The notes beneath the pieces were generated by a model. That model did not search any database. It worked only from the letters and a program-made list of their open reading frames with translations, and had not been told where the DNA came from. A stretch of 64,000 bases of DNA from Krasilnikoviella flava (GTDB taxonomy: Bacteria; Actinomycetota; Actinomycetes; Actinomycetales; Cellulomonadaceae): contig NZ_FUZQ01000001.1 of NCBI RefSeq assembly GCF_900167525.1, positions 372,001 to 436,000 of the forward strand. The letters are read 5' to 3'. Positions 1 to 64,000 of this stretch are shown in pieces. The position numbers were made by a program, and so were the translations under genes. The stretch's first letter is position 1. Each line of letters opens with the position of its first letter.

Positions 1-8
1 CCCCGGAC

Positions 9-755
9 GTGCCGGGCACCGCCGCCCTCATGGCGGCGCTCTCCCCCGTGATGGTGTCCCTGATGGACGAGCTGTCCGACGTCATGTTCTGCGCCAAGGA
101 CGCCGACGGGCGCTACCTCGCCGTCAACCAGGTGTTTGTGCGCCGCACCAACGAGCGCTCCCGCCGGCAGGTGCTGGGCCGGCGCGCGGTCGACCTCTTC
201 GTGCCCGAGCTCGCCGAGCGCTACGAGGCGCAGGACGCCGAGGTGCTGCGCACCGGCCGGCCGCTGCGCAACGAGCTCGAGCTCATCCGCCGCGTGGGCG
301 GCACGCCCGGCTGGTTCCTCACCGCGAAGCTGCCCGTGCGCGACGACGCCGGCCGGGTGGTCGGCCTCGTCTCCGTGTCGCAGGACCTTCGCTCGGGCGA
401 CGCCGACGACGCGACCATGGACGCGATGGCCCGCCTGGTCGCCGCCGTCGAGCGGCACCTCGACGACTCCCCCGGTCAGCCGCTGTCGGTGGCCGACCTG
501 GCGAGGCTGTCGAGGAGCACGCCCGCCGTGCTGGACCGCCGGGTGCGCAAGGTCTTCGGGCTCTCGCCCCGCCAGCTCGTGCTGCGCACCCGCGTGGACC
601 GCGCGGCGCACCTGCTGACCTCGACGACGACGCCGCTGGCCGAGGTCGCGGCAGCGGCCGGCTTCTACGACCAGCCGTCGTTCACGCGCACGTTCGCGCG
701 GCTCACCGGAGAGACGCCGTCGTCGTTCCGCCGCCGCGCCCGCGCCGCCGGCTGA
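9..755 (+). CDS. PAS-domain AraC-family transcriptional regulator (5' end may lie outside window)
   Basis: Predicted DNA-binding regulator. Residues about 15-128 look like a PAS sensor fold (DVMFCAKDADGRYLAVN near the start, then VRDDAGRVVGLVSVSQD at the end of the domain), and residues about 155-245 form an AraC-type double helix-turn-helix ending in AGFYDQPSFTRTFARLTGETP. The frame is open to the left edge of the window, so the GTG at 9 is only the first usable start seen. ATG codons at 30 and 51 are alternatives. The ligand and targets cannot be read from the sequence. It converges on the Nramp-like gene, with an inverted repeat between them. Confidence 0.8.
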   Translation: MPGTAALMAALSPVMVSLMDELSDVMFCAKDADGRYLAVNQVFVRRTNERSRRQVLGRRAVDLFVPELAERYEAQDAEVLRTGRPLRNELELIRRVGGTPGWFLTAKLPVRDDAGRVVGLVSVSQDLRSGDADDATMDAMARLVAAVERHLDDSPGQPLSVADLARLSRSTPAVLDRRVRKVFGLSPRQLVLRTRVDRAAHLLTSTTTPLAEVAAAAGFYDQPSFTRTFARLTGETPSSFRRRARAAG

Positions 756-763
756 GCCCCGGT

Positions 764-809
764 GGTCGAGCTCGTCGAGACCCAGGAGGTGGTCTCGACA
801 GGCTCGACC
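764..809. repeat. Dispersed inverted repeat, copy 1 (19-bp arms)
   Basis: Left arm 764-782 GGTCGAGCTCGTCGAGACC pairs with right arm 791-809 GGTCTCGACAGGCTCGACC (two mismatches) around an 8-nt loop. It lies between two convergent genes, six bases from the stop codon of the leftward gene. Closely related copies occur at 2949-2995 and 18873-18918. It probably acts as a bidirectional transcription stop or REP-like element. Confidence 0.8.
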
Positions 810-814
810 GACGA

Positions 815-2113
815 TCAGCCGAAGACCGGCGCGAGCGCCTCGACGAGCTGCTGCACCCCGAGCACGACGAACATCCCCGCCACCAGCACCAGGATCACGT
901 TCGTGATCGGCTTGTTGCGCCACCGCGCCGGCACGCGCGAGGAGTTCATGAGGATCAGCAGCGTGATCGCGAGGAACGGCATGAACAGGGAGCCCAGCGC
1001 GCCGTACGCCACGACGAGGGCGATCGGCTTGTCGAGCAGGAGCAGCAGCATCGGCGGGAACGTGAGCCACAGGATGTACGCCTTGTAGTAGCTGCCGCCC
1101 GCCTTGCGCCGCGGGTCGTCCTCGGCCAGGCCTCGCGCGGTCGCGACGAAGTCGGCGAACATCAGGGACACGCCGTTCCACACGCCCAGCACCGACGAGA
1201 ACGACGACGCCCAGAACCCCACGAGGAACAGCGGCGCCATGAAGGTGCCGTACCGCTCGGCGAGCACGTCGGCCAGGTCGACCAGGCCGCCCTCGCCGTC
1301 GGCGACCGTGATGCCGGAGGAGTAGAGCAGCTCGGCGCCCACGACGAGCATCGAGACGACGAACACGCCGGAGATCACGTACGCCATGGCGTTGTCGATC
1401 CGCATGACCTTCATCCAGCGCGGCGAGTGCCAGCCCTTCTCCTTGAGCCAGTAGCCGTAGGCCGCCAGGGTGATGGTGCCCCCGACGCCGCCGGCGAGGC
1501 TGAGCGTGTAGAGGATGGAGCCCTCCGGGATGCGCGGCACGAGGCCGCCGACGATCTCCCCGAGGTTCGGCACGGTGAGCACCGCGGAGCCCACGATCGT
1601 CACGAACATGACGCCCACGAGCACGGCGATGACGTACTCGAACATCTTGTACTTGCCGAGCCACACGACGGCCGCGCCGATCAGCCCCATCGCGACCGCG
1701 AACCAGAAGAGGTCCACCTGCGGGAACAGCGCCACGAGCGGCAGCGCCGAGCTCGACATCGCCGCGGCGCCGTAGCTGAAGCCCCACACCACGATGTAGA
1801 TGCCGAAGTAGACGCTCGCCCACGCCCCGAGCGACTTCCAGCCGTCGAAGATCGTGCGGCCGGTGGCGAGCGACCAGCGGCCCGCGCCCTCCACGAGCAC
1901 GATCTTGATGAGGACGCCCAGCACCGCCGCCCACAGCAGCGTGTATCCGAACTTGCTGCCGGCGACGAGCGTGGCGACGAGGTCGCCGGCGCCGATGCCC
2001 GTGGCCGCGACGACCAGCCCGGGGCCGACGATGCGCCAGCGTGGGCGCTCCCCTTCGGAGCCGTGGTCGATGCCGTGGTCGAGGGCGGGAGGTGAGACGT
2101 CCTTGTCAGCCAT
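815..2113 (-). CDS. Nramp-like membrane transporter lacking the canonical metal motifs
   Basis: Integral membrane protein of the Nramp superfamily (432 aa, about 11 hydrophobic segments). Classical Nramp metal transporters carry DPGN in helix 1 and MPH in helix 6. Here helix 1 reads ATGIGAGDL (residues about 37-45) and the helix 6 region reads AGGVGGTITLAAYGYW, so neither metal-binding motif is present and the substrate is uncertain. The frame is open to 2305, but the ATG at 2113 is preferred because TAGCCT lies 8 nt upstream and no Shine-Dalgarno sequence is seen. It is divergent from bioY. Confidence 0.75.
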   Translation of the reverse strand: MADKDVSPPALDHGIDHGSEGERPRWRIVGPGLVVAATGIGAGDLVATLVAGSKFGYTLLWAAVLGVLIKIVLVEGAGRWSLATGRTIFDGWKSLGAWASVYFGIYIVVWGFSYGAAAMSSSALPLVALFPQVDLFWFAVAMGLIGAAVVWLGKYKMFEYVIAVLVGVMFVTIVGSAVLTVPNLGEIVGGLVPRIPEGSILYTLSLAGGVGGTITLAAYGYWLKEKGWHSPRWMKVMRIDNAMAYVISGVFVVSMLVVGAELLYSSGITVADGEGGLVDLADVLAERYGTFMAPLFLVGFWASSFSSVLGVWNGVSLMFADFVATARGLAEDDPRRKAGGSYYKAYILWLTFPPMLLLLLDKPIALVVAYGALGSLFMPFLAITLLILMNSSRVPARWRNKPITNVILVLVAGMFVVLGVQQLVEALAPVFG

Positions 2114-2121
2114 GTCGCCGG

Positions 2122-2127
2122 AGGCTA
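2122..2127 (-). promoter_or_regulatory. Putative -10 box of a leaderless promoter for the Nramp-like gene
   Basis: On the minus strand TAGCCT ends 8 nt before the ATG at 2113 and no ribosome binding site is visible. The spacing fits a transcript starting at or near the start codon. Confidence 0.4.
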
Positions 2128-2182
2128 CCGGCTTCCCGTTCCCGCCCATCCGCGACATGCCGGACACGCCGTCGGTCGCCGT

Positions 2183-2252
2183 GCACGATTCCCACAACGA
2201 TCGTGCTCCGGCACGCCGCTCGCGGCTGACCGTGTGTACGACCTGCACAAAC
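2183..2252. promoter_or_regulatory. Two candidate operator palindromes in the Nramp-like/bioY divergent region
   Basis: GCACGAT (2183-2189) is inverted as ATCGTGC (2200-2206). Further right, 2232-2252 (GTGTGTACGACC then TGCACAAAC) is an imperfect inverted repeat with outer half-sites GTnTGT/ACAnAC. Either could bind a biotin- or metal-responsive repressor. I cannot assign one. Confidence 0.25.
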
Positions 2253-2306
2253 GAGGCGCCCGGACTCGGGAGGCACTCCTGCGTGACCCGCCCGGCCGCG
2301 CGCACC

Positions 2307-2312
2307 TAGCGT
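2307..2312 (+). promoter_or_regulatory. Putative -10 box of a leaderless bioY promoter
   Basis: TAGCGT lies 7 nt before the bioY ATG at 2320 and there is no Shine-Dalgarno sequence in between. Confidence 0.45.
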
Positions 2313-2319
2313 CGTCGTC

Positions 2320-2913
2320 ATGACCGCAGCCGCCCTCCCCCTCGCCCCCGCCCGCCCGCACCGCGTCCTCGCGGACCTCCTGCCCGGGGCCCTGGCCCGC
2401 GACGCCGTGCTCGTCGTCGCCGTGGCCGCCCTCACCGCGCTGGCGGCCCAGGTCGTGATCCCGGTGCCCGGGCTGCCGGTGCCGCTCACCGGCCAGACGT
2501 TCGCCGTGCTGCTGGGCGCCGCCGCCCTCGGCCCGTGGCGCGGGGCCGCCGCGCAGGGGGTCTACCTCGCCGCCGGCGTCGGCGGCCTGCCGGTGTTCGC
2601 CGGTGCGACGGCGGGCTGGCAGTCCGTCGCCGGCGCGTCCGGCGGCTACCTCGTCGGATTCCTCCTGGCCGGCGTGATCGTCGGCGCGCTCGCACGTCGT
2701 GGCGCCGACCGCCGCGTGCTGTCCACCGTCGGCACCTACGCCCTCGGCACCCTCGCCGTGTACGCGGTCGGCGTGCCGTGGCTGGCCGTGAGCACCGGGA
2801 TGCCCCTGGGCGCCGCCCTGCTCACCGGCGCCGTCGTCTTCCTTCCCGGCGACGCGCTCAAGGCCGCCCTCGCCGCCGCCCTGCTGCCGACGGCGTGGCG
2901 GCTCGCGCGCTGA
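2320..2913 (+). CDS. bioY: Biotin transporter BioY (ECF-type S component)
   Basis: Substrate-binding membrane subunit for biotin uptake (197 aa, about six hydrophobic helices). Family features seen are VPVPGLPVPLTGQTFAVLL at residues about 48-66, the glycine-rich GAAALGPWRGAAAQGVYLAAG that follows, and VFLPGDALKAALAA near the C-terminus. No bioM/bioN ATPase or transmembrane partner lies nearby, so it either works alone or shares an ECF module encoded elsewhere. It is monocistronic and divergent from the Nramp-like gene, and its start looks leaderless. Confidence 0.92.
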   Translation: MTAAALPLAPARPHRVLADLLPGALARDAVLVVAVAALTALAAQVVIPVPGLPVPLTGQTFAVLLGAAALGPWRGAAAQGVYLAAGVGGLPVFAGATAGWQSVAGASGGYLVGFLLAGVIVGALARRGADRRVLSTVGTYALGTLAVYAVGVPWLAVSTGMPLGAALLTGAVVFLPGDALKAALAAALLPTAWRLAR

Positions 2914-2948
2914 CCCTCGGCACCGTCGTCCGCCGCCCGTCGTCCGCC

Positions 2949-2995
2949 GGTTGAGCTTGTCGAAACCTAGGCTTCCGGTGTCGACAAGCTCAACC
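2949..2995. repeat. Dispersed inverted repeat, copy 2 (19-bp arms)
   Basis: Left arm 2949-2967 GGTTGAGCTTGTCGAAACC pairs with right arm 2977-2995 GGTGTCGACAAGCTCAACC (one mismatch), loop of 9 nt. It lies just downstream of bioY, where it could terminate transcription. Same architecture as the repeats at 764-809 and 18873-18918. The rest of the 2914-3164 gap holds a possible -10 box (TACGGT near 3075) for the next gene. Confidence 0.8.
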
Positions 2996-3164
2996 AGCGC
3001 CATGGCCGGGTCAACGCTCGGACACGGCTCCGCAACCCTCGGGTTTCGCCCGCCGAGGCGGGCGCGAGAGGGGCTACGGTGGGCGCCGAGGCCCACCATC
3101 CCGGGCCGCGCCACCCCTGCCGGGCCCTCACCCGGGGTCACCGGCACCGTGTCCTGGAGGACCC

Positions 3165-4481
3165 GTGACGACGACGACGTCGATGACCTCGACAGCTCTG
3201 CCCGACACCCCGGCCGGTCCCGCCGGTCCCGCCCCCCGCGCCGGCTCCCCGCTCGCCACCGCGCACAGCCAGCTCGCCAGCGCCGTAGCCGTGCTCGGCT
3301 ACGACGAGGGCCAGCACCAGATGCTCGCCACCCCGCGCCGCGAGATCCACGTGGCCGTGCCGCTCGGCCGCGACGACGGCGAGACGGCCCTGTTCCACGG
3401 CTTCCGCGTGCAGCACAACATCTCCCGCGGCCCCGGCAAGGGCGGGCTGCGGTACGCGCCCGGCGTCGACATCGACGAGGTGCGGGCGCTGGCCATGTGG
3501 ATGACGTGGAAGTGCGGCATCGTCGACCTCCCGTACGGCGGCGCCAAGGGCGGCATCGCCATCGACCCGCGCGACTACTCGACGGCCGAGCTGGAGCGCG
3601 TCACCCGGCGGTACACGTCGGAGATCATGCCCATGATCGGCCCGGACACCGACGTCATGGCCCCCGACATGGGCACCGACGAGCAGACCATGGCCTGGGT
3701 CATGGACACCTACTCCGTCAACCGCGGGTACACGATCCCCGCCGTCGTGACCGGCAAGCCGCTGGCCGTGGGCGGCTCCCGCGGGCGCGGCACCGCCACC
3801 AGCGCCGGCATCGTGCACGTCACCGCCGCCGCCCTGGGCGAGGCCGGCGTGCCCCTGGACGGCGTCACCGTCGCGGTGCAGGGCTTCGGCAAGGTCGGCT
3901 CGCACGCCGCCGCGATCTTCGCGGCCCGCGGCGCCACCGTCGTGGCGGTGAGCGACCAGTACGGCGGCCTCCGCAACGACGCCGGCCTCGACATGGGCCG
4001 CCTGCTCGCGCACGTCGCCGCGACCGGCTCCGTCGTCGGCTTCGACGGCGCGGACCCGCTGTCGAACGACGAGCTGCTCGCCCTCGACGTCGACGTCCTC
4101 GTGCCCGCCGCGGTCGAGGGCGTGCTCGACGACGTCACGGCCGCGCGCGTCCGGGCACGCTGGGTCGTCGAGGGTGCCAACGGCCCGACCACCACCGAGG
4201 GCGACCGGGTCCTCGCGAAGAACGGCGTCACGGTGGTGCCGGACGTGCTCGCCAACGCCGGCGGTGTCGTCGTCTCCTACTTCGAGTGGGTGCAGGCGAA
4301 CCAGACGTACTGGTGGTCGGAGCAGGAGATCGCGGACAAGCTGGAGCACCGCATGACCTCCGCGTACGGGGACGTCTCCGCGCTCGCGAGGCGCGAGTGC
4401 CTGTCGCTGCGCGACGCCGCGCTCGTCATCGGCGTGCAGCGCACCGCCGAGGCCCACCGCATCCGAGGGCTGTACCCCTGA
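3165..4481 (+). CDS. gdhA: Glu/Leu/Phe/Val-family dehydrogenase, probably glutamate dehydrogenase
   Basis: Oxidatively deaminates an amino acid (probably glutamate) to the 2-oxo acid, or runs in reverse, with NAD(P). The 438-aa length is normal. Family motifs: GPGKGGLRYAPGVD (residues 90-103), the catalytic-lysine segment WKCGIVDLPYGGAKGG (115-130), and the Rossmann fingerprint VQGFGKVGSHAA. The N-terminal 25 residues are a low-complexity Thr/Pro/Ala tail. The GTG start has GGAGG at 3156-3160. The next gene overlaps the stop codon. The amino-acid specificity within the family is not proven by sequence. Confidence 0.9.
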   Translation: MTTTTSMTSTALPDTPAGPAGPAPRAGSPLATAHSQLASAVAVLGYDEGQHQMLATPRREIHVAVPLGRDDGETALFHGFRVQHNISRGPGKGGLRYAPGVDIDEVRALAMWMTWKCGIVDLPYGGAKGGIAIDPRDYSTAELERVTRRYTSEIMPMIGPDTDVMAPDMGTDEQTMAWVMDTYSVNRGYTIPAVVTGKPLAVGGSRGRGTATSAGIVHVTAAALGEAGVPLDGVTVAVQGFGKVGSHAAAIFAARGATVVAVSDQYGGLRNDAGLDMGRLLAHVAATGSVVGFDGADPLSNDELLALDVDVLVPAAVEGVLDDVTAARVRARWVVEGANGPTTTEGDRVLAKNGVTVVPDVLANAGGVVVSYFEWVQANQTYWWSEQEIADKLEHRMTSAYGDVSALARRECLSLRDAALVIGVQRTAEAHRIRGLYP

Positions 4482-5404
4482 GCACCACCGACACCCCGAG
4501 CCCGCGGTCCGCGGCCGGCGACCGGGAGCTCCTGGTCGCGCGGTTGCGGGCCGCGGGCTGCGTGTTCGCCGAGGACGAGGCGGCGCTGCTGCTCGACGCC
4601 GTCACGAGCCAGGTACCGGCCCCTCGGGGCGGCAGCTCGCGCTCGGGGCGGCAGCTCGAACTGCTGCCCCGAGCGCGAACTGCCGACGTCGTCGATGTCG
4701 CGCGCCTCGAGGAGCTCGTCGCCAGACGCGTCGCGGGCGAGCCGCTGGAGCACGTGCTGGGCTGGGTCGCGTTCGCCGGCAGGCGCTGGTCGGTCGGGCC
4801 CGGGGTGTTCGTGCCGCGGCGCCGCACCGAGCTGATGGTCTCGGCCGCGCTGGCGCTGCCCGCGCCGGCCACGGTGCTCGACCTGTGCTGCGGGTGCGGC
4901 GCGGTCGGCGGGTCCGTGCTGCTCGGCCTGCGGGCCGCCGGGGCACGGCCCGTGCTGCACGCGAGCGACGTCGAGCCGGCCGCCGTGGTGCACACGCGCC
5001 GCAACCTGGAGCCGCTCGGCGCCGCCGTGCACGAGGGCGACCTGCTGGGCGCCGTCCCCGCCATCCTGCGGGGCCGCGTCGACCTGCTGCTGTGCAACGC
5101 GCCCTACGTGCCGACCGCCGCCATCGCGACCATGCCGCCAGAGGCGCGCGACCACGAGCCGACGGTCGCGCTGGACGGCGGCACCGACGGCCTCGACGTC
5201 CTGCGCCGCGTCGTGGCCGCCGCCCCGGGCTGGCTCGCGCCCGGCGGGTCGCTGCTGTTCGAGGTGGGCACGGACCAGGTGCCCGGTGCGACGGCGCTGG
5301 TCACCGCCCACGGCCTGCGCGCGGCCGTCGTCACGGACGAGGACCCGGACGACGACGACGCCACCGGCGGCACGGTCGTCGTCGCCACCCTGAGGGCGAG
5401 GTAG
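4478..5404 (+). CDS. PrmC-related putative protein-(glutamine-N5) methyltransferase, interrupted in frame by a palindrome
   Basis: SAM-dependent methyltransferase related to PrmC. An N-terminal helical domain is followed by motif I VLDLCCGCGAVGGSVL and the catalytic motif NAPYVPT (PrmC itself has NPPY). The substrate of this subgroup is unknown. Residues about 50-70 are a linker encoded by a 54-nt near-perfect palindrome, absent from what I know of the family. The start is unclear: CTG at 4478 overlaps the stop of gdhA and has GAGGG at 4465-4469, while TTG at 4544 is an alternative. With the CTG the protein is 308 aa, longer than usual for the family. The 3' end is 1 nt from the converging hemQ. 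Confidence 0.75.
   Translation: MSTTDTPSPRSAAGDRELLVARLRAAGCVFAEDEAALLLDAVTSQVPAPRGGSSRSGRQLELLPRARTADVVDVARLEELVARRVAGEPLEHVLGWVAFAGRRWSVGPGVFVPRRRTELMVSAALALPAPATVLDLCCGCGAVGGSVLLGLRAAGARPVLHASDVEPAAVVHTRRNLEPLGAAVHEGDLLGAVPAILRGRVDLLLCNAPYVPTAAIATMPPEARDHEPTVALDGGTDGLDVLRRVVAAAPGWLAPGGSLLFEVGTDQVPGATALVTAHGLRAAVVTDEDPDDDDATGGTVVVATLRAR
4631..4684. repeat. 54-nt near-perfect palindrome inside the methyltransferase gene
   Basis: Arms 4631-4657 and 4658-4684 are complementary at 24 of 27 positions, with one of the three exceptions a G-T pair. The left arm begins GGCAGCTCGCGCTCGGGGCG. A 14-nt direct repeat GGGGCGGCAGCTCG is seen at 4627-4640 and 4645-4658. The length is a multiple of three and the reading frame stays open through it. 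Confidence 0.85.
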
Positions 5405-5405
5405 T

Positions 5406-6170
5406 TCAGGCGCGGGGCTGCTTCTCCGCCCAGTCGGCGAGGGTGACACGCGGGCCGGTGAAGAACGGCACCTCGTCGCGCACGTGGCGGCGGGCCTCGG
5501 TGGCCCGCAGGTCACGCATGAGGTCCACGATCCTGTGCAGCTCGTCGGCCTCGAACGCCAGCAGCCACTCGTAGTCGCTCAGCGCGAACGTGCTCATGGT
5601 GTTGGCGCGCACGTCCTTGTAGCCGGCCGCGGCCATGCCGTGGTCGCGCAGCATGGTGCGGCGCTCGGCGTCCGGCAGCAGGTACCAGTCGTAGGAGCGC
5701 ACGAACGGGTACACCGACAGGTAGTCACGCGGACGCTCGCCGGCGAGGAACGCGGGCACGTGGCCCTTGTTGAACTCGGCGGCGCGGTGCAGAGCCACGA
5801 CCGACCACTCCGGCGCGAGGGCCGACCCGAGCCGGGAGGCGCGCAGCCGCTGATAGGCACCCTGCACCGCCTCGACGGACGAGCCGTGCACCCACACCAT
5901 GAGGTCGGCGTCGGCGCGAAGCCCTGCGACGTCGTACACGCCGCGCACGACGACGTCGCCCTCGGCGCGGGCGGCGTCACGGGCGTCGTCGGGCTGGCCG
6001 TCCCACAGCGCGGCCTCCGCCTCGGCGGCGACCTCGGCGCGCTCGGCGTCGCCGGCCGGCAGGGGCTCCGCGAGGGAGAAGACCGCGATCATCGCGTACC
6101 GGATGGAGCCGTTGATCGCGGCGGCGTCGACGCTCTCGCCGGTGTCGCCGTGGATGTGGCTGTCGGTCAT
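5406..6170 (-). CDS. hemQ: Coproheme decarboxylase HemQ (chlorite-dismutase family)
   Basis: Last enzyme of the coproporphyrin-dependent haem pathway: it oxidatively decarboxylates coproheme III to haem b, as in other Actinobacteria. 254 aa. Family landmarks are [15 protein letters not shown] near the N-terminus, [19 protein letters not shown] (substrate tyrosine region), [19 protein letters not shown] (haem-ligand region) and [15 protein letters not shown]. The ATG at 6170 has an AGAGGA site just upstream. It lies 44 nt downstream of hemH on the same strand, so the two consecutive pathway enzymes are probably co-transcribed. Confidence 0.93.
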
Positions 6171-6214
6171 GACGTCCTCTCGGTGCGGGTCAGGTGCAGG
6201 TCGGGGAGTGCGGG

Positions 6215-7360
6215 TCAGGAGTGCAGGTCGACGCTGCAGAGGGCGGGGACGCCGCTGGGCTCGCCGTCGCGCCGCAGGCAGCAGCCGGGCGCGCACACGG
6301 ACCGGAACGCGGGGAGGTTGCCGACCGTCTCCTCCGCGACCTCCTCGCCGCGAGCGATCGCCGCGCGCTCGAGGAGCAGGTCCACCAGGCCGGACACGAA
6401 CACCGGCCGGGTGCCGACGGTGCCCGCTCGCACGGCGGTCATGCCCAGCTCGGTGGCGGTGGCCATCGCCTCGGTGTCGAGGTCGTAGGCCACCTCCATG
6501 TGGTCGGAGACGAAGCCGATCGGGGACAGGACGACGTCCTTGAGCCCCTCGCCGGCCCGCTCGGTGAGCAGGTCGTTGACGTCGGGCTCGAGCCACGGCT
6601 GCGAGGGCGGGCCGGAGCGCGAGCAGTACGCGAGCTCCCACTCGACGGCGTGCCCGCGCACCTCGGACACGACCGCGGCGATGACCGCGGCCACATCGAG
6701 GTGCTGCGCGGAGTAGGTGGCGTGCGAGACCCGGGACGCCTCCTCCATCGTGTTGGGGATGGAGTGCGTGACGAAGACGAGCTTGGCCGCGGCCGGGTCG
6801 CCGCCCTTCGCCTCGAGTGCCTCGTACCCCTCGAGCACGGCCTCGGCGTTGGCCGCGACGAAGCCGGGGTGATTGAAGTAGGAGCGGATCTTGTCGAACT
6901 GCACGCCGGTGGAGCCGTCGGAGCCGAGCTGGCCGCGCCTCTCCAGCGTCACCGCGAGGTCCTCGCGGTACTGGCGGCAGCCGGAGTAGGACGAGTACGC
7001 GGACGTCACGAGCGCGACGGCGCGCTGCGCCCCCACCCGCTCGAGCTCGTCGATCGCGTCGGTGGTGTAGGGCTCCCAGTTGCGGTTGCCCCACACGACG
7101 GGCAGGTCGATCCCGCGGTCGGCGAGCTCGGCCTCGAGCGCCGCCTTCAGCGCGAGGTTCTGCTCGTTGATCGGGCTCTTGCCGCCGAAGCCGTAGTAGT
7201 GCTCGCCGACCTCCTCGAGCCGCTCGTCGGGGATCCCCTTGCCTGCGGTCACGTTGCGGAGGAACGGGACCACGTCCTCCGGCTTGTTGGGACCACCGAA
7301 GGAGTACAGGAGCAGGGCGTCGTAGGGGCCGGCATCGGCCGACTGGGGGGTCAGCGACAT
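6215..7360 (-). CDS. hemH: Coproporphyrin III ferrochelatase
   Basis: Inserts Fe2+ into coproporphyrin III (CpfC) upstream of HemQ. 381 aa. Motifs: [21 protein letters not shown] at the N-terminus, [10 protein letters not shown] (metal-site His) and [19 protein letters not shown]. The C-terminus carries CAPGCC followed by a fourth Cys (PALC), matching the cysteine cluster that binds a [2Fe-2S] centre in many actinobacterial ferrochelatases. The ATG at 7360 has GAGG 9 nt upstream, and ATG at 7369 is an alternative. First gene of the hemH-hemQ pair. The 110-nt gap upstream shows no clear promoter. Confidence 0.93.
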
Positions 7361-7470
7361 GACTGCCATCCTCGCACCAGGGCGCGGCCCGGCCCGCCGA
7401 GAAGGCCCGTGCTGCGACGTGACGTTGATGGCACGCCTTGTCATCTCGGCCCGGCGACCCGGTCCGTGGG

Positions 7471-8058
7471 TCAGCTCGACGGCCGGTCCGGGATCTCCGC
7501 CTGGGCCAGCCGCAGCCGGTCCAGCAGGTCGCGCAGCTGTTCCAGCTCGTCCGCGGCAAGCCCCGGGGCCACGTACTCCGCGATCGTGCGCACGTGGGCG
7601 AGACCGGTCTCGCGCTGCCGCCGCGCTCCCTCGGGGGTGAGCCGCACCAGGGTGCCGCGGGCGTCGTCCGCGGGCACGGACCGCGCCACGAGGCCGCGCG
7701 CCTCGAGACGCTCGACCATCCGTGACAGCGACGACTGCGCGATGAGCATCCCCTCGTTGAGGTCCCGCAGCCGCAGCTCGCCCTGCGGCGCGCGCGACAG
7801 GGTGAACAGCACGTCGTACTCGCGCATCGTGAGGTCGTGCCAGATGTCGTCGGCCTGGAACCGGCGCATCAGCGTGACCTGCGCGCGGAACAGGGACTCC
7901 CACGCCTCGGCGGCGAGGCGGACGTCCGCGGTGGGCCGGGGCTCGGGCGGGGGTGGGGACGTCGTCGTCGGCTCGGGCGGGGTCACCGTGGCAGTGTGCC
8001 GCAGGCCTCCGACGGACGCGCGCTCGATGTCGCGGCGGGTCGTGCGCGGCACCCTCAC
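7471..8058 (-). CDS. MarR-family transcriptional regulator
   Basis: 195 aa. Residues about 45-185 form a MarR winged helix: [40 protein letters not shown] is split across the recognition helix and wing. The first 45 residues are a Pro/Thr-rich tail. The GTG at 8058 overlaps the stop of the response regulator gene (GTGA) and has GGGAG 7 nt upstream, so translation is probably coupled. A start at 7986 would remove the tail but lacks a ribosome site. It is the last gene of the membrane protein/kinase/regulator operon. Its targets are unknown, and no efflux gene is adjacent. Confidence 0.85.
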
Positions 8059-8738
8059 GTGCGTCTCCCGTCGCCGACGAGACCGGTCTCGTAGGCGACG
8101 ATGACGAGCTGCGCCCGGTCGCGGGCGTGCAGCTTGGCGAGCAGGTGGCCGATGTGGGTCTTCACCGTGGCGAGGCTCACCCGGAGGTGCTCCGCGATCT
8201 CCGTGTTCGACAGCCCGCGCGCGACCAGGCCCAGCACCTCCAGCTCACGGTCCGTGACCCCCTCCAGGGATCGGGCGGGAGGCCGGCCCGGCTCGGCGCG
8301 ACGGGCGAACTCGGCGATGAGCCGGCGGGTGACCGACGGTGCGAGGAGCGCCTGGCCGGCGGCCACCACCCCCACGGCGGCCAGGACGTCGGTGGGCGGC
8401 GAGTCCTTCAGGAGGAACCCGGCCGCACCGGCGCGCAGGGCGGCGTAGACGTACTCGTCCAGGTCGAAGGTCGTGAGCATGAGGACACGGACGCCGGCGA
8501 GCGCGGGGTCCGCGCTGATCCGGCGGGTCGCCTCGATCCCGTCGAGCACCGGCATCCGCACGTCCATCAGGACGACGTCGGGCAGCTCGCGCCGGGCGAG
8601 CTCGACGGCCTCCGCACCCGTCGCGGCCTCGCCGACGGCGGTCATCCCCGGCGCGTGCGAGACCAGGAGGCGAAAGCTTCCGCGCACCATGGCCTGGTCG
8701 TCCGCCACCAGCACCCGGACCGGAGCGTCGCCGGTCAT
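8055..8738 (-). CDS. NarL/LuxR-type response regulator
   Basis: 227 aa. Receiver domain residues about 7-125 with the acidic pair DD at 13-14 and phosphoacceptor Asp59 in VVLMDVRMPV. LuxR helix-turn-helix at about 155-220 (LTDRELEVL-like GVTDRELEVLGLVARGLSNTEI). It overlaps the kinase gene by ATGA, the standard arrangement for a cognate pair. The output genes are not known, and the operon-mates are likely candidates. Confidence 0.92.
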   Translation of the reverse strand: MTGDAPVRVLVADDQAMVRGSFRLLVSHAPGMTAVGEAATGAEAVELARRELPDVVLMDVRMPVLDGIEATRRISADPALAGVRVLMLTTFDLDEYVYAALRAGAAGFLLKDSPPTDVLAAVGVVAAGQALLAPSVTRRLIAEFARRAEPGRPPARSLEGVTDRELEVLGLVARGLSNTEIAEHLRVSLATVKTHIGHLLAKLHARDRAQLVIVAYETGLVGDGRRT

Positions 8739-9928
8739 GCGGGACGCCCGTCGCCGACCGGGAGCCGGGCGGACAGCGCGAACCCCCCGCGGGGGCCAGG
8801 CCCGGCCGCGAACGTCCCGCCGTGGAGCCCGACCCGCTCCCGCACCCCGAGCAGCCCGTGACCGCCCGGCAGCGTCCGGTGCCCGTGCCGGCGTCCGCGG
8901 GGCGGCCCCTCGTCCACGACGTCGACGCGGACCTCGCCCGTCCTCCCGTCACCGGTCTCGTCGGACCCGTCGGGACCGGCGACCGTGACCGTGCAGCGGG
9001 TCGGCGCGGCGTGCCGCACCACGTTGGTCAGCGCCTCCTGGACGATCCGGTGGACGGTGGCCTGCACCCCCTCGGGGAGACGGGCCGTGCCGTCGACCGT
9101 GAGGACCACGTCGACCCCTGCGCGCCGTGCGTCGGCCGCCAGCGCGTCCAGGCCGCCGAGGCCGGGGGCAGGGCCTCGCGGCGCCCCGTCGCTGCGTAGC
9201 ACCCCGAGCGTGCGGCGCATCTCGTCGAGCGCGCTCCTGCTGGTCTCCTCGATGTCGTGCAGGGCCGCGCGCGTCTCCCCCGGCGCCGCCTCCGCGACGT
9301 GGCCGGCCACGCCTGCCCGGACTGCGATGAGGCTGAGGTGGTGGGAGACGATGTCGTGCATCTCGCGGGCGATCCGGAGCCGTTCCTCCTCGAGCGCCCG
9401 CTCGGACTCGTACCGCCGTCGCCGCTCGGCGTCGGCGCGCCTGCCGCGCACCACGGAGCCGGCCGTCCAGGCGCCGCCGACCACCAGCACCACGAGCGCG
9501 ACCAGGCCCAGTGCCCCCTGCGGGCCCTCCGTCGGGGTGACGACCGCCCCGCCGACGTAGACGGCGACCCCCGCCACCGGGAGGACGACCGCGAGGGCCG
9601 CCGTCGAGCGCCGCGTCGGCTCGGCGAGCGCGACGAGATAGGCGGCCAGGCCTGCCGCGGCGTAGGGCTCGCGGACCATGTCCAGCATCGTCGCGACCAC
9701 CAGGGCAGCGACGACCGTCGCGAGGACGGGGACCGGCCGGAGGCGGCGTGCCGCGACCGGCAGGCCCGCCGCGGCGGCGACCAGGTAGCCCAGCCAGAGC
9801 GGCCCGGCGTAGCTGGCCTGGCCGTCGTCCGACCCCAGCCGGACGAAGACGACGTAGACCGCGGTCAGGGCGAGCGCGACCGCGGCGTCGACCAGCAGCA
9901 GCGGGCGGCTCCCCGCCTCGGGCCTCAT
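8735..9928 (-). CDS. Sensor histidine kinase (HisKA_3 / HATPase type)
   Basis: 397 aa. The N-terminal half has about five to six hydrophobic helices, followed by the dimerisation/phosphorylation box AREMHDIVSHHLSLI and the ATP-binding boxes EALTNVVRHA and GGHGLLGVRERV. It should phosphorylate the overlapping response regulator. The ATG at 9928 is chosen because TACGGT lies 6 nt upstream. A GTG at 9955 directly after the stop of the upstream gene would add nine residues. The signal sensed is unknown. Confidence 0.9.
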   Translation of the reverse strand: MRPEAGSRPLLLVDAAVALALTAVYVVFVRLGSDDGQASYAGPLWLGYLVAAAAGLPVAARRLRPVPVLATVVAALVVATMLDMVREPYAAAGLAAYLVALAEPTRRSTAALAVVLPVAGVAVYVGGAVVTPTEGPQGALGLVALVVLVVGGAWTAGSVVRGRRADAERRRRYESERALEEERLRIAREMHDIVSHHLSLIAVRAGVAGHVAEAAPGETRAALHDIEETSRSALDEMRRTLGVLRSDGAPRGPAPGLGGLDALAADARRAGVDVVLTVDGTARLPEGVQATVHRIVQEALTNVVRHAAPTRCTVTVAGPDGSDETGDGRTGEVRVDVVDEGPPRGRRHGHRTLPGGHGLLGVRERVGLHGGTFAAGPGPRGGFALSARLPVGDGRPA

Positions 9929-9934
9929 GGCCCG

Positions 9935-9940
9935 ACCGTA
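9935..9940 (-). promoter_or_regulatory. Putative internal leaderless -10 box for the histidine kinase gene
   Basis: Minus-strand TACGGT ends 6 nt before the ATG at 9928, within the short gap after the upstream gene. It suggests the kinase can also be transcribed separately. Confidence 0.4.
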
Positions 9941-9955
9941 GCCGAGCGTGTCCAC

Positions 9956-10744
9956 TCAGCCGGCCTGACCGAGCAGCGTGAGCACCACGACGACCAGCGA
10001 CGTCGTGGTCACCCACCGCAGCGCCGTCGCGCGCCCGGGGCGAGGGCGGGCGCGCAGGAGGGAGACCCCCAGCGGGACGAGCGCGACACCGAGGCCGGCC
10101 AGGGCCAGCAGCGACAGCGGCGTCGTGCCCTTGAGGACGCCCAGGGGCAGCATCGCCGCCAGCCCGAGCGCGACCGCGCGCCAGGCGCCGAGCACCCCGG
10201 CGCGCCACGCCCCGACCGCGAGGACGACCCACCCGGCGAGCACCGCGAGGTTCAGGGCGGAGAACACGTGGAAGGCGCCGTACCCGGCCGAGACGGCGGC
10301 GGTGGCGGCATCGGCGCCCTGGGCACGCACGAGCTGGAACGCCAGGTGGTCCACCCCGGCGTGGAACGCCCGGGCGAACAGTCCGGAGACGGCCAGGACC
10401 CCGCCCCACAGGGCCCAGCCGGGCCGGCGCGTGCCGATGCGGGACGCGAGCGCGACGACGGCCGGCCACAGCAGCACGTTCCCGGCGGCGAACAGGCCGT
10501 ACGCGGCGGACATCAGCACCGGGCGCTCCTGGAACGCCGCGAGCTGGTCGGGGTAGAAGAAATGGACACGGGCCCGCAGCAATGCCCCGGCGAGCATCAG
10601 GAGCGGGCCGAGCACCATGGCGGTGCCCCCCACCCAGCGGCCGGGGAAGCCCAGCGCCTGCCACCGCTCGACGGGGAGGAGGGAACGGAGGCGGGCGACG
10701 AGCGTCGTGGTCGGCTCGCCCGAGGGGGCGGTCTGTGCGGTCAT
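9956..10744 (-). CDS. Multi-pass membrane protein of unknown function
   Basis: 262 aa with about seven hydrophobic segments, including GGTAMVLGPLLMLAGALL at residues about 39-56 and a final LVVVVLTLLGQ. I do not recognise the family. It is the first gene of an operon with a two-component system and a MarR regulator, so a role in sensing or as the regulated output is plausible but inferred. The ATG at 10744 has CAGGGT 6 nt upstream, a weak leaderless-type -10 box. Confidence 0.7.
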   Translation of the reverse strand: MTAQTAPSGEPTTTLVARLRSLLPVERWQALGFPGRWVGGTAMVLGPLLMLAGALLRARVHFFYPDQLAAFQERPVLMSAAYGLFAAGNVLLWPAVVALASRIGTRRPGWALWGGVLAVSGLFARAFHAGVDHLAFQLVRAQGADAATAAVSAGYGAFHVFSALNLAVLAGWVVLAVGAWRAGVLGAWRAVALGLAAMLPLGVLKGTTPLSLLALAGLGVALVPLGVSLLRARPRPGRATALRWVTTTSLVVVVLTLLGQAG

Positions 10745-10844
10745 GCCACGACCCTGTCCCGTGGCGCGCCGCCGGACATCGGATCAGGGCATGGATCTCG
10801 ACGTCATCCCCAGGGATGACGCGGACGACCGACGACCCGGGCGA

Positions 10845-11636
10845 TCAGCGCCCGAGCCGCCGCTCCCGGCGGGAGAAGTCGCGCAGGGCGCGCAGGAAGT
10901 CGACGCGCCGGAAGTCGGGCCAGTACGCCTCGCAGAAGTAGAGCTCGGAGTGCGCGCTCTGCCACATGAGGAAGCCGCCCACGCGGAGCTCCCCCGACGT
11001 GCGGATCACGAGCTCAGGGTCCGGCTGGCCCTTGGTGTACAGGTGGGCGGCGATGTCGTCGACGTCGATCCGCTCGGCCAGCTCCTCGAGCGTGGCACCG
11101 TGCGCCGCCTCCTGCGTGAGGTAGGAGCGGACGGCGTCGGCGATCTCGTGCCGGCCGCCGTACCCGATCGCGACGTTCACCTGCAGCCCCTGGACGTCCG
11201 CGGTGCCGTCTGCGGCGGCGCGGACGGCGTCCGCGAGCTCGGCCGGCAGCAGGTCGAGGCGACCCATGACCCGCAGCCGCCACCGCCGCGACTCGGCGAG
11301 GTCCTGGACGGCGTCGCGGATGATGTCGAGCAGGTCGGTGAGCTCGCCCGCGGGGCGCGCGAGGTTGTCGGTCGACAGCATCCACAGGGTGACGACCTCG
11401 ACGCCCAGCTCCTCGGCCCAGCCCAGGAACTCCGTGATCTTGTCCGCGCCCCGGCGGTGCCCGGTGGCCGCCGCCTCCCCGAACGACCGGGCCCAGCGCC
11501 GGTTGCCGTCGAGGATGACGCCGACGTGCCGGGGGGTCTGCGCCGTCGGCAGCGAGGCGGCGAGGCGCCGCTCGTACAGGCCGTAGAGCAGGTGGGGCAT
11601 GTGCACGCGGGACCTCGGGGGTTCGGGCCGCACCAT
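10845..11636 (-). CDS. uppS: Cis-isoprenyl diphosphate synthase (UppS family)
   Basis: Condenses isopentenyl diphosphate onto allylic diphosphates in cis to make polyprenyl carriers for cell-wall synthesis, or a shorter intermediate. 263 aa. Family motifs: ILDGNRRWAR with Asp43, the DNLARPAGEL segment, GYGGRHEI, and RTSGELRVGGFLMWQ near the C-terminus. It neighbours trhA and mca, as Rv1086 does in Mycobacterium tuberculosis, where that enzyme makes a short C15 product. Chain length here cannot be told from sequence. Start ATG 11636; a start at 11600 (MPHLLYGLYE) is also possible. Confidence 0.9.
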   Translation of the reverse strand: MVRPEPPRSRVHMPHLLYGLYERRLAASLPTAQTPRHVGVILDGNRRWARSFGEAAATGHRRGADKITEFLGWAEELGVEVVTLWMLSTDNLARPAGELTDLLDIIRDAVQDLAESRRWRLRVMGRLDLLPAELADAVRAAADGTADVQGLQVNVAIGYGGRHEIADAVRSYLTQEAAHGATLEELAERIDVDDIAAHLYTKGQPDPELVIRTSGELRVGGFLMWQSAHSELYFCEAYWPDFRRVDFLRALRDFSRRERRLGR

Positions 11637-11805
11637 GGGCGCGCGACGGCGCGGGCACCCGGCGGGCAGGGACGGACGGAGAGCGGGTCAACGGTACCGC
11701 TCCCCCGCACCCGCCTGACCAGCGCTCCCGTGCCCGCCGGGTCGTCCCGCAACCCCCACGCATGATCTTCACAGCGTGCGTTCGACCCGGCCCCGGCGCG
11801 TCCCC

Positions 11806-11811
11806 TACGCT
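11806..11811 (+). promoter_or_regulatory. Putative -10 box for trhA
   Basis: TACGCT lies five bases before the trhA palindrome and about 50 nt before the start codon, with TTCGAC at 11781-11786 as a weak -35 candidate. The rest of the 11637-11859 gap shows no gene. Confidence 0.35.
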
Positions 11812-11816
11812 GACGT

Positions 11817-11836
11817 AACCTACGCAAGCGTAGGTT
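11817..11836. promoter_or_regulatory. Perfect palindromic operator in the trhA leader
   Basis: AACCTACGC-AA-GCGTAGGTT: 9-bp perfect arms with a 2-nt spacer, a shape typical of TetR-family operators. It lies just downstream of the candidate -10 box and upstream of the ribosome site AAGGAG at 11848-11853. A bound repressor there would block transcription. Confidence 0.6.
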
Positions 11837-11859
11837 GATCGAGGAGCAAGGAGACCACC

Positions 11860-12633
11860 GTGGCAGCTGCTGCCCAGCCGAACGACCACCGGGCCGACCG
11901 CCTCGACGTCTCCGACGTCGCGGAGGTGGCCCGCGAGGCGAAGGTCGTCGTGGGCGACGCCGTGCACACCGCGTCGACGGCCGCCGCCGGGAAGGCCGCT
12001 CTCCTCAAGCCCCACCTGCGCGGCTGGATCCACGCCGTGACGACCCCGCTGGCGCTGGCCGCCGCGATCGTGCTCGTCGTGCTGGCCGACACGACGGCCG
12101 ACAAGATCGCGTGCGCGGTCTTCGGCCTCACCGCCGTCATGCTGTTCGGCACCAGCGCCGTCTACCACCTCGGCACCGGCACCTGGTCGCCGCGGACCGC
12201 CGCCGTGCTGCGACGCCTGGACCACGCGAACATCTTCCTCATCATCGCGGGCACGTACACGCCGCTGGCCGTGATGCTGCTGCCCCGCGACACCGCCACC
12301 GTGCTGCTCGCCGTCGTGTGGAGCGGCGCGATCCTGGGCCTGGTGGCCCGGGTGCTGTGGATGAGCGCACCGCGCTGGCTGTACGTACCCGTCTACGTCG
12401 CGCTCGGCTGCGTGGCCGTCGGCTACATCCCGCAGTTCTCCGCCTCGGGCGGCCCGGCCGTCGCCTGGCTCGTCGCCGCGGGCGGCGCGGCGTACATCCT
12501 CGGCGCCGTCGTGTACGGCACCAAGCGCCCGAACCCGTCGCCCCGCTGGTTCGGGTTCCACGAGATCTTCCACGTGCTCACCGTGGTCGGCTTCACGTGC
12601 CACACCGTGGCGATCTACCTGGCGGCCCTGTGA
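11860..12633 (+). CDS. trhA: Haemolysin III / TrhA family membrane protein
   Basis: 257 aa with about seven transmembrane helices, of the PAQR/haemolysin III family. Conserved signatures: GTSAVYHLG in helix 2, RRLDHANIFLIIAGTYTPL, and the C-terminal GFHEIFHVLTVVGFTCH. The conserved histidines and Ser/Asp of the putative hydrolase/metal site are present. Family members affect membrane lipid homeostasis. A lytic role is not implied. The N-terminal 60 residues are an extra soluble tail. The GTG start has AAGGAG 6 nt upstream. Expression is probably controlled through the palindrome at 11817-11836. Confidence 0.9.
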   Translation: MAAAAQPNDHRADRLDVSDVAEVAREAKVVVGDAVHTASTAAAGKAALLKPHLRGWIHAVTTPLALAAAIVLVVLADTTADKIACAVFGLTAVMLFGTSAVYHLGTGTWSPRTAAVLRRLDHANIFLIIAGTYTPLAVMLLPRDTATVLLAVVWSGAILGLVARVLWMSAPRWLYVPVYVALGCVAVGYIPQFSASGGPAVAWLVAAGGAAYILGAVVYGTKRPNPSPRWFGFHEIFHVLTVVGFTCHTVAIYLAAL

Positions 12634-12661
12634 CCGCCCGGCCTCGTGACCGCGGCCCGAG

Positions 12662-13627
12662 TCAGGTCGCCGGCACCACGAGGTAGCGCCGGTTCGCCAG
12701 CGACGGGTTCTGCCGGCGCACCTGCGCCAGCGGCTCCGGGTCGAGGTCCACGGTGCGCACCTGCGGGGACTCGTCGAGCTCGAGACCGACCACGCCGTCC
12801 GGCCCGGCCAGCAGGGATCGGCCCACCAGGCCGGGGCCGGACATCCCGACGCCGATCACCACCGCCGTGTTCTCGATCGCCCGCGCACGCAGCAGGGTGC
12901 GCCAGTGGTCCGCCTTGAGGGGCCCGTCCACCCACGCCGCCGGTACGACGATGACGTCCGCGCCGGCGTCCACGAGGCGGCGCGCCGACTCCGGGAAGCG
13001 CAGGTCGTAGCAGGTGACGACCCCGAACGTGAGGTCGCCCAGCCGGATCACGAGCGGCGGCACGTTGGCGGGCCCCGGCTCGAGCCGGTCGGACTCCCGG
13101 GTGCCGAACGCGTCGTAGAGGTGCACCTTGCGGTACGCGCCGACGAGGGACCCGGTGGCGTCGACGGCGACGACCGTGTTGAAGGCGCGCGTCGGGGGCT
13201 CCGGCTGCGAGCCGACCGTCGGCGTCGTCCCGGTGATCGCCGGCAGCGACCCCGTGACCGCCGGGAACGCACCGGTCACCGCCGGGAAGGAGCCGGTGAC
13301 CGCGGGGAACGTGCCGCTCACGGCCGGGTGCTGCCCCGTGCCCGCCGCGGGCGCGCCGTACGCGGGCAGGGTGGTGCCGGCCACCACCGCGATGCGGTAG
13401 CGCGCGGCGTGCTGGCGCAGGGCCGTGACGAACGGGCCGTCGAGCGGCTCGGCGTGCTCGACGCCGACGCCGTGCGGGTCGTAGCCGGAGGAGTACTCGG
13501 GCAGCACCAGCAGGTCGGCGCCTACCCGGCCGGCGGCGAGGAACGCCTCGGCGACCGCCTCACGGTTCGCGTCGTGGTCGGCCGTGACCGCGAGCTGGCC
13601 GACCGTGACGCGCACCGTGGCGCTCAT
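12662..13627 (-). CDS. Carbon-nitrogen hydrolase (nitrilase superfamily) with heptad-repeat insert
   Basis: Amidase/nitrilase-type hydrolase of small C-N bonds (321 aa). The catalytic triad is visible: Glu44 in LVLPEYSSG, Lys167 in AYRKVHLYDAFG, Cys206 in VVTCYDLRFPE. Between the Glu and Lys motifs, residues about 100-140 are six imperfect seven-residue repeats of the form FPAVTGS, not part of the core fold. The ATG overlaps the stop of the small membrane protein gene upstream (ATGA), making it the third gene of the mca operon. The substrate is unknown. Clean-up of mycothiol- or glutathione-like amides would fit the context but is inference. Confidence 0.88.
   Translation of the reverse strand: MSATVRVTVGQLAVTADHDANREAVAEAFLAAGRVGADLLVLPEYSSGYDPHGVGVEHAEPLDGPFVTALRQHAARYRIAVVAGTTLPAYGAPAAGTGQHPAVSGTFPAVTGSFPAVTGAFPAVTGSLPAITGTTPTVGSQPEPPTRAFNTVVAVDATGSLVGAYRKVHLYDAFGTRESDRLEPGPANVPPLVIRLGDLTFGVVTCYDLRFPESARRLVDAGADVIVVPAAWVDGPLKADHWRTLLRARAIENTAVVIGVGMSGPGLVGRSLLAGPDGVVGLELDESPQVRTVDLDPEPLAQVRRQNPSLANRRYLVVPAT
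13208..13330. repeat. In-frame 21-bp tandem repeats inside the nitrilase gene
   Basis: Six imperfect units encode HPAVSGT, FPAVTGS, FPAVTGA, FPAVTGS, LPAITGT and TPTVGSQ. On the plus strand the period is visible as recurring GTGACCGC and GGGAA tracts every 21 bases. Such tracts change copy number easily. Confidence 0.75.
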
Positions 13628-13992
13628 CGGCCCGCCCGGCCGTCCGTCTCGTCGCTCGTCCCGCCGTCCGGCCCGCCCTGCGGCCCGTCACCATCGTCGG
13701 GCCGGTCGTCGGGCCGGCTCTCGGGCGAGGCGGCGTCGTCGTCCGGGCGCCGGAAGCCCAGGTGCTTGGGCTCCTGGAGCGGGATCCCCTGCTCCTCGGC
13801 GTTGTGCTGGGCGCGGCGCAGGTGCCGGGTGAGCGACAGGAACAGCAGCACGCACGCGACCGCCACGGCGAAGGTCGCGACGAAGCCCGCCAGGCCCGGC
13901 GTCACCTGCAGCTCGTCCGGGCCCTGGCTCGGGCTGGGACTCGGGCTGGGCGCCGCGGCGAGCGCGGGCAGCAGCGTCCCGACGATGCTCAT
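13624..13992 (-). CDS. Small single-pass membrane protein of the mca cluster
   Basis: 122 aa. A Ser/Pro tract (residues about 15-22) and a transmembrane helix (about 33-53, GLAGFVATFAVAVACVLLFL) are followed by RHLRRAQHNAEEQG and a long acidic, disordered tail. It is joined by ATGA overlaps to mca upstream and the nitrilase downstream. Mycobacterium tuberculosis has a small protein (Rv1083) in the equivalent position after mca. Function unknown. Confidence 0.8.
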   Translation of the reverse strand: MSIVGTLLPALAAAPSPSPSPSQGPDELQVTPGLAGFVATFAVAVACVLLFLSLTRHLRRAQHNAEEQGIPLQEPKHLGFRRPDDDAASPESRPDDRPDDGDGPQGGPDGGTSDETDGRAGR

Positions 13993-14918
13993 CGGTCACC
14001 CTCCCGCACGCCGGCGAACAGGTCGTCCTCGGGCAACGCCGTCGGCACGCGCGAGTCCGCGAGCTCGTACTCCTCGGTGGGCCACACGTCGGCCTCGAGG
14101 TCGCGCGGCACGGCGAAGAAGAACCCGTCCGGGTCGATCTGCGACGCGTGCGCCACGAGCGCGGAGTCCCGCTGGGTGAAGAAGTCCGCCACGGCGACGT
14201 GGGTGGTCGCCTCGCGCTCGGGGATCTCGCGAGCCGTTCGCGACTCGATCCAGTCGCCGAACGGCGACTCCAGCCCGGCGCCCTGCATCGCCTCGTGCAC
14301 GGCGCGCATGCGCGCCATCGAGAATCCGTGGTTGTAGTAGAGCTTGAGCGGCTCCCAGGGCTCGGCGCCGCCCTCGACGACGTACCGGGAGCCGTCGCCG
14401 GCCGCGTGGTACGCCTCGACGGCCACCTCGTGGCACTTGATGTGGTCCGGGTGCGGGTACCCGCCGGACGGGTCGTAGGTCGTGATGACGTGCGGCCGGA
14501 ACTCGCGCACGAGCTCCACCAGCGGCGCGGCCGCCTCGGCGGGCGGCACGAGGCCGAACGACCCCTCGGGCAGGGGCGGCAGCGGGTCGCCCTCCGGCAG
14601 GCCGGAGTCGACGAAACCGAGCCAGGTCTGACGCACGCCGAGCGCCTCGGCCGCGGCAGCCATCTCCAGCCGGCGCACGGCCCGGCGGCCCTCGATCGTC
14701 TCGAACTCGTGCCCCGCGGGGACCTCGAAGCTCGGGTTGAGCACGTCGCCCCGCTCGCCCCCGGTGCAGGTCACGACGAGGACCTCGACACCTTCGGCGG
14801 CGTACCGCGCGGTGGTCGCGGCCCCCTTGCTGGACTCGTCGTCCGGGTGCGCGTGCACCGCCATCAGACGCAGGGGCTCGGACGGCGCCGCGGGCGGCGC
14901 GGAGGAGGCGGAGGACAA
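13989..14918 (-). CDS. mca: Mycothiol S-conjugate amidase
   Basis: Zinc hydrolase that cleaves mycothiol S-conjugates of toxins to a mercapturic acid and glucosaminyl-inositol. 309 aa. Metal motifs: AVHAHPDDESS (His24, Asp27), GYPHPDHIKCHEVA, and the family segment TCTGGERGDVLNP. The later RDSALVAHASQIDPDGFFF distinguishes Mca from MshB. TTG start at 14918, preceded by GGGAGGG a few bases upstream. It heads an operon of three overlapping genes with the small membrane protein and the nitrilase. Its presence is direct evidence for a mycothiol-making actinobacterium. Confidence 0.94.
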   Translation of the reverse strand: MSSASSAPPAAPSEPLRLMAVHAHPDDESSKGAATTARYAAEGVEVLVVTCTGGERGDVLNPSFEVPAGHEFETIEGRRAVRRLEMAAAAEALGVRQTWLGFVDSGLPEGDPLPPLPEGSFGLVPPAEAAAPLVELVREFRPHVITTYDPSGGYPHPDHIKCHEVAVEAYHAAGDGSRYVVEGGAEPWEPLKLYYNHGFSMARMRAVHEAMQGAGLESPFGDWIESRTAREIPEREATTHVAVADFFTQRDSALVAHASQIDPDGFFFAVPRDLEADVWPTEEYELADSRVPTALPEDDLFAGVREGDR

Positions 14919-14956
14919 GGTCCCTCCCGGGGTGACGGTCGGCAGCAGGGTTCAGG

Positions 14957-14962
14957 GACAAT
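14957..14962 (+). promoter_or_regulatory. Putative -10 box for the DUF4307 gene
   Basis: GACAAT ends 8 nt before the ATG at 14971 with no Shine-Dalgarno sequence between, compatible with a leaderless start. Confidence 0.3.
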
Positions 14963-14970
14963 GGTGCACC

Positions 14971-15390
14971 ATGAGCGAGCCCGTCAGCCCCACTCCCCCC
15001 GCCGACCGGTACGGCACGCACCAGGGCCGGCGCGGCCTCGGGACCGGGGCCAAGGTGGCGATCGGCGCCGTGCTCGCGGCGGCCGTCGCCGTGGCCGCCT
15101 GGTTCTCCGTGGAGCAGAACCGTCGCGACCCCGTGACCGTGGACGTCGTCGGCTTCGACGTGCGCGACGCCGAGCAGGTGGACGTGACGTTCCAGGTGCA
15201 CATGCCGCCCGGCACGACGGCGGTCTGCGAGGTCGAGGCGCTGGCGCAGAGCTACGCCCAGGTGGGCACCCTCGAGGTACCGGTCGGCCCCAGCGACAAG
15301 CAGACCTCCACGTACACGGTCACGCTCCGCACGTCCGAAGAGGCCACCACGGCGGTCGTCGAGTCCTGCGACGTCCCCGACCCCTCCTGA
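14971..15390 (+). CDS. DUF4307 membrane-anchored protein
   Basis: 139 aa. A short cytoplasmic Pro-rich segment leads into DRYGTHQGRRGLGTGAKVA and one transmembrane helix (residues about 27-46), then an extracytoplasmic beta-rich domain with two cysteines (TTAVCEVEALAQSYAQ and VVESCDVP) that could form a disulfide. Actinobacterial family of unknown function, often sited between mca and greA, as here. Divergent from mca. Confidence 0.85.
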   Translation: MSEPVSPTPPADRYGTHQGRRGLGTGAKVAIGAVLAAAVAVAAWFSVEQNRRDPVTVDVVGFDVRDAEQVDVTFQVHMPPGTTAVCEVEALAQSYAQVGTLEVPVGPSDKQTSTYTVTLRTSEEATTAVVESCDVPDPS

Positions 15391-15452
15391 CCCCTGCGGG
15401 GACGTCCCGGGCACGCCACCACCGACGGTCACCCTGTTCGCCCAGGGCAGAG

Positions 15453-15475
15453 ACCTGGGTTCTGACGCATCGCCG
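15453..15475. repeat. 23-nt intergenic motif, copy 1
   Basis: ACCTGGG followed by TTCTGACGCATCGCCG. A near copy with one extra G and two substitutions lies at 48253-48276, also between genes. This copy lies just upstream of the putative greA -10 box. Confidence 0.5.
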
Positions 15476-15478
15476 GGC

Positions 15479-15484
15479 TATCCT
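15479..15484 (+). promoter_or_regulatory. Putative greA -10 box
   Basis: TATCCT about 108 nt before the greA start, in the otherwise gene-free 15391-15591 stretch. No convincing -35 hexamer at 17 nt. It would give a long leader ending in the AAAGGAG site at 15578-15584. Confidence 0.35.
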
Positions 15485-15591
15485 GAGGGATTCACACGCA
15501 GTCCTGCCCCAGCCGACGCGCGTGCCGACGCCCGTCGGTTGCCCGCGCACGGCCGAAACAGGCCAACGAGCACCACGAAAGGAGAGCCCTC

Positions 15592-16074
15592 GTGACCGAG
15601 AGCACCGTCACCTGGCTCACCCAGGAGGCTCACGACCGGCTGCAGGCCGAGCTGGAGCACCTCTCTGGCCCCGCCCGCACCGAGATCGCCGAGCGCATCG
15701 CCGCCGCCCGCGACGAGGGCGACCTCAAGGAGAACGGCGGCTACCACGCCGCCCGTGAGGAGCAGGCGAAGAACGAGGCCCGCATCCGCGAGCTCGCCGA
15801 GAAGCTGAGGCACGTGCAGGTCGGCACGCCCGCGGACGACGGCGTCGTCGAGGCCGGCATGGTCGTCACCGCCGTGGTCGCCGGGGACGAGATGACGTTC
15901 CTGCTCGGTTCCCGCGAGATCGCCGGCACCACCGACCTCGACGTGTACTCGCCGACGTCGCCGCTCGGCGCCGCGATCGACGGGCACCGCATCGGCGAGA
16001 AGGCGGCGTACACCGCGCCGAACGGTCGCGAGATCCCCGTCGAGATCCTCAAGGCCACGCCCTTCGCCGGCTGA
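15592..16074 (+). CDS. greA: Transcription elongation factor GreA
   Basis: Stimulates RNA polymerase to cleave backtracked transcripts. 160 aa. The N-terminal coiled coil (residues about 10-80) contains the tip acidic motif AARDEGDLKENGGYHAAREE, with the key Asp/Glu. The C-terminal FKBP-like domain ends in GREIPVEILKATPFAG. GTG start with AAAGGAG at 15578-15584. Single gene followed by a strong hairpin. Confidence 0.96.
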   Translation: MTESTVTWLTQEAHDRLQAELEHLSGPARTEIAERIAAARDEGDLKENGGYHAAREEQAKNEARIRELAEKLRHVQVGTPADDGVVEAGMVVTAVVAGDEMTFLLGSREIAGTTDLDVYSPTSPLGAAIDGHRIGEKAAYTAPNGREIPVEILKATPFAG

Positions 16075-16109
16075 CCTCTCCCGGGCGACGCCCGGACCCG
16101 ACGCATGCC

Positions 16110-16143
16110 GATGGGCGTGCCCGTCCCCACGGGCACGCCCATC
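16110..16143 (+). terminator. Hairpin terminator after greA
   Basis: GATGGGCGTGCCCGT (16110-16124), loop CCCC, and ACGGGCACGCCCATC (16129-16143): a perfect 15-bp stem 35 nt after the greA stop codon. No U-rich tail follows, as is common in GC-rich actinobacteria. Confidence 0.75.
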
Positions 16144-16203
16144 GTCGTCTCCAGGGTCCCCGCCCCCGTTCGTCTCACACTCCGAGACGAATGACGCTCC
16201 ATA

Positions 16204-16225
16204 GATCCGTCGATGATCCGTCGAT
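16204..16225. repeat. Tandem 11-bp direct repeat upstream of ectA
   Basis: GATCCGTCGAT occurs twice head to tail. Further ATGGTC and GGTCGAGG elements recur between 16225 and 16350. The region upstream of ectA (16144-16349) has no gene. It probably holds the osmotically controlled promoter, but no clear -10/-35 pair is seen. Confidence 0.4.
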
Positions 16226-16349
16226 GGTCATCGCGACCTTTCGGCGCGCTGGCAACGATCCTCGGCGCTCCCGGCACGGTCTGCTGGTCGAGGAATGGTC
16301 ATGGTCGAGGTGAACTTTCCCCCGCGATACGTCTATGGTCGATGGCGGT

Positions 16350-16973
16350 ATGGACACGACGGACCCCGCAACGACCAACCACCCGACCGACGACAGCTCG
16401 ACCGGCGCCCCGGGCACCACGGCGTCGCCCCGCACCGCGCAGCCCCTCGCAGGCCTCACGGTCCGCCCGCCGACGACCGCGGACGGTGCCGCGATGTGGC
16501 GCCTGGCGCGCGACTCGGGCTCGCTCGACCTCAACTCCTCCTACGCGTACCTGCTGCTGGCGGACCACTTCGCCGCGACCTGCCGCCTCGCCTTCCTGGG
16601 CGACGGCTCCGCGGGGGACGGCGCCGAGGGCACGCCCGTGGGCTTCCTGTCCGCGTACCGGCTGCCTGCCGACCCCGCCACGCTGTTCGTGTGGCAGGTC
16701 GCCGTCGACCCGCGGGCCCGCGGCCGGCGCGTCGCGGGGCGGCTGCTGGACGCCGTCGTCGACGCGGCGGCGGACGACGGCGGGCCCCCCGTGACCCGGT
16801 TGCACACCACCGTGACCACCGACAACACGTCGTCGCGTCGCGTGTTCGCGCGCTGGGCCGCCGAGCGCGGCGCGACGCTCCGCGAGACCTCGGGCTACGA
16901 GGCCGCCCACTTCCCGGACGGCCACGAGGCCGAGCCGCTGCTGGTGATCGAGGGCATCCGCCCTCCTCGTTGA
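16350..16973 (+). CDS. ectA: L-2,4-diaminobutyrate N-acetyltransferase EctA
   Basis: Acetylates diaminobutyrate, the second step of ectoine synthesis. 207 aa from the ATG at 16350; an ATG at 16335 would add five residues. GNAT fold: [37 protein letters not shown], split over the N-terminal helices, then the acetyl-CoA loop [12 protein letters not shown] and the EctA-typical [14 protein letters not shown]. The first ~40 residues are a Thr/Pro-rich extension. No strong ribosome site precedes either ATG. First gene of ectABC. Confidence 0.93.
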
Positions 16974-17092
16974 CGGGGTCCACGACCAGGTCCAGCACAG
17001 ACCACGGGTTGCGCCGGTTCGGCGCGCAGGTGACGACGCAGCCCACCCACCACGACTCGCACCGGCGCGCACCACCTCAAGGAGTGTCCTTC

Positions 17093-18391
17093 GTGACAAC
17101 CCCGACCGTCCCCACCACCGAGGCGTCCGCCGCCGGCGACCCGCTGGGCTTCACCGCCCTCGAGTCGGAGGTTCGCAGCTACTCGCGCTCCTGGCCCGTC
17201 GTGTTCGACCGGGCCACCGGGGCGACGGTGCACGCCGAGGACGGCACCGAGTACCTCGACTTCTTCGCCGGCGCCGGCACGCTGAACTACGGCCACAACA
17301 ACCCGCTGCTGAAGCAGGTGCTGCTGGACTACCTGACGGACGACCGCATGGTGCACACGCTCGACATGTTCACCTCGGCGCGGCGCGAGTTCCTCGAGAC
17401 GTTCAGCGAGGTGATCCTGCGCCCCCGCGGCCTGGACCACAAGGTCGTGTTCCCCGGCCCGGGCGGCGCCAACGCGGTGGAGGCGGCGCTGAAGCTCGCG
17501 CGCAAGGTGACGGGCCGCGAGTCGGTCATCAACTTCACCAACGCCTTCCACGGCATGACGCTGGGCGCGCTGTCCGTGACGGGCAACTCCATGAAGCGCG
17601 GGGGCGCCGGGATCCCCCTGGTGCACGCCACCCCCATGCCGTACGACGACTACTTCGACGGCGACGTGCCCGACTTCGTGTACCTCGAGCGCCTGCTCGA
17701 CGACAGCGGCTCGGGCCTCAACGCGCCGGCCGCCGTCATCGTCGAGACGGTGCAGGGCGAGGGCGGCATCAACGCCGCGCGCGCCGAGTGGCTGCGCGGG
17801 CTGGCCGACCTCTGCAAGCGGCACGACATCCTGCTGATCCTCGACGACATCCAGATGGGCTGCGGCCGCACGGGCGCGTTCTTCTCGTTCGAGGAGGCCG
17901 GCATCGTGCCGGACATCATCTGCCTCTCGAAGTCGATCTCCGGCTACGGCCTGCCGATGGCGCTCACCCTGGTGCGCCCCGAGCTGGACATCTGGGAGCC
18001 GGGCGAGCACAACGGCACGTTCCGCGGCTTCGCGCCCGCGTTCGCGACGGCGTCGGAGGCGATCCGCACCTACTGGTCGGACGACACCCTCGAGCGCTCC
18101 ACGATCGACAAGGGCGCGCTGGTCGAGGCGCACTTCAACTCCCTGGTCGCCCGGTACGGCGACGATGTGCTGGTGGCCAAGGGCCGCGGCCTCGCGCGCG
18201 GCCTGCAGACGCCGGACGGCGAGACCGCCACCCGCATCTGCGACGAGGCGTTCTCGCGCGGGCTGCTCATGGAGACCTCGGGCCCCAACGGGGAGGTCGT
18301 CAAGCTGCTGCCGCCGCTGACCATCACGTACGACGAGCTGCAGCGCGGCCTGAAGATCATCAGCGAGTCGGTCGCCGCCGTCCTGGACTGA
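17093..18391 (+). CDS. ectB: L-2,4-diaminobutyrate:2-oxoglutarate transaminase EctB
   Basis: PLP enzyme converting aspartate-semialdehyde to diaminobutyrate with glutamate, the first step of ectoine synthesis. 432 aa, normal length. Class-III aminotransferase signatures: [67 protein letters not shown], and the PLP lysine in [17 protein letters not shown] start at 17093 with AAGGAG at 17079-17084. The 119-nt gap after ectA is unusually large for this operon and could hold an internal promoter, but none is evident. Confidence 0.95.
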
Positions 18392-18441
18392 CACCCCGCC
18401 CCGTCCACCCCACCGCACCCGAACCACCGGAGGTACCACCC

Positions 18442-18858
18442 ATGCTCGTGCGCACGCTCGACGAGATCACCGACACCGACGCCGACGTCAAGAGCGAGAA
18501 CTGGCGCTCGAAGCGCATCATCCTGGCGAAGGAGGGCGTGGGCTTCTCCGTGCACGAGACCACCCTGTACGCCGGCACCGAGAGCTTCTTCTGGTACGCC
18601 AACCACATCGAGGCCGTCTTCATCACGTCCGGCGAGGGCGAGATCGAGGACCTCGGCACCGGCGAGGTGCACCAGCTGAAGCCGGGCTCGCTGTACCTGC
18701 TCAACGACCACGACAAGCACAAGGTGCGCCCGCGCACCGACATCACGTGCGTGTGCGTGTTCAACCCGCCGGTCACGGGTCGCGAGGTGCACGACGAGAA
18801 CGGCGTCTACCCGCTCGTCACCGAGCCGACCGCCGAGCCGGAGCCCGCCGCGGTCTGA
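18442..18858 (+). CDS. ectC: L-ectoine synthase EctC
   Basis: Cyclises N-gamma-acetyl-diaminobutyrate to ectoine. 138 aa cupin. Typical segments: [53 protein letters not shown] and [21 protein letters not shown] at 18429-18433 precedes the ATG. Last gene of the operon. No ectD hydroxylase follows, so the product seems to be ectoine and not hydroxyectoine unless ectD lies elsewhere. An inverted repeat after the gene probably ends the transcript. Confidence 0.96.
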
Positions 18859-18872
18859 TCGACGACCCCGCC

Positions 18873-18918
18873 GGTCGCGCCTGTCGAGACCCGGGACGAG
18901 GTCTCGACAGGCTCGACC
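18873..18918. repeat. Dispersed inverted repeat, copy 3 (19-bp arms)
   Basis: Left arm 18873-18891 GGTCGCGCCTGTCGAGACC pairs with 18900-18918 GGTCTCGACAGGCTCGACC (one mismatch), loop of 8 nt. The right arm is identical to that of copy 1 (791-809). It lies between convergent ectC and the sigma-factor gene and is a likely bidirectional terminator. Confidence 0.8.
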
Positions 18919-18936
18919 ACCGGGTCCGGCCCCGCC

Positions 18937-20262
18937 TCAGCCCGCGTCCGGGGCGGAGGCGCCGCCCAGGGCGGCGAGGCGGGAGCGCAGCAGCCGGCGG
19001 TCGCCCTCGCGGTCGACCTGGTCGAGGGCGCGCCGCAGCTCGACGACGGCGTCGGCGGGCCGCCCCGCGCGGGTCAGCAGGTCGGCGCGCAGCGCCGGGA
19101 GCAGGTGGTAGCTCGCCAGCGCCGGGTCCCGGGCGACGGCGTCGACGGCGGACAGCCCGGCCTCGACCCCGTGCACCTCGGCCACCGCGACCGCGCGGTT
19201 GAGCGCGACGACGGGCGTGGGCGTCATCTCGAACAGCACGTCGTAGAGGGCCAGCACCTCGGCCCAGTCCGTCTCCCCCGCCGTCGCGGCCCGGCAGTGC
19301 AGCGCCGCGATCGCCGCCTGCACCTGATAGGGCCCCGGACGACGCACCGCGAGCGCGCCGTCGAGCACCGACAGCCCCTCGGTGATCTCGTCGCGGCGCC
19401 AGCGGGCGCGGTCCTGCTCCGCGAGGGTCCGCGAGACACCGTCGGACCCGGTCCGCGCACCGCGGCGCGCGTGCTGCAGCAGCAGGAGCGCGAGCAGGCC
19501 GCGGGCCTCGGGCTCGTCCGGCAGGAGCCGGGCGACGAGCCGCGCCAGGCGCACGGCGTCGCCCGCGAGCGCCCGGCGCTCGGCGCACCCCTCGACGTCG
19601 TCCGCGGGCTCCGCCCACGCGTCGTACCCCTCGGTGAACAGGACGTAGAGCACGGCGAGCACCGACGACGTGCGCTCGGGCCGCTGCGCGGGGGGCGGCA
19701 CCCGGAACGCGATGCCCGTGGCCCGGATGCGGCGCTTGGCCCGCACGAGGCGCTGCGACATCGTCGCCTCCGGGACGAGGAAGGCCCGCGCCACCTGCGC
19801 CGTCGTCATGCCGGTCAGAGAGCGCAGGGTCAGCGTCACGCGCCCGTCGAGCGGCAGGGCGGGGTGGCAGCACGTGAACAGCAGGCGCAGCAGGTCGCCG
19901 TCCGGGTCGTCGGGAGTCCAGGCCTCGTCGTCCAGACCGCGCTCGACCTCGTCGTGCACCGCGTCGGGCGCCCTGCCGGGCCCGTCGACGCGCTCGCCCC
20001 GCCGTGCCGCGGCCTCGCTCTTGTCCGCCTCGACCCGGCGACGGCGCAGCACGTCGAGCGCGTGCCGGCGCGCCGTCGTCGTGAGCCACGCGCCCGGCCG
20101 CTCGGGGACGCCGTCGCGCCCCCACGTGCGCAGCGCCGTCGCGAACGCCTCCTGCGCGGACTCCTCGGCCAGGTCGAGGTCCCCCGTGGAGCGCACGACC
20201 GCGCCGAGGACGCGCCCCCACTCGCTGCGGAACGCGTCCTCGACGGCGGCGGACGGGGTCAC
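18937..20262 (-). CDS. ECF42-type RNA polymerase sigma factor with C-terminal TPR-like domain
   Basis: 441 aa. Sigma-70 region 2 at residues about 8-75 (DLAEESAQEAFATALRTW) and region 4 at about 130-185 (LTGMTTAQVARAFLVPEATMSQRLVRAKRRIR), then a roughly 240-residue alpha-helical TPR-like extension (FTEGYDA, LNRAVAVAEVHG) typical of ECF42. Such sigma factors are encoded with DGPF/YCII proteins, exactly as here: GTGA overlap with the gene upstream. No anti-sigma factor is present. Activity is thought to be governed by the C-terminal domain. A second, diverged module lies at 48278-50016. Confidence 0.9.
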   Translation of the reverse strand: MTPSAAVEDAFRSEWGRVLGAVVRSTGDLDLAEESAQEAFATALRTWGRDGVPERPGAWLTTTARRHALDVLRRRRVEADKSEAAARRGERVDGPGRAPDAVHDEVERGLDDEAWTPDDPDGDLLRLLFTCCHPALPLDGRVTLTLRSLTGMTTAQVARAFLVPEATMSQRLVRAKRRIRATGIAFRVPPPAQRPERTSSVLAVLYVLFTEGYDAWAEPADDVEGCAERRALAGDAVRLARLVARLLPDEPEARGLLALLLLQHARRGARTGSDGVSRTLAEQDRARWRRDEITEGLSVLDGALAVRRPGPYQVQAAIAALHCRAATAGETDWAEVLALYDVLFEMTPTPVVALNRAVAVAEVHGVEAGLSAVDAVARDPALASYHLLPALRADLLTRAGRPADAVVELRRALDQVDREGDRRLLRSRLAALGGASAPDAG

Positions 20263-20603
20263 TCCGGCCCGACCCCGTCCGTCGGCCAGAACGGGTGCAC
20301 CTCCACCGTGCCCCCGCCCCAGGCGCCGGGGTGCTCGGCCGCGATCGCGAGCGCGGCGTCGAGGTCGGGCGCCTCGATCAGGTCGAAGCCCCCGATGACC
20401 TCCTTCGACTCGGTGAACGGCCCGTCCGTGACCAGGGTGCTTCCGTCGCGCACCCGGACGCGCCGCACGTCGGCGGCCGGCCGCAGCCGCTCCCCCAGCA
20501 CGCGGGAGCCGTCGGCGTCGTGCCGGCGCACCCAGTCGACGATGTCGGCGTCCGGCCCGCGGTCGGGCACGTCGGGCTCGATCACCAGCAGCAGGTACCG
20601 CAT
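20259..20603 (-). CDS. DGPF-domain (YCII-related) protein, sigma-factor partner
   Basis: 114 aa. MRYLLLVIEPD starts a dimeric alpha/beta-barrel of the YCII type. The signature LVTDGPFTESKEVIGGFDLIE contains the Asp-Gly-Pro-Phe motif. It overlaps the preceding paralogue by TGATG and the following sigma gene by GTGA, so all three are probably translated in a coupled fashion. Biochemical role unknown. Confidence 0.87.
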   Translation of the reverse strand: MRYLLLVIEPDVPDRGPDADIVDWVRRHDADGSRVLGERLRPAADVRRVRVRDGSTLVTDGPFTESKEVIGGFDLIEAPDLDAALAIAAEHPGAWGGGTVEVHPFWPTDGVGPE

Positions 20604-20977
20604 CACGCCCGCCCCCCGTCGGAGGCGTCGTCGAGGCCCAGCGGCCAGAACGGCCGCAGCTCGATGGCGCCCGCGTGGGCCATGGGGTGCTCGCCGGCGA
20701 TCGTGATCGCCGTGTCGAGGTCCGGGGCGTCGATGACGTCGAAGCCGCCGACCGCCTCCTTCGTCTCGGAGAACGGGCCGTCGGTGACGAGCGTGCGCCC
20801 GCCCCGCACCCGCACCCCGACCGCGTCGGCGGGCGGCCGGAGCCGGTCCCCCAGCACGGCGGTCCCGCTGCCGTAGTACTTCTCGACCCATCCCTCGATG
20901 GGCGGCGCGCCCGCGGCGTCCCCGGGCCGCAGCTCCGGGTCCTCGGGGGTGGACAGCACCAGCATCAGGTAGCGCAC
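20603..20977 (-). CDS. DGPF-domain (YCII-related) protein, first gene of ECF42 operon
   Basis: 124 aa paralogue of the next gene: MRYLMLVLSTPED, LVTDGPFSETKEAVGGFDVID, and HPMAHAGAIELRPFWPL at the C-terminus. GTG start with AAGGAG 6 nt upstream. The promoter should lie in the 20978-21088 gap, where I see no clear hexamers. The products may form a heterodimer, but this is inference. Confidence 0.87.
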   Translation of the reverse strand: MRYLMLVLSTPEDPELRPGDAAGAPPIEGWVEKYYGSGTAVLGDRLRPPADAVGVRVRGGRTLVTDGPFSETKEAVGGFDVIDAPDLDTAITIAGEHPMAHAGAIELRPFWPLGLDDASDGGRA

Positions 20978-21088
20978 GACGTTCTCCTTCGGGTCGGATC
21001 CTCATCCTGCACGGCCCTGGTGGCCGTGTACATGAGGACGACGAACGGGAGCGCCCCCGACCGACACCCGGGGAGAAACTCGTACGGG

Positions 21089-21976
21089 CTACTTGATCCC
21101 CGTGCTCGCGATGCCCTGCACGAAGGTGCGCTGGAAGACGAGGAACACCACGAGCAACGGCACGACGGCCACCGTGGCGACGGCCATCACCGCTCCCCAG
21201 GGCGAGCTGAACGCGGGGTTGGACGTCAGGGTGGACAGCCCCACCGGCACGGTGAGGCTCTCGTTGCCCTGCAGCACCACCAGGGGCCACAGGAAGTCGT
21301 TCCAGCGGTTCATGAACCCGAGGATCACGAGCACCCCGACCAGCGGCCCGCAGGACGGCAGCACCACCCGGAAGAAGGTGCGCAGCTCCCCCGCGCCGTC
21401 GAGCCGCGCGGCCTCGATGAGCGCGTCGGGCACGCCGAGCATGAACTGGCGCGCGATGAAGATCCCGACGACGTCGAACAGGGTCGGCAGGATGACGGCC
21501 CAGGGCGAGTCGACCAGTCCCAGGCGCGCGACAACGAGGAACGCCGGGACGAGCGTCACCTGGATCGGGATCATGATCGTCACGAGGAACAGGGCGTACA
21601 GCAGGCCGCGGCCGCGGAAGCGGTACTTCGCGAGCGCGTAGCCGGCGCCGAGCGAGACGCACACGGACAGCGCCGTGCCGACCGTGGCGACGAGGAACGA
21701 GTTGCCCAGCCAGTGCCAGACCGGCTGCGTCGCGAAGACCTCGGTGAAGTTGCCGGTGGTCGGCGCGTCGGGCCACAGGTAGAACTCGCTGCTCTGCGAC
21801 TGCCCGCCCGGGGTGAGGGCCGAGACGACCATCCAGTACAGCGGGAAGACGACGAGGATCGCGACGGCGGTGAGACCCGCCGTGAGCAGCCACCGGCGGC
21901 GGTGCGACCGGCGCTCGCGGGGCGAGCGGCCCGCCCGTACCGGGACGGGGCGCGCGGGGAGGACGGTGGTGGTCAC
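21089..21976 (-). CDS. Carbohydrate ABC transporter permease (MalG type)
   Basis: Inner-membrane subunit of a CUT1 sugar importer. 295 aa, six predicted helices. The EAA loop facing the ATPase is visible as IEAARLDGAGELRTFFRVVLP, and the C-terminus QRTFVQGIASTGIK is typical of MalG-like subunits. The GTG start overlaps the stop of the MalF-type gene (GTGA). No ATPase gene is present in the cluster, so a shared MsiK-like ATPase encoded elsewhere probably powers it. Confidence 0.92.
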   Translation of the reverse strand: MTTTVLPARPVPVRAGRSPRERRSHRRRWLLTAGLTAVAILVVFPLYWMVVSALTPGGQSQSSEFYLWPDAPTTGNFTEVFATQPVWHWLGNSFLVATVGTALSVCVSLGAGYALAKYRFRGRGLLYALFLVTIMIPIQVTLVPAFLVVARLGLVDSPWAVILPTLFDVVGIFIARQFMLGVPDALIEAARLDGAGELRTFFRVVLPSCGPLVGVLVILGFMNRWNDFLWPLVVLQGNESLTVPVGLSTLTSNPAFSSPWGAVMAVATVAVVPLLVVFLVFQRTFVQGIASTGIK

Positions 21977-22944
21977 AGGAGCTCCTCGGCTTTCTTCGTC
22001 GCCCGCTGCCGCAGCAGCGTGAAGACCAGCAGGATCAGGACGAGCAGCAGGCCGAGCGCGGCCGCGTAACCCATGCGGGCGTCGGCGAACGCGGACCGGA
22101 ACACGTACTGGATGAGGACGGTCGTGGAGAAGCCGGGGCCGCCGCCGGTCATCACGTAGATGACGTCGAAGGCCTGCAGCGAGAACACGACGTTGAGGAT
22201 GAGCAGGATCGACGTCGTCGGTGCCAGCATCGGCACGGTCAGCCGCCGGAACCGCTGCCAGCGGCTCGCGCCGTCGATCGCGGCGGCCTCGCGCAGCTCG
22301 GACGGGATCGACTGCAGCGCCCCGAGATAGATCACCATGCAGAAGCCGATGCGGGTCCACACGACGACGAGCACCAGCGTCACCATCGCGGTCCGCGGCG
22401 ACGTCAGCCAGGGCAGCCCCTCGAGACCGACCGACCGCAGCGCGTTGTTCGCGACGCCGTAGTCCGGGTTGAAGATCCACGACATGATCACGCCGACCAC
22501 GACGCCGGCCGCGACCATCGGCACGAAGAACAGCGCGCGCAGCAGGCCCCGACCCGGCAACGGCCGGTTGAGCGCGACGGCGAGCGCGAGACCGATCGCC
22601 ATCGCGGTGGGCACGGTGCCGACGGTGAAGACCAGCGTGTTGAGCAGGGCGGTGCGCAGCAGCGGGTCGGACAGCATGGTCCGGTAGTTGTCGGCGCCGA
22701 CCCACTGCCCGTCGCCGAGGGTCGCGGTGTCCTGGAAGGACAGTGCGACGGCGATGACGATCGGGACCAGCGAGAACGCGAGGAACAGCAGGCCCGCGGG
22801 GCCGACGAAGAGGTAGGGCGCCCAGCGGCCACGACGGCGGCCCGCGGGCCCGCCCGTCCTGGACGCCGCGCGCGCGACGTCCGCCGCCGGGGTGGCGGCC
22901 GTCGGCGCCTCCGGGGCCGTGAGGGTCTCACCGTGTGGTGACAC
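21973..22944 (-). CDS. Carbohydrate ABC transporter permease (MalF type)
   Basis: 323 aa, six helices after a 35-residue cytoplasmic tail. The EAA loop reads LREAAAIDGASRWQRFRRLT. GTG start at 22944, which overlaps the 3' end of the solute-binding protein gene by 17 nt. Partner of the MalG-type subunit downstream. Confidence 0.92.
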   Translation of the reverse strand: MSPHGETLTAPEAPTAATPAADVARAASRTGGPAGRRRGRWAPYLFVGPAGLLFLAFSLVPIVIAVALSFQDTATLGDGQWVGADNYRTMLSDPLLRTALLNTLVFTVGTVPTAMAIGLALAVALNRPLPGRGLLRALFFVPMVAAGVVVGVIMSWIFNPDYGVANNALRSVGLEGLPWLTSPRTAMVTLVLVVVWTRIGFCMVIYLGALQSIPSELREAAAIDGASRWQRFRRLTVPMLAPTTSILLILNVVFSLQAFDVIYVMTGGGPGFSTTVLIQYVFRSAFADARMGYAAALGLLLVLILLVFTLLRQRATKKAEELL

Positions 22945-24241
22945 TGCGCATCGCCTCCGTCATCTGGGCGCCGCACTCGGCGGGCGTGAGCTCGCCGAGG
23001 AAGCACAGGTCGAGGTAGTCCGCGAAGACCGAGTTGAGCGAGCTGAAGTACGGCCCCGACTGGGCCCGCACCATGGACAGCGGGATGGTCGCGGCCTGGT
23101 CGATGAACTGCTGCATCGTGGCCTCGTGCCGCTCGTAGCCGATGTCTGCCGCATCGAGCGAGGACCGCGCGGGCAGCCAGTTGCCGCGGCGGCAGAACTC
23201 GGCGACGTTCGTCCGGCTGGTGAGGAACGCGACGAGCTCCGCCGCCAGCTCGGGGTGCTTGCTGGACCTGGTCACGGCCAGGGCGTTGCCGCCCAGGTCG
23301 GACGCCTCGCCGCCGTTGCGGATCATGTACGTGGTGCCCCACTCGTCGGGCCGGGCCTCGTCGAGGGCCGCGATCGCCTCAGGGTTGTCCAGGAGCAGCC
23401 CGGTCTGGCCCGTGGTGAAGAGGTCGCGGCCGACGGCGCCGCCGCCGGACTTGCTCATGTTCGCCGGCGAGACGAGCCCGTCGGCGTACCAGCGCCGGCC
23501 GAAGTCCAGGGCCCCGACGGCGGCGTCGGTGTCCATGCTCGGCGTCTCGCCGTCCTCGCCGAGGAAAGCGCCGCCGTTCTGGTAGACGACGGGCATCCAC
23601 CGGTACGCCGTCTCGGGGCCGCTCCAGCCGTAGCCGAAGCCGTACCGGCCGGTGATCTTCTGCGCCTCGCCCGCGATCTCGAGGAACTCGTCCCACTGCC
23701 ATGCCTCGTCGAGGCTCTGCGGCACGTCGACGCCGATCTGCTCGATCACCCGCTTGTCGTAGTAGGTGATGAAGTTGTCGGTGTGCTGGAAGACGCCGAA
23801 CAGGCCGTCGGCCTTGGCGCCGATGGCCCAGAACGGCTTCGACCAGTCGTCCTGGTAGTCGGCGGGCACCGCCCCGGTGAGGTCCACGAGGCTGCCGTTG
23901 GCGGCGTAGCGACCGATCTGCTGCGGGGTGATGCGGATGATGTCGGGCGCGAGGTCCGCCGCCAGGCGCGTGATGAACCACTGGTGGAACTGCCCGGTCG
24001 TGACCTCCACCGCGACGCTGGTGCCGGGGTGGGCGGCCACGAACTCGTCGGCGAGCGCCTGGTAGGACTCCAGGTCCAGCGGGATGTTCCACGAGGACAG
24101 CCGCAGGTGCTTCGTGCCGGTCGGGGCGCCGGAGCAGGCCGCGAGCGCCCCGGCCACGCTGATCCCGGCGACCGCCAGGAAGCTCCGGCGGGACAGCCGG
24201 CGCGCGGCCGGTCGCCTGCCAGGGACCACAGGGGTCGGCAT
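22928..24241 (-). CDS. Sugar-binding lipoprotein of ABC importer
   Basis: 437 aa extracellular solute-binding protein family 1. The signal peptide has a twin-arginine motif (LSRRSFLAV, residues 17-25) and a lipobox LAAC with Cys36, so export is probably by Tat followed by lipid anchoring. Binding-domain segments include GVFQHTDNFITYYDKRVI and NAGG-like NGGAFLGEDGE. It is 98 nt downstream of the GH4 glycosidase gene on the same strand. The likely ligand is an alpha-galactoside or related oligosaccharide, inferred from that neighbour. Confidence 0.9.
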   Translation of the reverse strand: MPTPVVPGRRPAARRLSRRSFLAVAGISVAGALAACSGAPTGTKHLRLSSWNIPLDLESYQALADEFVAAHPGTSVAVEVTTGQFHQWFITRLAADLAPDIIRITPQQIGRYAANGSLVDLTGAVPADYQDDWSKPFWAIGAKADGLFGVFQHTDNFITYYDKRVIEQIGVDVPQSLDEAWQWDEFLEIAGEAQKITGRYGFGYGWSGPETAYRWMPVVYQNGGAFLGEDGETPSMDTDAAVGALDFGRRWYADGLVSPANMSKSGGGAVGRDLFTTGQTGLLLDNPEAIAALDEARPDEWGTTYMIRNGGEASDLGGNALAVTRSSKHPELAAELVAFLTSRTNVAEFCRRGNWLPARSSLDAADIGYERHEATMQQFIDQAATIPLSMVRAQSGPYFSSLNSVFADYLDLCFLGELTPAECGAQMTEAMRSVTTR

Positions 24242-24340
24242 GTCGTCTCCTCTTCGTCGAGGGTGGGCCGAGGGTCCGTCGAGACGGGCGGCCCCCGGGT
24301 GGCGGCGCCCCGGGCGTCGTCGCCCGGGGCACCGGTGAGC

Positions 24341-25774
24341 TCAGTGCGCCAGGACGGGGTCCCGGTCCGCGCCCGACGACGCCGCGGCGTCGGATGCCGA
24401 CGCGGGCCGCAGTGCGGCGGGGAGCAGCGCGGCGTGCGCCTCGAGGAGCTCGTCGGTCATCGACCGGATCTGCTCGAGCGTGCAGTGCGCCGACGTCAGC
24501 GGGTCCAGCGCGACGGCGTGGTGCACGTGCTCGACGTCGCCGGTGAGGACGGCGCGGACGGCGAGCGTCTGGACGTTGACGTTGGTGCGGTTGATCGCCG
24601 CGAGCTGCGGGGGCAGGTCGCCGAAGGACGTCGGCTGCACGCCGTTGGCGTCGACCAGGCAGGCGACCTCGACGCACGCGTCGTCGGGCAGGTTCGTGAT
24701 GACCTGGCCCGCGTTGGGCACGTTGCCGTAGACGACGGCCGGCACGCCCGTGACGACGGCGTTGACGATCGACGCGCCGTACTCGACCGACGGGCTGAGG
24801 TCGGCCTTGAGCCGCTCGAGCTGCTCGTCCACGTCGCCCTGCTCGTCGTGCGAGGAGCAGATCTCGTAGTAGTCCCAGCGCTCCGGGAGGTACTCGAGCG
24901 TCGTGGCGGGGTCCTTGCGGAACCACGGCACGTACTCCGACGCGTGGTGGCTGGACTCCGTCTCGAAGTACCCGAAGTGGTTCATCAGCGTGGTGCGCAC
25001 CTGCTCGTTGCCGCCCTCGTAGGTGCTGGCCGCGAGCGCCGCGTCGGAGTGGTCGCCGTCGTCGGCCAGCAGGTCGGCGGCCGCCCGGCCACGGACGTGA
25101 CGCTCGGCCATGACCTGGCGCAGGCGCGGGTACAGATCCTCGGTGCCGCGGCGGAAGTCGAGGATCCACGCCTGGTGGTTGATGCCCGCGCACCGGTAGG
25201 ACACCTCGTCGTAGGGGACCCCGAGGGTGCGGGCGAGCATGCGCGTGGTGCCCTGCACGCTGTGGCACAGGCCGACGGTGCGCAGGCCGAGCGCGTTGAG
25301 GTAGGCGGTGGCCATCGCCATGGGGTTGGCGTAGTTGATGAACTGCGCGTCCGGGCAGACCTCGAGCGCGTCGGCGGCGATGTCCTGGTAGGCCCGCACG
25401 GAGCGCAGGAAGCGGAAGACGCCGCCGGGGCCGACGGTGTCGCCCACCGTCTGGTCGACGCCGTAGCGGCGCGGGATCTCGACGTCGTGCCGGTAGGACT
25501 CCACGCCGCCCACCTGGAAGGTGATGATGACGAAGTCCGCGTCGGCGAGGGCCGCGCGGCGGTCGGTGGTCTGCTCGACGACGGTCGGCAGGCCGTGGTG
25601 GTCGACGAGCTCGCGGGCGGCGGTCGCCACCCGGTCGAGCCGGCCGGCGTCGAGGTCCATGAGGCTGAGCGTGGCGCCGCGCAGGGCGGGGAAGCTGAGC
25701 AGGTCGCCGATGAGGCGGAACGGGAAGACGAAGCCGCCGGCACCGATGATGGTGATCTTCGGGGAATGAGCCAT
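24341..25774 (-). CDS. Glycoside hydrolase family 4, alpha-galactosidase/alpha-glucosidase-like
   Basis: NAD- and divalent-metal-dependent glycosidase acting by redox-assisted elimination. 477 aa. N-terminal dinucleotide fold IIGAGGFVFPFRLIGDLL, substrate/metal residues NYANPMAM (Asn150), GLCHSVQG (Cys170, His171) and CAGINHQAW (His200). The CHS pattern resembles the MelA branch more than the 6-phospho-glycosidases, which suits an ABC (non-PTS) importer. TAGCGT lies 6 nt before the ATG, pointing to a leaderless transcript. First gene of the sugar operon. Confidence 0.9.
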   Translation of the reverse strand: MAHSPKITIIGAGGFVFPFRLIGDLLSFPALRGATLSLMDLDAGRLDRVATAARELVDHHGLPTVVEQTTDRRAALADADFVIITFQVGGVESYRHDVEIPRRYGVDQTVGDTVGPGGVFRFLRSVRAYQDIAADALEVCPDAQFINYANPMAMATAYLNALGLRTVGLCHSVQGTTRMLARTLGVPYDEVSYRCAGINHQAWILDFRRGTEDLYPRLRQVMAERHVRGRAAADLLADDGDHSDAALAASTYEGGNEQVRTTLMNHFGYFETESSHHASEYVPWFRKDPATTLEYLPERWDYYEICSSHDEQGDVDEQLERLKADLSPSVEYGASIVNAVVTGVPAVVYGNVPNAGQVITNLPDDACVEVACLVDANGVQPTSFGDLPPQLAAINRTNVNVQTLAVRAVLTGDVEHVHHAVALDPLTSAHCTLEQIRSMTDELLEAHAALLPAALRPASASDAAASSGADRDPVLAH

Positions 25775-25780
25775 GCAGCG

Positions 25781-25786
25781 ACGCTA
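25781..25786 (-). promoter_or_regulatory. Putative leaderless -10 box for the GH4 sugar operon
   Basis: Minus-strand TAGCGT ends 6 nt before the ATG at 25774, and no Shine-Dalgarno sequence lies between. A weak inverted repeat AGGAT/ATCCT lies just upstream of it. Confidence 0.5.
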
Positions 25787-25863
25787 GGCCCGAGGATGGC
25801 GGTTGATCCTCCGGTTCGGTCGCCCCGATTTCCGGGATCCTTCGATGCGGTCGCGCCGCCGTC

Positions 25864-27579
25864 CTAGTCGCCGACGAGGTCGTAGGTCTGGTGGGCCAGG
25901 TCCCGGATGGGGCGGCGGTTGCTCACCACGACGAGGACGCGGTCGCGGGCGGTGGCGAGCAGGTTCTCCAGCAGGCGCCGTTCGGTGTCGACGTCGAGGG
26001 AGGCCGACAGGTCGTCCACGAGCATGACGTCCGCGGGGTGCGCCAGCATCCGGGCGGCGGCGAGCCGGTGCAGCTGCCCGCCGGAGAGCCGGTGCCCCTG
26101 GGGCCCGATCTCGGCCTGGGTGCCGTGGGGGATGCGGTCGACGTCGTGGTCCAGCGTGCTCGCCGCGAGCACGTCCGCGAGCAGCGACGGCGGGCTCCCG
26201 AGGAGCACGTTGGTCGCGAGCGTGTCGCTGAAGACGTGCGGCGCCTGCGGCGTGAGCGACATGAGGGGCGGGGCCATCGCCACGCCCGGCGGCAGCACCC
26301 GGCCCCGCACCGCCACGCTGCCCGCGGAGCGGGGCAGGGTGCCCTGGATGGCCCGCAGCAGGGTGGTCTTGCCGACGCCGACCGGGCCGGCGACGACCAC
26401 CAGCTCGCCCGGACGCGCGGTGAGGTCGAAGTCCCGGACCCCCGGCCGCCCGCCGGGGTGCTCGTACCGGAGCCCGGAGACCTCGAGGACGGGCGCCCCG
26501 TCCTCGAGGCCACCGCGCGGCCCGGCGTCGCGGTCGGCGACCACCATGGGCGCGGGAGGGTCGGGAGTCGGCGCGGTGAGGTCGCGCAGCCGCCGGCCGG
26601 GGAGGATCTCCCTCAGGCGCTCGCCGGTCACGCTGAAGCGCTGGAACCGGCTGACGAACTGGCCCACGGCGTTGACGAGGGTGCCGAACGTGCCCAGCGC
26701 GTAGATGAAGTACGCGAAGTCGCCGACGCTGAAGCTGCCGTCGCGGATCCCCGCGGCCGAGGTCCACATCACCAGGGCGGTGCCGAGGAGCACCACGATG
26801 CTCTGGCTCGACGCCAGGATGCCGCCGAACACCCCGTTCAGCACCGCCGCGTGGCGGCGGCGGTCGTTGATGTGCCGCACGCGGTCCACGACGTGGCGGC
26901 CGGCGTCGTTGACCTTGATCGCCTCGATCCCCGCGAAGCAGTCGCGCAGGAAGGCGGACACGTCGCCGGCGGTCTGCCGGGTGTGGTGCTGCAGCTCCTT
27001 GATCCGCCGGCTGGCGGCGAAGGCGATGACCGCGATCAGCAGCGTGGGCAGCACCGCGAGGAGCGTGGTCCGCAGGCTGATCGAGAACAGCACCCCGAAC
27101 GTGACGGCACTCGTCACGACCGAGGAGGAGACCAGCTGGATCCCCCGCTTGCCCAGCACCTCGGCGACCTCGACGGTGTCGTCCCGGTAGCGGGACAGGA
27201 TGTCGCCCGTCGGCACCGGGGGCGGCAACGCGCCCGGGCGGCGCAGCAGGCGCTCGGTGAGCCGGACGCGGACGTCGTGGTAGATGCGGTAGCGGAACAC
27301 GGTGTCGACCGCCATCCAGCCCGCGGCGCCGACCGCCTCGGCGGCCTTGAAGCCGAGGTAGGCCAGCAGCGGCGCCACGGGCAGGGCCCAGCCGGCGGCC
27401 TGGTCCGGCAGCTCGTCCAGGAAGGCGCGCAGCGCCAGGCCGGGCACCACGGCACAGAGGAAGAAGGCGATCCCCGTCACCACGTCGGCGACGAACAGGG
27501 GCAGGTGGGGCCGGACCATCCCGGCCAGCAGCCCGACCCGGCCGACGTCCTGCCGCTCGAGACCTCGGCGCGTCCTCAT
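25864..27579 (-). CDS. ABC exporter half-transporter with degenerate catalytic residues
   Basis: 571 aa: six-helix membrane domain (residues about 20-320) and nucleotide-binding domain (about 363-571). Walker A GPVGVGKTT (398-406) and signature LSGGQ (498-502) are intact, but the catalytic Glu after Walker B is Asp (LVDD, Asp523) and the H-loop His is replaced by Asn554. This is the typical degenerate half of a heterodimeric ABC exporter. It overlaps the partner gene by ATGA. The substrate (drug, lipid or peptide) cannot be inferred. Confidence 0.9.
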   Translation of the reverse strand: MRTRRGLERQDVGRVGLLAGMVRPHLPLFVADVVTGIAFFLCAVVPGLALRAFLDELPDQAAGWALPVAPLLAYLGFKAAEAVGAAGWMAVDTVFRYRIYHDVRVRLTERLLRRPGALPPPVPTGDILSRYRDDTVEVAEVLGKRGIQLVSSSVVTSAVTFGVLFSISLRTTLLAVLPTLLIAVIAFAASRRIKELQHHTRQTAGDVSAFLRDCFAGIEAIKVNDAGRHVVDRVRHINDRRRHAAVLNGVFGGILASSQSIVVLLGTALVMWTSAAGIRDGSFSVGDFAYFIYALGTFGTLVNAVGQFVSRFQRFSVTGERLREILPGRRLRDLTAPTPDPPAPMVVADRDAGPRGGLEDGAPVLEVSGLRYEHPGGRPGVRDFDLTARPGELVVVAGPVGVGKTTLLRAIQGTLPRSAGSVAVRGRVLPPGVAMAPPLMSLTPQAPHVFSDTLATNVLLGSPPSLLADVLAASTLDHDVDRIPHGTQAEIGPQGHRLSGGQLHRLAAARMLAHPADVMLVDDLSASLDVDTERRLLENLLATARDRVLVVVSNRRPIRDLAHQTYDLVGD

Positions 27580-29342
27580 GATCCCCCCTGCTGCAGCATG
27601 GTCGCGAAGCGCGACCCCGGGTCGACGGAGAGCTGGTCGCGCGGGCCGAGCTCGACGATCCGCCCCTCGTCGACGACGGCGACGAGGTCCACGGAGTCCA
27701 GCGTCGCGAGGCGGTGCGCGATGACCACGGCCGTCCGTCCGGCGAGGGCCGGGCGCAGCGCCGCGTCGAGGCGTCGCTCGGTCTCGGGGTCCAGTCGCGC
27801 CGACGCCTCGTCGAGGATGACGAGCGCGGGGTCGCGGATCAGGACCCGCGTCAGGGCGAGCAGCTGAGCCTCCCCCGCCGACATCACGTGCTCGCTCACC
27901 CGGGTGTCCAGCCCGTGCGGCAGCCGCCCGACCCACTCGGTCAGCCCGAGCGCCTCCAGGGCCGCGCCCAGCTGCTCGTCGCTCACGTCCGGGTCCATCA
28001 GGGTGACGTTGTCGCGCACGGAGGCGTCGAGCAGGAAGACGTCCTGGGTGACCACGGCGACCGCGGCCCGCAGGTCGGTGACGCTCACGTCGGCGGTGTC
28101 CACCCCGCCGATGCGGACGGCCCCGGCGTCCGGGCGGACCAGGCCCGAGAGCAGCTTGGCGACCGTCGACTTCCCGGCGCCCGTCCGGCCGACGACCCCG
28201 AGCGTCTGCCCGGCGGGGAGCTCGAGGTCCAGGTCGGTGACGACCGGGTGCTCCCGGGCGTAGCCGAAGGTCACGCCGTCCAGGGTCACGTCGTGCGGGC
28301 CGTCCGGGAGCACGGCCGTGCCGCCGCGCGGCTCCACGGGCAGGTCGAGGATCTCGCGGGTCCGGCTGAGGCCCGCCATCGCGCGCTGGTAGTCCTGGAG
28401 CTGGTGCGAGAGGCGGATCAGGGGCTCCTGGAGCTGCTGGGTGAACGCGAAGACCAGGTAGACCGTGCCGATCGTCAGCGCCCCCTGGCCGAACCGCAAC
28501 CCCGCCAGGCCCAGGGCGAGCGCCGTCACGAGCGCCGTGAAGAGCGAGGCGGACGCCCAGACCAGGCTGCTGCCCACCAGCGCCGCACGGAGGTCGGTGC
28601 GCAGGACCCCTCGGTGCCGGTCGGTCAACCCCTCCATGGCGTGGCCGACCGCCCCGAGGGCCTGCAGGTCCTCGGTGCCGCGCAGCCGCTCCTCGACGTA
28701 TCCCATGAACCGCGCCACGGCGCCGCGGCTGCCGCGGTAGGCGTCGCGGCCCCAGCCGGCGACCCAGCGGATCCCGACCAGCCCGACGAGCAGGCAGACG
28801 AGGAACAGCAGGCCGATGCGCCAGTCGACGGAGAACAGCGCGGTGATGACGCCGACCACGATCAGCAGCTCGCCGACGATGGTGATGACGAAGCGGGAGA
28901 ACAGGTTGCTCAGCAGGCTGATGTCGCCGTCCACGCGCTCGACCCACTCCCCGGGGGTCGCGGTGTGGTGGTGCTCCAGCGGGAGGTCCATCGCGTGCTG
29001 CAGCACGTCCTCGCGGAGCCTGTTCGTCGAGCGCCAGGCCACCGACTCGGCGAGGCCCGCCTCCACGGCCGACAGCGCGTACCGCGCCAGCCCGAGGACA
29101 CCGAACAGGAGCACCAGGCGGGTCGAACCGGCGACGTCCAGCGTGCCCGTGACGACGCCGTCGATGAACTCCCGGACCACGAAGGGGCTGGCGAGCGTCG
29201 CGCCGGTCGCGCCGAGCATCACCGCGCCGAGGAGCCCCAGCCGCCTCGACTCGCGCCGGAAGTACGGCCAGAGAAAGCGCCAGTCGCCGCGCCTCGCCGT
29301 CGCCGTCGTCGTCGTCGTCCGGGCGTTCTCACCAGTGAGCAC
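27576..29342 (-). CDS. ABC exporter half-transporter with intact ATPase site
   Basis: 588 aa: membrane domain about 30-320, ATPase domain about 350-588. Walker A GRTGAGKST (385-393), Q-loop VTQD, Walker B LVILDE with catalytic Glu512 and His543 are canonical. The signature is degenerate (MSAGE at 487-491). Together with the downstream protein this gives one consensus and one degenerate ATP site. GTG start with TACCGT 7 nt upstream, so a leaderless transcript is likely. Divergent from an AraC gene. Confidence 0.9.
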   Translation of the reverse strand: MLTGENARTTTTTATARRGDWRFLWPYFRRESRRLGLLGAVMLGATGATLASPFVVREFIDGVVTGTLDVAGSTRLVLLFGVLGLARYALSAVEAGLAESVAWRSTNRLREDVLQHAMDLPLEHHHTATPGEWVERVDGDISLLSNLFSRFVITIVGELLIVVGVITALFSVDWRIGLLFLVCLLVGLVGIRWVAGWGRDAYRGSRGAVARFMGYVEERLRGTEDLQALGAVGHAMEGLTDRHRGVLRTDLRAALVGSSLVWASASLFTALVTALALGLAGLRFGQGALTIGTVYLVFAFTQQLQEPLIRLSHQLQDYQRAMAGLSRTREILDLPVEPRGGTAVLPDGPHDVTLDGVTFGYAREHPVVTDLDLELPAGQTLGVVGRTGAGKSTVAKLLSGLVRPDAGAVRIGGVDTADVSVTDLRAAVAVVTQDVFLLDASVRDNVTLMDPDVSDEQLGAALEALGLTEWVGRLPHGLDTRVSEHVMSAGEAQLLALTRVLIRDPALVILDEASARLDPETERRLDAALRPALAGRTAVVIAHRLATLDSVDLVAVVDEGRIVELGPRDQLSVDPGSRFATMLQQGGS

Positions 29343-29349
29343 GCCCCGG

Positions 29350-29355
29350 ACGGTA
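29350..29355 (-). promoter_or_regulatory. Putative leaderless -10 box for the ABC exporter operon
   Basis: Minus-strand TACCGT ends 7 nt before the GTG at 29342. Confidence 0.45.
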
Positions 29356-29419
29356 GCCGAACCACCCCCACCAGTACAACGTGGAATCGACCCTCACGGC
29401 CCGGCGCCGGCACACGCCC

Positions 29420-29425
29420 TAGGCT
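29420..29425 (+). promoter_or_regulatory. Putative leaderless -10 box for the AraC gene
   Basis: TAGGCT ends 6 nt before the GTG at 29432, without a ribosome binding site between. Confidence 0.45.
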
Positions 29426-29431
29426 CGCCTC

Positions 29432-30289
29432 GTGACACTCCGCGTCGACGACGTCCGCCGGGAGGAGGCCGCCCTGTGGGTGCGGCACGGTGCTCCGCCC
29501 GTGATGGAACACCCGCACCGGCACGACGACCTCGAGCTCAACCTCGTGCACTCGGGCCGCCTGGAGTACCTCTTCGGCGGGTCGACGCTGCGGGTCGACG
29601 CCGGCCAGGTCGCACTCTTCTGGGGCGGCACGCCGCACCAGCTCGTCGACCCGGACGCCGTCCCGTCGGACGTCTCCTGGGTGCACATCCCGCTCACGGA
29701 GGTGCTGAGCTGGGCCCTGCCCGCCGAGCAGATCGCGGTGCTGCTCCGGGCGCGCCCGGTGGTGGTGCCCGCCGCCGCGCTCGCCCGCGACGTCGACGCG
29801 CTGTTCGCGACGTGGCACCGCGACCTCCTCGCGGGCGGCGACAGCACCGTCGTGATGCTGGAGGCGCAGGCCTTCGTGCGGCGCACCCTCACGACGGCGG
29901 AGGCACCGGGGGCGCCCGGCGGGGCGCCGGACGCCGCCGACGCCGCGGGTGCGCCGGGCCCGTCGGGCGCGGCCGCCCGCGCCACGGCCATGGCGCAGTT
30001 CGTCGCGGAGCACTACCGGTCGCCGATCTCGCCGGCAGACGTCGCGCAGGCCGTCCACCTGAGCCCGAGCCACGCGATGACGCTGTTCAAGCGGGTGGTG
30101 GGCACCACCCTCGGCACGTACATCGCCCGGTGCCGTGTGGCGGAGGCGCAGCGACTGCTCATCACCACGGACGCGACCACCGTGGAGGTCGGGCACGCGG
30201 CGGGGTTCACGTCGCAGAGCAGCTTCTACGACACGTTCCGCCAGATCTGCGGGTGCGCGCCCGGGGACTACCGACGCGCGCTGCGCTGA
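29432..30289 (+). CDS. AraC-family regulator with cupin sensor domain
   Basis: 285 aa. N-terminal cupin-like sensor (residues about 25-140; MEHPHRHDDLELNLVHSG carries the usual histidines). A low-complexity Ala/Gly/Pro linker (about 152-182) leads to a C-terminal AraC DNA-binding domain (about 190-285) with HAAGFTSQSSFYDTFRQICG. The layout resembles regulators of sugar operons (MelR/MsmR type), so the GH4/ABC cluster 3.7 kb away is a candidate target, as is the divergent exporter. Both are inference. Confidence 0.87.
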   Translation: MTLRVDDVRREEAALWVRHGAPPVMEHPHRHDDLELNLVHSGRLEYLFGGSTLRVDAGQVALFWGGTPHQLVDPDAVPSDVSWVHIPLTEVLSWALPAEQIAVLLRARPVVVPAAALARDVDALFATWHRDLLAGGDSTVVMLEAQAFVRRTLTTAEAPGAPGGAPDAADAAGAPGPSGAAARATAMAQFVAEHYRSPISPADVAQAVHLSPSHAMTLFKRVVGTTLGTYIARCRVAEAQRLLITTDATTVEVGHAAGFTSQSSFYDTFRQICGCAPGDYRRALR

Positions 30290-30379
30290 TCGGGGGCCGG
30301 ACGACGCCGCACGAGCTGGGCGAGCGCGGTGGGCACGCCGGTCAGGCGGGTCCCGGGCCGCGGTCGCCGGACACCGGCG

Positions 30380-31603
30380 TCACGCGACCTCGAACCCGGC
30401 GGCGCGCAGCTTCTCCACGACGGCCTCGCAGTGGTCGTGGCCCTTGGTCTCGAGCTGCAGGTTCACGAGCACCTGCGACACGCTGAGGGAGGTGTCGGTG
30501 CGGGTGTGCTCCACCTGCGCGATGCTCGCGCCGGCCCGCGCGACCACCTCGAGCAGCTCGGCGAGGGAGCCGGGCTTGTCGTCGATGCACACGCGCAGCT
30601 GCAGGTACCGGCCGGCGGCGACGAGACCGTGCTGCACGACGCGCAGCAGCAGCAGCGGGTCGATGTTGCCGCCGGTGAGGACGGGGACGATGGTGCCCGG
30701 CAGCGAGCCCGGCTCGGCGGCGAGCACGGCCGCGACCCCGGCGGCGCCCGAGGGCTCCACGATCTGCTTGCCCCGCTCGGCCACGAGCAGCAGCGCGCGC
30801 GACATCTCCTCCTCGGAGACGGTGCGCACCTCGACGCCGAGGCGCGCCAGCACCTCGAACGGCACGTCACCGGGGGTGCCGATGGCGATGCCGTCCGCCA
30901 TCGTCGCGCCCAGGGCCCGCGGCACGGGGCGCCCCGCGGCGAGCGACTCCGGGTACGCGGCGGCGCTCTCGGCCTGCACGCCGACGACCTTGACGTGCGG
31001 GGCCGCCTCGGCGAGGACGGTCGCGATGCCCGCGACCAGGCCGCCGCCGCCGAGCGGCACGACGACCGTGCCGACGTCGGGCACCTGCTCGAGGATCTCG
31101 AGGGCGACCGTGCCCTGGCCGGTCACGACGTCCAGGTGGTCGAACGGGTGGATGAGGGTGCGGCCGGAGCGGGCGGCCTCCGCCCGGGCGGCGACGAGGG
31201 CCTCGTCCACGCTGTCGCCGACCTGGCGCACCTCGGCCCCGTAGCCGCGGGTGGCGGCGAGCTTGGGCACCGACGCGTCCACGGGCATGTAGACGATGGC
31301 GTGGATGCCGAGCATCTGGGCCGCGAGCGCGACGCCCTGCGCGTGGTTGCCCGCGCTGGCCGCGACGACGCCGCGCGCCTTCTCCTCGTCGGGCATCCGG
31401 CTCAGGCGCGTGTACGCGCCGCGGATCTTGAACGACCCGGCACGCTGCAGGTTCTCGCACTTGAGGACGACGGGCGCGCCCGCGGCCTCGGACATCGCGC
31501 GGAACGCCTGCACCGGGGTGCGGGTGATGACGCCGTCCAGGAGGGCCGCGGCGGTGCGGACGTCCTCGAGGGTGACGCGGTCGATCGGGGGGTGTGCTGC
31601 CAC
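30380..31603 (-). CDS. ilvA: Threonine ammonia-lyase with single C-terminal ACT domain
   Basis: PLP enzyme converting threonine to 2-oxobutyrate and ammonia. 407 aa. PLP lysine Lys59 in RAGSFKIRGA, glycine loop VVPLGGGGLVAG, and SAGNHAQGVA for substrate phosphate-type contacts. Residues about 330-405 are an ACT-like regulatory domain. The short form with one such domain covers both biosynthetic and catabolic enzymes, so the isoleucine role is not certain. GTG start immediately follows the stop of the AI-2E-type gene, with an AGGAGA site 11 nt upstream. Confidence 0.92.
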   Translation of the reverse strand: MAAHPPIDRVTLEDVRTAAALLDGVITRTPVQAFRAMSEAAGAPVVLKCENLQRAGSFKIRGAYTRLSRMPDEEKARGVVAASAGNHAQGVALAAQMLGIHAIVYMPVDASVPKLAATRGYGAEVRQVGDSVDEALVAARAEAARSGRTLIHPFDHLDVVTGQGTVALEILEQVPDVGTVVVPLGGGGLVAGIATVLAEAAPHVKVVGVQAESAAAYPESLAAGRPVPRALGATMADGIAIGTPGDVPFEVLARLGVEVRTVSEEEMSRALLLVAERGKQIVEPSGAAGVAAVLAAEPGSLPGTIVPVLTGGNIDPLLLLRVVQHGLVAAGRYLQLRVCIDDKPGSLAELLEVVARAGASIAQVEHTRTDTSLSVSQVLVNLQLETKGHDHCEAVVEKLRAAGFEVA

Positions 31604-32866
31604 TTACCTGTTCTCTCCTGCCGGGCCCGCGTCGGTGGCGGGCGAGGCAGGGGCGTCGGGCAGGTCGATGGTGCTGCCCGAGGTGCCGCCCGTGGTCGTC
31701 GCGCCCTGCGACGACCCCCGTCCCGACCAGAGCAGGGTACCGGGCAGCTGCGAGCGTTTGCGCAGCAGGGGCAGATGGTCCTCCGTGCCGAGCTCGGGGA
31801 ACTTGTCGTGGCCGTGGAAGTACAGCAGCACCGTGTTGAGCACGGCCGCCAGCGGCACCGCGAACAGCGCGCCGACGATGCCGGCCGCGAGGCTTCCGGC
31901 GGCGACGACGAGCACCACGGCCACGGGGTGCAGCGACACGGCGTGCCCCATGAGGAACGGCTGGAGGATGTGGCTCTCGGCCTGCTGCACCAGCAGCACG
32001 ATGCCCAGCATGATGAGGGCCGCGATCCACCCCTTGGCCACCAGCACGACGGCCGTGGCGATGGCGCCGGTGACGATCGCGCCGATGATCGGCACGAACG
32101 ATCCGATGAAGACCAGGATGCCGATGGGCAGCGCGAGGGCCGGCACGAAGAAGACCGACCCGACGCCGATGCCGACGGCGTCGACGAACGCGACGAGGAT
32201 CTGGGTGCGCACGTAGGCCGACAGGGTGACGAGCCCGCGGCGGCCCGCCTGGTGCACGTTCTCCCGCGCCCGCACGGGCAGCAGGTTGACGAGCCACGTC
32301 CAGATGGTGCGGCCGTCGAGCAGGAAGAAGATCGTGCAGAACAGGGCGATGAGCGCGCCGACGAAGACGTGCCCCACGGTGGTCGCGGCGCCGAGCGCCC
32401 CCGAGACGATCCCCGAGCTCTCGACCAACGAGCTCTGGAGCTGCTGGCCGTACCCGGACAGCTGCTCGGCGTCGAGCTGGAGCGGGCCCTCGGCGAGCCA
32501 GGTCGTGAACTGGCGGAAGCCCTCGACGGCCTGGTCCGCCAGGTCCTGGAAGCCGCTCACGATGGACGTGCCCGCCAGCGTCACCAGGCCGCCCACCAGC
32601 ACGATCAGGCCGACGATCGACACCGCCGTCGCGAGGCCCTTGCTCAGGTGCCACCGCTGGAGGGACCGGCGCACGGGCGCCAGCAGGACCGTCACCAGCA
32701 GCGCGATGGCGACCGGCACGACGATCGTCTTGAGCGACGCGAGCAGCCAGAGGAAGGCCGCGACAGCGGCGGCGATCAGCAGGACGCGCCACGACCAGGA
32801 GGCGGCCGCGCGGACGCTCAGCGGGACGGTGTCCGCGCCGGACGGGGAGGAGTGTTCCGAGCTCAC
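31604..32866 (-). CDS. AI-2E/PerM-family membrane protein
   Basis: 420 aa with about eight hydrophobic helices. Family features: VPVAIALLVTVLLAPV in the first third, and FVGSFVPIIGAIVTG-like FIGSFVPIIGAIVTG plus LILLVQQ-like IVLLVQQAESHILQPFLMG in the second half. Members export small molecules or act in ion homeostasis; the substrate is unknown here. TAGGGT lies 6 nt before the GTG start, so it looks leaderless. The stop abuts the ilvA start with no gap. Confidence 0.88.
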   Translation of the reverse strand: MSSEHSSPSGADTVPLSVRAAASWSWRVLLIAAAVAAFLWLLASLKTIVVPVAIALLVTVLLAPVRRSLQRWHLSKGLATAVSIVGLIVLVGGLVTLAGTSIVSGFQDLADQAVEGFRQFTTWLAEGPLQLDAEQLSGYGQQLQSSLVESSGIVSGALGAATTVGHVFVGALIALFCTIFFLLDGRTIWTWLVNLLPVRARENVHQAGRRGLVTLSAYVRTQILVAFVDAVGIGVGSVFFVPALALPIGILVFIGSFVPIIGAIVTGAIATAVVLVAKGWIAALIMLGIVLLVQQAESHILQPFLMGHAVSLHPVAVVLVVAAGSLAAGIVGALFAVPLAAVLNTVLLYFHGHDKFPELGTEDHLPLLRKRSQLPGTLLWSGRGSSQGATTTGGTSGSTIDLPDAPASPATDAGPAGENR

Positions 32867-32872
32867 GCGGAA

Positions 32873-32878
32873 ACCCTA
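32873..32878 (-). promoter_or_regulatory. Putative leaderless -10 box for the AI-2E-type/ilvA operon
   Basis: Minus-strand TAGGGT ends 6 nt before the GTG at 32866. Confidence 0.5.
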
Positions 32879-32993
32879 GGTGGCCCGGGGCCACGTCGCG
32901 CGGGGGCCACGCCCCGCGCGCCGGGACGGGCCCGGCCGTCGACCAGGATCTTCACGGCGCGTCCACAGGTCGCGCGCCTGCGCCGGCCCGTCG

Positions 32994-33608
32994 TCAGGCG
33001 CCCGGGCGCCGCCGCTGCGGGTACGGGGTCTCGCCGCGCGCCAGCATCGCGACGTACTTCGCCACGTTGCGCTCGCGCGCCTCCGCCGTCTTGAGGGCAC
33101 CGAGGCGGTGCAGGACGGCGTACCGGTTCTGCGACGTGAGGACGTCGAACGTCGCCGTCGCCGCGGGGCTGGCCGCGAGCGCCGCGGCCAGGTCGGCCGG
33201 CACCTCCGCCCGCGCCGGCCCGTGGTAGGCGGCCTCCCAGCGACCGTCCGCCTTCGCCGCGTCGATCTCCGCCTGGCCGCGGGGCCGCATCCGGCCCTCG
33301 CCGGTCAGCCGGGCCACGATCTCCTGGTTGCGCACGGACCAGCGGCTGCGCGGCCGACGCGGGCAGAACCGCTGCAGCATCGTGTCCGCGCCCAGGCTGC
33401 GCATCTGGGCGTCGATCCACCCGCTGCACAGCGCCTCCTCCAGCCCGGTGGCGTGGGTGAGCGTCGTCGGCGCCGGGCGGCCCTTCTTCGCGAGCACCAG
33501 CCACGCGCCGTCCGGGGTGTCGCCCTCGTGCTCGTCGAGCCAGGCGCGCCACGCCGCGGGGTCGGGCAGCAGGAGCTGGTCGGACAGGTCAGGGCGGTCG
33601 TCGGCCAT
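32994..33608 (-). CDS. YdeI/OmpD-associated family protein
   Basis: 204 aa. Matches the YdeI-type fold: [24 protein letters not shown], then [44 protein letters not shown], and a C-terminal [33 protein letters not shown]. Family function is poorly known; some members are linked to bacteriocin protection. The ATG at 33608 has TACGGT 6 nt upstream. Divergent from msrA. Confidence 0.85.
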
Positions 33609-33614
33609 GACGGG

Positions 33615-33620
33615 ACCGTA
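33615..33620 (-). promoter_or_regulatory. Putative leaderless -10 box for the YdeI-like gene
   Basis: Minus-strand TACGGT ends 6 nt before the ATG at 33608. Confidence 0.45.
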
Positions 33621-33734
33621 GCGCCAACCACGCCCTCGGAGCGCGGGAACATGCGCCCCCACGGTGTCGTTGCGCCTACCGGGACCTCTGCGTCCCGACC
33701 CTGTAGGGCAATGAAGGTCAATGGAGGTACGGCG

Positions 33735-34415
33735 ATGAACTCGATCTTCGACCAGCTGCTCGGCCGCTCCGGCAGGTCCACGATGGTGGCGCCCGAGGAG
33801 GCGCTGCCCGGGCGCGAGTCGCCCGTCCTGCCCGCCGCTCGCCCGCACACGGTGCTCGGCACGTCGCTCACCGGGCCCTGGCCCGAGGGCACGCGCGTGG
33901 TGTACCTGGCGATGGGCTGTTTCTGGGGCGCCGAGGAGATCTACTGGCAGGTGCCGGGCGTGGTGAGCACGGCCGTCGGGTACATGGGCGGCACGACGCC
34001 GAACCCGACGTACGAGGAGGTGTGCACGGCCCGCACCGGGCACACCGAGACCGCGCTTGTGGCCTACGACCCGGCGCGGGTCTCCGAGGCCGAGCTGCTC
34101 AAGATCTTCTGGGAGCGGCACGACCCCACGCAGGGCTTCCGGCAGGGCAACGACGTCGGCACCCAGTACCGGTCCGCGGTCTACTGGACCACGCCCGAGC
34201 AGGAGAAGGCGGTCCGTGAGACGGCCGAGACGTACTCCGAGGTGCTCGCGGCGAAGGGTTACGACCCGATCACCACGGAGCTGCGCCCGGCCGCCGAGGC
34301 CGGACCGTTCTTCTTTGCGGAGGACTACCACCAGCAGTACCTGTCCGACGCGAAGAACCCGCACGGCTACCGCTGCCACGCGACCACCGGAGTCCCGTTC
34401 CCCGACGCCGCGTAG
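33735..34415 (+). CDS. msrA: Peptide methionine (S)-S-oxide reductase MsrA
   Basis: Repairs methionine-S-sulfoxide in proteins. 226 aa. Catalytic motif [13 protein letters not shown] with Cys62, then [24 protein letters not shown] and [21 protein letters not shown]-terminal Cys in GYRCHATTG may act as a resolving cysteine. It has an N-terminal extension of about 50 residues before the core. The ATG at 33735 has GGAGG at 33723-33727, 7 nt away. Confidence 0.95.
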
Positions 34416-34428
34416 CGCAGCACCGGCC

Positions 34429-35076
34429 TCACCCCTGCAGGAACTGCAGGACGGCGAGCACCCGGCGGCTGTAGCCGTCGGACGCGTCGAGGCCCAGCTT
34501 GGTGAAGATGGCGTTGCCGTGCTTCTCCACGGCGGACTGCGACAGGTGCAGGGCGGACGCCACCCCGGCGTTCGTCCTGCCCTCCGCCATCAGGCCGAGC
34601 ACGTCGCGCTCGCGCGGGGTGAGGCGTGCCAGCGGGTCCACCCGTGGGGTGTCCGCGAACAGCTGCCGCACTACCTCGGGGTCGACCACGAAGTCGCCGC
34701 GCGCCACGCGGTGCAGCGCGTCGAGCAGCTCGGACACCCGCATGACCCGGTCCTTGAGCAGGTAGCCGACTCCCGCTCCCTCACTCGTCACGAGCTCGCG
34801 CGCCGCCTGCCCCTCGACATACTGGGACAGCACGAGCACACCCACGGAGGGCCAGCGGCGGCGGATCTCGACCGCGGCTCGGAGGCCCTCGTCCGTGTGC
34901 GTGGGCGGCATCCGCACGTCCACTACCACGACGTCCGGCGACGGACGGCAGCCCAGGAGCGCGAGGAGCTCGTCCGCGTCGCCGACCGCGGCGTCCACGT
35001 CGACGCCCTCGTCGGCGAGAAGGGCGCGCAGGCCCTCGCGCAGCAGGGCGGAGTCCTCCGCGATCATCACGCGCAC
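34429..35076 (-). CDS. LuxR-type response regulator
   Basis: 215 aa. Receiver domain residues 1-120 with acidic pair ED at 7-8 and Asp53 in VVVDVRMPP. The LuxR helix-turn-helix follows at about 145-205 (LTPRERDVLGLMAEGRTNAGVASALHLSQSAVEKH is split across it). The GTG at 35076 overlaps the kinase gene; GTG 35070 and ATG 35067 are alternative starts. Cognate to the overlapping kinase. Confidence 0.9.
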   Translation of the reverse strand: MRVMIAEDSALLREGLRALLADEGVDVDAAVGDADELLALLGCRPSPDVVVVDVRMPPTHTDEGLRAAVEIRRRWPSVGVLVLSQYVEGQAARELVTSEGAGVGYLLKDRVMRVSELLDALHRVARGDFVVDPEVVRQLFADTPRVDPLARLTPRERDVLGLMAEGRTNAGVASALHLSQSAVEKHGNAIFTKLGLDASDGYSRRVLAVLQFLQG

Positions 35077-36236
35077 GGCAGCACCGCCCGCACCGTCGTC
35101 GGCCCGCCCGTCGGGCTCTGGACGTCGACCGTGCCGCCCAGCGCGCCCACTCGGGCCGACAGCCCGGCGAGACCGCGGCCCTGACCGTTCCCGGCCCCAC
35201 CGACGCCGTCGTCCCGGACCGTCACGGACACGGCCCCGGTCGCGCCGTCGGTCGGCGCCACGACGACGTCGACCCGTGCGGCGCGGGCGTGCTTCGAGAC
35301 GTTCGTGAGGGACTCGGCGACGACGTAGTACACGCAAGCCTCGACCGCCGGCGCCAGTCGGCCCGCGAGGCGGAAGTCCAGCCGGGCAGGGGGTGCGGCT
35401 CGCGCCGCCAGCCTCCCCAGCACCGGGCGCAGCCCCTGGGTGTCCAGGGCCGTCGGGTGCACGCTCCAGGCGACGTCGCGCACGGCCGTGAGCAGGCGTT
35501 CCGTCTCGTCCGCCGCCTGCGCGAGCAGGGCGTCGCGGGCGGCGCCGTCGGTGGCTCGGCGGCCGCGGTCCACGAGCATGCCGAGCGCGACGACGTGCTG
35601 CTGGGCGCCGTCGTGCAGGTCCCGCTCGATCCGCCGTCGCTCGGCCTCCACGGCGGCGACGATGCCGGCCCGCGACGCGACGAGCGACTCGATGCGCGAC
35701 ACCAGCTCCGCCCGATCGTCGGTCCCCAGGTAGCGGGCCGCGGCGGCCCGCTCGAGCGCGGCCGCGCCGATCAGCCCCATGACGGCCAGGTAGAGCAGGA
35801 GCATCCCCGGCACCGCGGCGGACAGGATCGTCAGCCCGGTGGTGGGCTCCCCCTCGTCGTTCGACAGGGCGGGCACCCTGGCGTCGAACGCCCACGACGC
35901 GATCATGAGCGCGGCGGCGAGCGCCCCGTAGGCGAGGAGCAGCACGACCCCGAGGCTGGTGAGCCCGACCACCAGGCGCACGGCGAGGTAGCGGGCCCGG
36001 CGGTCCGGGCGCCCGGCGGCGCGGGCCGGCCGGTCGAGCCACCGCTCGAGGCGCCGCTCGTGCACCCGGACCGCGGCGCCGAGCACGCGGTCGCGCCACG
36101 GGCCGGAGCCCGGGACGACGCCGCCGACCGCCGTCGCCCCTCCGGCGATCACCAGGGCGGCGCCGTCGAGCGGGACGAGGAAGGCCCCCAGCACGACCCC
36201 GAACGTCGCGCGGGCGGCGGAGCTGGGGATGGCCAC
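35067..36236 (-). CDS. Sensor histidine kinase (HisKA_3 type)
   Basis: 389 aa. Membrane helices at residues about 15-40, 85-115 and 135-155, then the dimerisation helix with RRIERDLHDGAQQHVV (phosphoacceptor His) and a C-terminal ATPase domain (ESLTNVSKHA, GRGLAGLSARV). GTG start with TAGGGT 6 nt upstream, probably leaderless. The promoter region is shared with the divergent DedA gene and contains a TGCGGT/ACCGCA palindrome. Confidence 0.9.
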   Translation of the reverse strand: MAIPSSAARATFGVVLGAFLVPLDGAALVIAGGATAVGGVVPGSGPWRDRVLGAAVRVHERRLERWLDRPARAAGRPDRRARYLAVRLVVGLTSLGVVLLLAYGALAAALMIASWAFDARVPALSNDEGEPTTGLTILSAAVPGMLLLYLAVMGLIGAAALERAAAARYLGTDDRAELVSRIESLVASRAGIVAAVEAERRRIERDLHDGAQQHVVALGMLVDRGRRATDGAARDALLAQAADETERLLTAVRDVAWSVHPTALDTQGLRPVLGRLAARAAPPARLDFRLAGRLAPAVEACVYYVVAESLTNVSKHARAARVDVVVAPTDGATGAVSVTVRDDGVGGAGNGQGRGLAGLSARVGALGGTVDVQSPTGGPTTVRAVLPCA

Positions 36237-36242
36237 GCGCCC

Positions 36243-36248
36243 ACCCTA
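36243..36248 (-). promoter_or_regulatory. Putative leaderless -10 box for the kinase/regulator operon
   Basis: Minus-strand TAGGGT ends 6 nt before the GTG at 36236. Confidence 0.5.
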
Positions 36249-36271
36249 GCCACGCGCGTCGCGCGCGGTAC

Positions 36272-36300
36272 TGCGGTGAACCGCACCCCTGACCTGCGGT
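36272..36300. promoter_or_regulatory. Candidate operator: TGCGGT/ACCGCA palindrome plus a third half-site
   Basis: TGCGGT (36272-36277), GA, ACCGCA (36280-36285) is perfectly inverted, and a further TGCGGT lies at 36295-36300. It is located between the divergent kinase and DedA promoters, a natural place for autoregulation by the adjacent response regulator. Confidence 0.4.
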
Positions 36301-36354
36301 TCCCCGCCGCGATCCGTGCGCGAAGCCGCGATGTGGCCACCGCCCCGCCGTCCC

Positions 36355-36360
36355 TAGCGT
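36355..36360 (+). promoter_or_regulatory. Putative leaderless -10 box for the DedA gene
   Basis: TAGCGT ends 7 nt before the ATG at 36368, as in front of bioY. Confidence 0.45.
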
Positions 36361-36367
36361 CGACGGC

Positions 36368-37054
36368 ATGAGCACAGCACCCCTGATGGCGGCGGCCAGC
36401 ACCGCCGAGCCCGGCATCATCACCCGCCTCACGGACTGGGCCGTGGGCCTCATGGAGGCCCTCGGAGCCCCGGGCGCGGGGCTCGCGGTCGCCTTCGAGA
36501 ACCTCTTCCCGCCCGTCCCCAGCGAGGTGATCCTGCCGCTCGCCGGATTCACCGCGAGCCAGGGGGACCTCGGCCTCCTGTCGGTGGTCCTGTGGACCAC
36601 CGCGGGCTCCGTGGTCGGAGCGCTCGCCCTCTACCTCGTCGGCGCCGCCATCGGGAGGGAGCGCCTGTACCGCCTCGTGGAGCGCATGCCCCTGGTGCGC
36701 GTCGAGGACCTCGGCACGGCCGAGGCGTGGTTCGCACGCCACGGCGCGCGCGCCGTCCTGCTCGGCCGTCTGATCCCGATCGTGCGGAGTCTGATCTCGG
36801 TGCCCGCCGGTGTCGAACGGATGCACCTGGGCCAGTTCCTGACGCTGACGGCGATCGGCAGCGCGATCTGGAACACCACGCTCGTGCTCGTCGGGTATCT
36901 GCTGGGCGAGCAGTGGCACGCCGTCGAGGGCGTGATCGGCCGCTACCAGTCCGTCGTGATCGTGCTGGCCGTCGTCGCGCTCGCCTGGTACGTCGTCCAT
37001 GCGGTGATCACCCGTCGCGCGGTGGACGGTCCGCGCCATGCTCGCTCCCGGTGA
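36368..37054 (+). CDS. DedA-family membrane protein
   Basis: 228 aa. Conserved DedA features: FENLFPPVPSEVILPLAGF (with the acidic residue in the re-entrant hairpin), GSVVGALALYLVGAAIGRERL, and the arginine motif LLGRLIPIVRSLISVPAGVERM. Family members move or flip lipids such as undecaprenyl phosphate or support the proton-motive force. The exact role is unknown here. Confidence 0.9.
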   Translation: MSTAPLMAAASTAEPGIITRLTDWAVGLMEALGAPGAGLAVAFENLFPPVPSEVILPLAGFTASQGDLGLLSVVLWTTAGSVVGALALYLVGAAIGRERLYRLVERMPLVRVEDLGTAEAWFARHGARAVLLGRLIPIVRSLISVPAGVERMHLGQFLTLTAIGSAIWNTTLVLVGYLLGEQWHAVEGVIGRYQSVVIVLAVVALAWYVVHAVITRRAVDGPRHARSR

Positions 37055-37074
37055 CGGTGGCGGACCTGCGGATC

Positions 37075-37275
37075 TCAACGGCCCTGGTGCATGCCGAACG
37101 CCCACCGCGTGACGCGCCAGCGCCGGACGCCGAGGTCGTAGACGACGAGGAGCATCGCCGCGGACGCGACGGCCGGCAGCAGGACGACGCCGCGGCGGCT
37201 TGCCGCACGTCGAAGAACGGCGAACAGCGTCGCCGGGCATCGCGCCGTCCGGGGGCAGCCCCCCGATCGTGGCAC
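37075..37275 (-). CDS. Possible small membrane protein
   Basis: 66 codons from the GTG at 37275, 25 nt downstream of the phosphotransferase gene on the same strand. One hydrophobic segment (VVLLPAVASAAMLLVVYDLG) is followed by a basic tail (RRWRVTRWAFGMHQGR). From about codon 25 on, nearly every third base is G or C, as in genuine genes of this genome, while the first part lacks this bias and there is no ribosome site. It may be a short gene with a different start, a remnant, or chance. The rest of the 37055-37300 stretch holds nothing I recognise. Confidence 0.25.
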   Translation of the reverse strand: MPRSGGCPRTARCPATLFAVLRRAASRRGVVLLPAVASAAMLLVVYDLGVRRWRVTRWAFGMHQGR

Positions 37276-37300
37276 CGGACGGGACGACTCGCCGGGCGCG

Positions 37301-38185
37301 TCAGACGAACACGTCGAGCAGCCGCCGGCAGCGCACCGGGTCCTCGGTGAGCCCGTGTGCGAGCCCCCACAGCAGGTACGACGTCGCGCGCAGCACCACC
37401 CAGGCGCGTGCCCGGTCGCGCGGCACGCCGGACGCGCGGACGAACGCGTCGAAGGCCGCCACCACGTCCCGCTCGGACGGCAGCTCGTCCAGCCGGGTCC
37501 ACAGCACGCGCGCGAGGTCGGCCTCCGGGTCGCCCCGCCACAGCACGGGGTCGACGACGAGCCACGGCGCGCGCATGCCGGCCAGCACCTGGTCGTGGTG
37601 CAGGTCGCCGTCCACGGCGAGGGACGACGTCGGGGCGGCCCCGCGCTCGGCGGCGAGGTCGAGCGCGACGTCGAGCTGCCGCGACGGCAGCGGCTCCCCG
37701 AGCTCGGCCCACTCGCGCGGGAACGACTCCGCCATACCGGCGGCGATCGCGGCGGTCGACGGCACGTCGTCGGGGGCGGGCACCGCCAGCGTCCGCGTGA
37801 GCCCGGCCAGCACCTCGACCGCGACGTCCAGCGGCTCGTCCGCCAGCGACCGGCCACCGTCGAGACGTTCCAGGAGCGTCGCGCCCTCGCCCTCGTCGGC
37901 GTCGACCAGCAGCACCGTGCCGCGCCCGGCCCACACGCGCAGCGCGCGGACCTCTCCGGCGACGTCGTCCCCGGGCGGCGCCAGCCGGAGCGCCAGCCGC
38001 TCGTCCCCGCGGCGCACCGGCACGACCAGGGCGTTCGAGCCGTGCGCCGGCTCGCCGTCGACGACGAGGCCCCACGCCGCGCACCGCGCGGCCACCCCGC
38101 CGGGCAAGACGTCCAGCCAGCCGCGCCCGGCGTCGTCGTGCCACCACCGCGGCATCGCGCGGAAGGAGGGCGGCACGGTGATCAC
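37301..38185 (-). CDS. Aminoglycoside/hydroxyurea phosphotransferase-like kinase
   Basis: 294 aa, APH(6)/hydroxyurea phosphotransferase-like kinase family. Catalytic loop VDGDLHHDQVLA (Asp and His-Asp pattern) and metal-binding VVDPVLWRGDPEADLA. The N-terminal AHGSNALVVPVRRGDERLALRL forms the nucleotide-binding strands. Resistance to streptomycin-type drugs cannot be concluded, because chromosomal homologues are common in Actinobacteria. GTG start with TAGGGT 6 nt upstream. Confidence 0.85.
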   Translation of the reverse strand: MITVPPSFRAMPRWWHDDAGRGWLDVLPGGVAARCAAWGLVVDGEPAHGSNALVVPVRRGDERLALRLAPPGDDVAGEVRALRVWAGRGTVLLVDADEGEGATLLERLDGGRSLADEPLDVAVEVLAGLTRTLAVPAPDDVPSTAAIAAGMAESFPREWAELGEPLPSRQLDVALDLAAERGAAPTSSLAVDGDLHHDQVLAGMRAPWLVVDPVLWRGDPEADLARVLWTRLDELPSERDVVAAFDAFVRASGVPRDRARAWVVLRATSYLLWGLAHGLTEDPVRCRRLLDVFV

Positions 38186-38191
38186 GACGCC

Positions 38192-38197
38192 ACCCTA
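38192..38197 (-). promoter_or_regulatory. Putative leaderless -10 box for the phosphotransferase gene
   Basis: Minus-strand TAGGGT ends 6 nt before the GTG at 38185. Confidence 0.5.
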
Positions 38198-38245
38198 GGG
38201 CGACCGCTGGACGACCCGCGGGGCCCCGGGTGTGGAATGGGAGGC

Positions 38246-39103
38246 ATGAGCGACCAGAACGCCACCCCCGCCGCCCCCACCCACGCCGCCGCCGACGGCA
38301 CCGCGATCCCCGCCGTCGGCTTCGGCACCTACAAGCTCAAGGGCTCGGAGGGGGCCGACGCGATCGCGCGGGCGATCGACGCCGGCTACCGGCTCATCGA
38401 CTCCGCCTTCAGCTACGAGAACGAGGGCACCGTCGGCCGCGCCGTCCGCGCGTCGTCCGTGCCGCGCGAGGAGCTGCTGGTCACGTCGAAGCTGCCGGGC
38501 CGCCGCCAGGCGTACGACGACGCCGTCGCGACTGTCGAGGAGTCGGTGTACCGCAGCGGCCTCGACCACCTGGACCTGTACCTCATCCACTGGCCGAACC
38601 CGCGGATCGGGAAGTACGTCGAGGCGTACCAGGCGCTGGTCGACTGCCGCGAGCGCGGCCTGATCCGGCACGTCGGCGTCTCCAACTTCCTGCCCGAGCA
38701 CCTCGACGCCGTCATCGAGGCCACCGGCGTGACGCCGGCCGTGAACCAGGTCGAGCTGCACCCGTACTTCCCGCAGGCCGAGCAGCGCGCCGCCGACGCC
38801 GAGCGCGGCATCGTCACCGAGGCATGGAGCCCGATCGGCCGGGCCAACGCGATGCTGACCGACCCGGTGATCGCCGAGGTGGCCGCCGCGCACGGCGTCT
38901 CCCCCGCCCGCACCATCCTGCGCTGGCACGTGCAGCTCGGCGTGGTGCCGATCCCCAAGGCGTCCAGCCCCGAGCGGCAGGTCGACAACCTCGACCTGTT
39001 CTCCTTCGCGCTCACCGACGACGAGATGGCCCGCATCACCGGCCTCGGCCGCCCCGACGGCCGCACCGCCGACCAGGACCCGGCGGTCTACGAGGAGCTC
39101 TGA
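38246..39103 (+). CDS. Aldo/keto reductase
   Basis: NADPH-dependent carbonyl reductase, (beta/alpha)8 barrel, 285 aa. Active-site residues are in motif order: Asp in DAGYRLIDSAFSYENE (the Tyr is in SYENE), Lys in VTSKLPG, and His in DLYLIHWPNP. The C-terminal cofactor motif is IPKASSPERQVDNL. 2,5-diketo-gluconate reductase-like subgroup, physiological substrate unknown. The ATG at 38246 has TGGAAT 7 nt upstream; an ATG at 38237 is possible. Its 3' end overlaps the converging metallophosphoesterase gene by 16 nt. Confidence 0.92.
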   Translation: MSDQNATPAAPTHAAADGTAIPAVGFGTYKLKGSEGADAIARAIDAGYRLIDSAFSYENEGTVGRAVRASSVPREELLVTSKLPGRRQAYDDAVATVEESVYRSGLDHLDLYLIHWPNPRIGKYVEAYQALVDCRERGLIRHVGVSNFLPEHLDAVIEATGVTPAVNQVELHPYFPQAEQRAADAERGIVTEAWSPIGRANAMLTDPVIAEVAAAHGVSPARTILRWHVQLGVVPIPKASSPERQVDNLDLFSFALTDDEMARITGLGRPDGRTADQDPAVYEEL

Positions 39104-39894
39104 CGCTCCCCCGCGGGGCGGGCCGACCGCCCGTCCCGCGGGCCGAAGACGCGCAACGCGTCGGCGTCGCTGGCCGACGACCGCAGGTACTCCTCCGCCC
39201 ACGACCGCGCGTCGGGGTACGTCGAGCCGGCCGCCACGGCCGCCACCGCGGCGTCGACGTCGACGGTGGTGTGCCGCAGCTCGACCTGTCCGTCGCGCAG
39301 CAGCGCCCACGCCCCGCCCGGGCGGCCGTACGGCATCCCGACGCTGCCCGGGTTCACGAGAAGGCGCCGGTCCACCAGCCGCACGAACGGCATGTGCGTG
39401 TGCCCGCACAGCACGGTCGTGACGTCGTCGTCGAGCCCGCCCAGCACGTCGGCCCACCGCTCGAGCGAGGAGTCGACGAGCACCACCTCCTCGTCGTCGC
39501 GCGGCGTCCCGTGGCACGCCAGCACGCGGCCGAACCCGCGCACGCGCAGCTCGACGGGATGGGGCAGGCCGGCGAGGAGCTCCACGTCCTCCGGGCGCAG
39601 CTGCGCCGCCGCCCACGGGGTGATCGGGTCGGGCACCGGGCCGGACCCGTCGCGCGCGTGCGACACGAGCTCGCGGTCAGCGTTGCCGCGCACCAGCACT
39701 GCCCGGTCGTCCAGCGCCCGCAGGCGGTCGAGCACGGCCACGGGCTGCGGTCCCGCGGCATGGTCGCCCGTCACGACGACGGCGTCCGCCGCGCGCACGT
39801 CCGGCTCGTCCAGCACCGCCCCGAGCACGGGCAGCACGCCGTGCACGTCCGAGAGCACCGCGACGGTGCCCAGCTCACCCCTCCGTACATCCAT
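39088..39894 (-). CDS. Calcineurin-like metallophosphoesterase
   Basis: 268 aa. Metal-site blocks of the YfcE/MJ0936 type: AVLSDVHGVLPVL (D-x-H), VVTGDHAAGPQP (GD), VRGNADRE (GNxD in place of GNHD), and VLCGHTHMPF (GHTH). Probably hydrolyses a phosphodiester, substrate unknown. ATG 39894, with GAACGT 6 nt upstream. The stop lies inside the 3' end of the aldo-keto reductase gene on the other strand. The C-terminal 30 residues are a disordered tail. Confidence 0.9.
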   Translation of the reverse strand: MDVRRGELGTVAVLSDVHGVLPVLGAVLDEPDVRAADAVVVTGDHAAGPQPVAVLDRLRALDDRAVLVRGNADRELVSHARDGSGPVPDPITPWAAAQLRPEDVELLAGLPHPVELRVRGFGRVLACHGTPRDDEEVVLVDSSLERWADVLGGLDDDVTTVLCGHTHMPFVRLVDRRLLVNPGSVGMPYGRPGGAWALLRDGQVELRHTTVDVDAAVAAVAAGSTYPDARSWAEEYLRSSASDADALRVFGPRDGRSARPAGERQSSS

Positions 39895-40007
39895 GCCGTC
39901 ACGTTCCCAGGCGGGCGACCGGGACGCACGCGGTTCCGCTCCCCGCAGCACGGTCGTGCGCACGACTGCACCGCGACAGCGTCGGGGGCGGGTGCGACGA
40001 TCGTCGG

Positions 40008-41564
40008 GTGCTGCTCGCCGAGCTGGTCACCACGCACGCCGCCGTCGCCGCGACGCGTTCGCGGCTGCGCAAGCGGGAGCTGCTCGCGGACGCCCTGCGC
40101 GCCGCAGAGCCGGGCGACGAGGTCGAGGTCGCCGCGGCCTTCCTGTCGGGGCGTCCGCGCCAGCGCCGCACCGGCCTGGGCTGGAGGACCCTCGGCAGCC
40201 TCCCGCCGCCCGCCGACGTGGCGAGCCTGAGCCCGGCGGACGTCGACGACGCCCTCGGCCGCCTCGAGCGCCTCGCGGGCACGGGCTCACAAGCTGCCCG
40301 GCGGGCGGCCGTCGACGAGCTGTTCGCGCGCGCCACCGCCGACGAGCAGGACTTCGTGCGGCGCCTCGTGCTGGGCGAGCTGCGCCAGGGCGCGCTGGAC
40401 TCCCTGCTGCTCGACGCGATCGCCGCCGCGGCCGACGTGCCGCTGCCGGTCGTGCGGCGCGCCGCGATGTTCAGCGCCCTGACCGGACCGATCGCGCGGG
40501 CGGCGCTCGACGGCGGTGCGCCGGCCCTGGAGAGCTTCCACCTCGAGCCCGGCCGCCCGGTGCGGCCCATGCTGGCGGCGTCCGCGCCCGACGTCGCCGC
40601 CGCGCTGGAGCGCTTCGAGGGTGCGGCCGTCGCCGCCGACACCAAGCTCGACGGCATCCGGGTGCAGGTGCACCGCCGCGGCGACGACGTCGTGGTCTTC
40701 ACGCGCTCGCTCGACGACGTCACCGAGCGGCTGCCCGAGGTGGTCGCCGTGGCCCGGGCGCTGGACGTGCGGACCGTGGTGCTCGACGGCGAGGCCATCG
40801 CCCTCGACGACGCCGGCCGCCCGCGCCCCTTCCAGGAGACCGCGGCCCGCACCGGCAGCCACGACGCGGAGGCGGGCAGCGCCACCGTGCCGCTCAGCGT
40901 GCGGTTCTTCGACGTGCTGCATCACGACGGCACCGACCTCGTCGACGCGCCCGCGGCCGAGCGCCTCGAGGTGCTCGACCGGGTGCTGCCGCCCGAGGTG
41001 GTGGTGCCCCGCCTGGTCTCCTCGGACGTCGCCGAGGTCGAGCGGTTCTTCGCCGACACCGTCGCCGGCGGGCAGGAAGGCCTGGTGCTCAAGGCCCTGG
41101 ACGCGCCCTACGCCGCCGGGCGTCGCGGCGCCGGCTGGGTGAAGGTCAAGCCGCGGCACACCCTCGACCTCGTGGTGCTCGCCGTCGAGTGGGGCTCCGG
41201 GCGCCGCCAGGGCCGGCTGTCCAACATCCACCTCGGCGCCCGCGACCCCGGCACCGGCGGCTTCGTCATGCTGGGCAAGACGTTCAAGGGCATGACCGAC
41301 CAGATGCTCGCCTGGCAGACGGAACGCTTCACCGAGCTCGCGACGTCGCCCGCCGACGGCTCGTCGTACGTCGTGACGGTGCGCCCCGAGCAGGTGGTGG
41401 AGATCGCTTTCGACGGCGTGCAGCGCTCCACCCGCTACCCCGGTGGGATGGCGCTGCGCTTCGCGCGCGTGGTGCGCTACCGCGACGACAAGACCGCCGC
41501 CGAGGCGGACACGGTCGACACCGTGCGCGCCCTGGCGGCGGCCCCCGGCCCGGCGGCCGGCTGA
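40008..41564 (+). CDS. ligB: ATP-dependent DNA ligase (LigB type)
   Basis: Seals DNA nicks using ATP. 518 aa. N-terminal domain about 1-185. Nucleotidyl-transferase motif DTKLDGIRVQVHR with Lys213 as the AMP-accepting residue, then DGEAIALDD (motif III-like), GLVLKALDAPY (IV), and VKVKPRHTLDLVVLA (V). A C-terminal OB fold ends the protein (VRPEQVVEIAFDGVQRSTRYPGGMALRF). Actinobacteria commonly have such ligases beside NAD-dependent LigA. GTG start. A weak -10 (GACGAT) lies 6 nt upstream. Confidence 0.93.
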   Translation: MLLAELVTTHAAVAATRSRLRKRELLADALRAAEPGDEVEVAAAFLSGRPRQRRTGLGWRTLGSLPPPADVASLSPADVDDALGRLERLAGTGSQAARRAAVDELFARATADEQDFVRRLVLGELRQGALDSLLLDAIAAAADVPLPVVRRAAMFSALTGPIARAALDGGAPALESFHLEPGRPVRPMLAASAPDVAAALERFEGAAVAADTKLDGIRVQVHRRGDDVVVFTRSLDDVTERLPEVVAVARALDVRTVVLDGEAIALDDAGRPRPFQETAARTGSHDAEAGSATVPLSVRFFDVLHHDGTDLVDAPAAERLEVLDRVLPPEVVVPRLVSSDVAEVERFFADTVAGGQEGLVLKALDAPYAAGRRGAGWVKVKPRHTLDLVVLAVEWGSGRRQGRLSNIHLGARDPGTGGFVMLGKTFKGMTDQMLAWQTERFTELATSPADGSSYVVTVRPEQVVEIAFDGVQRSTRYPGGMALRFARVVRYRDDKTAAEADTVDTVRALAAAPGPAAG

Positions 41565-41577
41565 CTCGTCGGGCTCG

Positions 41578-42492
41578 TCAGCTCGCGCGTCGCTGGCGCG
41601 TCCAGATCAGGGCGCCCACGCCCGCGCCCACCAGCGCGACGGCGGCCATGACGAGGCCGAGCACCTGTGCACCTGTGACCGGGAGCGACTGCGAGGCGGC
41701 CGCTGCCTCGACGTCGGCGCTCACCCGGCCGGTGCTGACCGTGCCGGTCTGCGCGCGCGTCTCGACGGCCTCCGCGTCGTCGGCGCCACCGGCGCCACCC
41801 GCCGGGACGTCGTCGGACGGCCCCTGCTCGGCGACGGCGGCGGGGGCGGTCTCCGAGGCGGTCGGGGACGGCTCCGCGGGCGGCGCCTCCGTGGCGGCCT
41901 GCGGGGTCGGCGTCGGCGACTCCTCGGCGGGCGTGTTCCCGTCGTCCGCCGGCGGGGTCGTCTGCTCCGCGGGCTCCAAGGGCTCGGTCGGAGGCGTGGT
42001 CGCCGTCTCGGGCGTCGGTGACGGCGCCGGGGCGTCGACGTACTCGACGGCGTAGTGGCTGATCGCCCGGCACTTGCCGCCGGTCGGGTACGCGATCGTG
42101 ATCTCCGCGACGGGCACGTCGAGCTCGACGATCTTGGGTCCCTCGCCCCGCTTGGCCGACCCGGCCTTCACGCAGTACGCGGAGATGAGCTCGCCCTCGG
42201 GCGCGTGCAGGGTGATCGTCTGCTTCTCGCCGTCGACGTCCGTCTTCGGCTCGTCCATGTCCGGGCAGACGTTGTCGTCCCAGGTGCGCGTGTCCTCGGG
42301 CCACGAGTAGCGCTCGCCGTCCGCAGTGGCCGAGCCGCCGTCCCAGGAACCGCCGGTGCGCGAGTCGCCCGTCCCGCTCCAGTCTCCGTGGCCGGCGGGC
42401 AGCGCGACGGCAGGGCCGGCAGCGAGGCCGGCCGTGAGTCCGGCGGCGAGCAGGAGCGACGCTCCGAGGACGGTGGGTGGGCGCACGAGCAC
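41578..42492 (-). CDS. Secreted protein with LPXTG-type cell-wall anchor
   Basis: 304 aa. N-terminal signal peptide (residues about 1-31, ending AVALPAG), a globular domain with cysteines in WDDNVCPDMDEP, ISAYCVKAG and GGKCRAISHYAVEY, then a long Pro/Thr/Ala/Glu stalk. The C-terminal sorting signal is LPVTG, followed by a hydrophobic stretch and the basic tail TRQRRAS. Expected to be linked to peptidoglycan by a sortase encoded elsewhere. Function of the globular domain unknown. GTG start. The gene ends 13 nt from the converging ligase gene. Confidence 0.85.
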   Translation of the reverse strand: MLVRPPTVLGASLLLAAGLTAGLAAGPAVALPAGHGDWSGTGDSRTGGSWDGGSATADGERYSWPEDTRTWDDNVCPDMDEPKTDVDGEKQTITLHAPEGELISAYCVKAGSAKRGEGPKIVELDVPVAEITIAYPTGGKCRAISHYAVEYVDAPAPSPTPETATTPPTEPLEPAEQTTPPADDGNTPAEESPTPTPQAATEAPPAEPSPTASETAPAAVAEQGPSDDVPAGGAGGADDAEAVETRAQTGTVSTGRVSADVEAAAASQSLPVTGAQVLGLVMAAVALVGAGVGALIWTRQRRAS

Positions 42493-42528
42493 TCCAAAGG
42501 GCAGGCGGGATCGACCGCGACATACAAA

Positions 42529-42550
42529 GGCGCGGCCCTCCGGCCGCGCC
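42529..42550 (-). terminator. Rho-independent-type terminator after the HTH-less LysR-type gene
   Basis: GGCGCGGCC (42529-42537), loop CTCC, GGCCGCGCC (42542-42550): a perfect 9-bp GC stem. Read on the minus strand it is followed by TTTGTAT, a short U-rich tail. It lies 75 nt past the stop at 42625. The rest of 42493-42624 shows no gene. Confidence 0.65.
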
Positions 42551-42624
42551 CGAATGCTAACGAGACGGACCTTCCCGGGGAAGGGTGAAATTTCGGACGA
42601 GTCGCCCGCGCCGCCGACGTCGCG

Positions 42625-43548
42625 TCAGTGGCGGCCGCGCCCCCCGCGGGGGCGTCCGCGCCCCGGCTTCCCACCGCCACGTGGGCGGGGCGTCCTGCCC
42701 ACGCCCCGGCCGCCGTCCCGCCGCCCCGCGGCACGGCGTGCGTCCGCGGCGCCGCGCGGCGCCTCCTCCGTCTCGGCGCGCTCGCGCCCGGCACGCCCGC
42801 GCGAGCTGTTGACGGTGCGGCCGCGCACGATGCCGATCATCTCCTCCACCTGCTCGTGCACGTCGTCCGGCAGCCCTTCGACCAGCCACGCGAGGCCCAC
42901 GGGCGCCTTGGGCCCGCCGTCGAGCACCCGGTAGGTGACGTCCTTGCGGTGGTGCAGCCGTGCGAGCGACATCGGCACGACGGTCACGCCGACCCCCGTG
43001 GCCACCAGCGCGATCGCGTCCGCCGCCGTCGCCGGCCGCTCCGGCTCGACGACGCCGCCCGCGCCGTCGTCGTACGCCTCGGGCGCCCGGCCGGGCACGG
43101 CCTCGCCCGCCGGGTAGAGCACGTCGTCCGCCGGCAGCCACACGACGTCGTCCGCCAGGTCGTCCGCCGTGACGACCTCCTCCTCCGTGGTCGCCGCGAG
43201 CAGGTGGTCGCGCGAGACGGCGACGACCGGCAGCTCCGTGTACAGGGGGATGGCGTGCAGCACGTCGCCGTCCACCGGCAGGCGCAGGAGCGCGGCGTCG
43301 ACGCGCCGCCCGGCCAGCGCGGCGGGCGCGTCGGCGACCTCCGTCTGCACCAGCTCGAGGCGGACGTCCGGGAGCCTGTCACGCCACGTGCGCGCCCACC
43401 GGCCCGGCGTCGCGCCCGGCACGTAGCCGAGCCGGAAGGCCGGGCGGTCGTCGTCGGGGCGCACGCCGTCCTCGGGGGTCTCGTCGGGGGCGCCGTCGAA
43501 GGCGTCGTCCGCGGCGTCGTCGAGGGCATCGCCCGGCTGGTCGGTCAC
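42625..43548 (-). CDS. LysR-type substrate-binding domain protein without HTH, with basic Gly/Arg tail
   Basis: 307 aa. Residues about 36-235 match the periplasmic-binding-like effector domain of LysR regulators (FRLGYVPGATPG, DAALLRLPVDGD, ADAIALVATGVGVTVVPMSLAR), but the N-terminal winged helix is absent and is replaced by an acidic, disordered segment. The last ~65 residues are rich in Arg and Gly (GGGKPGRGRPRGGRGRH). Such a tail could bind nucleic acid, but this is inference. GTG start with TAGCCT 6 nt upstream. Divergent from the DUF5997 gene. Confidence 0.83.
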   Translation of the reverse strand: MTDQPGDALDDAADDAFDGAPDETPEDGVRPDDDRPAFRLGYVPGATPGRWARTWRDRLPDVRLELVQTEVADAPAALAGRRVDAALLRLPVDGDVLHAIPLYTELPVVAVSRDHLLAATTEEEVVTADDLADDVVWLPADDVLYPAGEAVPGRAPEAYDDGAGGVVEPERPATAADAIALVATGVGVTVVPMSLARLHHRKDVTYRVLDGGPKAPVGLAWLVEGLPDDVHEQVEEMIGIVRGRTVNSSRGRAGRERAETEEAPRGAADARRAAGRRDGGRGVGRTPRPRGGGKPGRGRPRGGRGRH

Positions 43549-43554
43549 GGCACC

Positions 43555-43560
43555 AGGCTA
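43555..43560 (-). promoter_or_regulatory. Putative leaderless -10 box for the LysR-type gene
   Basis: Minus-strand TAGCCT ends 6 nt before the GTG at 43548. Confidence 0.5.
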
Positions 43561-43589
43561 CGTGGGCGTGCCGCGCCGCCCGCCGCGAC

Positions 43590-43595
43590 TACCCT
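43590..43595 (+). promoter_or_regulatory. Putative leaderless -10 box for the DUF5997 gene
   Basis: TACCCT ends 7 nt before the ATG at 43603. The two divergent -10 boxes are only 29 nt apart, leaving room for a shared operator. Confidence 0.5.
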
Positions 43596-43602
43596 GGTAC
43601 CC

Positions 43603-44010
43603 ATGGCCGGAACCCCCTTCTCCCAGCAGGTCCTCAAGCCGACGAACGCGGCGAAGAAGCTCGGGGTGTACCTGCCCGCCACCCCGCCCGAGTTCCAGGA
43701 GCACGGCGTGACGCGCGCCGAGCTCGAGGAGCTCGAGTCCAACCCGCCGGAATGGCTCGCCGACCTGCGCCGCAACGGCCCGCACCCGCGTCCTGTGGTC
43801 GCCGGCCGCCTCGGCATCTCCATCGCCGGCCTCGCGCGCGGCGGCATCACCGACCCGCTCACCACCGAGCAGATCAACGAGCTGCGCGACGACCCGCCCG
43901 CGTGGCTGGCCACCGAGCGGGAGACCGCCGCCAAGGTGCGCGAGGAGGAGGACCGCGTCAAGGTCAAGGCGACGGAGCAGGCCGCACGCCAGTCGCGGCG
44001 CTCCCGCTGA
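43603..44010 (+). CDS. DUF5997 family protein
   Basis: 135 aa soluble protein. Recognisable segments: SQQVLKPTNAAKKLGVYLPA, FQEHGVTRAELEELESNPPEWLADLRRNGPHPR in the middle, and GLARGGITDPLTTEQINELRDDPP, then a basic helix (VKVKATEQAARQSRRSR). Parts resemble a small DNA-binding module, but function is unknown. Divergent from the HTH-less LysR-type gene, an association worth testing as a functional pair. Confidence 0.85.
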   Translation: MAGTPFSQQVLKPTNAAKKLGVYLPATPPEFQEHGVTRAELEELESNPPEWLADLRRNGPHPRPVVAGRLGISIAGLARGGITDPLTTEQINELRDDPPAWLATERETAAKVREEEDRVKVKATEQAARQSRRSR

Positions 44011-44050
44011 GCCGCTCGCGTCACGCGAGACGCGCGTCACGTGCGATCGC

Positions 44051-44383
44051 TCAGTCGCGCGCGGCGGCCCGGTCCGTGTGACCGAGCGCGAGGTCCGGCG
44101 CGACCGCGTCGCGGACCGCGCGCTTGAGCGGCGGGATCTCCGGGAACCCGCCCTCGACGGCGCGGTCCCACAGCAGCACCGCGGGTCGGCCGTCGCCCGG
44201 GTCCAGCTCCACCCGGAAGACGCCGCCCGTGCCCGGCACCAGGGCCACCTCGCCGAGCCGGGTGCGGAACGTCTGCAGGAGCTCCTGCGCCACCCATGCC
44301 GCACGCATCAGCCAGCGGCACTGTGTGCAGTAGGTGATCGACACCCGCGCGGACGACTCGGGCGCGGCTTCGGCTTCGCTCAT
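44051..44383 (-). CDS. SelT/SelW/SelH-like (Rdx family) thioredoxin-fold protein
   Basis: 110 aa. Redox motif YCTQCRW (Cys19, Cys22) after the first strand VSITYC, then LLQTFRTRLGEVALVPGTGGVFRVELD, and the family ending DRAVEGGFPEIPPLKRAVRD. Bacterial members carry Cys where vertebrate homologues have selenocysteine. A redox role is inferred from the fold. ATG 44383 with TACCCT 6 nt upstream. Confidence 0.9.
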   Translation of the reverse strand: MSEAEAAPESSARVSITYCTQCRWLMRAAWVAQELLQTFRTRLGEVALVPGTGGVFRVELDPGDGRPAVLLWDRAVEGGFPEIPPLKRAVRDAVAPDLALGHTDRAAARD

Positions 44384-44389
44384 GGCGCC

Positions 44390-44395
44390 AGGGTA
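44390..44395 (-). promoter_or_regulatory. Putative leaderless -10 box for the SelT-like gene
   Basis: Minus-strand TACCCT ends 6 nt before the ATG at 44383. Confidence 0.5.
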
Positions 44396-44425
44396 GGTCG
44401 CGGGCCCGACCCGGGCGGGTGATCG

Positions 44426-44437
44426 TGACCCGGGTCA
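44426..44437. promoter_or_regulatory. 12-bp perfect palindrome between divergent SelT-like and RsmC-like genes
   Basis: TGACCCGGGTCA, with a related GACCCGGG at 44408-44415. It lies just upstream of the -10 box of the rightward gene, a position suited to a repressor or activator. Confidence 0.4.
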
Positions 44438-44439
44438 GG

Positions 44440-44445
44440 GACACT
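44440..44445 (+). promoter_or_regulatory. Putative leaderless -10 box for the RsmC-like gene
   Basis: GACACT ends 6 nt before the GTG at 44452, supporting that start over one at 44419. Confidence 0.4.
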
Positions 44446-44451
44446 GGTCGG

Positions 44452-45729
44452 GTGCACCACTCCTCTGAGCCCGACGCCACGCCCGATCCCACGCCTCCCG
44501 CCGACCCCGCCGCACGACTGGCGGCGGTCCTGGCCGAGCTGACCCCTTGGCCCGAGGACGGCTCCCGCCCGGACGGCCCGGTCGCCGTCGACGCCACCGA
44601 CCGGCTGCTGCTCGACGAGGCCGCCCCCCTCCTCACCACGGCGGGCCCGGGCGACGTCGTGATCGTCGGCGACCGGTTCGGCGCGCTCGCTCTCGGGGCG
44701 CTGACGCTCGGCCCCGGCGAGGTCCGCACGTCCACCGACGCCGTCACCGCCGAGGCCGCGCTCCGGCACCACCTGGGCGAGCCGCTCATGGCCGCCGTCC
44801 GGGGCGACCGGGACGAGGTCGACGTCAAGGGCTTCGACCACCTCGAGCCCGGGCTGTTCGACGGCGCCCGCCTCGTGCTGCTGCAGCTCCCGTCGTCGCT
44901 CGCCGAGCTCACCGAGATCGCGGAGGCGATCGCCCGGGAAGCCGCGGACGACGTCACCGTCCTGGCCGGCGGCCGCGTCAAGCACATGACGCGCTCGATG
45001 AACGAGGTGCTGGCCGCGTCGTTCACCGACGTCCGCGCCAGCCTCGCGCGCCAGAAGTCCCGGGTGCTCGTGGCGACCGGCGTCCGGCCGGAGGCGCGCG
45101 AGGCCGCCGCGTCCTTCCCCGCGCGCGCCGTCCTGCGGGACGACGAGCTCCTGGCCGCCGCGACCCCCGCGGGCGGGGCACCGCCGGAGAGCGTCACCGT
45201 CGCCGCGCACGGCGGCACGTTCGCCGGCCCCGCGCTGGACCTCGGCACCCGGTTCCTGCTCACGACGGCGGACAAGTGGCCCACCGCGGACCGCGTGCAC
45301 GACGCGCTGGACCTCGGCAGCGGCACCGGGCTGCTCGCCACCGTCCTCGCGCTGCGCTACCCGGAGGCCCGGGTGGTCGGGACGGACCGGTCGGCCGCCG
45401 CCGTGGCGTCGACGCGGGCCACGGCCGAGGCCAACGGCGCCGGCCGGCGTGTCGTCGTCGTGCGGGGTGACGCCGGCGAGGGCCTGGAGCCCGCGAGCCT
45501 CGACCTGATCCTGCTCAACCCGCCGTTCCACGACCGCGCCGCCGTGCGCACGGACGCCGCGCACCGGATGTTCGTCGCGGCGGGGCGCGCGCTGCGCCAG
45601 GGCGGCGAGCTGTGGTGCGTGTTCAACACGGCGCTGCACTACCGGCAGGCGCTCACCCGGGCCGTCGGGCCCACCGTGCACATCATGCAGAACCCGAAGT
45701 TCACGGTCACCCGGTCCCGCCGCCGCTGA
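44452..45729 (+). CDS. RsmC/RlmG-like rRNA guanine methyltransferase
   Basis: SAM-dependent methyltransferase, 425 aa, with two tandem Rossmann-like halves as in RsmC/RlmG. The N-terminal half (residues about 40-220) lacks the SAM motif, and the C-terminal half has ALDLGSGTGLLATVLAL and the catalytic LILLNPPFHDRAAV. Likely target is a guanine N2 in rRNA. Which rRNA cannot be told. The stop codon lies in the left arm of a large inverted repeat. Confidence 0.87.
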   Translation: MHHSSEPDATPDPTPPADPAARLAAVLAELTPWPEDGSRPDGPVAVDATDRLLLDEAAPLLTTAGPGDVVIVGDRFGALALGALTLGPGEVRTSTDAVTAEAALRHHLGEPLMAAVRGDRDEVDVKGFDHLEPGLFDGARLVLLQLPSSLAELTEIAEAIAREAADDVTVLAGGRVKHMTRSMNEVLAASFTDVRASLARQKSRVLVATGVRPEAREAAASFPARAVLRDDELLAAATPAGGAPPESVTVAAHGGTFAGPALDLGTRFLLTTADKWPTADRVHDALDLGSGTGLLATVLALRYPEARVVGTDRSAAAVASTRATAEANGAGRRVVVVRGDAGEGLEPASLDLILLNPPFHDRAAVRTDAAHRMFVAAGRALRQGGELWCVFNTALHYRQALTRAVGPTVHIMQNPKFTVTRSRRR

Positions 45730-45785
45730 CACGAACGGCGAGGTAGCTCGATCCTGCGGACCGGACTACCTCGCCGTCGGTGTCA
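45727..45785. repeat. Inverted repeat with 20-bp arms at the 3' end of the RsmC-like gene
   Basis: TGACACGAACGGCGAGGTAG (45727-45746) pairs with CTACCTCGCCGTCGGTGTCA (45766-45785), 18 of 20 positions, loop 19 nt. The left arm starts with the TGA stop codon of the methyltransferase gene. It separates two convergent genes and probably terminates both. Confidence 0.75.
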
Positions 45786-45797
45786 GCGCACCCGGTG

Positions 45798-46199
45798 TCA
45801 GCGGACGTCGACGACGTCCACGACGAAGACGAGGGTCGCGCCGCCGGGGATGCCGGCCTGCGGCACACCGCGCTGGCCGTAGCCGTGCTCGGACGGGATG
45901 GACAGCAGCACGCGGTCACCGACGTTGCGGCCGACCAGGCCCTTGTCCCAGCCGCCGATGACCGCGCCCACGCCGATCGGGAAGTCGATGGTCTGGCCGC
46001 GGTCGTAGGAGTTGTCGAACACGCCGCCGGCCCAGGTCTGGCCGAGGTAGTTGACGACGATGGTGCGGCCGGCGTCGACCACCGGGCCCGTGCCCTCCTC
46101 GAGCACCTGCACCTGCAGGCCGGCGGGGGCGTCGCCCTCCGGGAACGTGATCGCGGGCTTGTCGCCGAAGCCGCCGGTGGCGGTGGGGAGCGTGGTCAC
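45798..46199 (-). CDS. FKBP-type peptidyl-prolyl cis-trans isomerase
   Basis: 133 aa cytoplasmic FKBP domain. Conserved segments: VVNYLGQTWAGGVFDNSYDRG, FPIGVGAVIGGWDKGLVGRNVGD, SIPSEHGYGQRGVPQAGIPG and a final LVFVVDVVDV. Speeds proline isomerisation in protein folding. GTG start, with GAGG about 7 nt upstream. The 46200-46275 gap to the LysR gene shows nothing notable. Confidence 0.94.
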   Translation of the reverse strand: MTTLPTATGGFGDKPAITFPEGDAPAGLQVQVLEEGTGPVVDAGRTIVVNYLGQTWAGGVFDNSYDRGQTIDFPIGVGAVIGGWDKGLVGRNVGDRVLLSIPSEHGYGQRGVPQAGIPGGATLVFVVDVVDVR

Positions 46200-46275
46200 A
46201 GAGGTACCTCGTCTTCGTCGTCGTCATCCAGAAGGACCGCCGGGCGACAGCCCGGGCGGCGATGCGCCGTCCAGC

Positions 46276-47181
46276 CTACGCGGAGGTGCGCACCGGTTCC
46301 CCGGCGACGGCCCGCAGCGCGGCGAGCGCCGTCCGGACCGGCGGGGTCTCGGCGACGGCGTCCTGGACCAGCGCGTAGATGGACCGCACGGGGACCGGCC
46401 GCTGCACCGGCACCGCGACCGTGCCGGGGGTGGGCCGCACGGCGCCCAGGGCGGGCAGCACGGTGATGCCGATGCCCGCCGCGACGAAGGCGACGGCCGT
46501 CGGGTAGTCGTGCGCCTCGACGGCGAACGCGGGCGCGAATCCCGCCGCGCGGCACGCCTCCAGCAGGTTGCGCCGGCACCAGCCGCGGGCGAAGTCGTTG
46601 TCGATCCAGCGCTCCCCGACGAGCTCGACGAGCTCGATCTCGCCGCGGTCGGCCAGCGGGTGGGACTCGGGCAGGACGGCGACGTACGGGTCGTCGCGCA
46701 GGTGATGGGCAGTGGTGCCGGCGGCGGGCACGAAGTCGGGCTGCGCGACGGTGAGCTGCAGGTCCGCGCGCCGGGACGGGTCGGTCGAGATCTCCTCGGT
46801 CAGCTCGAGGTCGAGGCGCACGCCCGGGAACGCGGCGGTCAGCGCGCTCACCACCGACGGGAGCCAGGCCGCGCCGACGGACGCGAAGTAGGCGACGGAC
46901 AGGCTGCCGGAGCGGCCGGAGCGCAGGTCGGCGACGAACGTCTCCACCTCCCCCAGGCGCGCGAGGAGGCCGTCCGCCTGCACGGCGAGGGCCTTGCCCG
47001 CCGCCGTGGGGCGCACCCCGCGGCCGTGCCGGGCGAGCAGCTGCAACCCTGTCTCGCGCTGCAGGGCCGACACGTGCTGGCTCACGGCGGACGGCGTGTA
47101 GCCGAGATTGGTCGCCGCGGCGGCGACCGAGCCGCTGGCGACGACGGACCGGAAGACGCGGAGGCGGTGGACGTCGAGCAT
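46276..47181 (-). CDS. LysR-family transcriptional regulator
   Basis: 301 aa. N-terminal winged helix (residues about 1-60; RLRVFRSVVASGSVAAAATN then YTPSAVSQHVSALQRETG) and a C-terminal effector domain (about 90-300; VAYFASVGAAWLPSVVSAL, GIGITVLPALGAV). Divergent from the EamA-type exporter gene, the classic layout for a LysR regulator and its target. The ATG at 47181 has TAGCGT 7 nt upstream. Confidence 0.92.
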   Translation of the reverse strand: MLDVHRLRVFRSVVASGSVAAAATNLGYTPSAVSQHVSALQRETGLQLLARHGRGVRPTAAGKALAVQADGLLARLGEVETFVADLRSGRSGSLSVAYFASVGAAWLPSVVSALTAAFPGVRLDLELTEEISTDPSRRADLQLTVAQPDFVPAAGTTAHHLRDDPYVAVLPESHPLADRGEIELVELVGERWIDNDFARGWCRRNLLEACRAAGFAPAFAVEAHDYPTAVAFVAAGIGITVLPALGAVRPTPGTVAVPVQRPVPVRSIYALVQDAVAETPPVRTALAALRAVAGEPVRTSA

Positions 47182-47188
47182 GCGCACG

Positions 47189-47194
47189 ACGCTA
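47189..47194 (-). promoter_or_regulatory. Putative leaderless -10 box for the LysR gene
   Basis: Minus-strand TAGCGT ends 7 nt before the ATG at 47181. Confidence 0.45.
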
Positions 47195-47210
47195 CAGCCG
47201 CACTGAAGAA

Positions 47211-47227
47211 TTCGGTAGATATCTGAA
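47211..47227. promoter_or_regulatory. LysR-type operator candidate
   Basis: TTCGGTAGATATCTGAA: outer TTC/GAA and a perfect AGATATCT core, fitting the T-N11-A LysR pattern. It is part of a short AT-rich island centred between the divergent LysR and EamA genes. Confidence 0.55.
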
Positions 47228-47252
47228 CTGGTGCTTTCGGGTCGGCGGCGGG

Positions 47253-47258
47253 CAGGAT
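47253..47258 (+). promoter_or_regulatory. Putative leaderless -10 box for the EamA exporter
   Basis: CAGGAT ends 7 nt before the ATG at 47266, favouring this over the ATG at 47260. Confidence 0.4.
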
Positions 47259-47265
47259 CATGCCC

Positions 47266-48240
47266 ATGACGACGCCCGCCCGCCCCGACGCCCCCACCGC
47301 GATCCCGCCCGGGGCGCCGACGGCGACCTCCGCCGATGCACCGGCGACACGCGGTGCCCTCACCCTGCTCGCGATGGCCGTCACCGCCGTGCTCTGGGCG
47401 TCGGCGTTCGTCGGGGTCCGCGCCGTCGGGCACGACCTCGACGCCGGCGCGCTCACCCTCGGCCGCGTCGCCGTGGGGAGCGTCGCGCTGACCGTGATGG
47501 TGCTGGTCGTGCACGCCCGCCGGCGCACGCCCGTCCGGCTCCCGCGAGGCCGGGTGCTCGTCCTCGTGCTCGCGTGGGGCGTCGCGTGGTTCGGCGCCTA
47601 CAACCTCACGCTCAACGCCGCCGAGCAGCACCTCGACGCCGGCACCACGGCCCTGCTCGTCAACATCGCGCCGATGCTGGTGGCCGTGCTCGCCGGGTTC
47701 CTGCTGGGCGAGGGCTTCCCCCGGCGGCTCCTGGTGGGGATCGCGATCGCGTTCACCGGGATCGTCGTGATCGCGGTGGCCACCACGACCGGCCGGTTCG
47801 ACGCCGTCGGCGTGCTCCTCGGCCTCGCCACCGCCGTGCTGTACGCCGGCGCCGCGACGCTGCAGAAGCGCCTCCTGCCCCACGCGGACGCCCTCACCAT
47901 GACCTGGCTGGGCTGTCTGGCCGGCACCGTGGCCGCGCTGCCGTTCCTGCCCGCGCTCGTGACGCAGGCCGGGGCCGCGCCGGCGTCGTCCCTGCTCGGC
48001 GTCGTCTATCTCGGGATCTTCCCGACGGCCATCGCGTTCAGCACCTGGGCGTACGTGCTCAAGCGCGTCAGCGCCGGCCGGGCGGCCGCGTCGACCTACT
48101 CCGTGCCGCCGCTGGTGGTGCTCATGTCGTGGGTGCTCCTCGACGAGGTCCCGGTGCCCGTCGTCCTGGTGGGCGGCGTGCTGGCCCTGGCCGGCGTCGC
48201 CGTCGCGACCCTTCCCCGTCGCGCCGCCAGAGCCAGGTGA
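47266..48240 (+). CDS. EamA/DMT-family exporter
   Basis: 324 aa with ten predicted helices after a 28-residue Pro/Ala tail. Two EamA repeats: the first around VLWASAFVGVRAVG and ALLVNIAPMLVAVLAGFLLGE, the second around AVLYAGAATLQKRL and ASTYSVPPLVVLMSWVLLDE. Exports small metabolites such as amino acids; substrate unknown. Probably regulated by the divergent LysR protein. Confidence 0.9.
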   Translation: MTTPARPDAPTAIPPGAPTATSADAPATRGALTLLAMAVTAVLWASAFVGVRAVGHDLDAGALTLGRVAVGSVALTVMVLVVHARRRTPVRLPRGRVLVLVLAWGVAWFGAYNLTLNAAEQHLDAGTTALLVNIAPMLVAVLAGFLLGEGFPRRLLVGIAIAFTGIVVIAVATTTGRFDAVGVLLGLATAVLYAGAATLQKRLLPHADALTMTWLGCLAGTVAALPFLPALVTQAGAAPASSLLGVVYLGIFPTAIAFSTWAYVLKRVSAGRAAASTYSVPPLVVLMSWVLLDEVPVPVVLVGGVLALAGVAVATLPRRAARAR

Positions 48241-48252
48241 CGGGACGACGAC

Positions 48253-48276
48253 ACCTGGGGTTCTGACGGGTCGCCG
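48253..48276. repeat. 24-nt intergenic motif, copy 2
   Basis: ACCTGGGG followed by TTCTGACGGGTCGCCG. Nearly identical to 15453-15475 upstream of greA. Here it lies between convergent genes. Confidence 0.5.
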
Positions 48277-48277
48277 C

Positions 48278-49591
48278 TCAGAGGGCGGCGGCCTTCGCCT
48301 CCAGCACCCCGCGCTCACGGGCGTTGCCGCACAGGCGGGCGGCGAGCTCCAGCTCGCCCCGCGCCTCGTCGCGCCGCCCGAGCCGCGCGAGCAGCTCGCC
48401 GCGCACCGACGGCAGCAGGTAGGACCCGGACAGCACCTCGCGGGCGACGAGGTCGTCCACGAGCCCGAGCCCCGCGGCCGGCCCGGACGCCATCGCCACC
48501 GCGACGGCGCGGTTGAGCTCGACGACGGGCGACGGCGCCACGCGGCCCAGCGCCTCGTACAGCACCACGATCCGGTCCCAGTCCGTCTCGGCCACCGACG
48601 CCGCGACGTCGTGCTGCTCGGCGATGGCGGCCTGCAGCCCGTACGGCCCGAGGCCCCGGCCGACGGCGACCGCCCGGGCGAGCGCGTCACGACCGCGCCG
48701 GATCGCCGACCGGTCCCACCGGCGCCGGTCCTGGTGCTCCAGGAGCACCGGCTCGCCGTCCGGGCCGGTGCGTGCGGGGAACCGGGCCGCGGTGAGCTCC
48801 AGCAGGGCGAGCAGCCCGAAGGTCTCGGGGTCCGGGGAGAGCCGGGTGAGCACCCGGGCGAGCCGGACGGCCTCGTAGGCCAGGTCCGGACGCATCCAGT
48901 CGTCGCCGCCCGACGCCGTGGAGCCCTCCGAGAAGATGAGGTACACGACGTTCAGCACGGAGCCGAGCCGCTCCGCGCGGTCCTCGGCGGCCGGCACCTC
49001 GAACGGCACCCGCGCGGCCGTCAGCGTCTTCTTCGCGCGGGTGATGCGCGCCTGCACAGTGGGCACGGGCACGAGGAACGCGCGGGCGATCTCCTCGCTG
49101 CCGAGCCCGGCCACCACGCGCAGCGTGAGCGCGACCCGCGCCTCCTTGGACAGCACCGGGTGGCATGCCACGAACAGCAGCGCGAGCCGGTCGTCCTCGA
49201 TCTTGTCCGGGTCCCACAGCAGGTCGTCGCCCGCCTCGGCGACCGTTCCCGGCCCGCCGGTGACGGCGCCCCCCTCGCCGAGGTCCCGGGCCAGCGCCGC
49301 GTACCGGTCGTCCCGGCCGGACCTCCGCCGGAACGCGTCGATCGCGCGACGGCGCCCCGTCGCGAGCAGCCACGCCACGGGGTCGCGCGGGACCCCGTCG
49401 CGCGGCCAGGCGACCAGTGCCTCCGCGAGCGCCTCCGACGCGACGTCCTCCGCGAGCGCGAAGTCGTTCGTGTACCGGGCGAGCGCGCCGACGATGCGGC
49501 TGGACTCGATGCGCCAGACCGCCTCGACGACGCGACGAGAGGCCGCGCCGTCGTCGGCGCGGCCCTCGTCGTGCGGCACGACCGCGGTCAC
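48278..49591 (-). CDS. ECF42-type RNA polymerase sigma factor, second copy
   Basis: 437 aa. Region 2 at residues about 17-85 (DFALAEDVASEALAEALVAW), region 4 at about 140-190 (GLGSEEIARAFLVPVPTVQARITRAKKTL), then the long helical TPR-like domain (LIFSEGSTASGG, LNRAVAVAMASGP). Clearly paralogous to the protein at 18937-20262 but diverged. GTG start overlaps the DGPF gene stop (GTGA). No anti-sigma factor. Confidence 0.9.
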   Translation of the reverse strand: MTAVVPHDEGRADDGAASRRVVEAVWRIESSRIVGALARYTNDFALAEDVASEALAEALVAWPRDGVPRDPVAWLLATGRRRAIDAFRRRSGRDDRYAALARDLGEGGAVTGGPGTVAEAGDDLLWDPDKIEDDRLALLFVACHPVLSKEARVALTLRVVAGLGSEEIARAFLVPVPTVQARITRAKKTLTAARVPFEVPAAEDRAERLGSVLNVVYLIFSEGSTASGGDDWMRPDLAYEAVRLARVLTRLSPDPETFGLLALLELTAARFPARTGPDGEPVLLEHQDRRRWDRSAIRRGRDALARAVAVGRGLGPYGLQAAIAEQHDVAASVAETDWDRIVVLYEALGRVAPSPVVELNRAVAVAMASGPAAGLGLVDDLVAREVLSGSYLLPSVRGELLARLGRRDEARGELELAARLCGNARERGVLEAKAAAL

Positions 49592-50016
49592 TGGGCCCGC
49601 TGGGCCTGCTCCTCGCGCCACCCCTGCTCCTTCTGGATCCACTCGTCGTCCTGCGGGAAGTCCTCGGGGCCGTTGACCCGGCGCACCTCGAGCTTGGTGC
49701 CGGCGCCGCTCAGCGGAGCGCGCTTGGCCCACTCGATCGCCTCCTCCTTGGAGGCCACGTCGACGATCCAGAAGCCGTTGAACAGCTCCTTGGTCTCCCC
49801 GTAGGGCCCGTCGGTGACGACGGGCGTGTCGGTGCTGAAGTCGACGACCGCGCCCTCGGACGCGTCGGACAGCCCCTCGCCCGCGGCCAGCACGCCGGCG
49901 TTCATCATCGACTCGTTGTAGCGGCCCATCGCGGCGATGACCTCGGTGAAGTCCATCTCCTCGTAGGCGGCCTGGCCCTCGTCGGTCCCCCGCATGATCA
50001 GCATGTACTTGGCCAT
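49588..50016 (-). CDS. DGPF-domain (YCII-related) protein, partner of second ECF42 sigma factor
   Basis: 142 aa. MAKYMLIMRGTDEG starts the fold. The signature VVTDGPYGETKELFNGFWIVD has Tyr where the first module has Phe. The C-terminal tail is longer (NGPEDFPQDDEWIQKEQG). ATG with AAGGAG 8 nt upstream. First gene of the operon, transcribed from the region shared with the divergent hydrolase. Confidence 0.87.
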   Translation of the reverse strand: MAKYMLIMRGTDEGQAAYEEMDFTEVIAAMGRYNESMMNAGVLAAGEGLSDASEGAVVDFSTDTPVVTDGPYGETKELFNGFWIVDVASKEEAIEWAKRAPLSGAGTKLEVRRVNGPEDFPQDDEWIQKEQGWREEQAQRAQ

Positions 50017-50137
50017 CGTCCTGCTCCTTGTCGTGATCGCGGTCACCCTCGTGGCGACCTTCTCATCCCCAGGTCGAACGGGAAACCGCGGGATCGACAT
50101 CGGCTCCGAAGTTTTTTCGAGGAACCTCTTGCCACCG

Positions 50138-50165
50138 TTGGCTAACAGTATTAGCTTGTTGGCTA
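50138..50165. promoter_or_regulatory. AT-rich operator/promoter island before the hydrolase-TetR operon
   Basis: GCTAA (50141-50145), CAGTA, TTAGC (50151-50155) is an inverted repeat, and TTGGCTA occurs at 50138-50144 and 50159-50165. CAGTAT or TTAGCT may serve as -10 box. It is a plausible binding site for the TetR protein of the operon. Confidence 0.45.
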
Positions 50166-51040
50166 TGGACATGACCACGACCGTGCAGACCCGGTTCCTC
50201 TCCCGCCCCGAGGGGCGGCTCGCCTACACCGACGCGGGCCGCGGCCCGCTCGTCGTCGCGGTCCCCGGCATGGGCGACCTGCGCTCCACCTACGACGACG
50301 TCGTCCCCGCGCTCGTGGCCGCCGGCCACCGGGTCGTCGTCGCGGACCTGCGCGGCCACGGCGACTCCGACACGACGTTCACCACCCACGGCGACGTCGC
50401 CACCGGCACCGACCTCGTCGCGCTGGTCGAGCACCTCGACGCCGGGCCCGCCGTCCTGGTCGGCAGCTCCATGGGCGGGTCGGCCGCAGTGTGGGCCGCC
50501 GCCGAGCGGCCCGACCTGGTCCGCGGGCTGGTGCTGCTCGCCCCGCACCTGCGCGAGCTCGCCACCCCCGGCCAGCTGCGCCTCAACCGCCTGCTGTACC
50601 GCGCCCTGTTCACCGGACCCTGGGGCGCGGCGGCGTGGGCCTCGCTCTACACCTCGATGTTCGCCAAGGGGCGCAAGTCCTCCCGGCACGCCGAGCACGT
50701 CGCGCAGATCCGCCGCAGCATGACGGACCGGGCGCACCTGCGCTCGTTCCGCGACCTCGCCGTCGCGCTCGACCACTCCGTGATCGAGCCGCTCGTCGGC
50801 CGGGTGCAGGCACCCTCGCTGGTCGTCGTCGGCGAGCTCGACCCCGACTACAAGGACGCGGGCGCGGAGCTCGCCCGGATGCGCGACGCGCTCGGCGGCC
50901 GGGAGCTCCTCGTCCCCGGCGTCGGCCACTACCCGCAGCACCAGGCGCCAGAGGCCGTCACCCCGGCCGTCCTCGACTTCCTCGCCGGCCTGCCCGCCGC
51001 GGGGCACGACGGCGTCGACGAGGGGGGCGCCCGTGCCTAG
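50165..51040 (+). CDS. Alpha/beta-fold hydrolase
   Basis: 291 aa from the ATG at 50165; an ATG at 50171 is possible. Oxyanion region VVAVPGMGDLRS, nucleophile elbow VGSSMGGSA (Ser), acid Asp in VVVGELDPDYKDAG, and the final His in LVPGVGHYPQHQ. Substrate unknown. First gene of a three-gene operon. Its 3' end overlaps the TetR gene by 8 nt. No ribosome site is visible. Confidence 0.9.
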   Translation: MDMTTTVQTRFLSRPEGRLAYTDAGRGPLVVAVPGMGDLRSTYDDVVPALVAAGHRVVVADLRGHGDSDTTFTTHGDVATGTDLVALVEHLDAGPAVLVGSSMGGSAAVWAAAERPDLVRGLVLLAPHLRELATPGQLRLNRLLYRALFTGPWGAAAWASLYTSMFAKGRKSSRHAEHVAQIRRSMTDRAHLRSFRDLAVALDHSVIEPLVGRVQAPSLVVVGELDPDYKDAGAELARMRDALGGRELLVPGVGHYPQHQAPEAVTPAVLDFLAGLPAAGHDGVDEGGARA

Positions 51041-51650
51041 GGCCGGGCTGTCGCGGGACGCGGTGGTCCGCATCGCCCTGGAACAGGTGGACGCGGGCGG
51101 GCCCACCGGTCTCGCCGACCTCACGCTCGCCAAGGTGGCAGCGTCCGCCGGGGTGGCCACCCCGAGCCTGTACAAGCACGTCGGCTCGCTGGCGGCGCTG
51201 CGCCGGCACGTCGCGCTGGTCGCCCTGGAGGAGCTGACGACGGCGAGCGCCGCGGCGACCGTCGGCCGCGCCGGCCCTGACGCCCTGCGCGCCCTCGCCC
51301 ACGCGTGGCGGGCCTACGCCTCCGCGCACCCCGGCCGGTACGCCGCCGTCCAGCTCGCGCCCGACCCGGAGGCCGCCGAGGACGCCGAGCACCGCACCGC
51401 CGCGGCACGCGTCGTCGCGCTGGTCGGGGCGGTGCTGCACGGCTTCGACCTCCCGGACGACCGCACGATCGACGCGGTACGGGTGGTGCGCGCCGGTGTG
51501 CACGGCTTCGTGGTCCTCGAGCTCGGCGGCGGGTTCCGGCTGCCGGAGGACCTGGACCGCAGCTTCGACGCCCTGGTCGACATGCTGGTCACCGGCGTCA
51601 CCGCCCTCGCCGACGCGCCGTCGTCGCCCGACCCTCAGGAGCAGCCGTGA
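51033..51650 (+). CDS. TetR-family transcriptional regulator
   Basis: 205 aa. N-terminal helix-turn-helix (residues about 5-50; TLAKVAASAGVATPSLYKHVGSL is split over the recognition helix) and a WHG/TetR_C-type ligand domain (LAHAWRAYASAHPGRYAAVQ). GTG start inside the end of the hydrolase gene. The next gene overlaps by GTGA. It probably represses its own operon. Confidence 0.9.
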   Translation: MPRAGLSRDAVVRIALEQVDAGGPTGLADLTLAKVAASAGVATPSLYKHVGSLAALRRHVALVALEELTTASAAATVGRAGPDALRALAHAWRAYASAHPGRYAAVQLAPDPEAAEDAEHRTAAARVVALVGAVLHGFDLPDDRTIDAVRVVRAGVHGFVVLELGGGFRLPEDLDRSFDALVDMLVTGVTALADAPSSPDPQEQP

Positions 51651-52369
51651 CCCGCGCGACGCCCGCCCCCGCCGCGCGTCCGGCGGCGCCCGCCCCCACC
51701 CGGAGCACCACGGCCTGGACCGTGGCCGGCGCCTCCGCGGCCGGCGTGCTCCTGCTGCTGTTCCCGGCGCTCCGGCCGTGGCCCGACGAGTCCGTCCCGG
51801 CCCTCGCGCTCGCCCAGGCTTTCGCCTCGGACCGCTGGGTGCTCGCCCACCTCTGCGGGATCGCGGGGCTCGGCCTGCTGGCCCCCACGTTTCTCGGGCT
51901 GCGCGCGGTGCTGCGCGGCCGCGCCGCGCGGACGGGGGCCGCGACCGCCGCGGTCGTCACCGCCTGGGCGGGTGCCGGGCTGTGCGCCCTGTACTTCGGC
52001 GCCGAGATCTTCGGCATCCGCACCATCGCCCAGGCCGCGCTGCGCACCGGCGACCCCACGCTGCTCGCCGAGGTCGACGTGCTGCGGGAGCAGCCCGCCG
52101 CGATGACGGTCTTCGGCCTGGGCCTCGCCCTCGTGGCGGCGGCCGGGGTCCTCGCGGTCGTCGCGACCTGGCGCGGCGGGCTCCGTCCGCCGTGGGTCGG
52201 GATCCCCCTCGCCGCCGGGCTGGTGCTCTACCTGCCGCAGTTCTTCGGCGCCCCCGCGGTGCGGGTCGGGCACGGCGTGCTCGTCGCCCTCGGCCTCGGG
52301 CTGCTGGCCTGGGCCGTCTCCCGGCCCACGAGCACGGACACGACGACGGCCGGCCACCCCGCGGGGTGA
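51647..52369 (+). CDS. Multi-pass membrane protein of unknown function
   Basis: 240 aa with about six hydrophobic helices (GASAAGVLLLLFPAL, LCGIAGLGLLAPTFLGLRAVL, TVFGLGLALVAAAGVLAVV). I do not recognise the family. GTG start overlaps the TetR stop, with AGGAG 5 nt upstream. Last gene of the hydrolase-TetR operon. Confidence 0.75.
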   Translation: MTRATPAPAARPAAPAPTRSTTAWTVAGASAAGVLLLLFPALRPWPDESVPALALAQAFASDRWVLAHLCGIAGLGLLAPTFLGLRAVLRGRAARTGAATAAVVTAWAGAGLCALYFGAEIFGIRTIAQAALRTGDPTLLAEVDVLREQPAAMTVFGLGLALVAAAGVLAVVATWRGGLRPPWVGIPLAAGLVLYLPQFFGAPAVRVGHGVLVALGLGLLAWAVSRPTSTDTTTAGHPAG

Positions 52370-52400
52370 CCGGCCGTCGGCCGTGGTGCGTGCCGGAGCG

Positions 52401-53270
52401 TCAGTCGCCGCTCTGGAAGATCGCCAGCAGGCGCAGGAACTCCAGGTACAGCCAGATCAGGGTGACGAGCAGGCCGAACGCCGCCGACCAGGCGAACTTG
52501 GCCGGGACACCCTGCTCGACGCCGCGCTTGATCGAGTCGAAGTCGACGATCAGCGAGGCAGCCGCGAGGCCCACCGCGAACAGGCCGATGACGATGCCGA
52601 GCGTGCCGCCGCGCATGCCCCAGCCGTCGAGCACGTTCGTCCAGATCAGGACGACGTTCACGAGGGAGAAGACCAGGTAGCCCACCATGGCGATGAGGAG
52701 CCAACGGGTGAACTTCGGGGTCACACGGACCTTGCCGGAGCGGAACAGCAGCAGCGCCGCGCCGAAGGTGCAGATCGTGGCGAGCACCGCCTGGCCGACC
52801 ACGCCGTCGTAGAACGACTCGTAGTACGCGGAGATGCCACCGAGGAAGACACCCTGCGCCACCGTGTACAGCATGATCAGCACGGGACTCGGGTTGCGCT
52901 TGAACGCGTTCACCAGGCCCAGCACGAGGCCGACGACCATGCCGATCGGCCAGATGCCCGGCGCCATCGTCCAGGTCGCCGCCGCCACCACGACGAGCAG
53001 CGCGAGCAGGCCGCCCGTCTTGATGACGACGTCGTCGTAGGTGAGGCGCTTCGTGTCGGCCGTGGTGGCCGACGGCGCCTGGTACATGGCGTCGAGGCTC
53101 GCGGCGTCCGCGGCCTGCGCGCCGGTGGTGCCCGCGGATCCGGCGCCGTAGGCGACCTGCCCGTACTGCGGCTGCGCCGTCGCGGTGCTACCGGTCCGGG
53201 CCCCACGGCGTGCGGCGGTGCGGCGGGGCTCGCCGAAGACGTCGCTGTTCGAGAAGACGGGGTTGCTCAT
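52401..53270 (-). CDS. Bax inhibitor-1/YccA-family membrane protein
   Basis: 289 aa. The N-terminal ~75 residues are a cytoplasmic Ala/Thr-rich tail, then seven helices. Family pattern: GVFLGGISAYYESFYDGVVGQAV in two parts, IVDFDSIKRGVEQGVPAK (acidic pore-lining residues) and FGLLVTLIWLYLEFLRLLA. Homologues conduct Ca2+ or affect membrane stress, but the role here is unknown. The ATG has GGAGG 4 nt upstream. The 53271-53459 gap has no gene. Confidence 0.9.
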   Translation of the reverse strand: MSNPVFSNSDVFGEPRRTAARRGARTGSTATAQPQYGQVAYGAGSAGTTGAQAADAASLDAMYQAPSATTADTKRLTYDDVVIKTGGLLALLVVVAAATWTMAPGIWPIGMVVGLVLGLVNAFKRNPSPVLIMLYTVAQGVFLGGISAYYESFYDGVVGQAVLATICTFGAALLLFRSGKVRVTPKFTRWLLIAMVGYLVFSLVNVVLIWTNVLDGWGMRGGTLGIVIGLFAVGLAAASLIVDFDSIKRGVEQGVPAKFAWSAAFGLLVTLIWLYLEFLRLLAIFQSGD

Positions 53271-53459
53271 GAACTCCTCCTGGTCGCGGCTGCCGGGTGC
53301 CGACGACGGGTCGTCGCGCGCGCAGTGCCGGGTCGCTGGCCGTGCGATCCATGCTAGTGAACGCGCGGACGTACGCAGACGTTCCCGCGCGACCTCCCTC
53401 TCTTCGAGCGAGCATGGTCAGCAGAGTTCCCGGAGCCGCTCCGGGGGACAAGGGGCATC

Positions 53460-54422
53460 ATGATCGAGGCGCACGGACTGACCAAGAGGTACGGCCCGAA
53501 GCTGGCGGTCGACGACGTGACGTTCACCGTGCGCCCCGGCACCGTGACGGGCTTCCTCGGCCCCAACGGCGCCGGGAAGTCCACGACGATGCGCATGATC
53601 ATGGGCCTCGACCGGCCCACGGCCGGGCGGGTCACCGTGAACGGGCGCCCGTACGCGCAGCACACCCGCCCGCTGGCCGAGGTGGGGGCGCTGCTGGAGG
53701 CGAAGGCCGCGCACCCGGGCCGCACGGCGCGCCAGCACCTGCTGGCGCTGGCCGCCACGCACGGGATCGCGCCCTCGCGCGTGGACGAGGTCGTCGAGCT
53801 CACCGGCCTGGCCGCCGTCGCGCGCAAGCGCGTGGGCGGCTTCTCGCTCGGCATGGGGCAGCGCCTCGGCATCGCCGTCGCGCTGCTGGGCGACCCGCGC
53901 ACCCTCATCCTCGACGAGCCCGTCAACGGCCTGGACCCCGAGGGGGTGCTGTGGGTGCGGAACCTCGCCCGCTACGTGGCGGGCGAGGGCCGCACCGTGT
54001 TCCTGTCCAGCCATCTCATGAGCGAGGTGGCGCTCACGGCCGACCACGTCATCGTCATCGGACGCGGCCGCATCCTGGCGGACATGCCCGTGCAGCAGCT
54101 GGTGGACGGCGCCTCGCGGCGACTCGTGCGCGTGCGCTCCCCGCAGGCCGCCGCCCTGGCGGAGGCGCTGCGGCGGGAGGGCGGCGCCGTCGCGCCGGGC
54201 GACGACGGCGCCCTCGAGGTCACCGGCGTCGACGCGGCGCGGGTGGGCGAGCTCGCCGCCGTGGGCGGCGTCGTCCTGCACGAGCTCACCCCGGTGGCCT
54301 CCACCCTCGAGGAGGCCTATCTCGAGCTGACGGCCGACGCCGTCGAGTACCAGACCGAGAGACCCGCCGACGCCCTGGCGGGCGCCGCCCGTCCCGACAC
54401 CCCGGAAGGGAGCCACCGATGA
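53460..54422 (+). CDS. ABC transporter ATP-binding protein
   Basis: 320 aa. Walker A FLGPNGAGKSTTMRMIMG (residues about 35-52), signature SLGMGQRLGIAVALLG, Walker B LILDEPVNGLDPEG and H-loop FLSSHLMSEV. A roughly 100-residue C-terminal extension follows the ATPase core, as in antibiotic and bacitracin-type exporters. Overlaps its permease gene by ATGA. Substrate unknown. Confidence 0.93.
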   Translation: MIEAHGLTKRYGPKLAVDDVTFTVRPGTVTGFLGPNGAGKSTTMRMIMGLDRPTAGRVTVNGRPYAQHTRPLAEVGALLEAKAAHPGRTARQHLLALAATHGIAPSRVDEVVELTGLAAVARKRVGGFSLGMGQRLGIAVALLGDPRTLILDEPVNGLDPEGVLWVRNLARYVAGEGRTVFLSSHLMSEVALTADHVIVIGRGRILADMPVQQLVDGASRRLVRVRSPQAAALAEALRREGGAVAPGDDGALEVTGVDAARVGELAAVGGVVLHELTPVASTLEEAYLELTADAVEYQTERPADALAGAARPDTPEGSHR

Positions 54423-55291
54423 CCGCGCCGACCACGACCGCCGAGGCCGCCCGCAGCACGACGGCCGTGCAGCGGGTGACGTTCACGCGGGTGCTGCGCG
54501 GCGAGTGGATCAAGTTCCGCACCCTGCGCTCGACCGTGTGGACCGTGGTGATCACCGCCGTCGTCATGGTGGGCCTGGCGCTCATGATGGCCGCGATCAT
54601 GCAGGTGGCGGCCGACACCCCCGAGATGTCCGAGGGCATGTCCCAGGACCCGGGGCTGCAGGCGATCGGCCTCACCGGCACGACGATCGTCACGTTCGGC
54701 TACTCGTTCGGGGCCCTCGCCGTGGGCGTGCTGGCCACGCTGATCGTCACCAGCGAGTACTCCACCGGCACCGTCCGCTCCACGTTCGCGGCCGTGCCGC
54801 GCCGGCTGCCCGTGCTGTGGGCCAAGCTGGTCGTCATCGTGCTCACCACCGCGGTGGTGGTGGCCGTCGCGCTCGCGATCGCCTACGTCGCCACCGCCCC
54901 CTTGCTCGAGGACGCCGGGCTGAGCGTGGACCTCTCCGACCCGGAGCAGGTGCGCGCGCTGGTCGGCTGCGTGCTCTACCTCGCCACCGTGGCCGCGTTC
55001 GCCCTGGCCGTGGGAACCCTGATGCGGCACAGCGCGGGCGCGATCTTCACGATCGTCGCGATCTTCTTCGTGGTGCCGCTGATCTTCAGCATCGTCGTCC
55101 AGGCCACCGACGCCGCGTGGACCGACTGGGTCAACAAGCTGCTGCCCAGCGTGGCCGGCGAGCGCGTCATCTCGCGCGGCGCCGCGACCGACGTGCTGCT
55201 CGACCCGTGGGTCGGCTACGGCGTCCTCGCCGGGTACACCGTGGTGCTGCTCGTCGTCGCGGCCGTGACGCTCAAGCGCCGCGACGCCTGA
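54419..55291 (+). CDS. ABC-2 type transporter permease
   Basis: 290 aa, six predicted helices. The N-terminal RVLRGEWIKFRTLRSTVWTV is the typical start of ABC-2 permeases linked to exporters, and SEYSTGTVRSTFAAVPRR is the cytosolic coupling segment. GGAAGGGAG precedes the ATG. Partner of the ATPase upstream. Confidence 0.92.
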   Translation: MTAPTTTAEAARSTTAVQRVTFTRVLRGEWIKFRTLRSTVWTVVITAVVMVGLALMMAAIMQVAADTPEMSEGMSQDPGLQAIGLTGTTIVTFGYSFGALAVGVLATLIVTSEYSTGTVRSTFAAVPRRLPVLWAKLVVIVLTTAVVVAVALAIAYVATAPLLEDAGLSVDLSDPEQVRALVGCVLYLATVAAFALAVGTLMRHSAGAIFTIVAIFFVVPLIFSIVVQATDAAWTDWVNKLLPSVAGERVISRGAATDVLLDPWVGYGVLAGYTVVLLVVAAVTLKRRDA

Positions 55292-55309
55292 CCCGGCCGG
55301 CACGCCGCC

Positions 55310-55327
55310 GGCCGAGCAGGCTCGGCC
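55310..55327. terminator. Hairpin between convergent ABC permease and RND genes
   Basis: GGCCGAGC-AG-GCTCGGCC, perfectly inverted, within a longer GC-rich region containing further GCCGGC elements. It probably serves as a bidirectional terminator. Confidence 0.4.
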
Positions 55328-55351
55328 GACGGGTACGGCCGGCGGTCCCCG

Positions 55352-58759
<3,408 letters not shown>

Positions 58760-58972
58760 TCCAGAGGGCGGTCGGCATGGGAGGCACGACTCCGCTGTCG
58801 TGACGCTTGGGCTGAACGGACGATACGCGTCCCGAGTTCCCCGGCACATCGTCCGAAGGTCTGACGTCCGCCGACGGTCGTGCGGGTCGCACGAGGCGGA
58901 CGGGCGCCGGGCGGTGGTCCGCCCGGCGCCCGTCGTCGCCCCTGCCCCGGTCCGACGTCCGGGGCGGAACCG

Positions 58973-60205
58973 TCACAGCTCGGACATGGCCTCCTCGGGC
59001 GTGCCCTCGACGGTGCGTGCGGCGCGGTTCCACCGCGACCACAGGACGCGCTCGCCGAGCTGCCCGGCCATCTGGTGCGCGGTGAGCAGGAAGACGACGA
59101 CGCCCACGGCCAGCACCCCGACGCCGACCCAGTACGGGGCGGACGCGCCGACCGGGTGCAGCAGACCCGCGATCACGGGAGCCGGGGCGGCGAAGCCCCA
59201 GCGCACGAGGTTGAAGGCGCCGGTCGTGACGCGTCGGTCGGGGTCCCCGAGGGCCAGCGACAGGTCGGTGAGGATCGCGTTGGCGATCCCCATGAACACG
59301 CCCGCGACGACGAGCACGACGATCGACGCGGCCGTCGGGAGGCCGAGGGCGAGCAGCAGCGTCGTGACGAGCACGCCGGCGACGGCGATGCCGAGGGTCT
59401 GCACGGCGCCGATCGTGTGGGCCAGCTTGTGGCCGACGACGAGGATGCCGAACGCGAGGCCGAGGCCCCACGCGGTGAACACCAGGCCGAGGGGGACGAC
59501 GTCGAGCCCGAGGAAGATCGGCGTGTAGCCGAGGATGATGAAGAACACGAAGTTGTACGTGGCGGTCACGACGGCGAGGGCGAGGAACGCGGGCTTGCGG
59601 AACAGGCCGAAGACCTGGCCCACGTGCAGCGGCGCCGGCTTCTCGGCGGGGTCCTTGAGCTTGGTGACGGACACGGCCAGGGCCACGATCATGAACAGGC
59701 CGCACGCGAAGAACGGCACGCGCCAGCTGATGCTGCCGAGCAGGCCGCCGATGAGGGGGCCGACGGCGAACCCGAGGCCGACGCAGGTCTCGAAGATGCC
59801 GACCACCCACTCGCGGTCGTTGGCGAGCGAGACGAGCAGCACCATCGCGGTGGCGAAGAACATGGCGTTGCCGAGGCCCCACAGGCCGCGCAGGGCGGCG
59901 AGCTGGCCGATCGACGTGCTCAGCGCGGCGAGGATCGCGGCGATCGCGACGAGCGTGACGCCAGCGCCGAGGATCTTCTTGTAGCCGAACTTCCCGGTGG
60001 CCAGCACGGCGGGGATCATGCCGACGGCCATCACCGCGATGTACGCCGTGAAGAGCAGCTCGATCTGCCACGTGGTGGCGCCGATCTCCTCGCCGATGAT
60101 CGGGAGGATCGGGTCGACGACCGCGATGCCGGCGATCGCGAAGAACGCCGTCAGCGCGGTGGCGTAGATCGCGGTCTTGTTCGGTTCGTTGCGTGTGCCT
60201 GCCAC
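58973..60205 (-). CDS. MFS transporter
   Basis: 410 aa with about 12 helices. Major-facilitator drug-exporter type: AVVDPILPIIGEEIGA in helix 1, ATGKFGYKKILGAG in the loop between helices 2 and 3, and GLWGLGNAMFFATAMVL. GTG start with GAGGAG 3 nt upstream. Divergent from a MarR gene, with a perfect palindrome between, so probably a MarR-controlled drug exporter. The 58760-58972 gap has no gene. Confidence 0.92.
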   Translation of the reverse strand: MAGTRNEPNKTAIYATALTAFFAIAGIAVVDPILPIIGEEIGATTWQIELLFTAYIAVMAVGMIPAVLATGKFGYKKILGAGVTLVAIAAILAALSTSIGQLAALRGLWGLGNAMFFATAMVLLVSLANDREWVVGIFETCVGLGFAVGPLIGGLLGSISWRVPFFACGLFMIVALAVSVTKLKDPAEKPAPLHVGQVFGLFRKPAFLALAVVTATYNFVFFIILGYTPIFLGLDVVPLGLVFTAWGLGLAFGILVVGHKLAHTIGAVQTLGIAVAGVLVTTLLLALGLPTAASIVVLVVAGVFMGIANAILTDLSLALGDPDRRVTTGAFNLVRWGFAAPAPVIAGLLHPVGASAPYWVGVGVLAVGVVVFLLTAHQMAGQLGERVLWSRWNRAARTVEGTPEEAMSEL

Positions 60206-60310
60206 GGACTCCTCACTCCTGCCCCACGGGTGCCGCGGGCTCGTCTTGCTGCGGTCTGCTGGTTGCCGCGCCGTCGTCGTCGCCGGCCCGCGCCGCTCCG
60301 GGCGGCGAGA

Positions 60311-60329
60311 TGCCTGCATCATGCAGGCA
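60311..60329. promoter_or_regulatory. MarR-type operator palindrome
   Basis: TGCCTGCAT-C-ATGCAGGCA: perfect 9-bp arms with a 1-nt centre. It lies just upstream of the marR-like -10 box, where binding would affect both divergent genes. Confidence 0.7.
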
Positions 60330-60338
60330 ATTTCCTTG

Positions 60339-60344
60339 TAGGAT
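60339..60344 (+). promoter_or_regulatory. Putative leaderless -10 box for the MarR gene
   Basis: TAGGAT ends 6 nt before the ATG at 60351. The operator palindrome lies in the -20 to -40 region. Confidence 0.5.
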
Positions 60345-60350
60345 ACACCT

Positions 60351-60872
60351 ATGACCGCTTCCCCGGGAAACAATGTGGAGGACGAGCGCCCCGACCAGGG
60401 CGCGGGCGACGCGACCCCGGAGGTGATCGCCCGCGTCGAGCTCGGCCTCGCCCAGCTGCTGCGCCGCGCCGAGCGCACCACCGCGGCGACCACCGTCCGG
60501 ACAGGGGGCCACGACCTCGACCGCTCCGGATACCTGCTGCTGCACGCCCTGCGCGACGACGGGCCCCAGCGCGTGCAGGCCCTCGCCGACCGGCTCGGGA
60601 TCGACGCCTCCACCGTGACCCGCCAGGTCGTGGCCCTCGAGCGCGCGGGCCACGTGCGGCGCTCCCGCGACCCGCACGACGGCCGCGCCGTCGTCGTCAC
60701 CGCCACCGCCAGCGGCCGGGACGCCCTGCGCGCGCAGCGCCGCCGTCGTGCCACCACGTACACGACCGTGCTTGCCGGCTGGGCGCCCGAGGACCGCACC
60801 CAGCTCGCCGACCTCGTCGAACGCCTCAACGCCGACCTCGACGCCTACAAGCGGGACACTCCCCCGGCCTGA
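60351..60872 (+). CDS. MarR-family transcriptional regulator
   Basis: 173 aa. Winged helix at residues about 55-120: RVQALADRLGIDASTVTRQVVALERAGHVRRSRDPHDGRA spans recognition helix and wing. Helices at both ends form the dimer interface. Probably binds the palindrome at 60311-60329 and represses itself and the MFS exporter until a ligand is present. Confidence 0.92.
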   Translation: MTASPGNNVEDERPDQGAGDATPEVIARVELGLAQLLRRAERTTAATTVRTGGHDLDRSGYLLLHALRDDGPQRVQALADRLGIDASTVTRQVVALERAGHVRRSRDPHDGRAVVVTATASGRDALRAQRRRRATTYTTVLAGWAPEDRTQLADLVERLNADLDAYKRDTPPA

Positions 60873-61028
60873 CCCGGGTGCGCCACCCCCGCAGAACGAT
60901 TCTTCGAGGCAACGGTTGTCCCGGTCGCGGTCCCCGCCGCTCCTGGTTAGCGTCATGGTCGGTGCCCGCGGCGACGCCGTGCGCCAGCGACCCGCAGCGT
61001 CTTGCGAACCGGATCAGAGGAGATCGGC

Positions 61029-63443
61029 GTGAGCACCCAGGCCACCGCGGACCCGAGCCCCCACGAGCGACGGCGACGACGCGTGCAGCGCGCGGTCGCC
61101 TCCGCCGTCGCCACGGTGCTCGCGCTCGCCGTCTCGCTGGTCCTCGTCCCCGGACCGGAGAGCGAGTCCGCCCCGAAGTTCAACGTCCGGTGCGACGAGC
61201 TCATCGAGGGCATCGAGGGCATCGCCGACCTGGCCGACCTGCCGGGCGGAGGCCTGGACGACGCCTATACCGAGACGATCGACGACTACGAGTACGACAA
61301 CCCGGCCGAGAAGCTCCGGCCCCGCCAGGAGCCGACCACGGCGGAGCTCGACGCCCTCACCGGCAGCTACGAGGACTACACGCCCGGCACCGAGGACCAC
61401 ATGCTGCGCCGCTGGAAGGTCTACGAGGGCGACTACGCGTGGGACCGGTGGCGCAACACCTACATCCCCGCGGTGTCGAACGACTACCGCGGCGACGGCT
61501 ACCACCGGAACGTCGCGAAGCGCCTCAAGCTCGGCGGGGCCGACTGGATGTGCGAGGACAGCAAGCTCTGGGAGGAGCAGGGGCTCGACTCGAAGCGTCG
61601 GTACGACTCGGTGAACCGCAAGCTCAAGATCGCCTACGAGCTCAAGTCGGGCGACTCGCCGCTCAAGCTGGAGCAGCTGCGTGCGGACAAGGCGCTGCGG
61701 GCCAAGGGCTGGCGCGTCGTCTACATCTTCAGCAAGGAGCCCCGGCCGGGCCAGGTCCGCCTCCTGCAGCAGTACGGCATCGAGCACTCGAACCTGCGCT
61801 CGACGGCCGTGCCGAGGACCTCGTCCCCGCCCGGGAGCACCGCGATGGACCCGCGGTGCGCGACGTCCGCCCGGCCCTCGACGCTCGCCTGCCGCACCAC
61901 AGCCGGCCCGGCCAAGCAGGTCGCGAACGGGTCCGGGCGCAACGCGGCCGAGGCCCGCGAGGGGCAGCGGATCCGCAACGACCTCGGGCAGGACAGCCGC
62001 CGCCCCGGCTTCGGCGCGAGGCGTCCGGGCGGGATCGACTGGCGCTCGCTCGAGCTCAGGTACGTCACCGACGACCCCGGGAACGACGACTACGGCTACG
62101 CCTTCTCCGCCGACGAGCTGCCCGACGACGGCGAGGCGGACCCCGGCTTCGGCGGCGAGGCCGCGCTCGACCTGTCCTCGGACGCGCTGTTCACCTGGCT
62201 CGCGCTGGACCCGAGCCAGTTCTGGGTCAACCTCAACCCCGACACCCCCGAGACCGTCATCGACGAGCAGTTCGCCACCACCGACGCCGGCCGCGTGCTG
62301 CTGCAGGCCGACCTCGAGTTCAAGCGCACCATCGCCGACGGCATGAACCCGGAGACGGAGCTCGGCAAGACCTTCTGGGACTCGCTGGAGCGCACCGAGG
62401 ACGGCGTCATCTGTTACGACTGGTACCGGTTCTGGGTGGACCCGAAGCCCGCGACCGTCCGCCAGGACGACGGCGAGCTGTACATCCTCGACGCTCCGTT
62501 GCGCGCCCAGATCGAGCCGGTCGAGGTGGACTGGGAGATGCCGGGCGAGGACGTGTGCGCCGGCGCCCCCGAGGACGTCGTCGAGCGCAACAACCAGCGG
62601 ATCGTCGACACCTACGCGCCGTACCTCGAGGAGGCGGTGAACACCGACCCCGTGTACGCGGACCTGCGCCGTGTGTACACCGCCCGCGTCGCGTCGGAGT
62701 GGATCAAGGAGCGCGACGCCGAGCGTCCCGGGGCCTTCCACGACGTCATCGGCACGAGCGACGTCTCCGCCTGGCCCGCGCGCACCCCGTGGGACCCGCA
62801 GGAGGTCTACGACCAGTACCTGGAGCGCCTGCAGACGCCGCTGTACCGGTACGAGTACGAGCACGGCGACATGGAGTACTGGCTGGAGATCACGGGCGGC
62901 GTCGAGTTCCCCGACGCCCCGCGCGACCCGGTGGACGCCGAGGCCTTCGAGCGGGACCACCCCCGGCTGCCCGGCACGGTGCGCAGCGCCCGGACCGAGG
63001 CGGCCAGCCTGCCCGTCGAGGCGCAGGGCGAGGTCGGCACGCTCGCCGAGGGCGCGGAGAGCACGGCCTGGCTCGGCGGCGGCATCGCCCAGGAGGACGA
63101 GCCCGGTCCCGACCCGACAGACCCGCCCGACCCGGACCCGACCGATCCCCCGGCCCCCCGGCCGACCGACCCGCCCCAGAGCTCCGAGCCGTCCGACCCG
63201 CCGAGCGCCGGGGACGACGACGGGACGGGCGGTTCCCCCGGCCAGGACGACGGCGCCGGGCGCGCGGAGCAGCGGCCCGAGCCGCCGCAGGCGGACCCGC
63301 CGCGGAGCGAGCAGGCCCCGCTGCCCGGCGCGCTCGCCGACACCGGCATCGGCAACGCCTGGCTCCTGCCGGCGGCGGTCGCTCTCGTGCTCCTGGGCCT
63401 CGCCCTGGTGGGCGTGCGACGCCGCTGGTTCCCGCGGTCCTGA
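61029..63443 (+). CDS. Large sortase-anchored (LAXTG) surface protein with a nuclease-like motif
   Basis: 804 aa. Basic N-terminus and signal helix (residues about 20-42). Region about 120-262 ends in RYDSVN (Asp193), YELKSG (Glu204, Lys206) and EQLRAD (Gln216), then a strand GWRVVYIF, an order resembling PD-(D/E)XK nuclease-fold toxin domains. Region about 385-625 is a second unknown domain (FWVNLNPDTPE, TDAGRVLLQADLEFKR, YDWYRFWVDPKP). A Pro/Asp-rich stalk (about 690-762) leads to LADTG (769-773), a hydrophobic helix and a basic tail, the LAXTG signal used by class E sortases. The GTG has AGGAG 7 nt upstream. Function unknown. Confidence 0.85.
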   Translation: MSTQATADPSPHERRRRRVQRAVASAVATVLALAVSLVLVPGPESESAPKFNVRCDELIEGIEGIADLADLPGGGLDDAYTETIDDYEYDNPAEKLRPRQEPTTAELDALTGSYEDYTPGTEDHMLRRWKVYEGDYAWDRWRNTYIPAVSNDYRGDGYHRNVAKRLKLGGADWMCEDSKLWEEQGLDSKRRYDSVNRKLKIAYELKSGDSPLKLEQLRADKALRAKGWRVVYIFSKEPRPGQVRLLQQYGIEHSNLRSTAVPRTSSPPGSTAMDPRCATSARPSTLACRTTAGPAKQVANGSGRNAAEAREGQRIRNDLGQDSRRPGFGARRPGGIDWRSLELRYVTDDPGNDDYGYAFSADELPDDGEADPGFGGEAALDLSSDALFTWLALDPSQFWVNLNPDTPETVIDEQFATTDAGRVLLQADLEFKRTIADGMNPETELGKTFWDSLERTEDGVICYDWYRFWVDPKPATVRQDDGELYILDAPLRAQIEPVEVDWEMPGEDVCAGAPEDVVERNNQRIVDTYAPYLEEAVNTDPVYADLRRVYTARVASEWIKERDAERPGAFHDVIGTSDVSAWPARTPWDPQEVYDQYLERLQTPLYRYEYEHGDMEYWLEITGGVEFPDAPRDPVDAEAFERDHPRLPGTVRSARTEAASLPVEAQGEVGTLAEGAESTAWLGGGIAQEDEPGPDPTDPPDPDPTDPPAPRPTDPPQSSEPSDPPSAGDDDGTGGSPGQDDGAGRAEQRPEPPQADPPRSEQAPLPGALADTGIGNAWLLPAAVALVLLGLALVGVRRRWFPRS

Positions 63444-63533
63444 CCCCGCGGGGCGGCGGCGATCTGCCCTGAGCAGATGCGCTGGCGGCAGAGAGACCTC
63501 CCGCGACGGCTGCCGCCGGCGGACGGTGAGGTC

Positions 63534-64000
63534 ATGAGCACACCAGCCATGAGCACACCGACACCTACCGGCCCGCCCGCCTTCGACGACCAGCTCACCA
63601 CGCGGCTGCTGCACCAGCGCATCGTGGTGATCGGCACCGAGATCGACGACGCGGTCGCCAACCGCGTCGTCGCCCAGCTCCTGCTCCTGTCGGCGGAGGA
63701 CCCGCGGTCCGACGTCGCCCTCTACATCAACTCCCCCGGCGGCTCCGTCACCGCGGGGCTCGGCATCTACGACACGATGCGGCTGATCCCGAACGACGTC
63801 GTGACGGTCGGGTTCGGCTTCGCGGCCAGCATGGGCCAGTTCCTGCTGGCCACCGGCACCAAGGGCAAGCGGTACGCCCTGCCGCACACCCGCGTGATGA
63901 TGCACCAGCCGTCCGCCGGCATCGGGGGCACCGCGGTCGACATCGCCATCCAGGCCGAGAACCTCGAGCACACCAAGCGCGTCATGCACGAGCTCATCGC
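63534..64000 (+). CDS. clpP: ATP-dependent Clp protease proteolytic subunit (3' end outside window)
   Basis: First 155 codons of a ClpP-type serine peptidase; the gene runs off the right edge. [19 protein letters not shown] precedes the nucleophile region [14 protein letters not shown] (Ser), and the catalytic His is in VMMHQPSAG. The Asp of the triad should lie beyond the window. Two in-frame ATGs (63534 and 63549) begin the same MSTP repeat; GAGG at 63528-63531 is not ideally spaced for either. Preceded by a 90-nt gap without a clear promoter. Confidence 0.93.

Follow-up and report, generated by a model that had tools for sequence, protein, structure and literature searches.

Bacterial polymorphic toxins are modular, exported proteins in which the toxin is the C-terminal-most domain (Zhang et al. 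2012, PMC3482391; here and below, our statements refer to the portions of each cited paper that were available). The systems that carry domains of the Tox-REase-1 to -10 series have much in common with the proteins described here, namely a modular exported architecture, exchangeable nuclease and deaminase domains and adjacent immunity genes, and Tox-REase-7 has a motif (GxxxE, IxD, ExK, Q) similar to the one in the domain that we call domain 1. The same paper presents PrsW as a toxin-releasing peptidase and mentions N-terminal toxins in passing as possible, in archaeal and fungal PrsW fusions. In the proteins described here, unlike those systems, the toxin-type module is N-terminal and a constant domain (domain 2) and the anchor are C-terminal. 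We did not meet domain 2, or the two neighboring gene families that we call ImmA and DUF6333, in the available portions of PMC3482391. The umbrella toxins of Streptomyces (PMC11062931) also have signal peptides, a deaminase among their toxins and adjacent immunity genes, but their toxin is C-terminal, they contain ALF repeats and they are soluble multi-protein lectin particles, with no wall anchor described in the portions covered. In the Gram-positive Streptococcus suis, the polymorphic toxin WapA (PMC12704120) is likewise exported by Sec and attached to the wall, with the involvement of a sortase; it is, however, an Rhs protein exceeding 3100 aa, with a C-terminal toxin, an N-terminal wall-binding part and its own SrtB. 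Finally, substrates of class E sortases such as the chaplins (PMC5148588) share the LAxTG motif, hydrophobic stretch and basic tail, but those named there serve aerial growth, and none is described in the available text as an enzyme or a toxin. The literature searched, which left preprints and most subscription papers outside its scope, yielded no account of the layout described here and no mention of DUF6333.

The window analyzed in this study is a stretch of 64,000 nucleotides from Krasilnikoviella flava (contig NZ_FUZQ01000001.1, positions 372,001 to 436,000). On balance, we think that one protein encoded in it is a member of a polymorphic toxin family, so far undescribed, that is displayed on the cell surface with reversed polarity, the toxin being N-terminal and the anchor C-terminal.

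Architecture of the gene and protein

The gene, with its stop codon, occupies 61029..63443 of the forward strand, to which all coordinates below refer, and encodes a predicted surface protein of 804 aa. It is defined by its open frame, by homologues and by an RBS-like AGAGGAG (61016-61022) placed 6 nt ahead of the GTG start at 61029; the stop is TGA (63441-63443). An alternative start, TTG at 61002, would add 9 aa that are not needed and was rejected. The GC contents of the three codon positions, 0.72/0.50/0.97, are typical of a genuine high-GC gene. A pattern scan of a collection of species genomes identified Antribacter soli (Promicromonosporaceae), which has a full-length homologue (70% over the alignment, 73% in the best segment).

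Read from the sequence, the protein begins with a putative signal sequence (residues 1 to ~48, 61029..61172) consisting of an Arg-rich n-region and a hydrophobic core. Domain 1, the nuclease-type module, extends over residues ~80-262 (61266..61814), with limits taken from homology in the alignments, and contains the conserved D193, E204, K206 and Q216 (61605..61676), which form a putative PD-(D/E)XK active site. A fast-evolving linker joins it to domain 2, which was aligned in 8 relatives and matched by profile in further genomes. The original prediction was right that a second domain is present, but its limits are not the 385-625 given there; they lie at about residues 325-685 (62001..63083). 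The C-terminal part comprises a Pro/Asp-rich spacer (residues ~688-766, 63090..63326), the LAxTG-type sorting motif LADTG (769-773, 63333..63347) and the hydrophobic stretch and basic tail of a sorting signal (residues ~778-804, 63360..63440). The frame, the sequence and the alignments thus bear out the earlier description, in which the protein is exported, ends in a signal of the sortase type and has the arrangement D193/E204-x-K206/Q216. Four cysteines, C55, C175, C462 and C510, are all kept in 18 of 18 loci in an alignment of the window's own family. We infer that C462 and C510 (62412..62558) form a probable disulphide within domain 2 and that a second probable disulphide, between C55 and C175, ties the N-terminal segment to domain 1.

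Together, the signal sequence, the C-terminal LAxTG, the hydrophobic stretch and the basic tail constitute the signature of a class E sortase substrate. The NCBIfam model LPXTG_anchor gave 14.3 bits, below its cut-off of 15.9, and no family in Pfam, NCBIfam or PADLOC exceeded its cut-off on the window protein; phmmer matched no PDB chain to the protein as a whole. In the clade mates of the window protein the sorting motif is LPxTG, MPxTG or LVxTG and not LAxTG. Elsewhere in the window's genome there is one Gram_pos_anchor protein.

Domain 1 is likely a PD-(D/E)XK-type nuclease

The original prediction had staked itself on conservation of D193, E204 and K206 among homologues. These residues do not vary in any of the 40 domain-1 sequences aligned, which were chosen by hand; a profile had found domain 1 in 57 domain-2 loci and in three others. 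G155, R190 and N196 (window numbering) are also invariant in these 40 rows, and Q216 and D220 are present in at least 90% of them. Three loci (L157-L159) possess DxK instead of ExK, and four other copies are without the motif. Compared with the motif of Tox-REase-7, the window domain has the D, the ExK and the Q. The acid of the first helix, which is E in most domain-1 rows, is replaced by H in the window and in several others, and the position two before the D is not I, so that the complete Tox-REase-7 motif is absent from the window protein.

Database comparisons were of limited help. In Pfam searches with single members the matches were weak but time and again of the expected type: Tox-REase-7 was matched by 6 of 40 (best E 0.025), which leaves domain 1 below the model of that described family, and Tox-REase-9 by 2 of 40, with scattered matches to 18 other families besides. 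The window's domain 1 scored 12.7 bits against Tox-REase-9 (cut-off 27.3), L160 matched PDDEXK_4 with an E value of 0.027 and 14.8 bits (cut-off 22.3), and none of the curated PD-(D/E)XK models was matched by domain 1 above its cut-off. No convincing match was found in NCBIfam, and a profile search of the PDB returned no nuclease among its matches. When domain 1 was compared by hhalign with the single Tox-REase-7 sequence found, the D and the ExK fell in register, with a probability of 0.2%. The second point on which the original prediction had staked itself was an alpha-beta-beta-beta-alpha-beta core. An AlphaFold2 model from two sequences only was poor (pLDDT 40.9); after D193 it contained the succession strand-helix-strand-helix-strand at pLDDT ~55-64. 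Both structure models that we obtained (pLDDT 41, two sequences each) were discarded as evidence.

Because these models failed, the assignment of a nuclease fold rests on the motif, its conservation and the weak Pfam matches, from which we judge that domain 1 is likely a nuclease of the PD-(D/E)XK type. The weak Pfam matches, the missing support for the fold and the N-terminal position of the toxin, contrary to the usual layout, all count against the toxin interpretation. The poor structural support (pLDDT 41; hhalign 0.2%) also speaks for an alternative in which domain 1 has the look of a PD-(D/E)XK enzyme but serves to bind DNA or a wall polymer, with ImmA and DUF6333 acting as regulators or accessory proteins. 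We regard this as improbable; the invariance of D, E and K in 40 of 40 sequences speaks against it, as do other observations described below.

Domain 2 carries exchangeable N-terminal modules

As the original prediction had found, domain 2 could not be placed: no family in Pfam, NCBIfam or the PDB matched it. The early relatives already showed that the two domains are separable: both occur in L003-L005, in L006-L008 a different N-terminal part precedes domain 2, and L009 has domain 1 alone, at the C-terminus. Domain 1 was lacking in 19 of the first 75 domain-2 loci, 17 of which contain H[ST]E. In the full set of 92 domain-2 loci an N-terminal module precedes domain 2 without exception (92/92). 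This module is of the nuclease type in 69 intact and 4 dead copies, of the deaminase type in 17 and of other kinds in 2 (L111 and L115), the labels "dead" and "deaminase type" being based on the motifs seen in alignments. When 15 of the 17 deaminase-type modules were aligned together, leaving out L103 and L106, an HxE and two Cys (CxxC) proved to be invariant. Pfam searches with these 15 modules matched XOO_2897-deam in 3 (best E 0.0014) and APOBEC_N, NAD1 and Toxin-deaminase in 2 each, besides unrelated single matches. Sequence searches of the PDB gave nothing usable for domain 2 or for the deaminase-type modules. The possibility that the N-terminal module of L111 is the same nuclease was rejected (hhalign probability 0.1%). 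Nuclease and deaminase types co-occur in at least four genomes (G515, G558, G501 and G612).

Domain 2 is thus a constant part to which differing enzymes of toxin type are fused, always on its N-terminal side. That the same domain 2 carries modules with a deaminase signature supports the interpretation of the family as toxins. The sorting motif tracks the type of N-terminal module: a tail with [LM][APV]xTG was seen in 66 of 69 nuclease-type and 4 of 4 dead proteins, and in none of the 17 deaminase-type proteins or the 2 with other modules. By sequence clustering, a PrsW-like gene lies near 8 of the 19 non-nuclease loci, and Pfam confirmed PrsW in the 3 of 3 that were checked. The location of domain 2 between module and anchor suggests a role in display or transfer. 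The conventional arrangement also exists, as domain 1 is C-terminal in three proteins, and in these only, that are without domain 2 (L009, L125 and L124); in L124 it is joined to a stretch that by eye resembles the PrsW protease.

Distribution of the family

Profile searches at the level of the class detected domain 2 in 8 of 394 genomes, and domain 1 also in 8 of 394. Domain 2 was further detected in 16 of 150 genomes of the window's own family and in 64 of 295 genomes of one genus, which was taken as Streptomyces because named Streptomyces plasmids carry the same genes; domain 2 is therefore common in that genus. A tblastn search of 72,556 plasmid records matched 7, all from Streptomyces. 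In the Streptomyces-type genus there were 78 domain-2 places, and the regions of 64 were taken for analysis; those left out were 7 full-size places (in G513, G500, G394, G599 and G509, the second place in G575 and one of the two terminal copies in G632, the second) and 7 that were short and partial. L080 (G419), which appears to be interrupted, was kept in the analysis unaltered. L002 and L128 were omitted from the trees because they duplicate L147 and L163 (the locus in the window). A phage or viral origin was rejected as far as it was searched for, with no match in a phage collection and no relative in three scans of viral contigs using short, exact peptide patterns.

That 64 of 295 genomes of a single genus carry domain 2 would fit a cell-death protein of mycelial actinobacteria that serves development or is turned on the producer itself, its timing being set by ImmA or DUF6333. 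But the distribution is patchy, and modules are swapped as are the two immunity families, which together resembles conflict. Further, the protein is exported. We therefore consider a developmental function very improbable, even though one feature of the ImmA genes, their orientation, might be cited in its favor.

Two gene families are candidates for immunity

Clustering of neighboring genes yielded two leading groups, which were found beside nuclease-type genes only. One is DUF6333 (PF19859, identified with an E value of 3.9e-95 for L004). The other, for which ImmA is our own label, is an unnamed family and includes the gene that follows the domain-1-only protein of L009. In the first set of loci, in which the window was not counted, ImmA was present at 31 and DUF6333 at 24 of 56 nuclease-type loci and never both; the only one with neither was in Antribacter, and all 19 loci of other types had neither. 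The clustering considered only open reading frames with a high-GC codon pattern; the profile search behind these counts considered all frames of at least 60 aa. With the loci of the window's own family added, among the 69 intact nuclease-type loci, now including the window, 35 have ImmA, 24 have DUF6333 and 10 have neither. One or the other thus lies upstream at 59 of 69 loci, with no instance of both among the 59, and none of the 23 deaminase-type, dead or otherwise-moduled loci possesses either. Fisher's test of this linkage gives P=3e-14, a rough figure in that related loci are counted as independent.

The gaps between the matched stretch and the nuclease-type gene have medians of about 180 bp for ImmA and 120 bp for DUF6333, and four exceed 600; these values are approximate, in that the ImmA genes of L005, L092, L098, L099, L112 and L123 sit inside over-long mechanical reading frames and the toxin start of L087 is over-extended. 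DUF6333 is oriented in the same direction as the toxin gene in 17 of 24 loci. At 34 of 35 domain-2 loci the ImmA gene and the toxin gene are divergently oriented, which would permit separate control and is the second point in favor of a developmental function. Downstream of the domain-1-only proteins L009, L125 and L124, ImmA follows directly and in the same direction, the match at L124 being weak (E 1.9e-7). The presence of ImmA beside three conventional proteins without domain 2 also argues against a mere binding role for domain 1. The matched stretches of ImmA and DUF6333 contain no strongly hydrophobic segment, and for this reason both proteins are predicted to be cytosolic. ImmA had no strong match in Pfam, where DUF6278 was touched by 5 of 23 sequences (best E 0.0016), nothing convincing in NCBIfam and nothing usable in a sequence search of the PDB. 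Judged by linkage, ImmA and DUF6333 are candidate immunity families for the nuclease module. A comparable case is Tde5 (PMC13392607), in which one nuclease toxin is also associated with two unrelated immunity families. There the two immunity proteins act side by side, whereas here they are alternatives.

Both families diverge together with domain 1

When distances in domain 2 were held constant, distances among ImmA sequences from 35 loci were correlated with those of domain 1 (partial r 0.58, P=0.0005); with domain 1 held constant, the correlation with domain 2 was a small remainder (partial r 0.12, P=0.03). For DUF6333 the equivalent values were 0.79 (P=0.0005, 24 loci) and 0.02 (P=0.34). 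Unequal rates could inflate these partial correlations. In addition, exchanges between ImmA and DUF6333 demand 4 changes on a domain-1 tree and 7 on a domain-2 tree of the same rows, both trees being quick searches with long branches and warnings. Co-divergence with domain 1 is the pattern that would be expected of toxin and immunity genes that travel together.

A possible mode of action can be put forward. The protein would be exported by Sec and would fold outside the cell, with C55-C175 and C462-C510 as probable disulphides. A class E sortase would fix its C-terminus to the wall through the LAxTG signal, so that the nuclease module would be the outermost part, presented at the tip. After contact or release, the nuclease might enter a neighboring actinobacterial cell and cut nucleic acid there, while kin would be shielded by cytosolic ImmA or DUF6333. 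If this is true, it would provide a testable function for DUF6333 and for a second, unnamed gene family, and a wall-anchored, back-to-front layout would be added to the known modes of bacterial toxin delivery.

Neither immunity candidate was found beside the intact genes of the window's clade

The window falls in an 11-row clade (SH-aLRT 97) with the Antribacter locus (L147), L148, L149, L150, L151a, L152 and the four catalytically dead copies, which are L153-L155 and L151b, the last in tandem with the intact L151a. D, E, K and Q are retained by all 7 intact members. Four pairs that include the window protein gave dN/dS values of 0.24-0.38 for the core of domain 1, 0.31-0.49 for domain 2 and 0.55-1.29 for the linker; the active site in this clade is under purifying selection. 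In the regions analyzed, the profiles detected no ImmA and no DUF6333 next to the 7 intact members. The ImmA profile does work in the window's family, where it detected ImmA at L156, from the window's genus, and at L160-L162. Searches of the whole window genome, run without a positive control, likewise found neither gene, and neither accompanies L157-L159, the intact loci with DxK. The original prediction was thus correct that no immunity gene adjoins the window gene, and the same holds for the six other intact loci of the clade. As an argument against a toxin this did not stand: 59 of 69 intact nuclease-type loci have a candidate, so that a missing one at the window's locus is no reason to doubt that the family arose as toxins. 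We count against the toxin interpretation that 10 of 69 intact nuclease-type loci, the window's included, have neither gene beside them and that the searches of the window genome yielded neither.

These data raise the question of whether proteins of the window's clade are surface nucleases that are not weapons, cutting extracellular or incoming DNA for nutrition, in biofilms or as a barrier to transformation or phage. Such an enzyme would never meet the DNA of its producer and would need no immunity protein, and the relatives linked to ImmA or DUF6333 might still be toxins. The retention of the catalytic residues by all seven intact members under dN/dS of 0.24-0.38, with neither candidate gene alongside, is in line with this explanation. 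There is precedent in the exported alarmone synthetases of Streptomyces, which have no immunity genes (PMC12691689). One of these, SaEAS, is like the window protein a Sec-exported enzyme of a toxin superfamily without an adjacent immunity gene; it is a different enzyme, secreted rather than wall-anchored, and toxic only if retained in the cytosol. The nuclease of Streptococcus sanguinis (PMC4118848), to which the title of that paper ascribes escape from neutrophil traps, is wall-anchored as well, a likeness by description only. On the other hand, the clade has domain 1, domain 2 and the anchor in common with immunity-linked relatives, we saw no link to DNA uptake or phage, and the catalytic residues have been lost in two lineages of the clade, which is unexpected for a steadily useful DNase. 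We consider a surface nuclease of this kind unlikely, although it deserves serious attention.

The dead copies bear on several of these issues. None of the four has an adjacent ImmA or DUF6333 gene, an observation that favors the toxin interpretation and is contrary to a binding role for domain 1 with the two families as accessory proteins. A binding role could, however, account for the persistence of dead copies, for which dN/dS in the domain-1 core is 0.51 for L153 paired with L154 and 0.32 for L153 paired with L155. If the toxin interpretation is correct, intact genes with an immunity gene, intact genes without one and catalytically dead genes would comprise a natural series in which to study the separation of toxin from immunity. 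For its part, the window's copy might act only on non-kin or only on outside DNA, or it might have another guard, and it may continue to serve as a weapon or simply be a nuclease of the cell surface. A broader proposal, which we advance tentatively and would not yet favor, is that actinobacteria possess a class of reversed-polarity surface toxins, with an N-terminal nuclease or deaminase at the tip of the constant domain, held by a sortase in the nuclease type or by a membrane helix (the latter in the deaminase type, often with a gene for a PrsW-type protease nearby) and served by two interchangeable immunity families, one of them DUF6333. The nuclease of the window's clade would then have been freed of its need for immunity and would now act at the cell surface as a permanent barrier to foreign DNA, and the dead copies would have taken on a binding or guarding role.

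In a search for a third conserved neighbor in the clade, the groups listed had no more in common than the RND pump, ClpP and a stretch resembling an inhibitor, which belong to one and the same region of the window, L150 and L151. In these three the gene has ClpP and RND-pump genes close by, and from this shared setting it seems to have been inherited in place, as would suit a surface nuclease.

Candidate immunity genes and altered catalytic sites

At L101, two successive matches to DUF6333 (1297-2748 and 3032-3742), one of two candidate immunity families found beside nuclease-type genes, lie upstream of a single toxin gene. A DUF6333 gene also precedes a remnant of domain 1, the putative PD-(D/E)XK nuclease module, at L028 (G363:C1, ~205 kb); the remnant contains an internal stop, and this is an immunity-like gene retained next to a decayed toxin module. 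A genome from the same genus as the window has, on the reverse strand of L151 (4210-11008), a tandem pair of toxin-family genes, one intact and one with a lost site: alignment shows that the D/E/K site is kept in the first and gone from the second, and their copies of domain 2, the constant module, are 79% identical to each other. The lost-site copy could act as a decoy or guard. At L157, L158 and L159, the aligned nuclease-type module carries DxK where others have ExK. Neither DUF6333 nor ImmA (our name for the other candidate family) adjoins the nuclease-type gene at these three loci, and there may be a further immunity family.

Association with PrsW-like proteases

A gene for a PrsW-like intramembrane protease adjoins 8 of the 19 non-nuclease domain-2 genes (L008, L104, L107, L111, L113, L116, L122 and L127), and five of these eight loci possess an additional gene, whose small product has a membrane stretch and a tail rich in Pro, Thr and Leu. 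The N-terminal modules of the domain-2 proteins at L111 (3499-4698) and L115 (3573-4526) match neither the nuclease type nor the deaminase type. At L124, a polytopic membrane protein (7006-9270, reverse strand) that by eye resembles a PrsW protease ends C-terminally in domain 1, and an ImmA-like gene lies downstream. Such a layout is foreseen for other nuclease toxins in PMC3482391.

Genomic context

The window gene is preceded by a MarR-type regulator (60351-60872, from Pfam) and followed by a gene judged by eye to be ClpP-like (63477-64000). In G632, the domain-2 profile search found two copies, at C1:52498 and C1:11487323; because these score equally and lie close to either end of the 11.54 Mb contig, they suggest a terminal inverted repeat.
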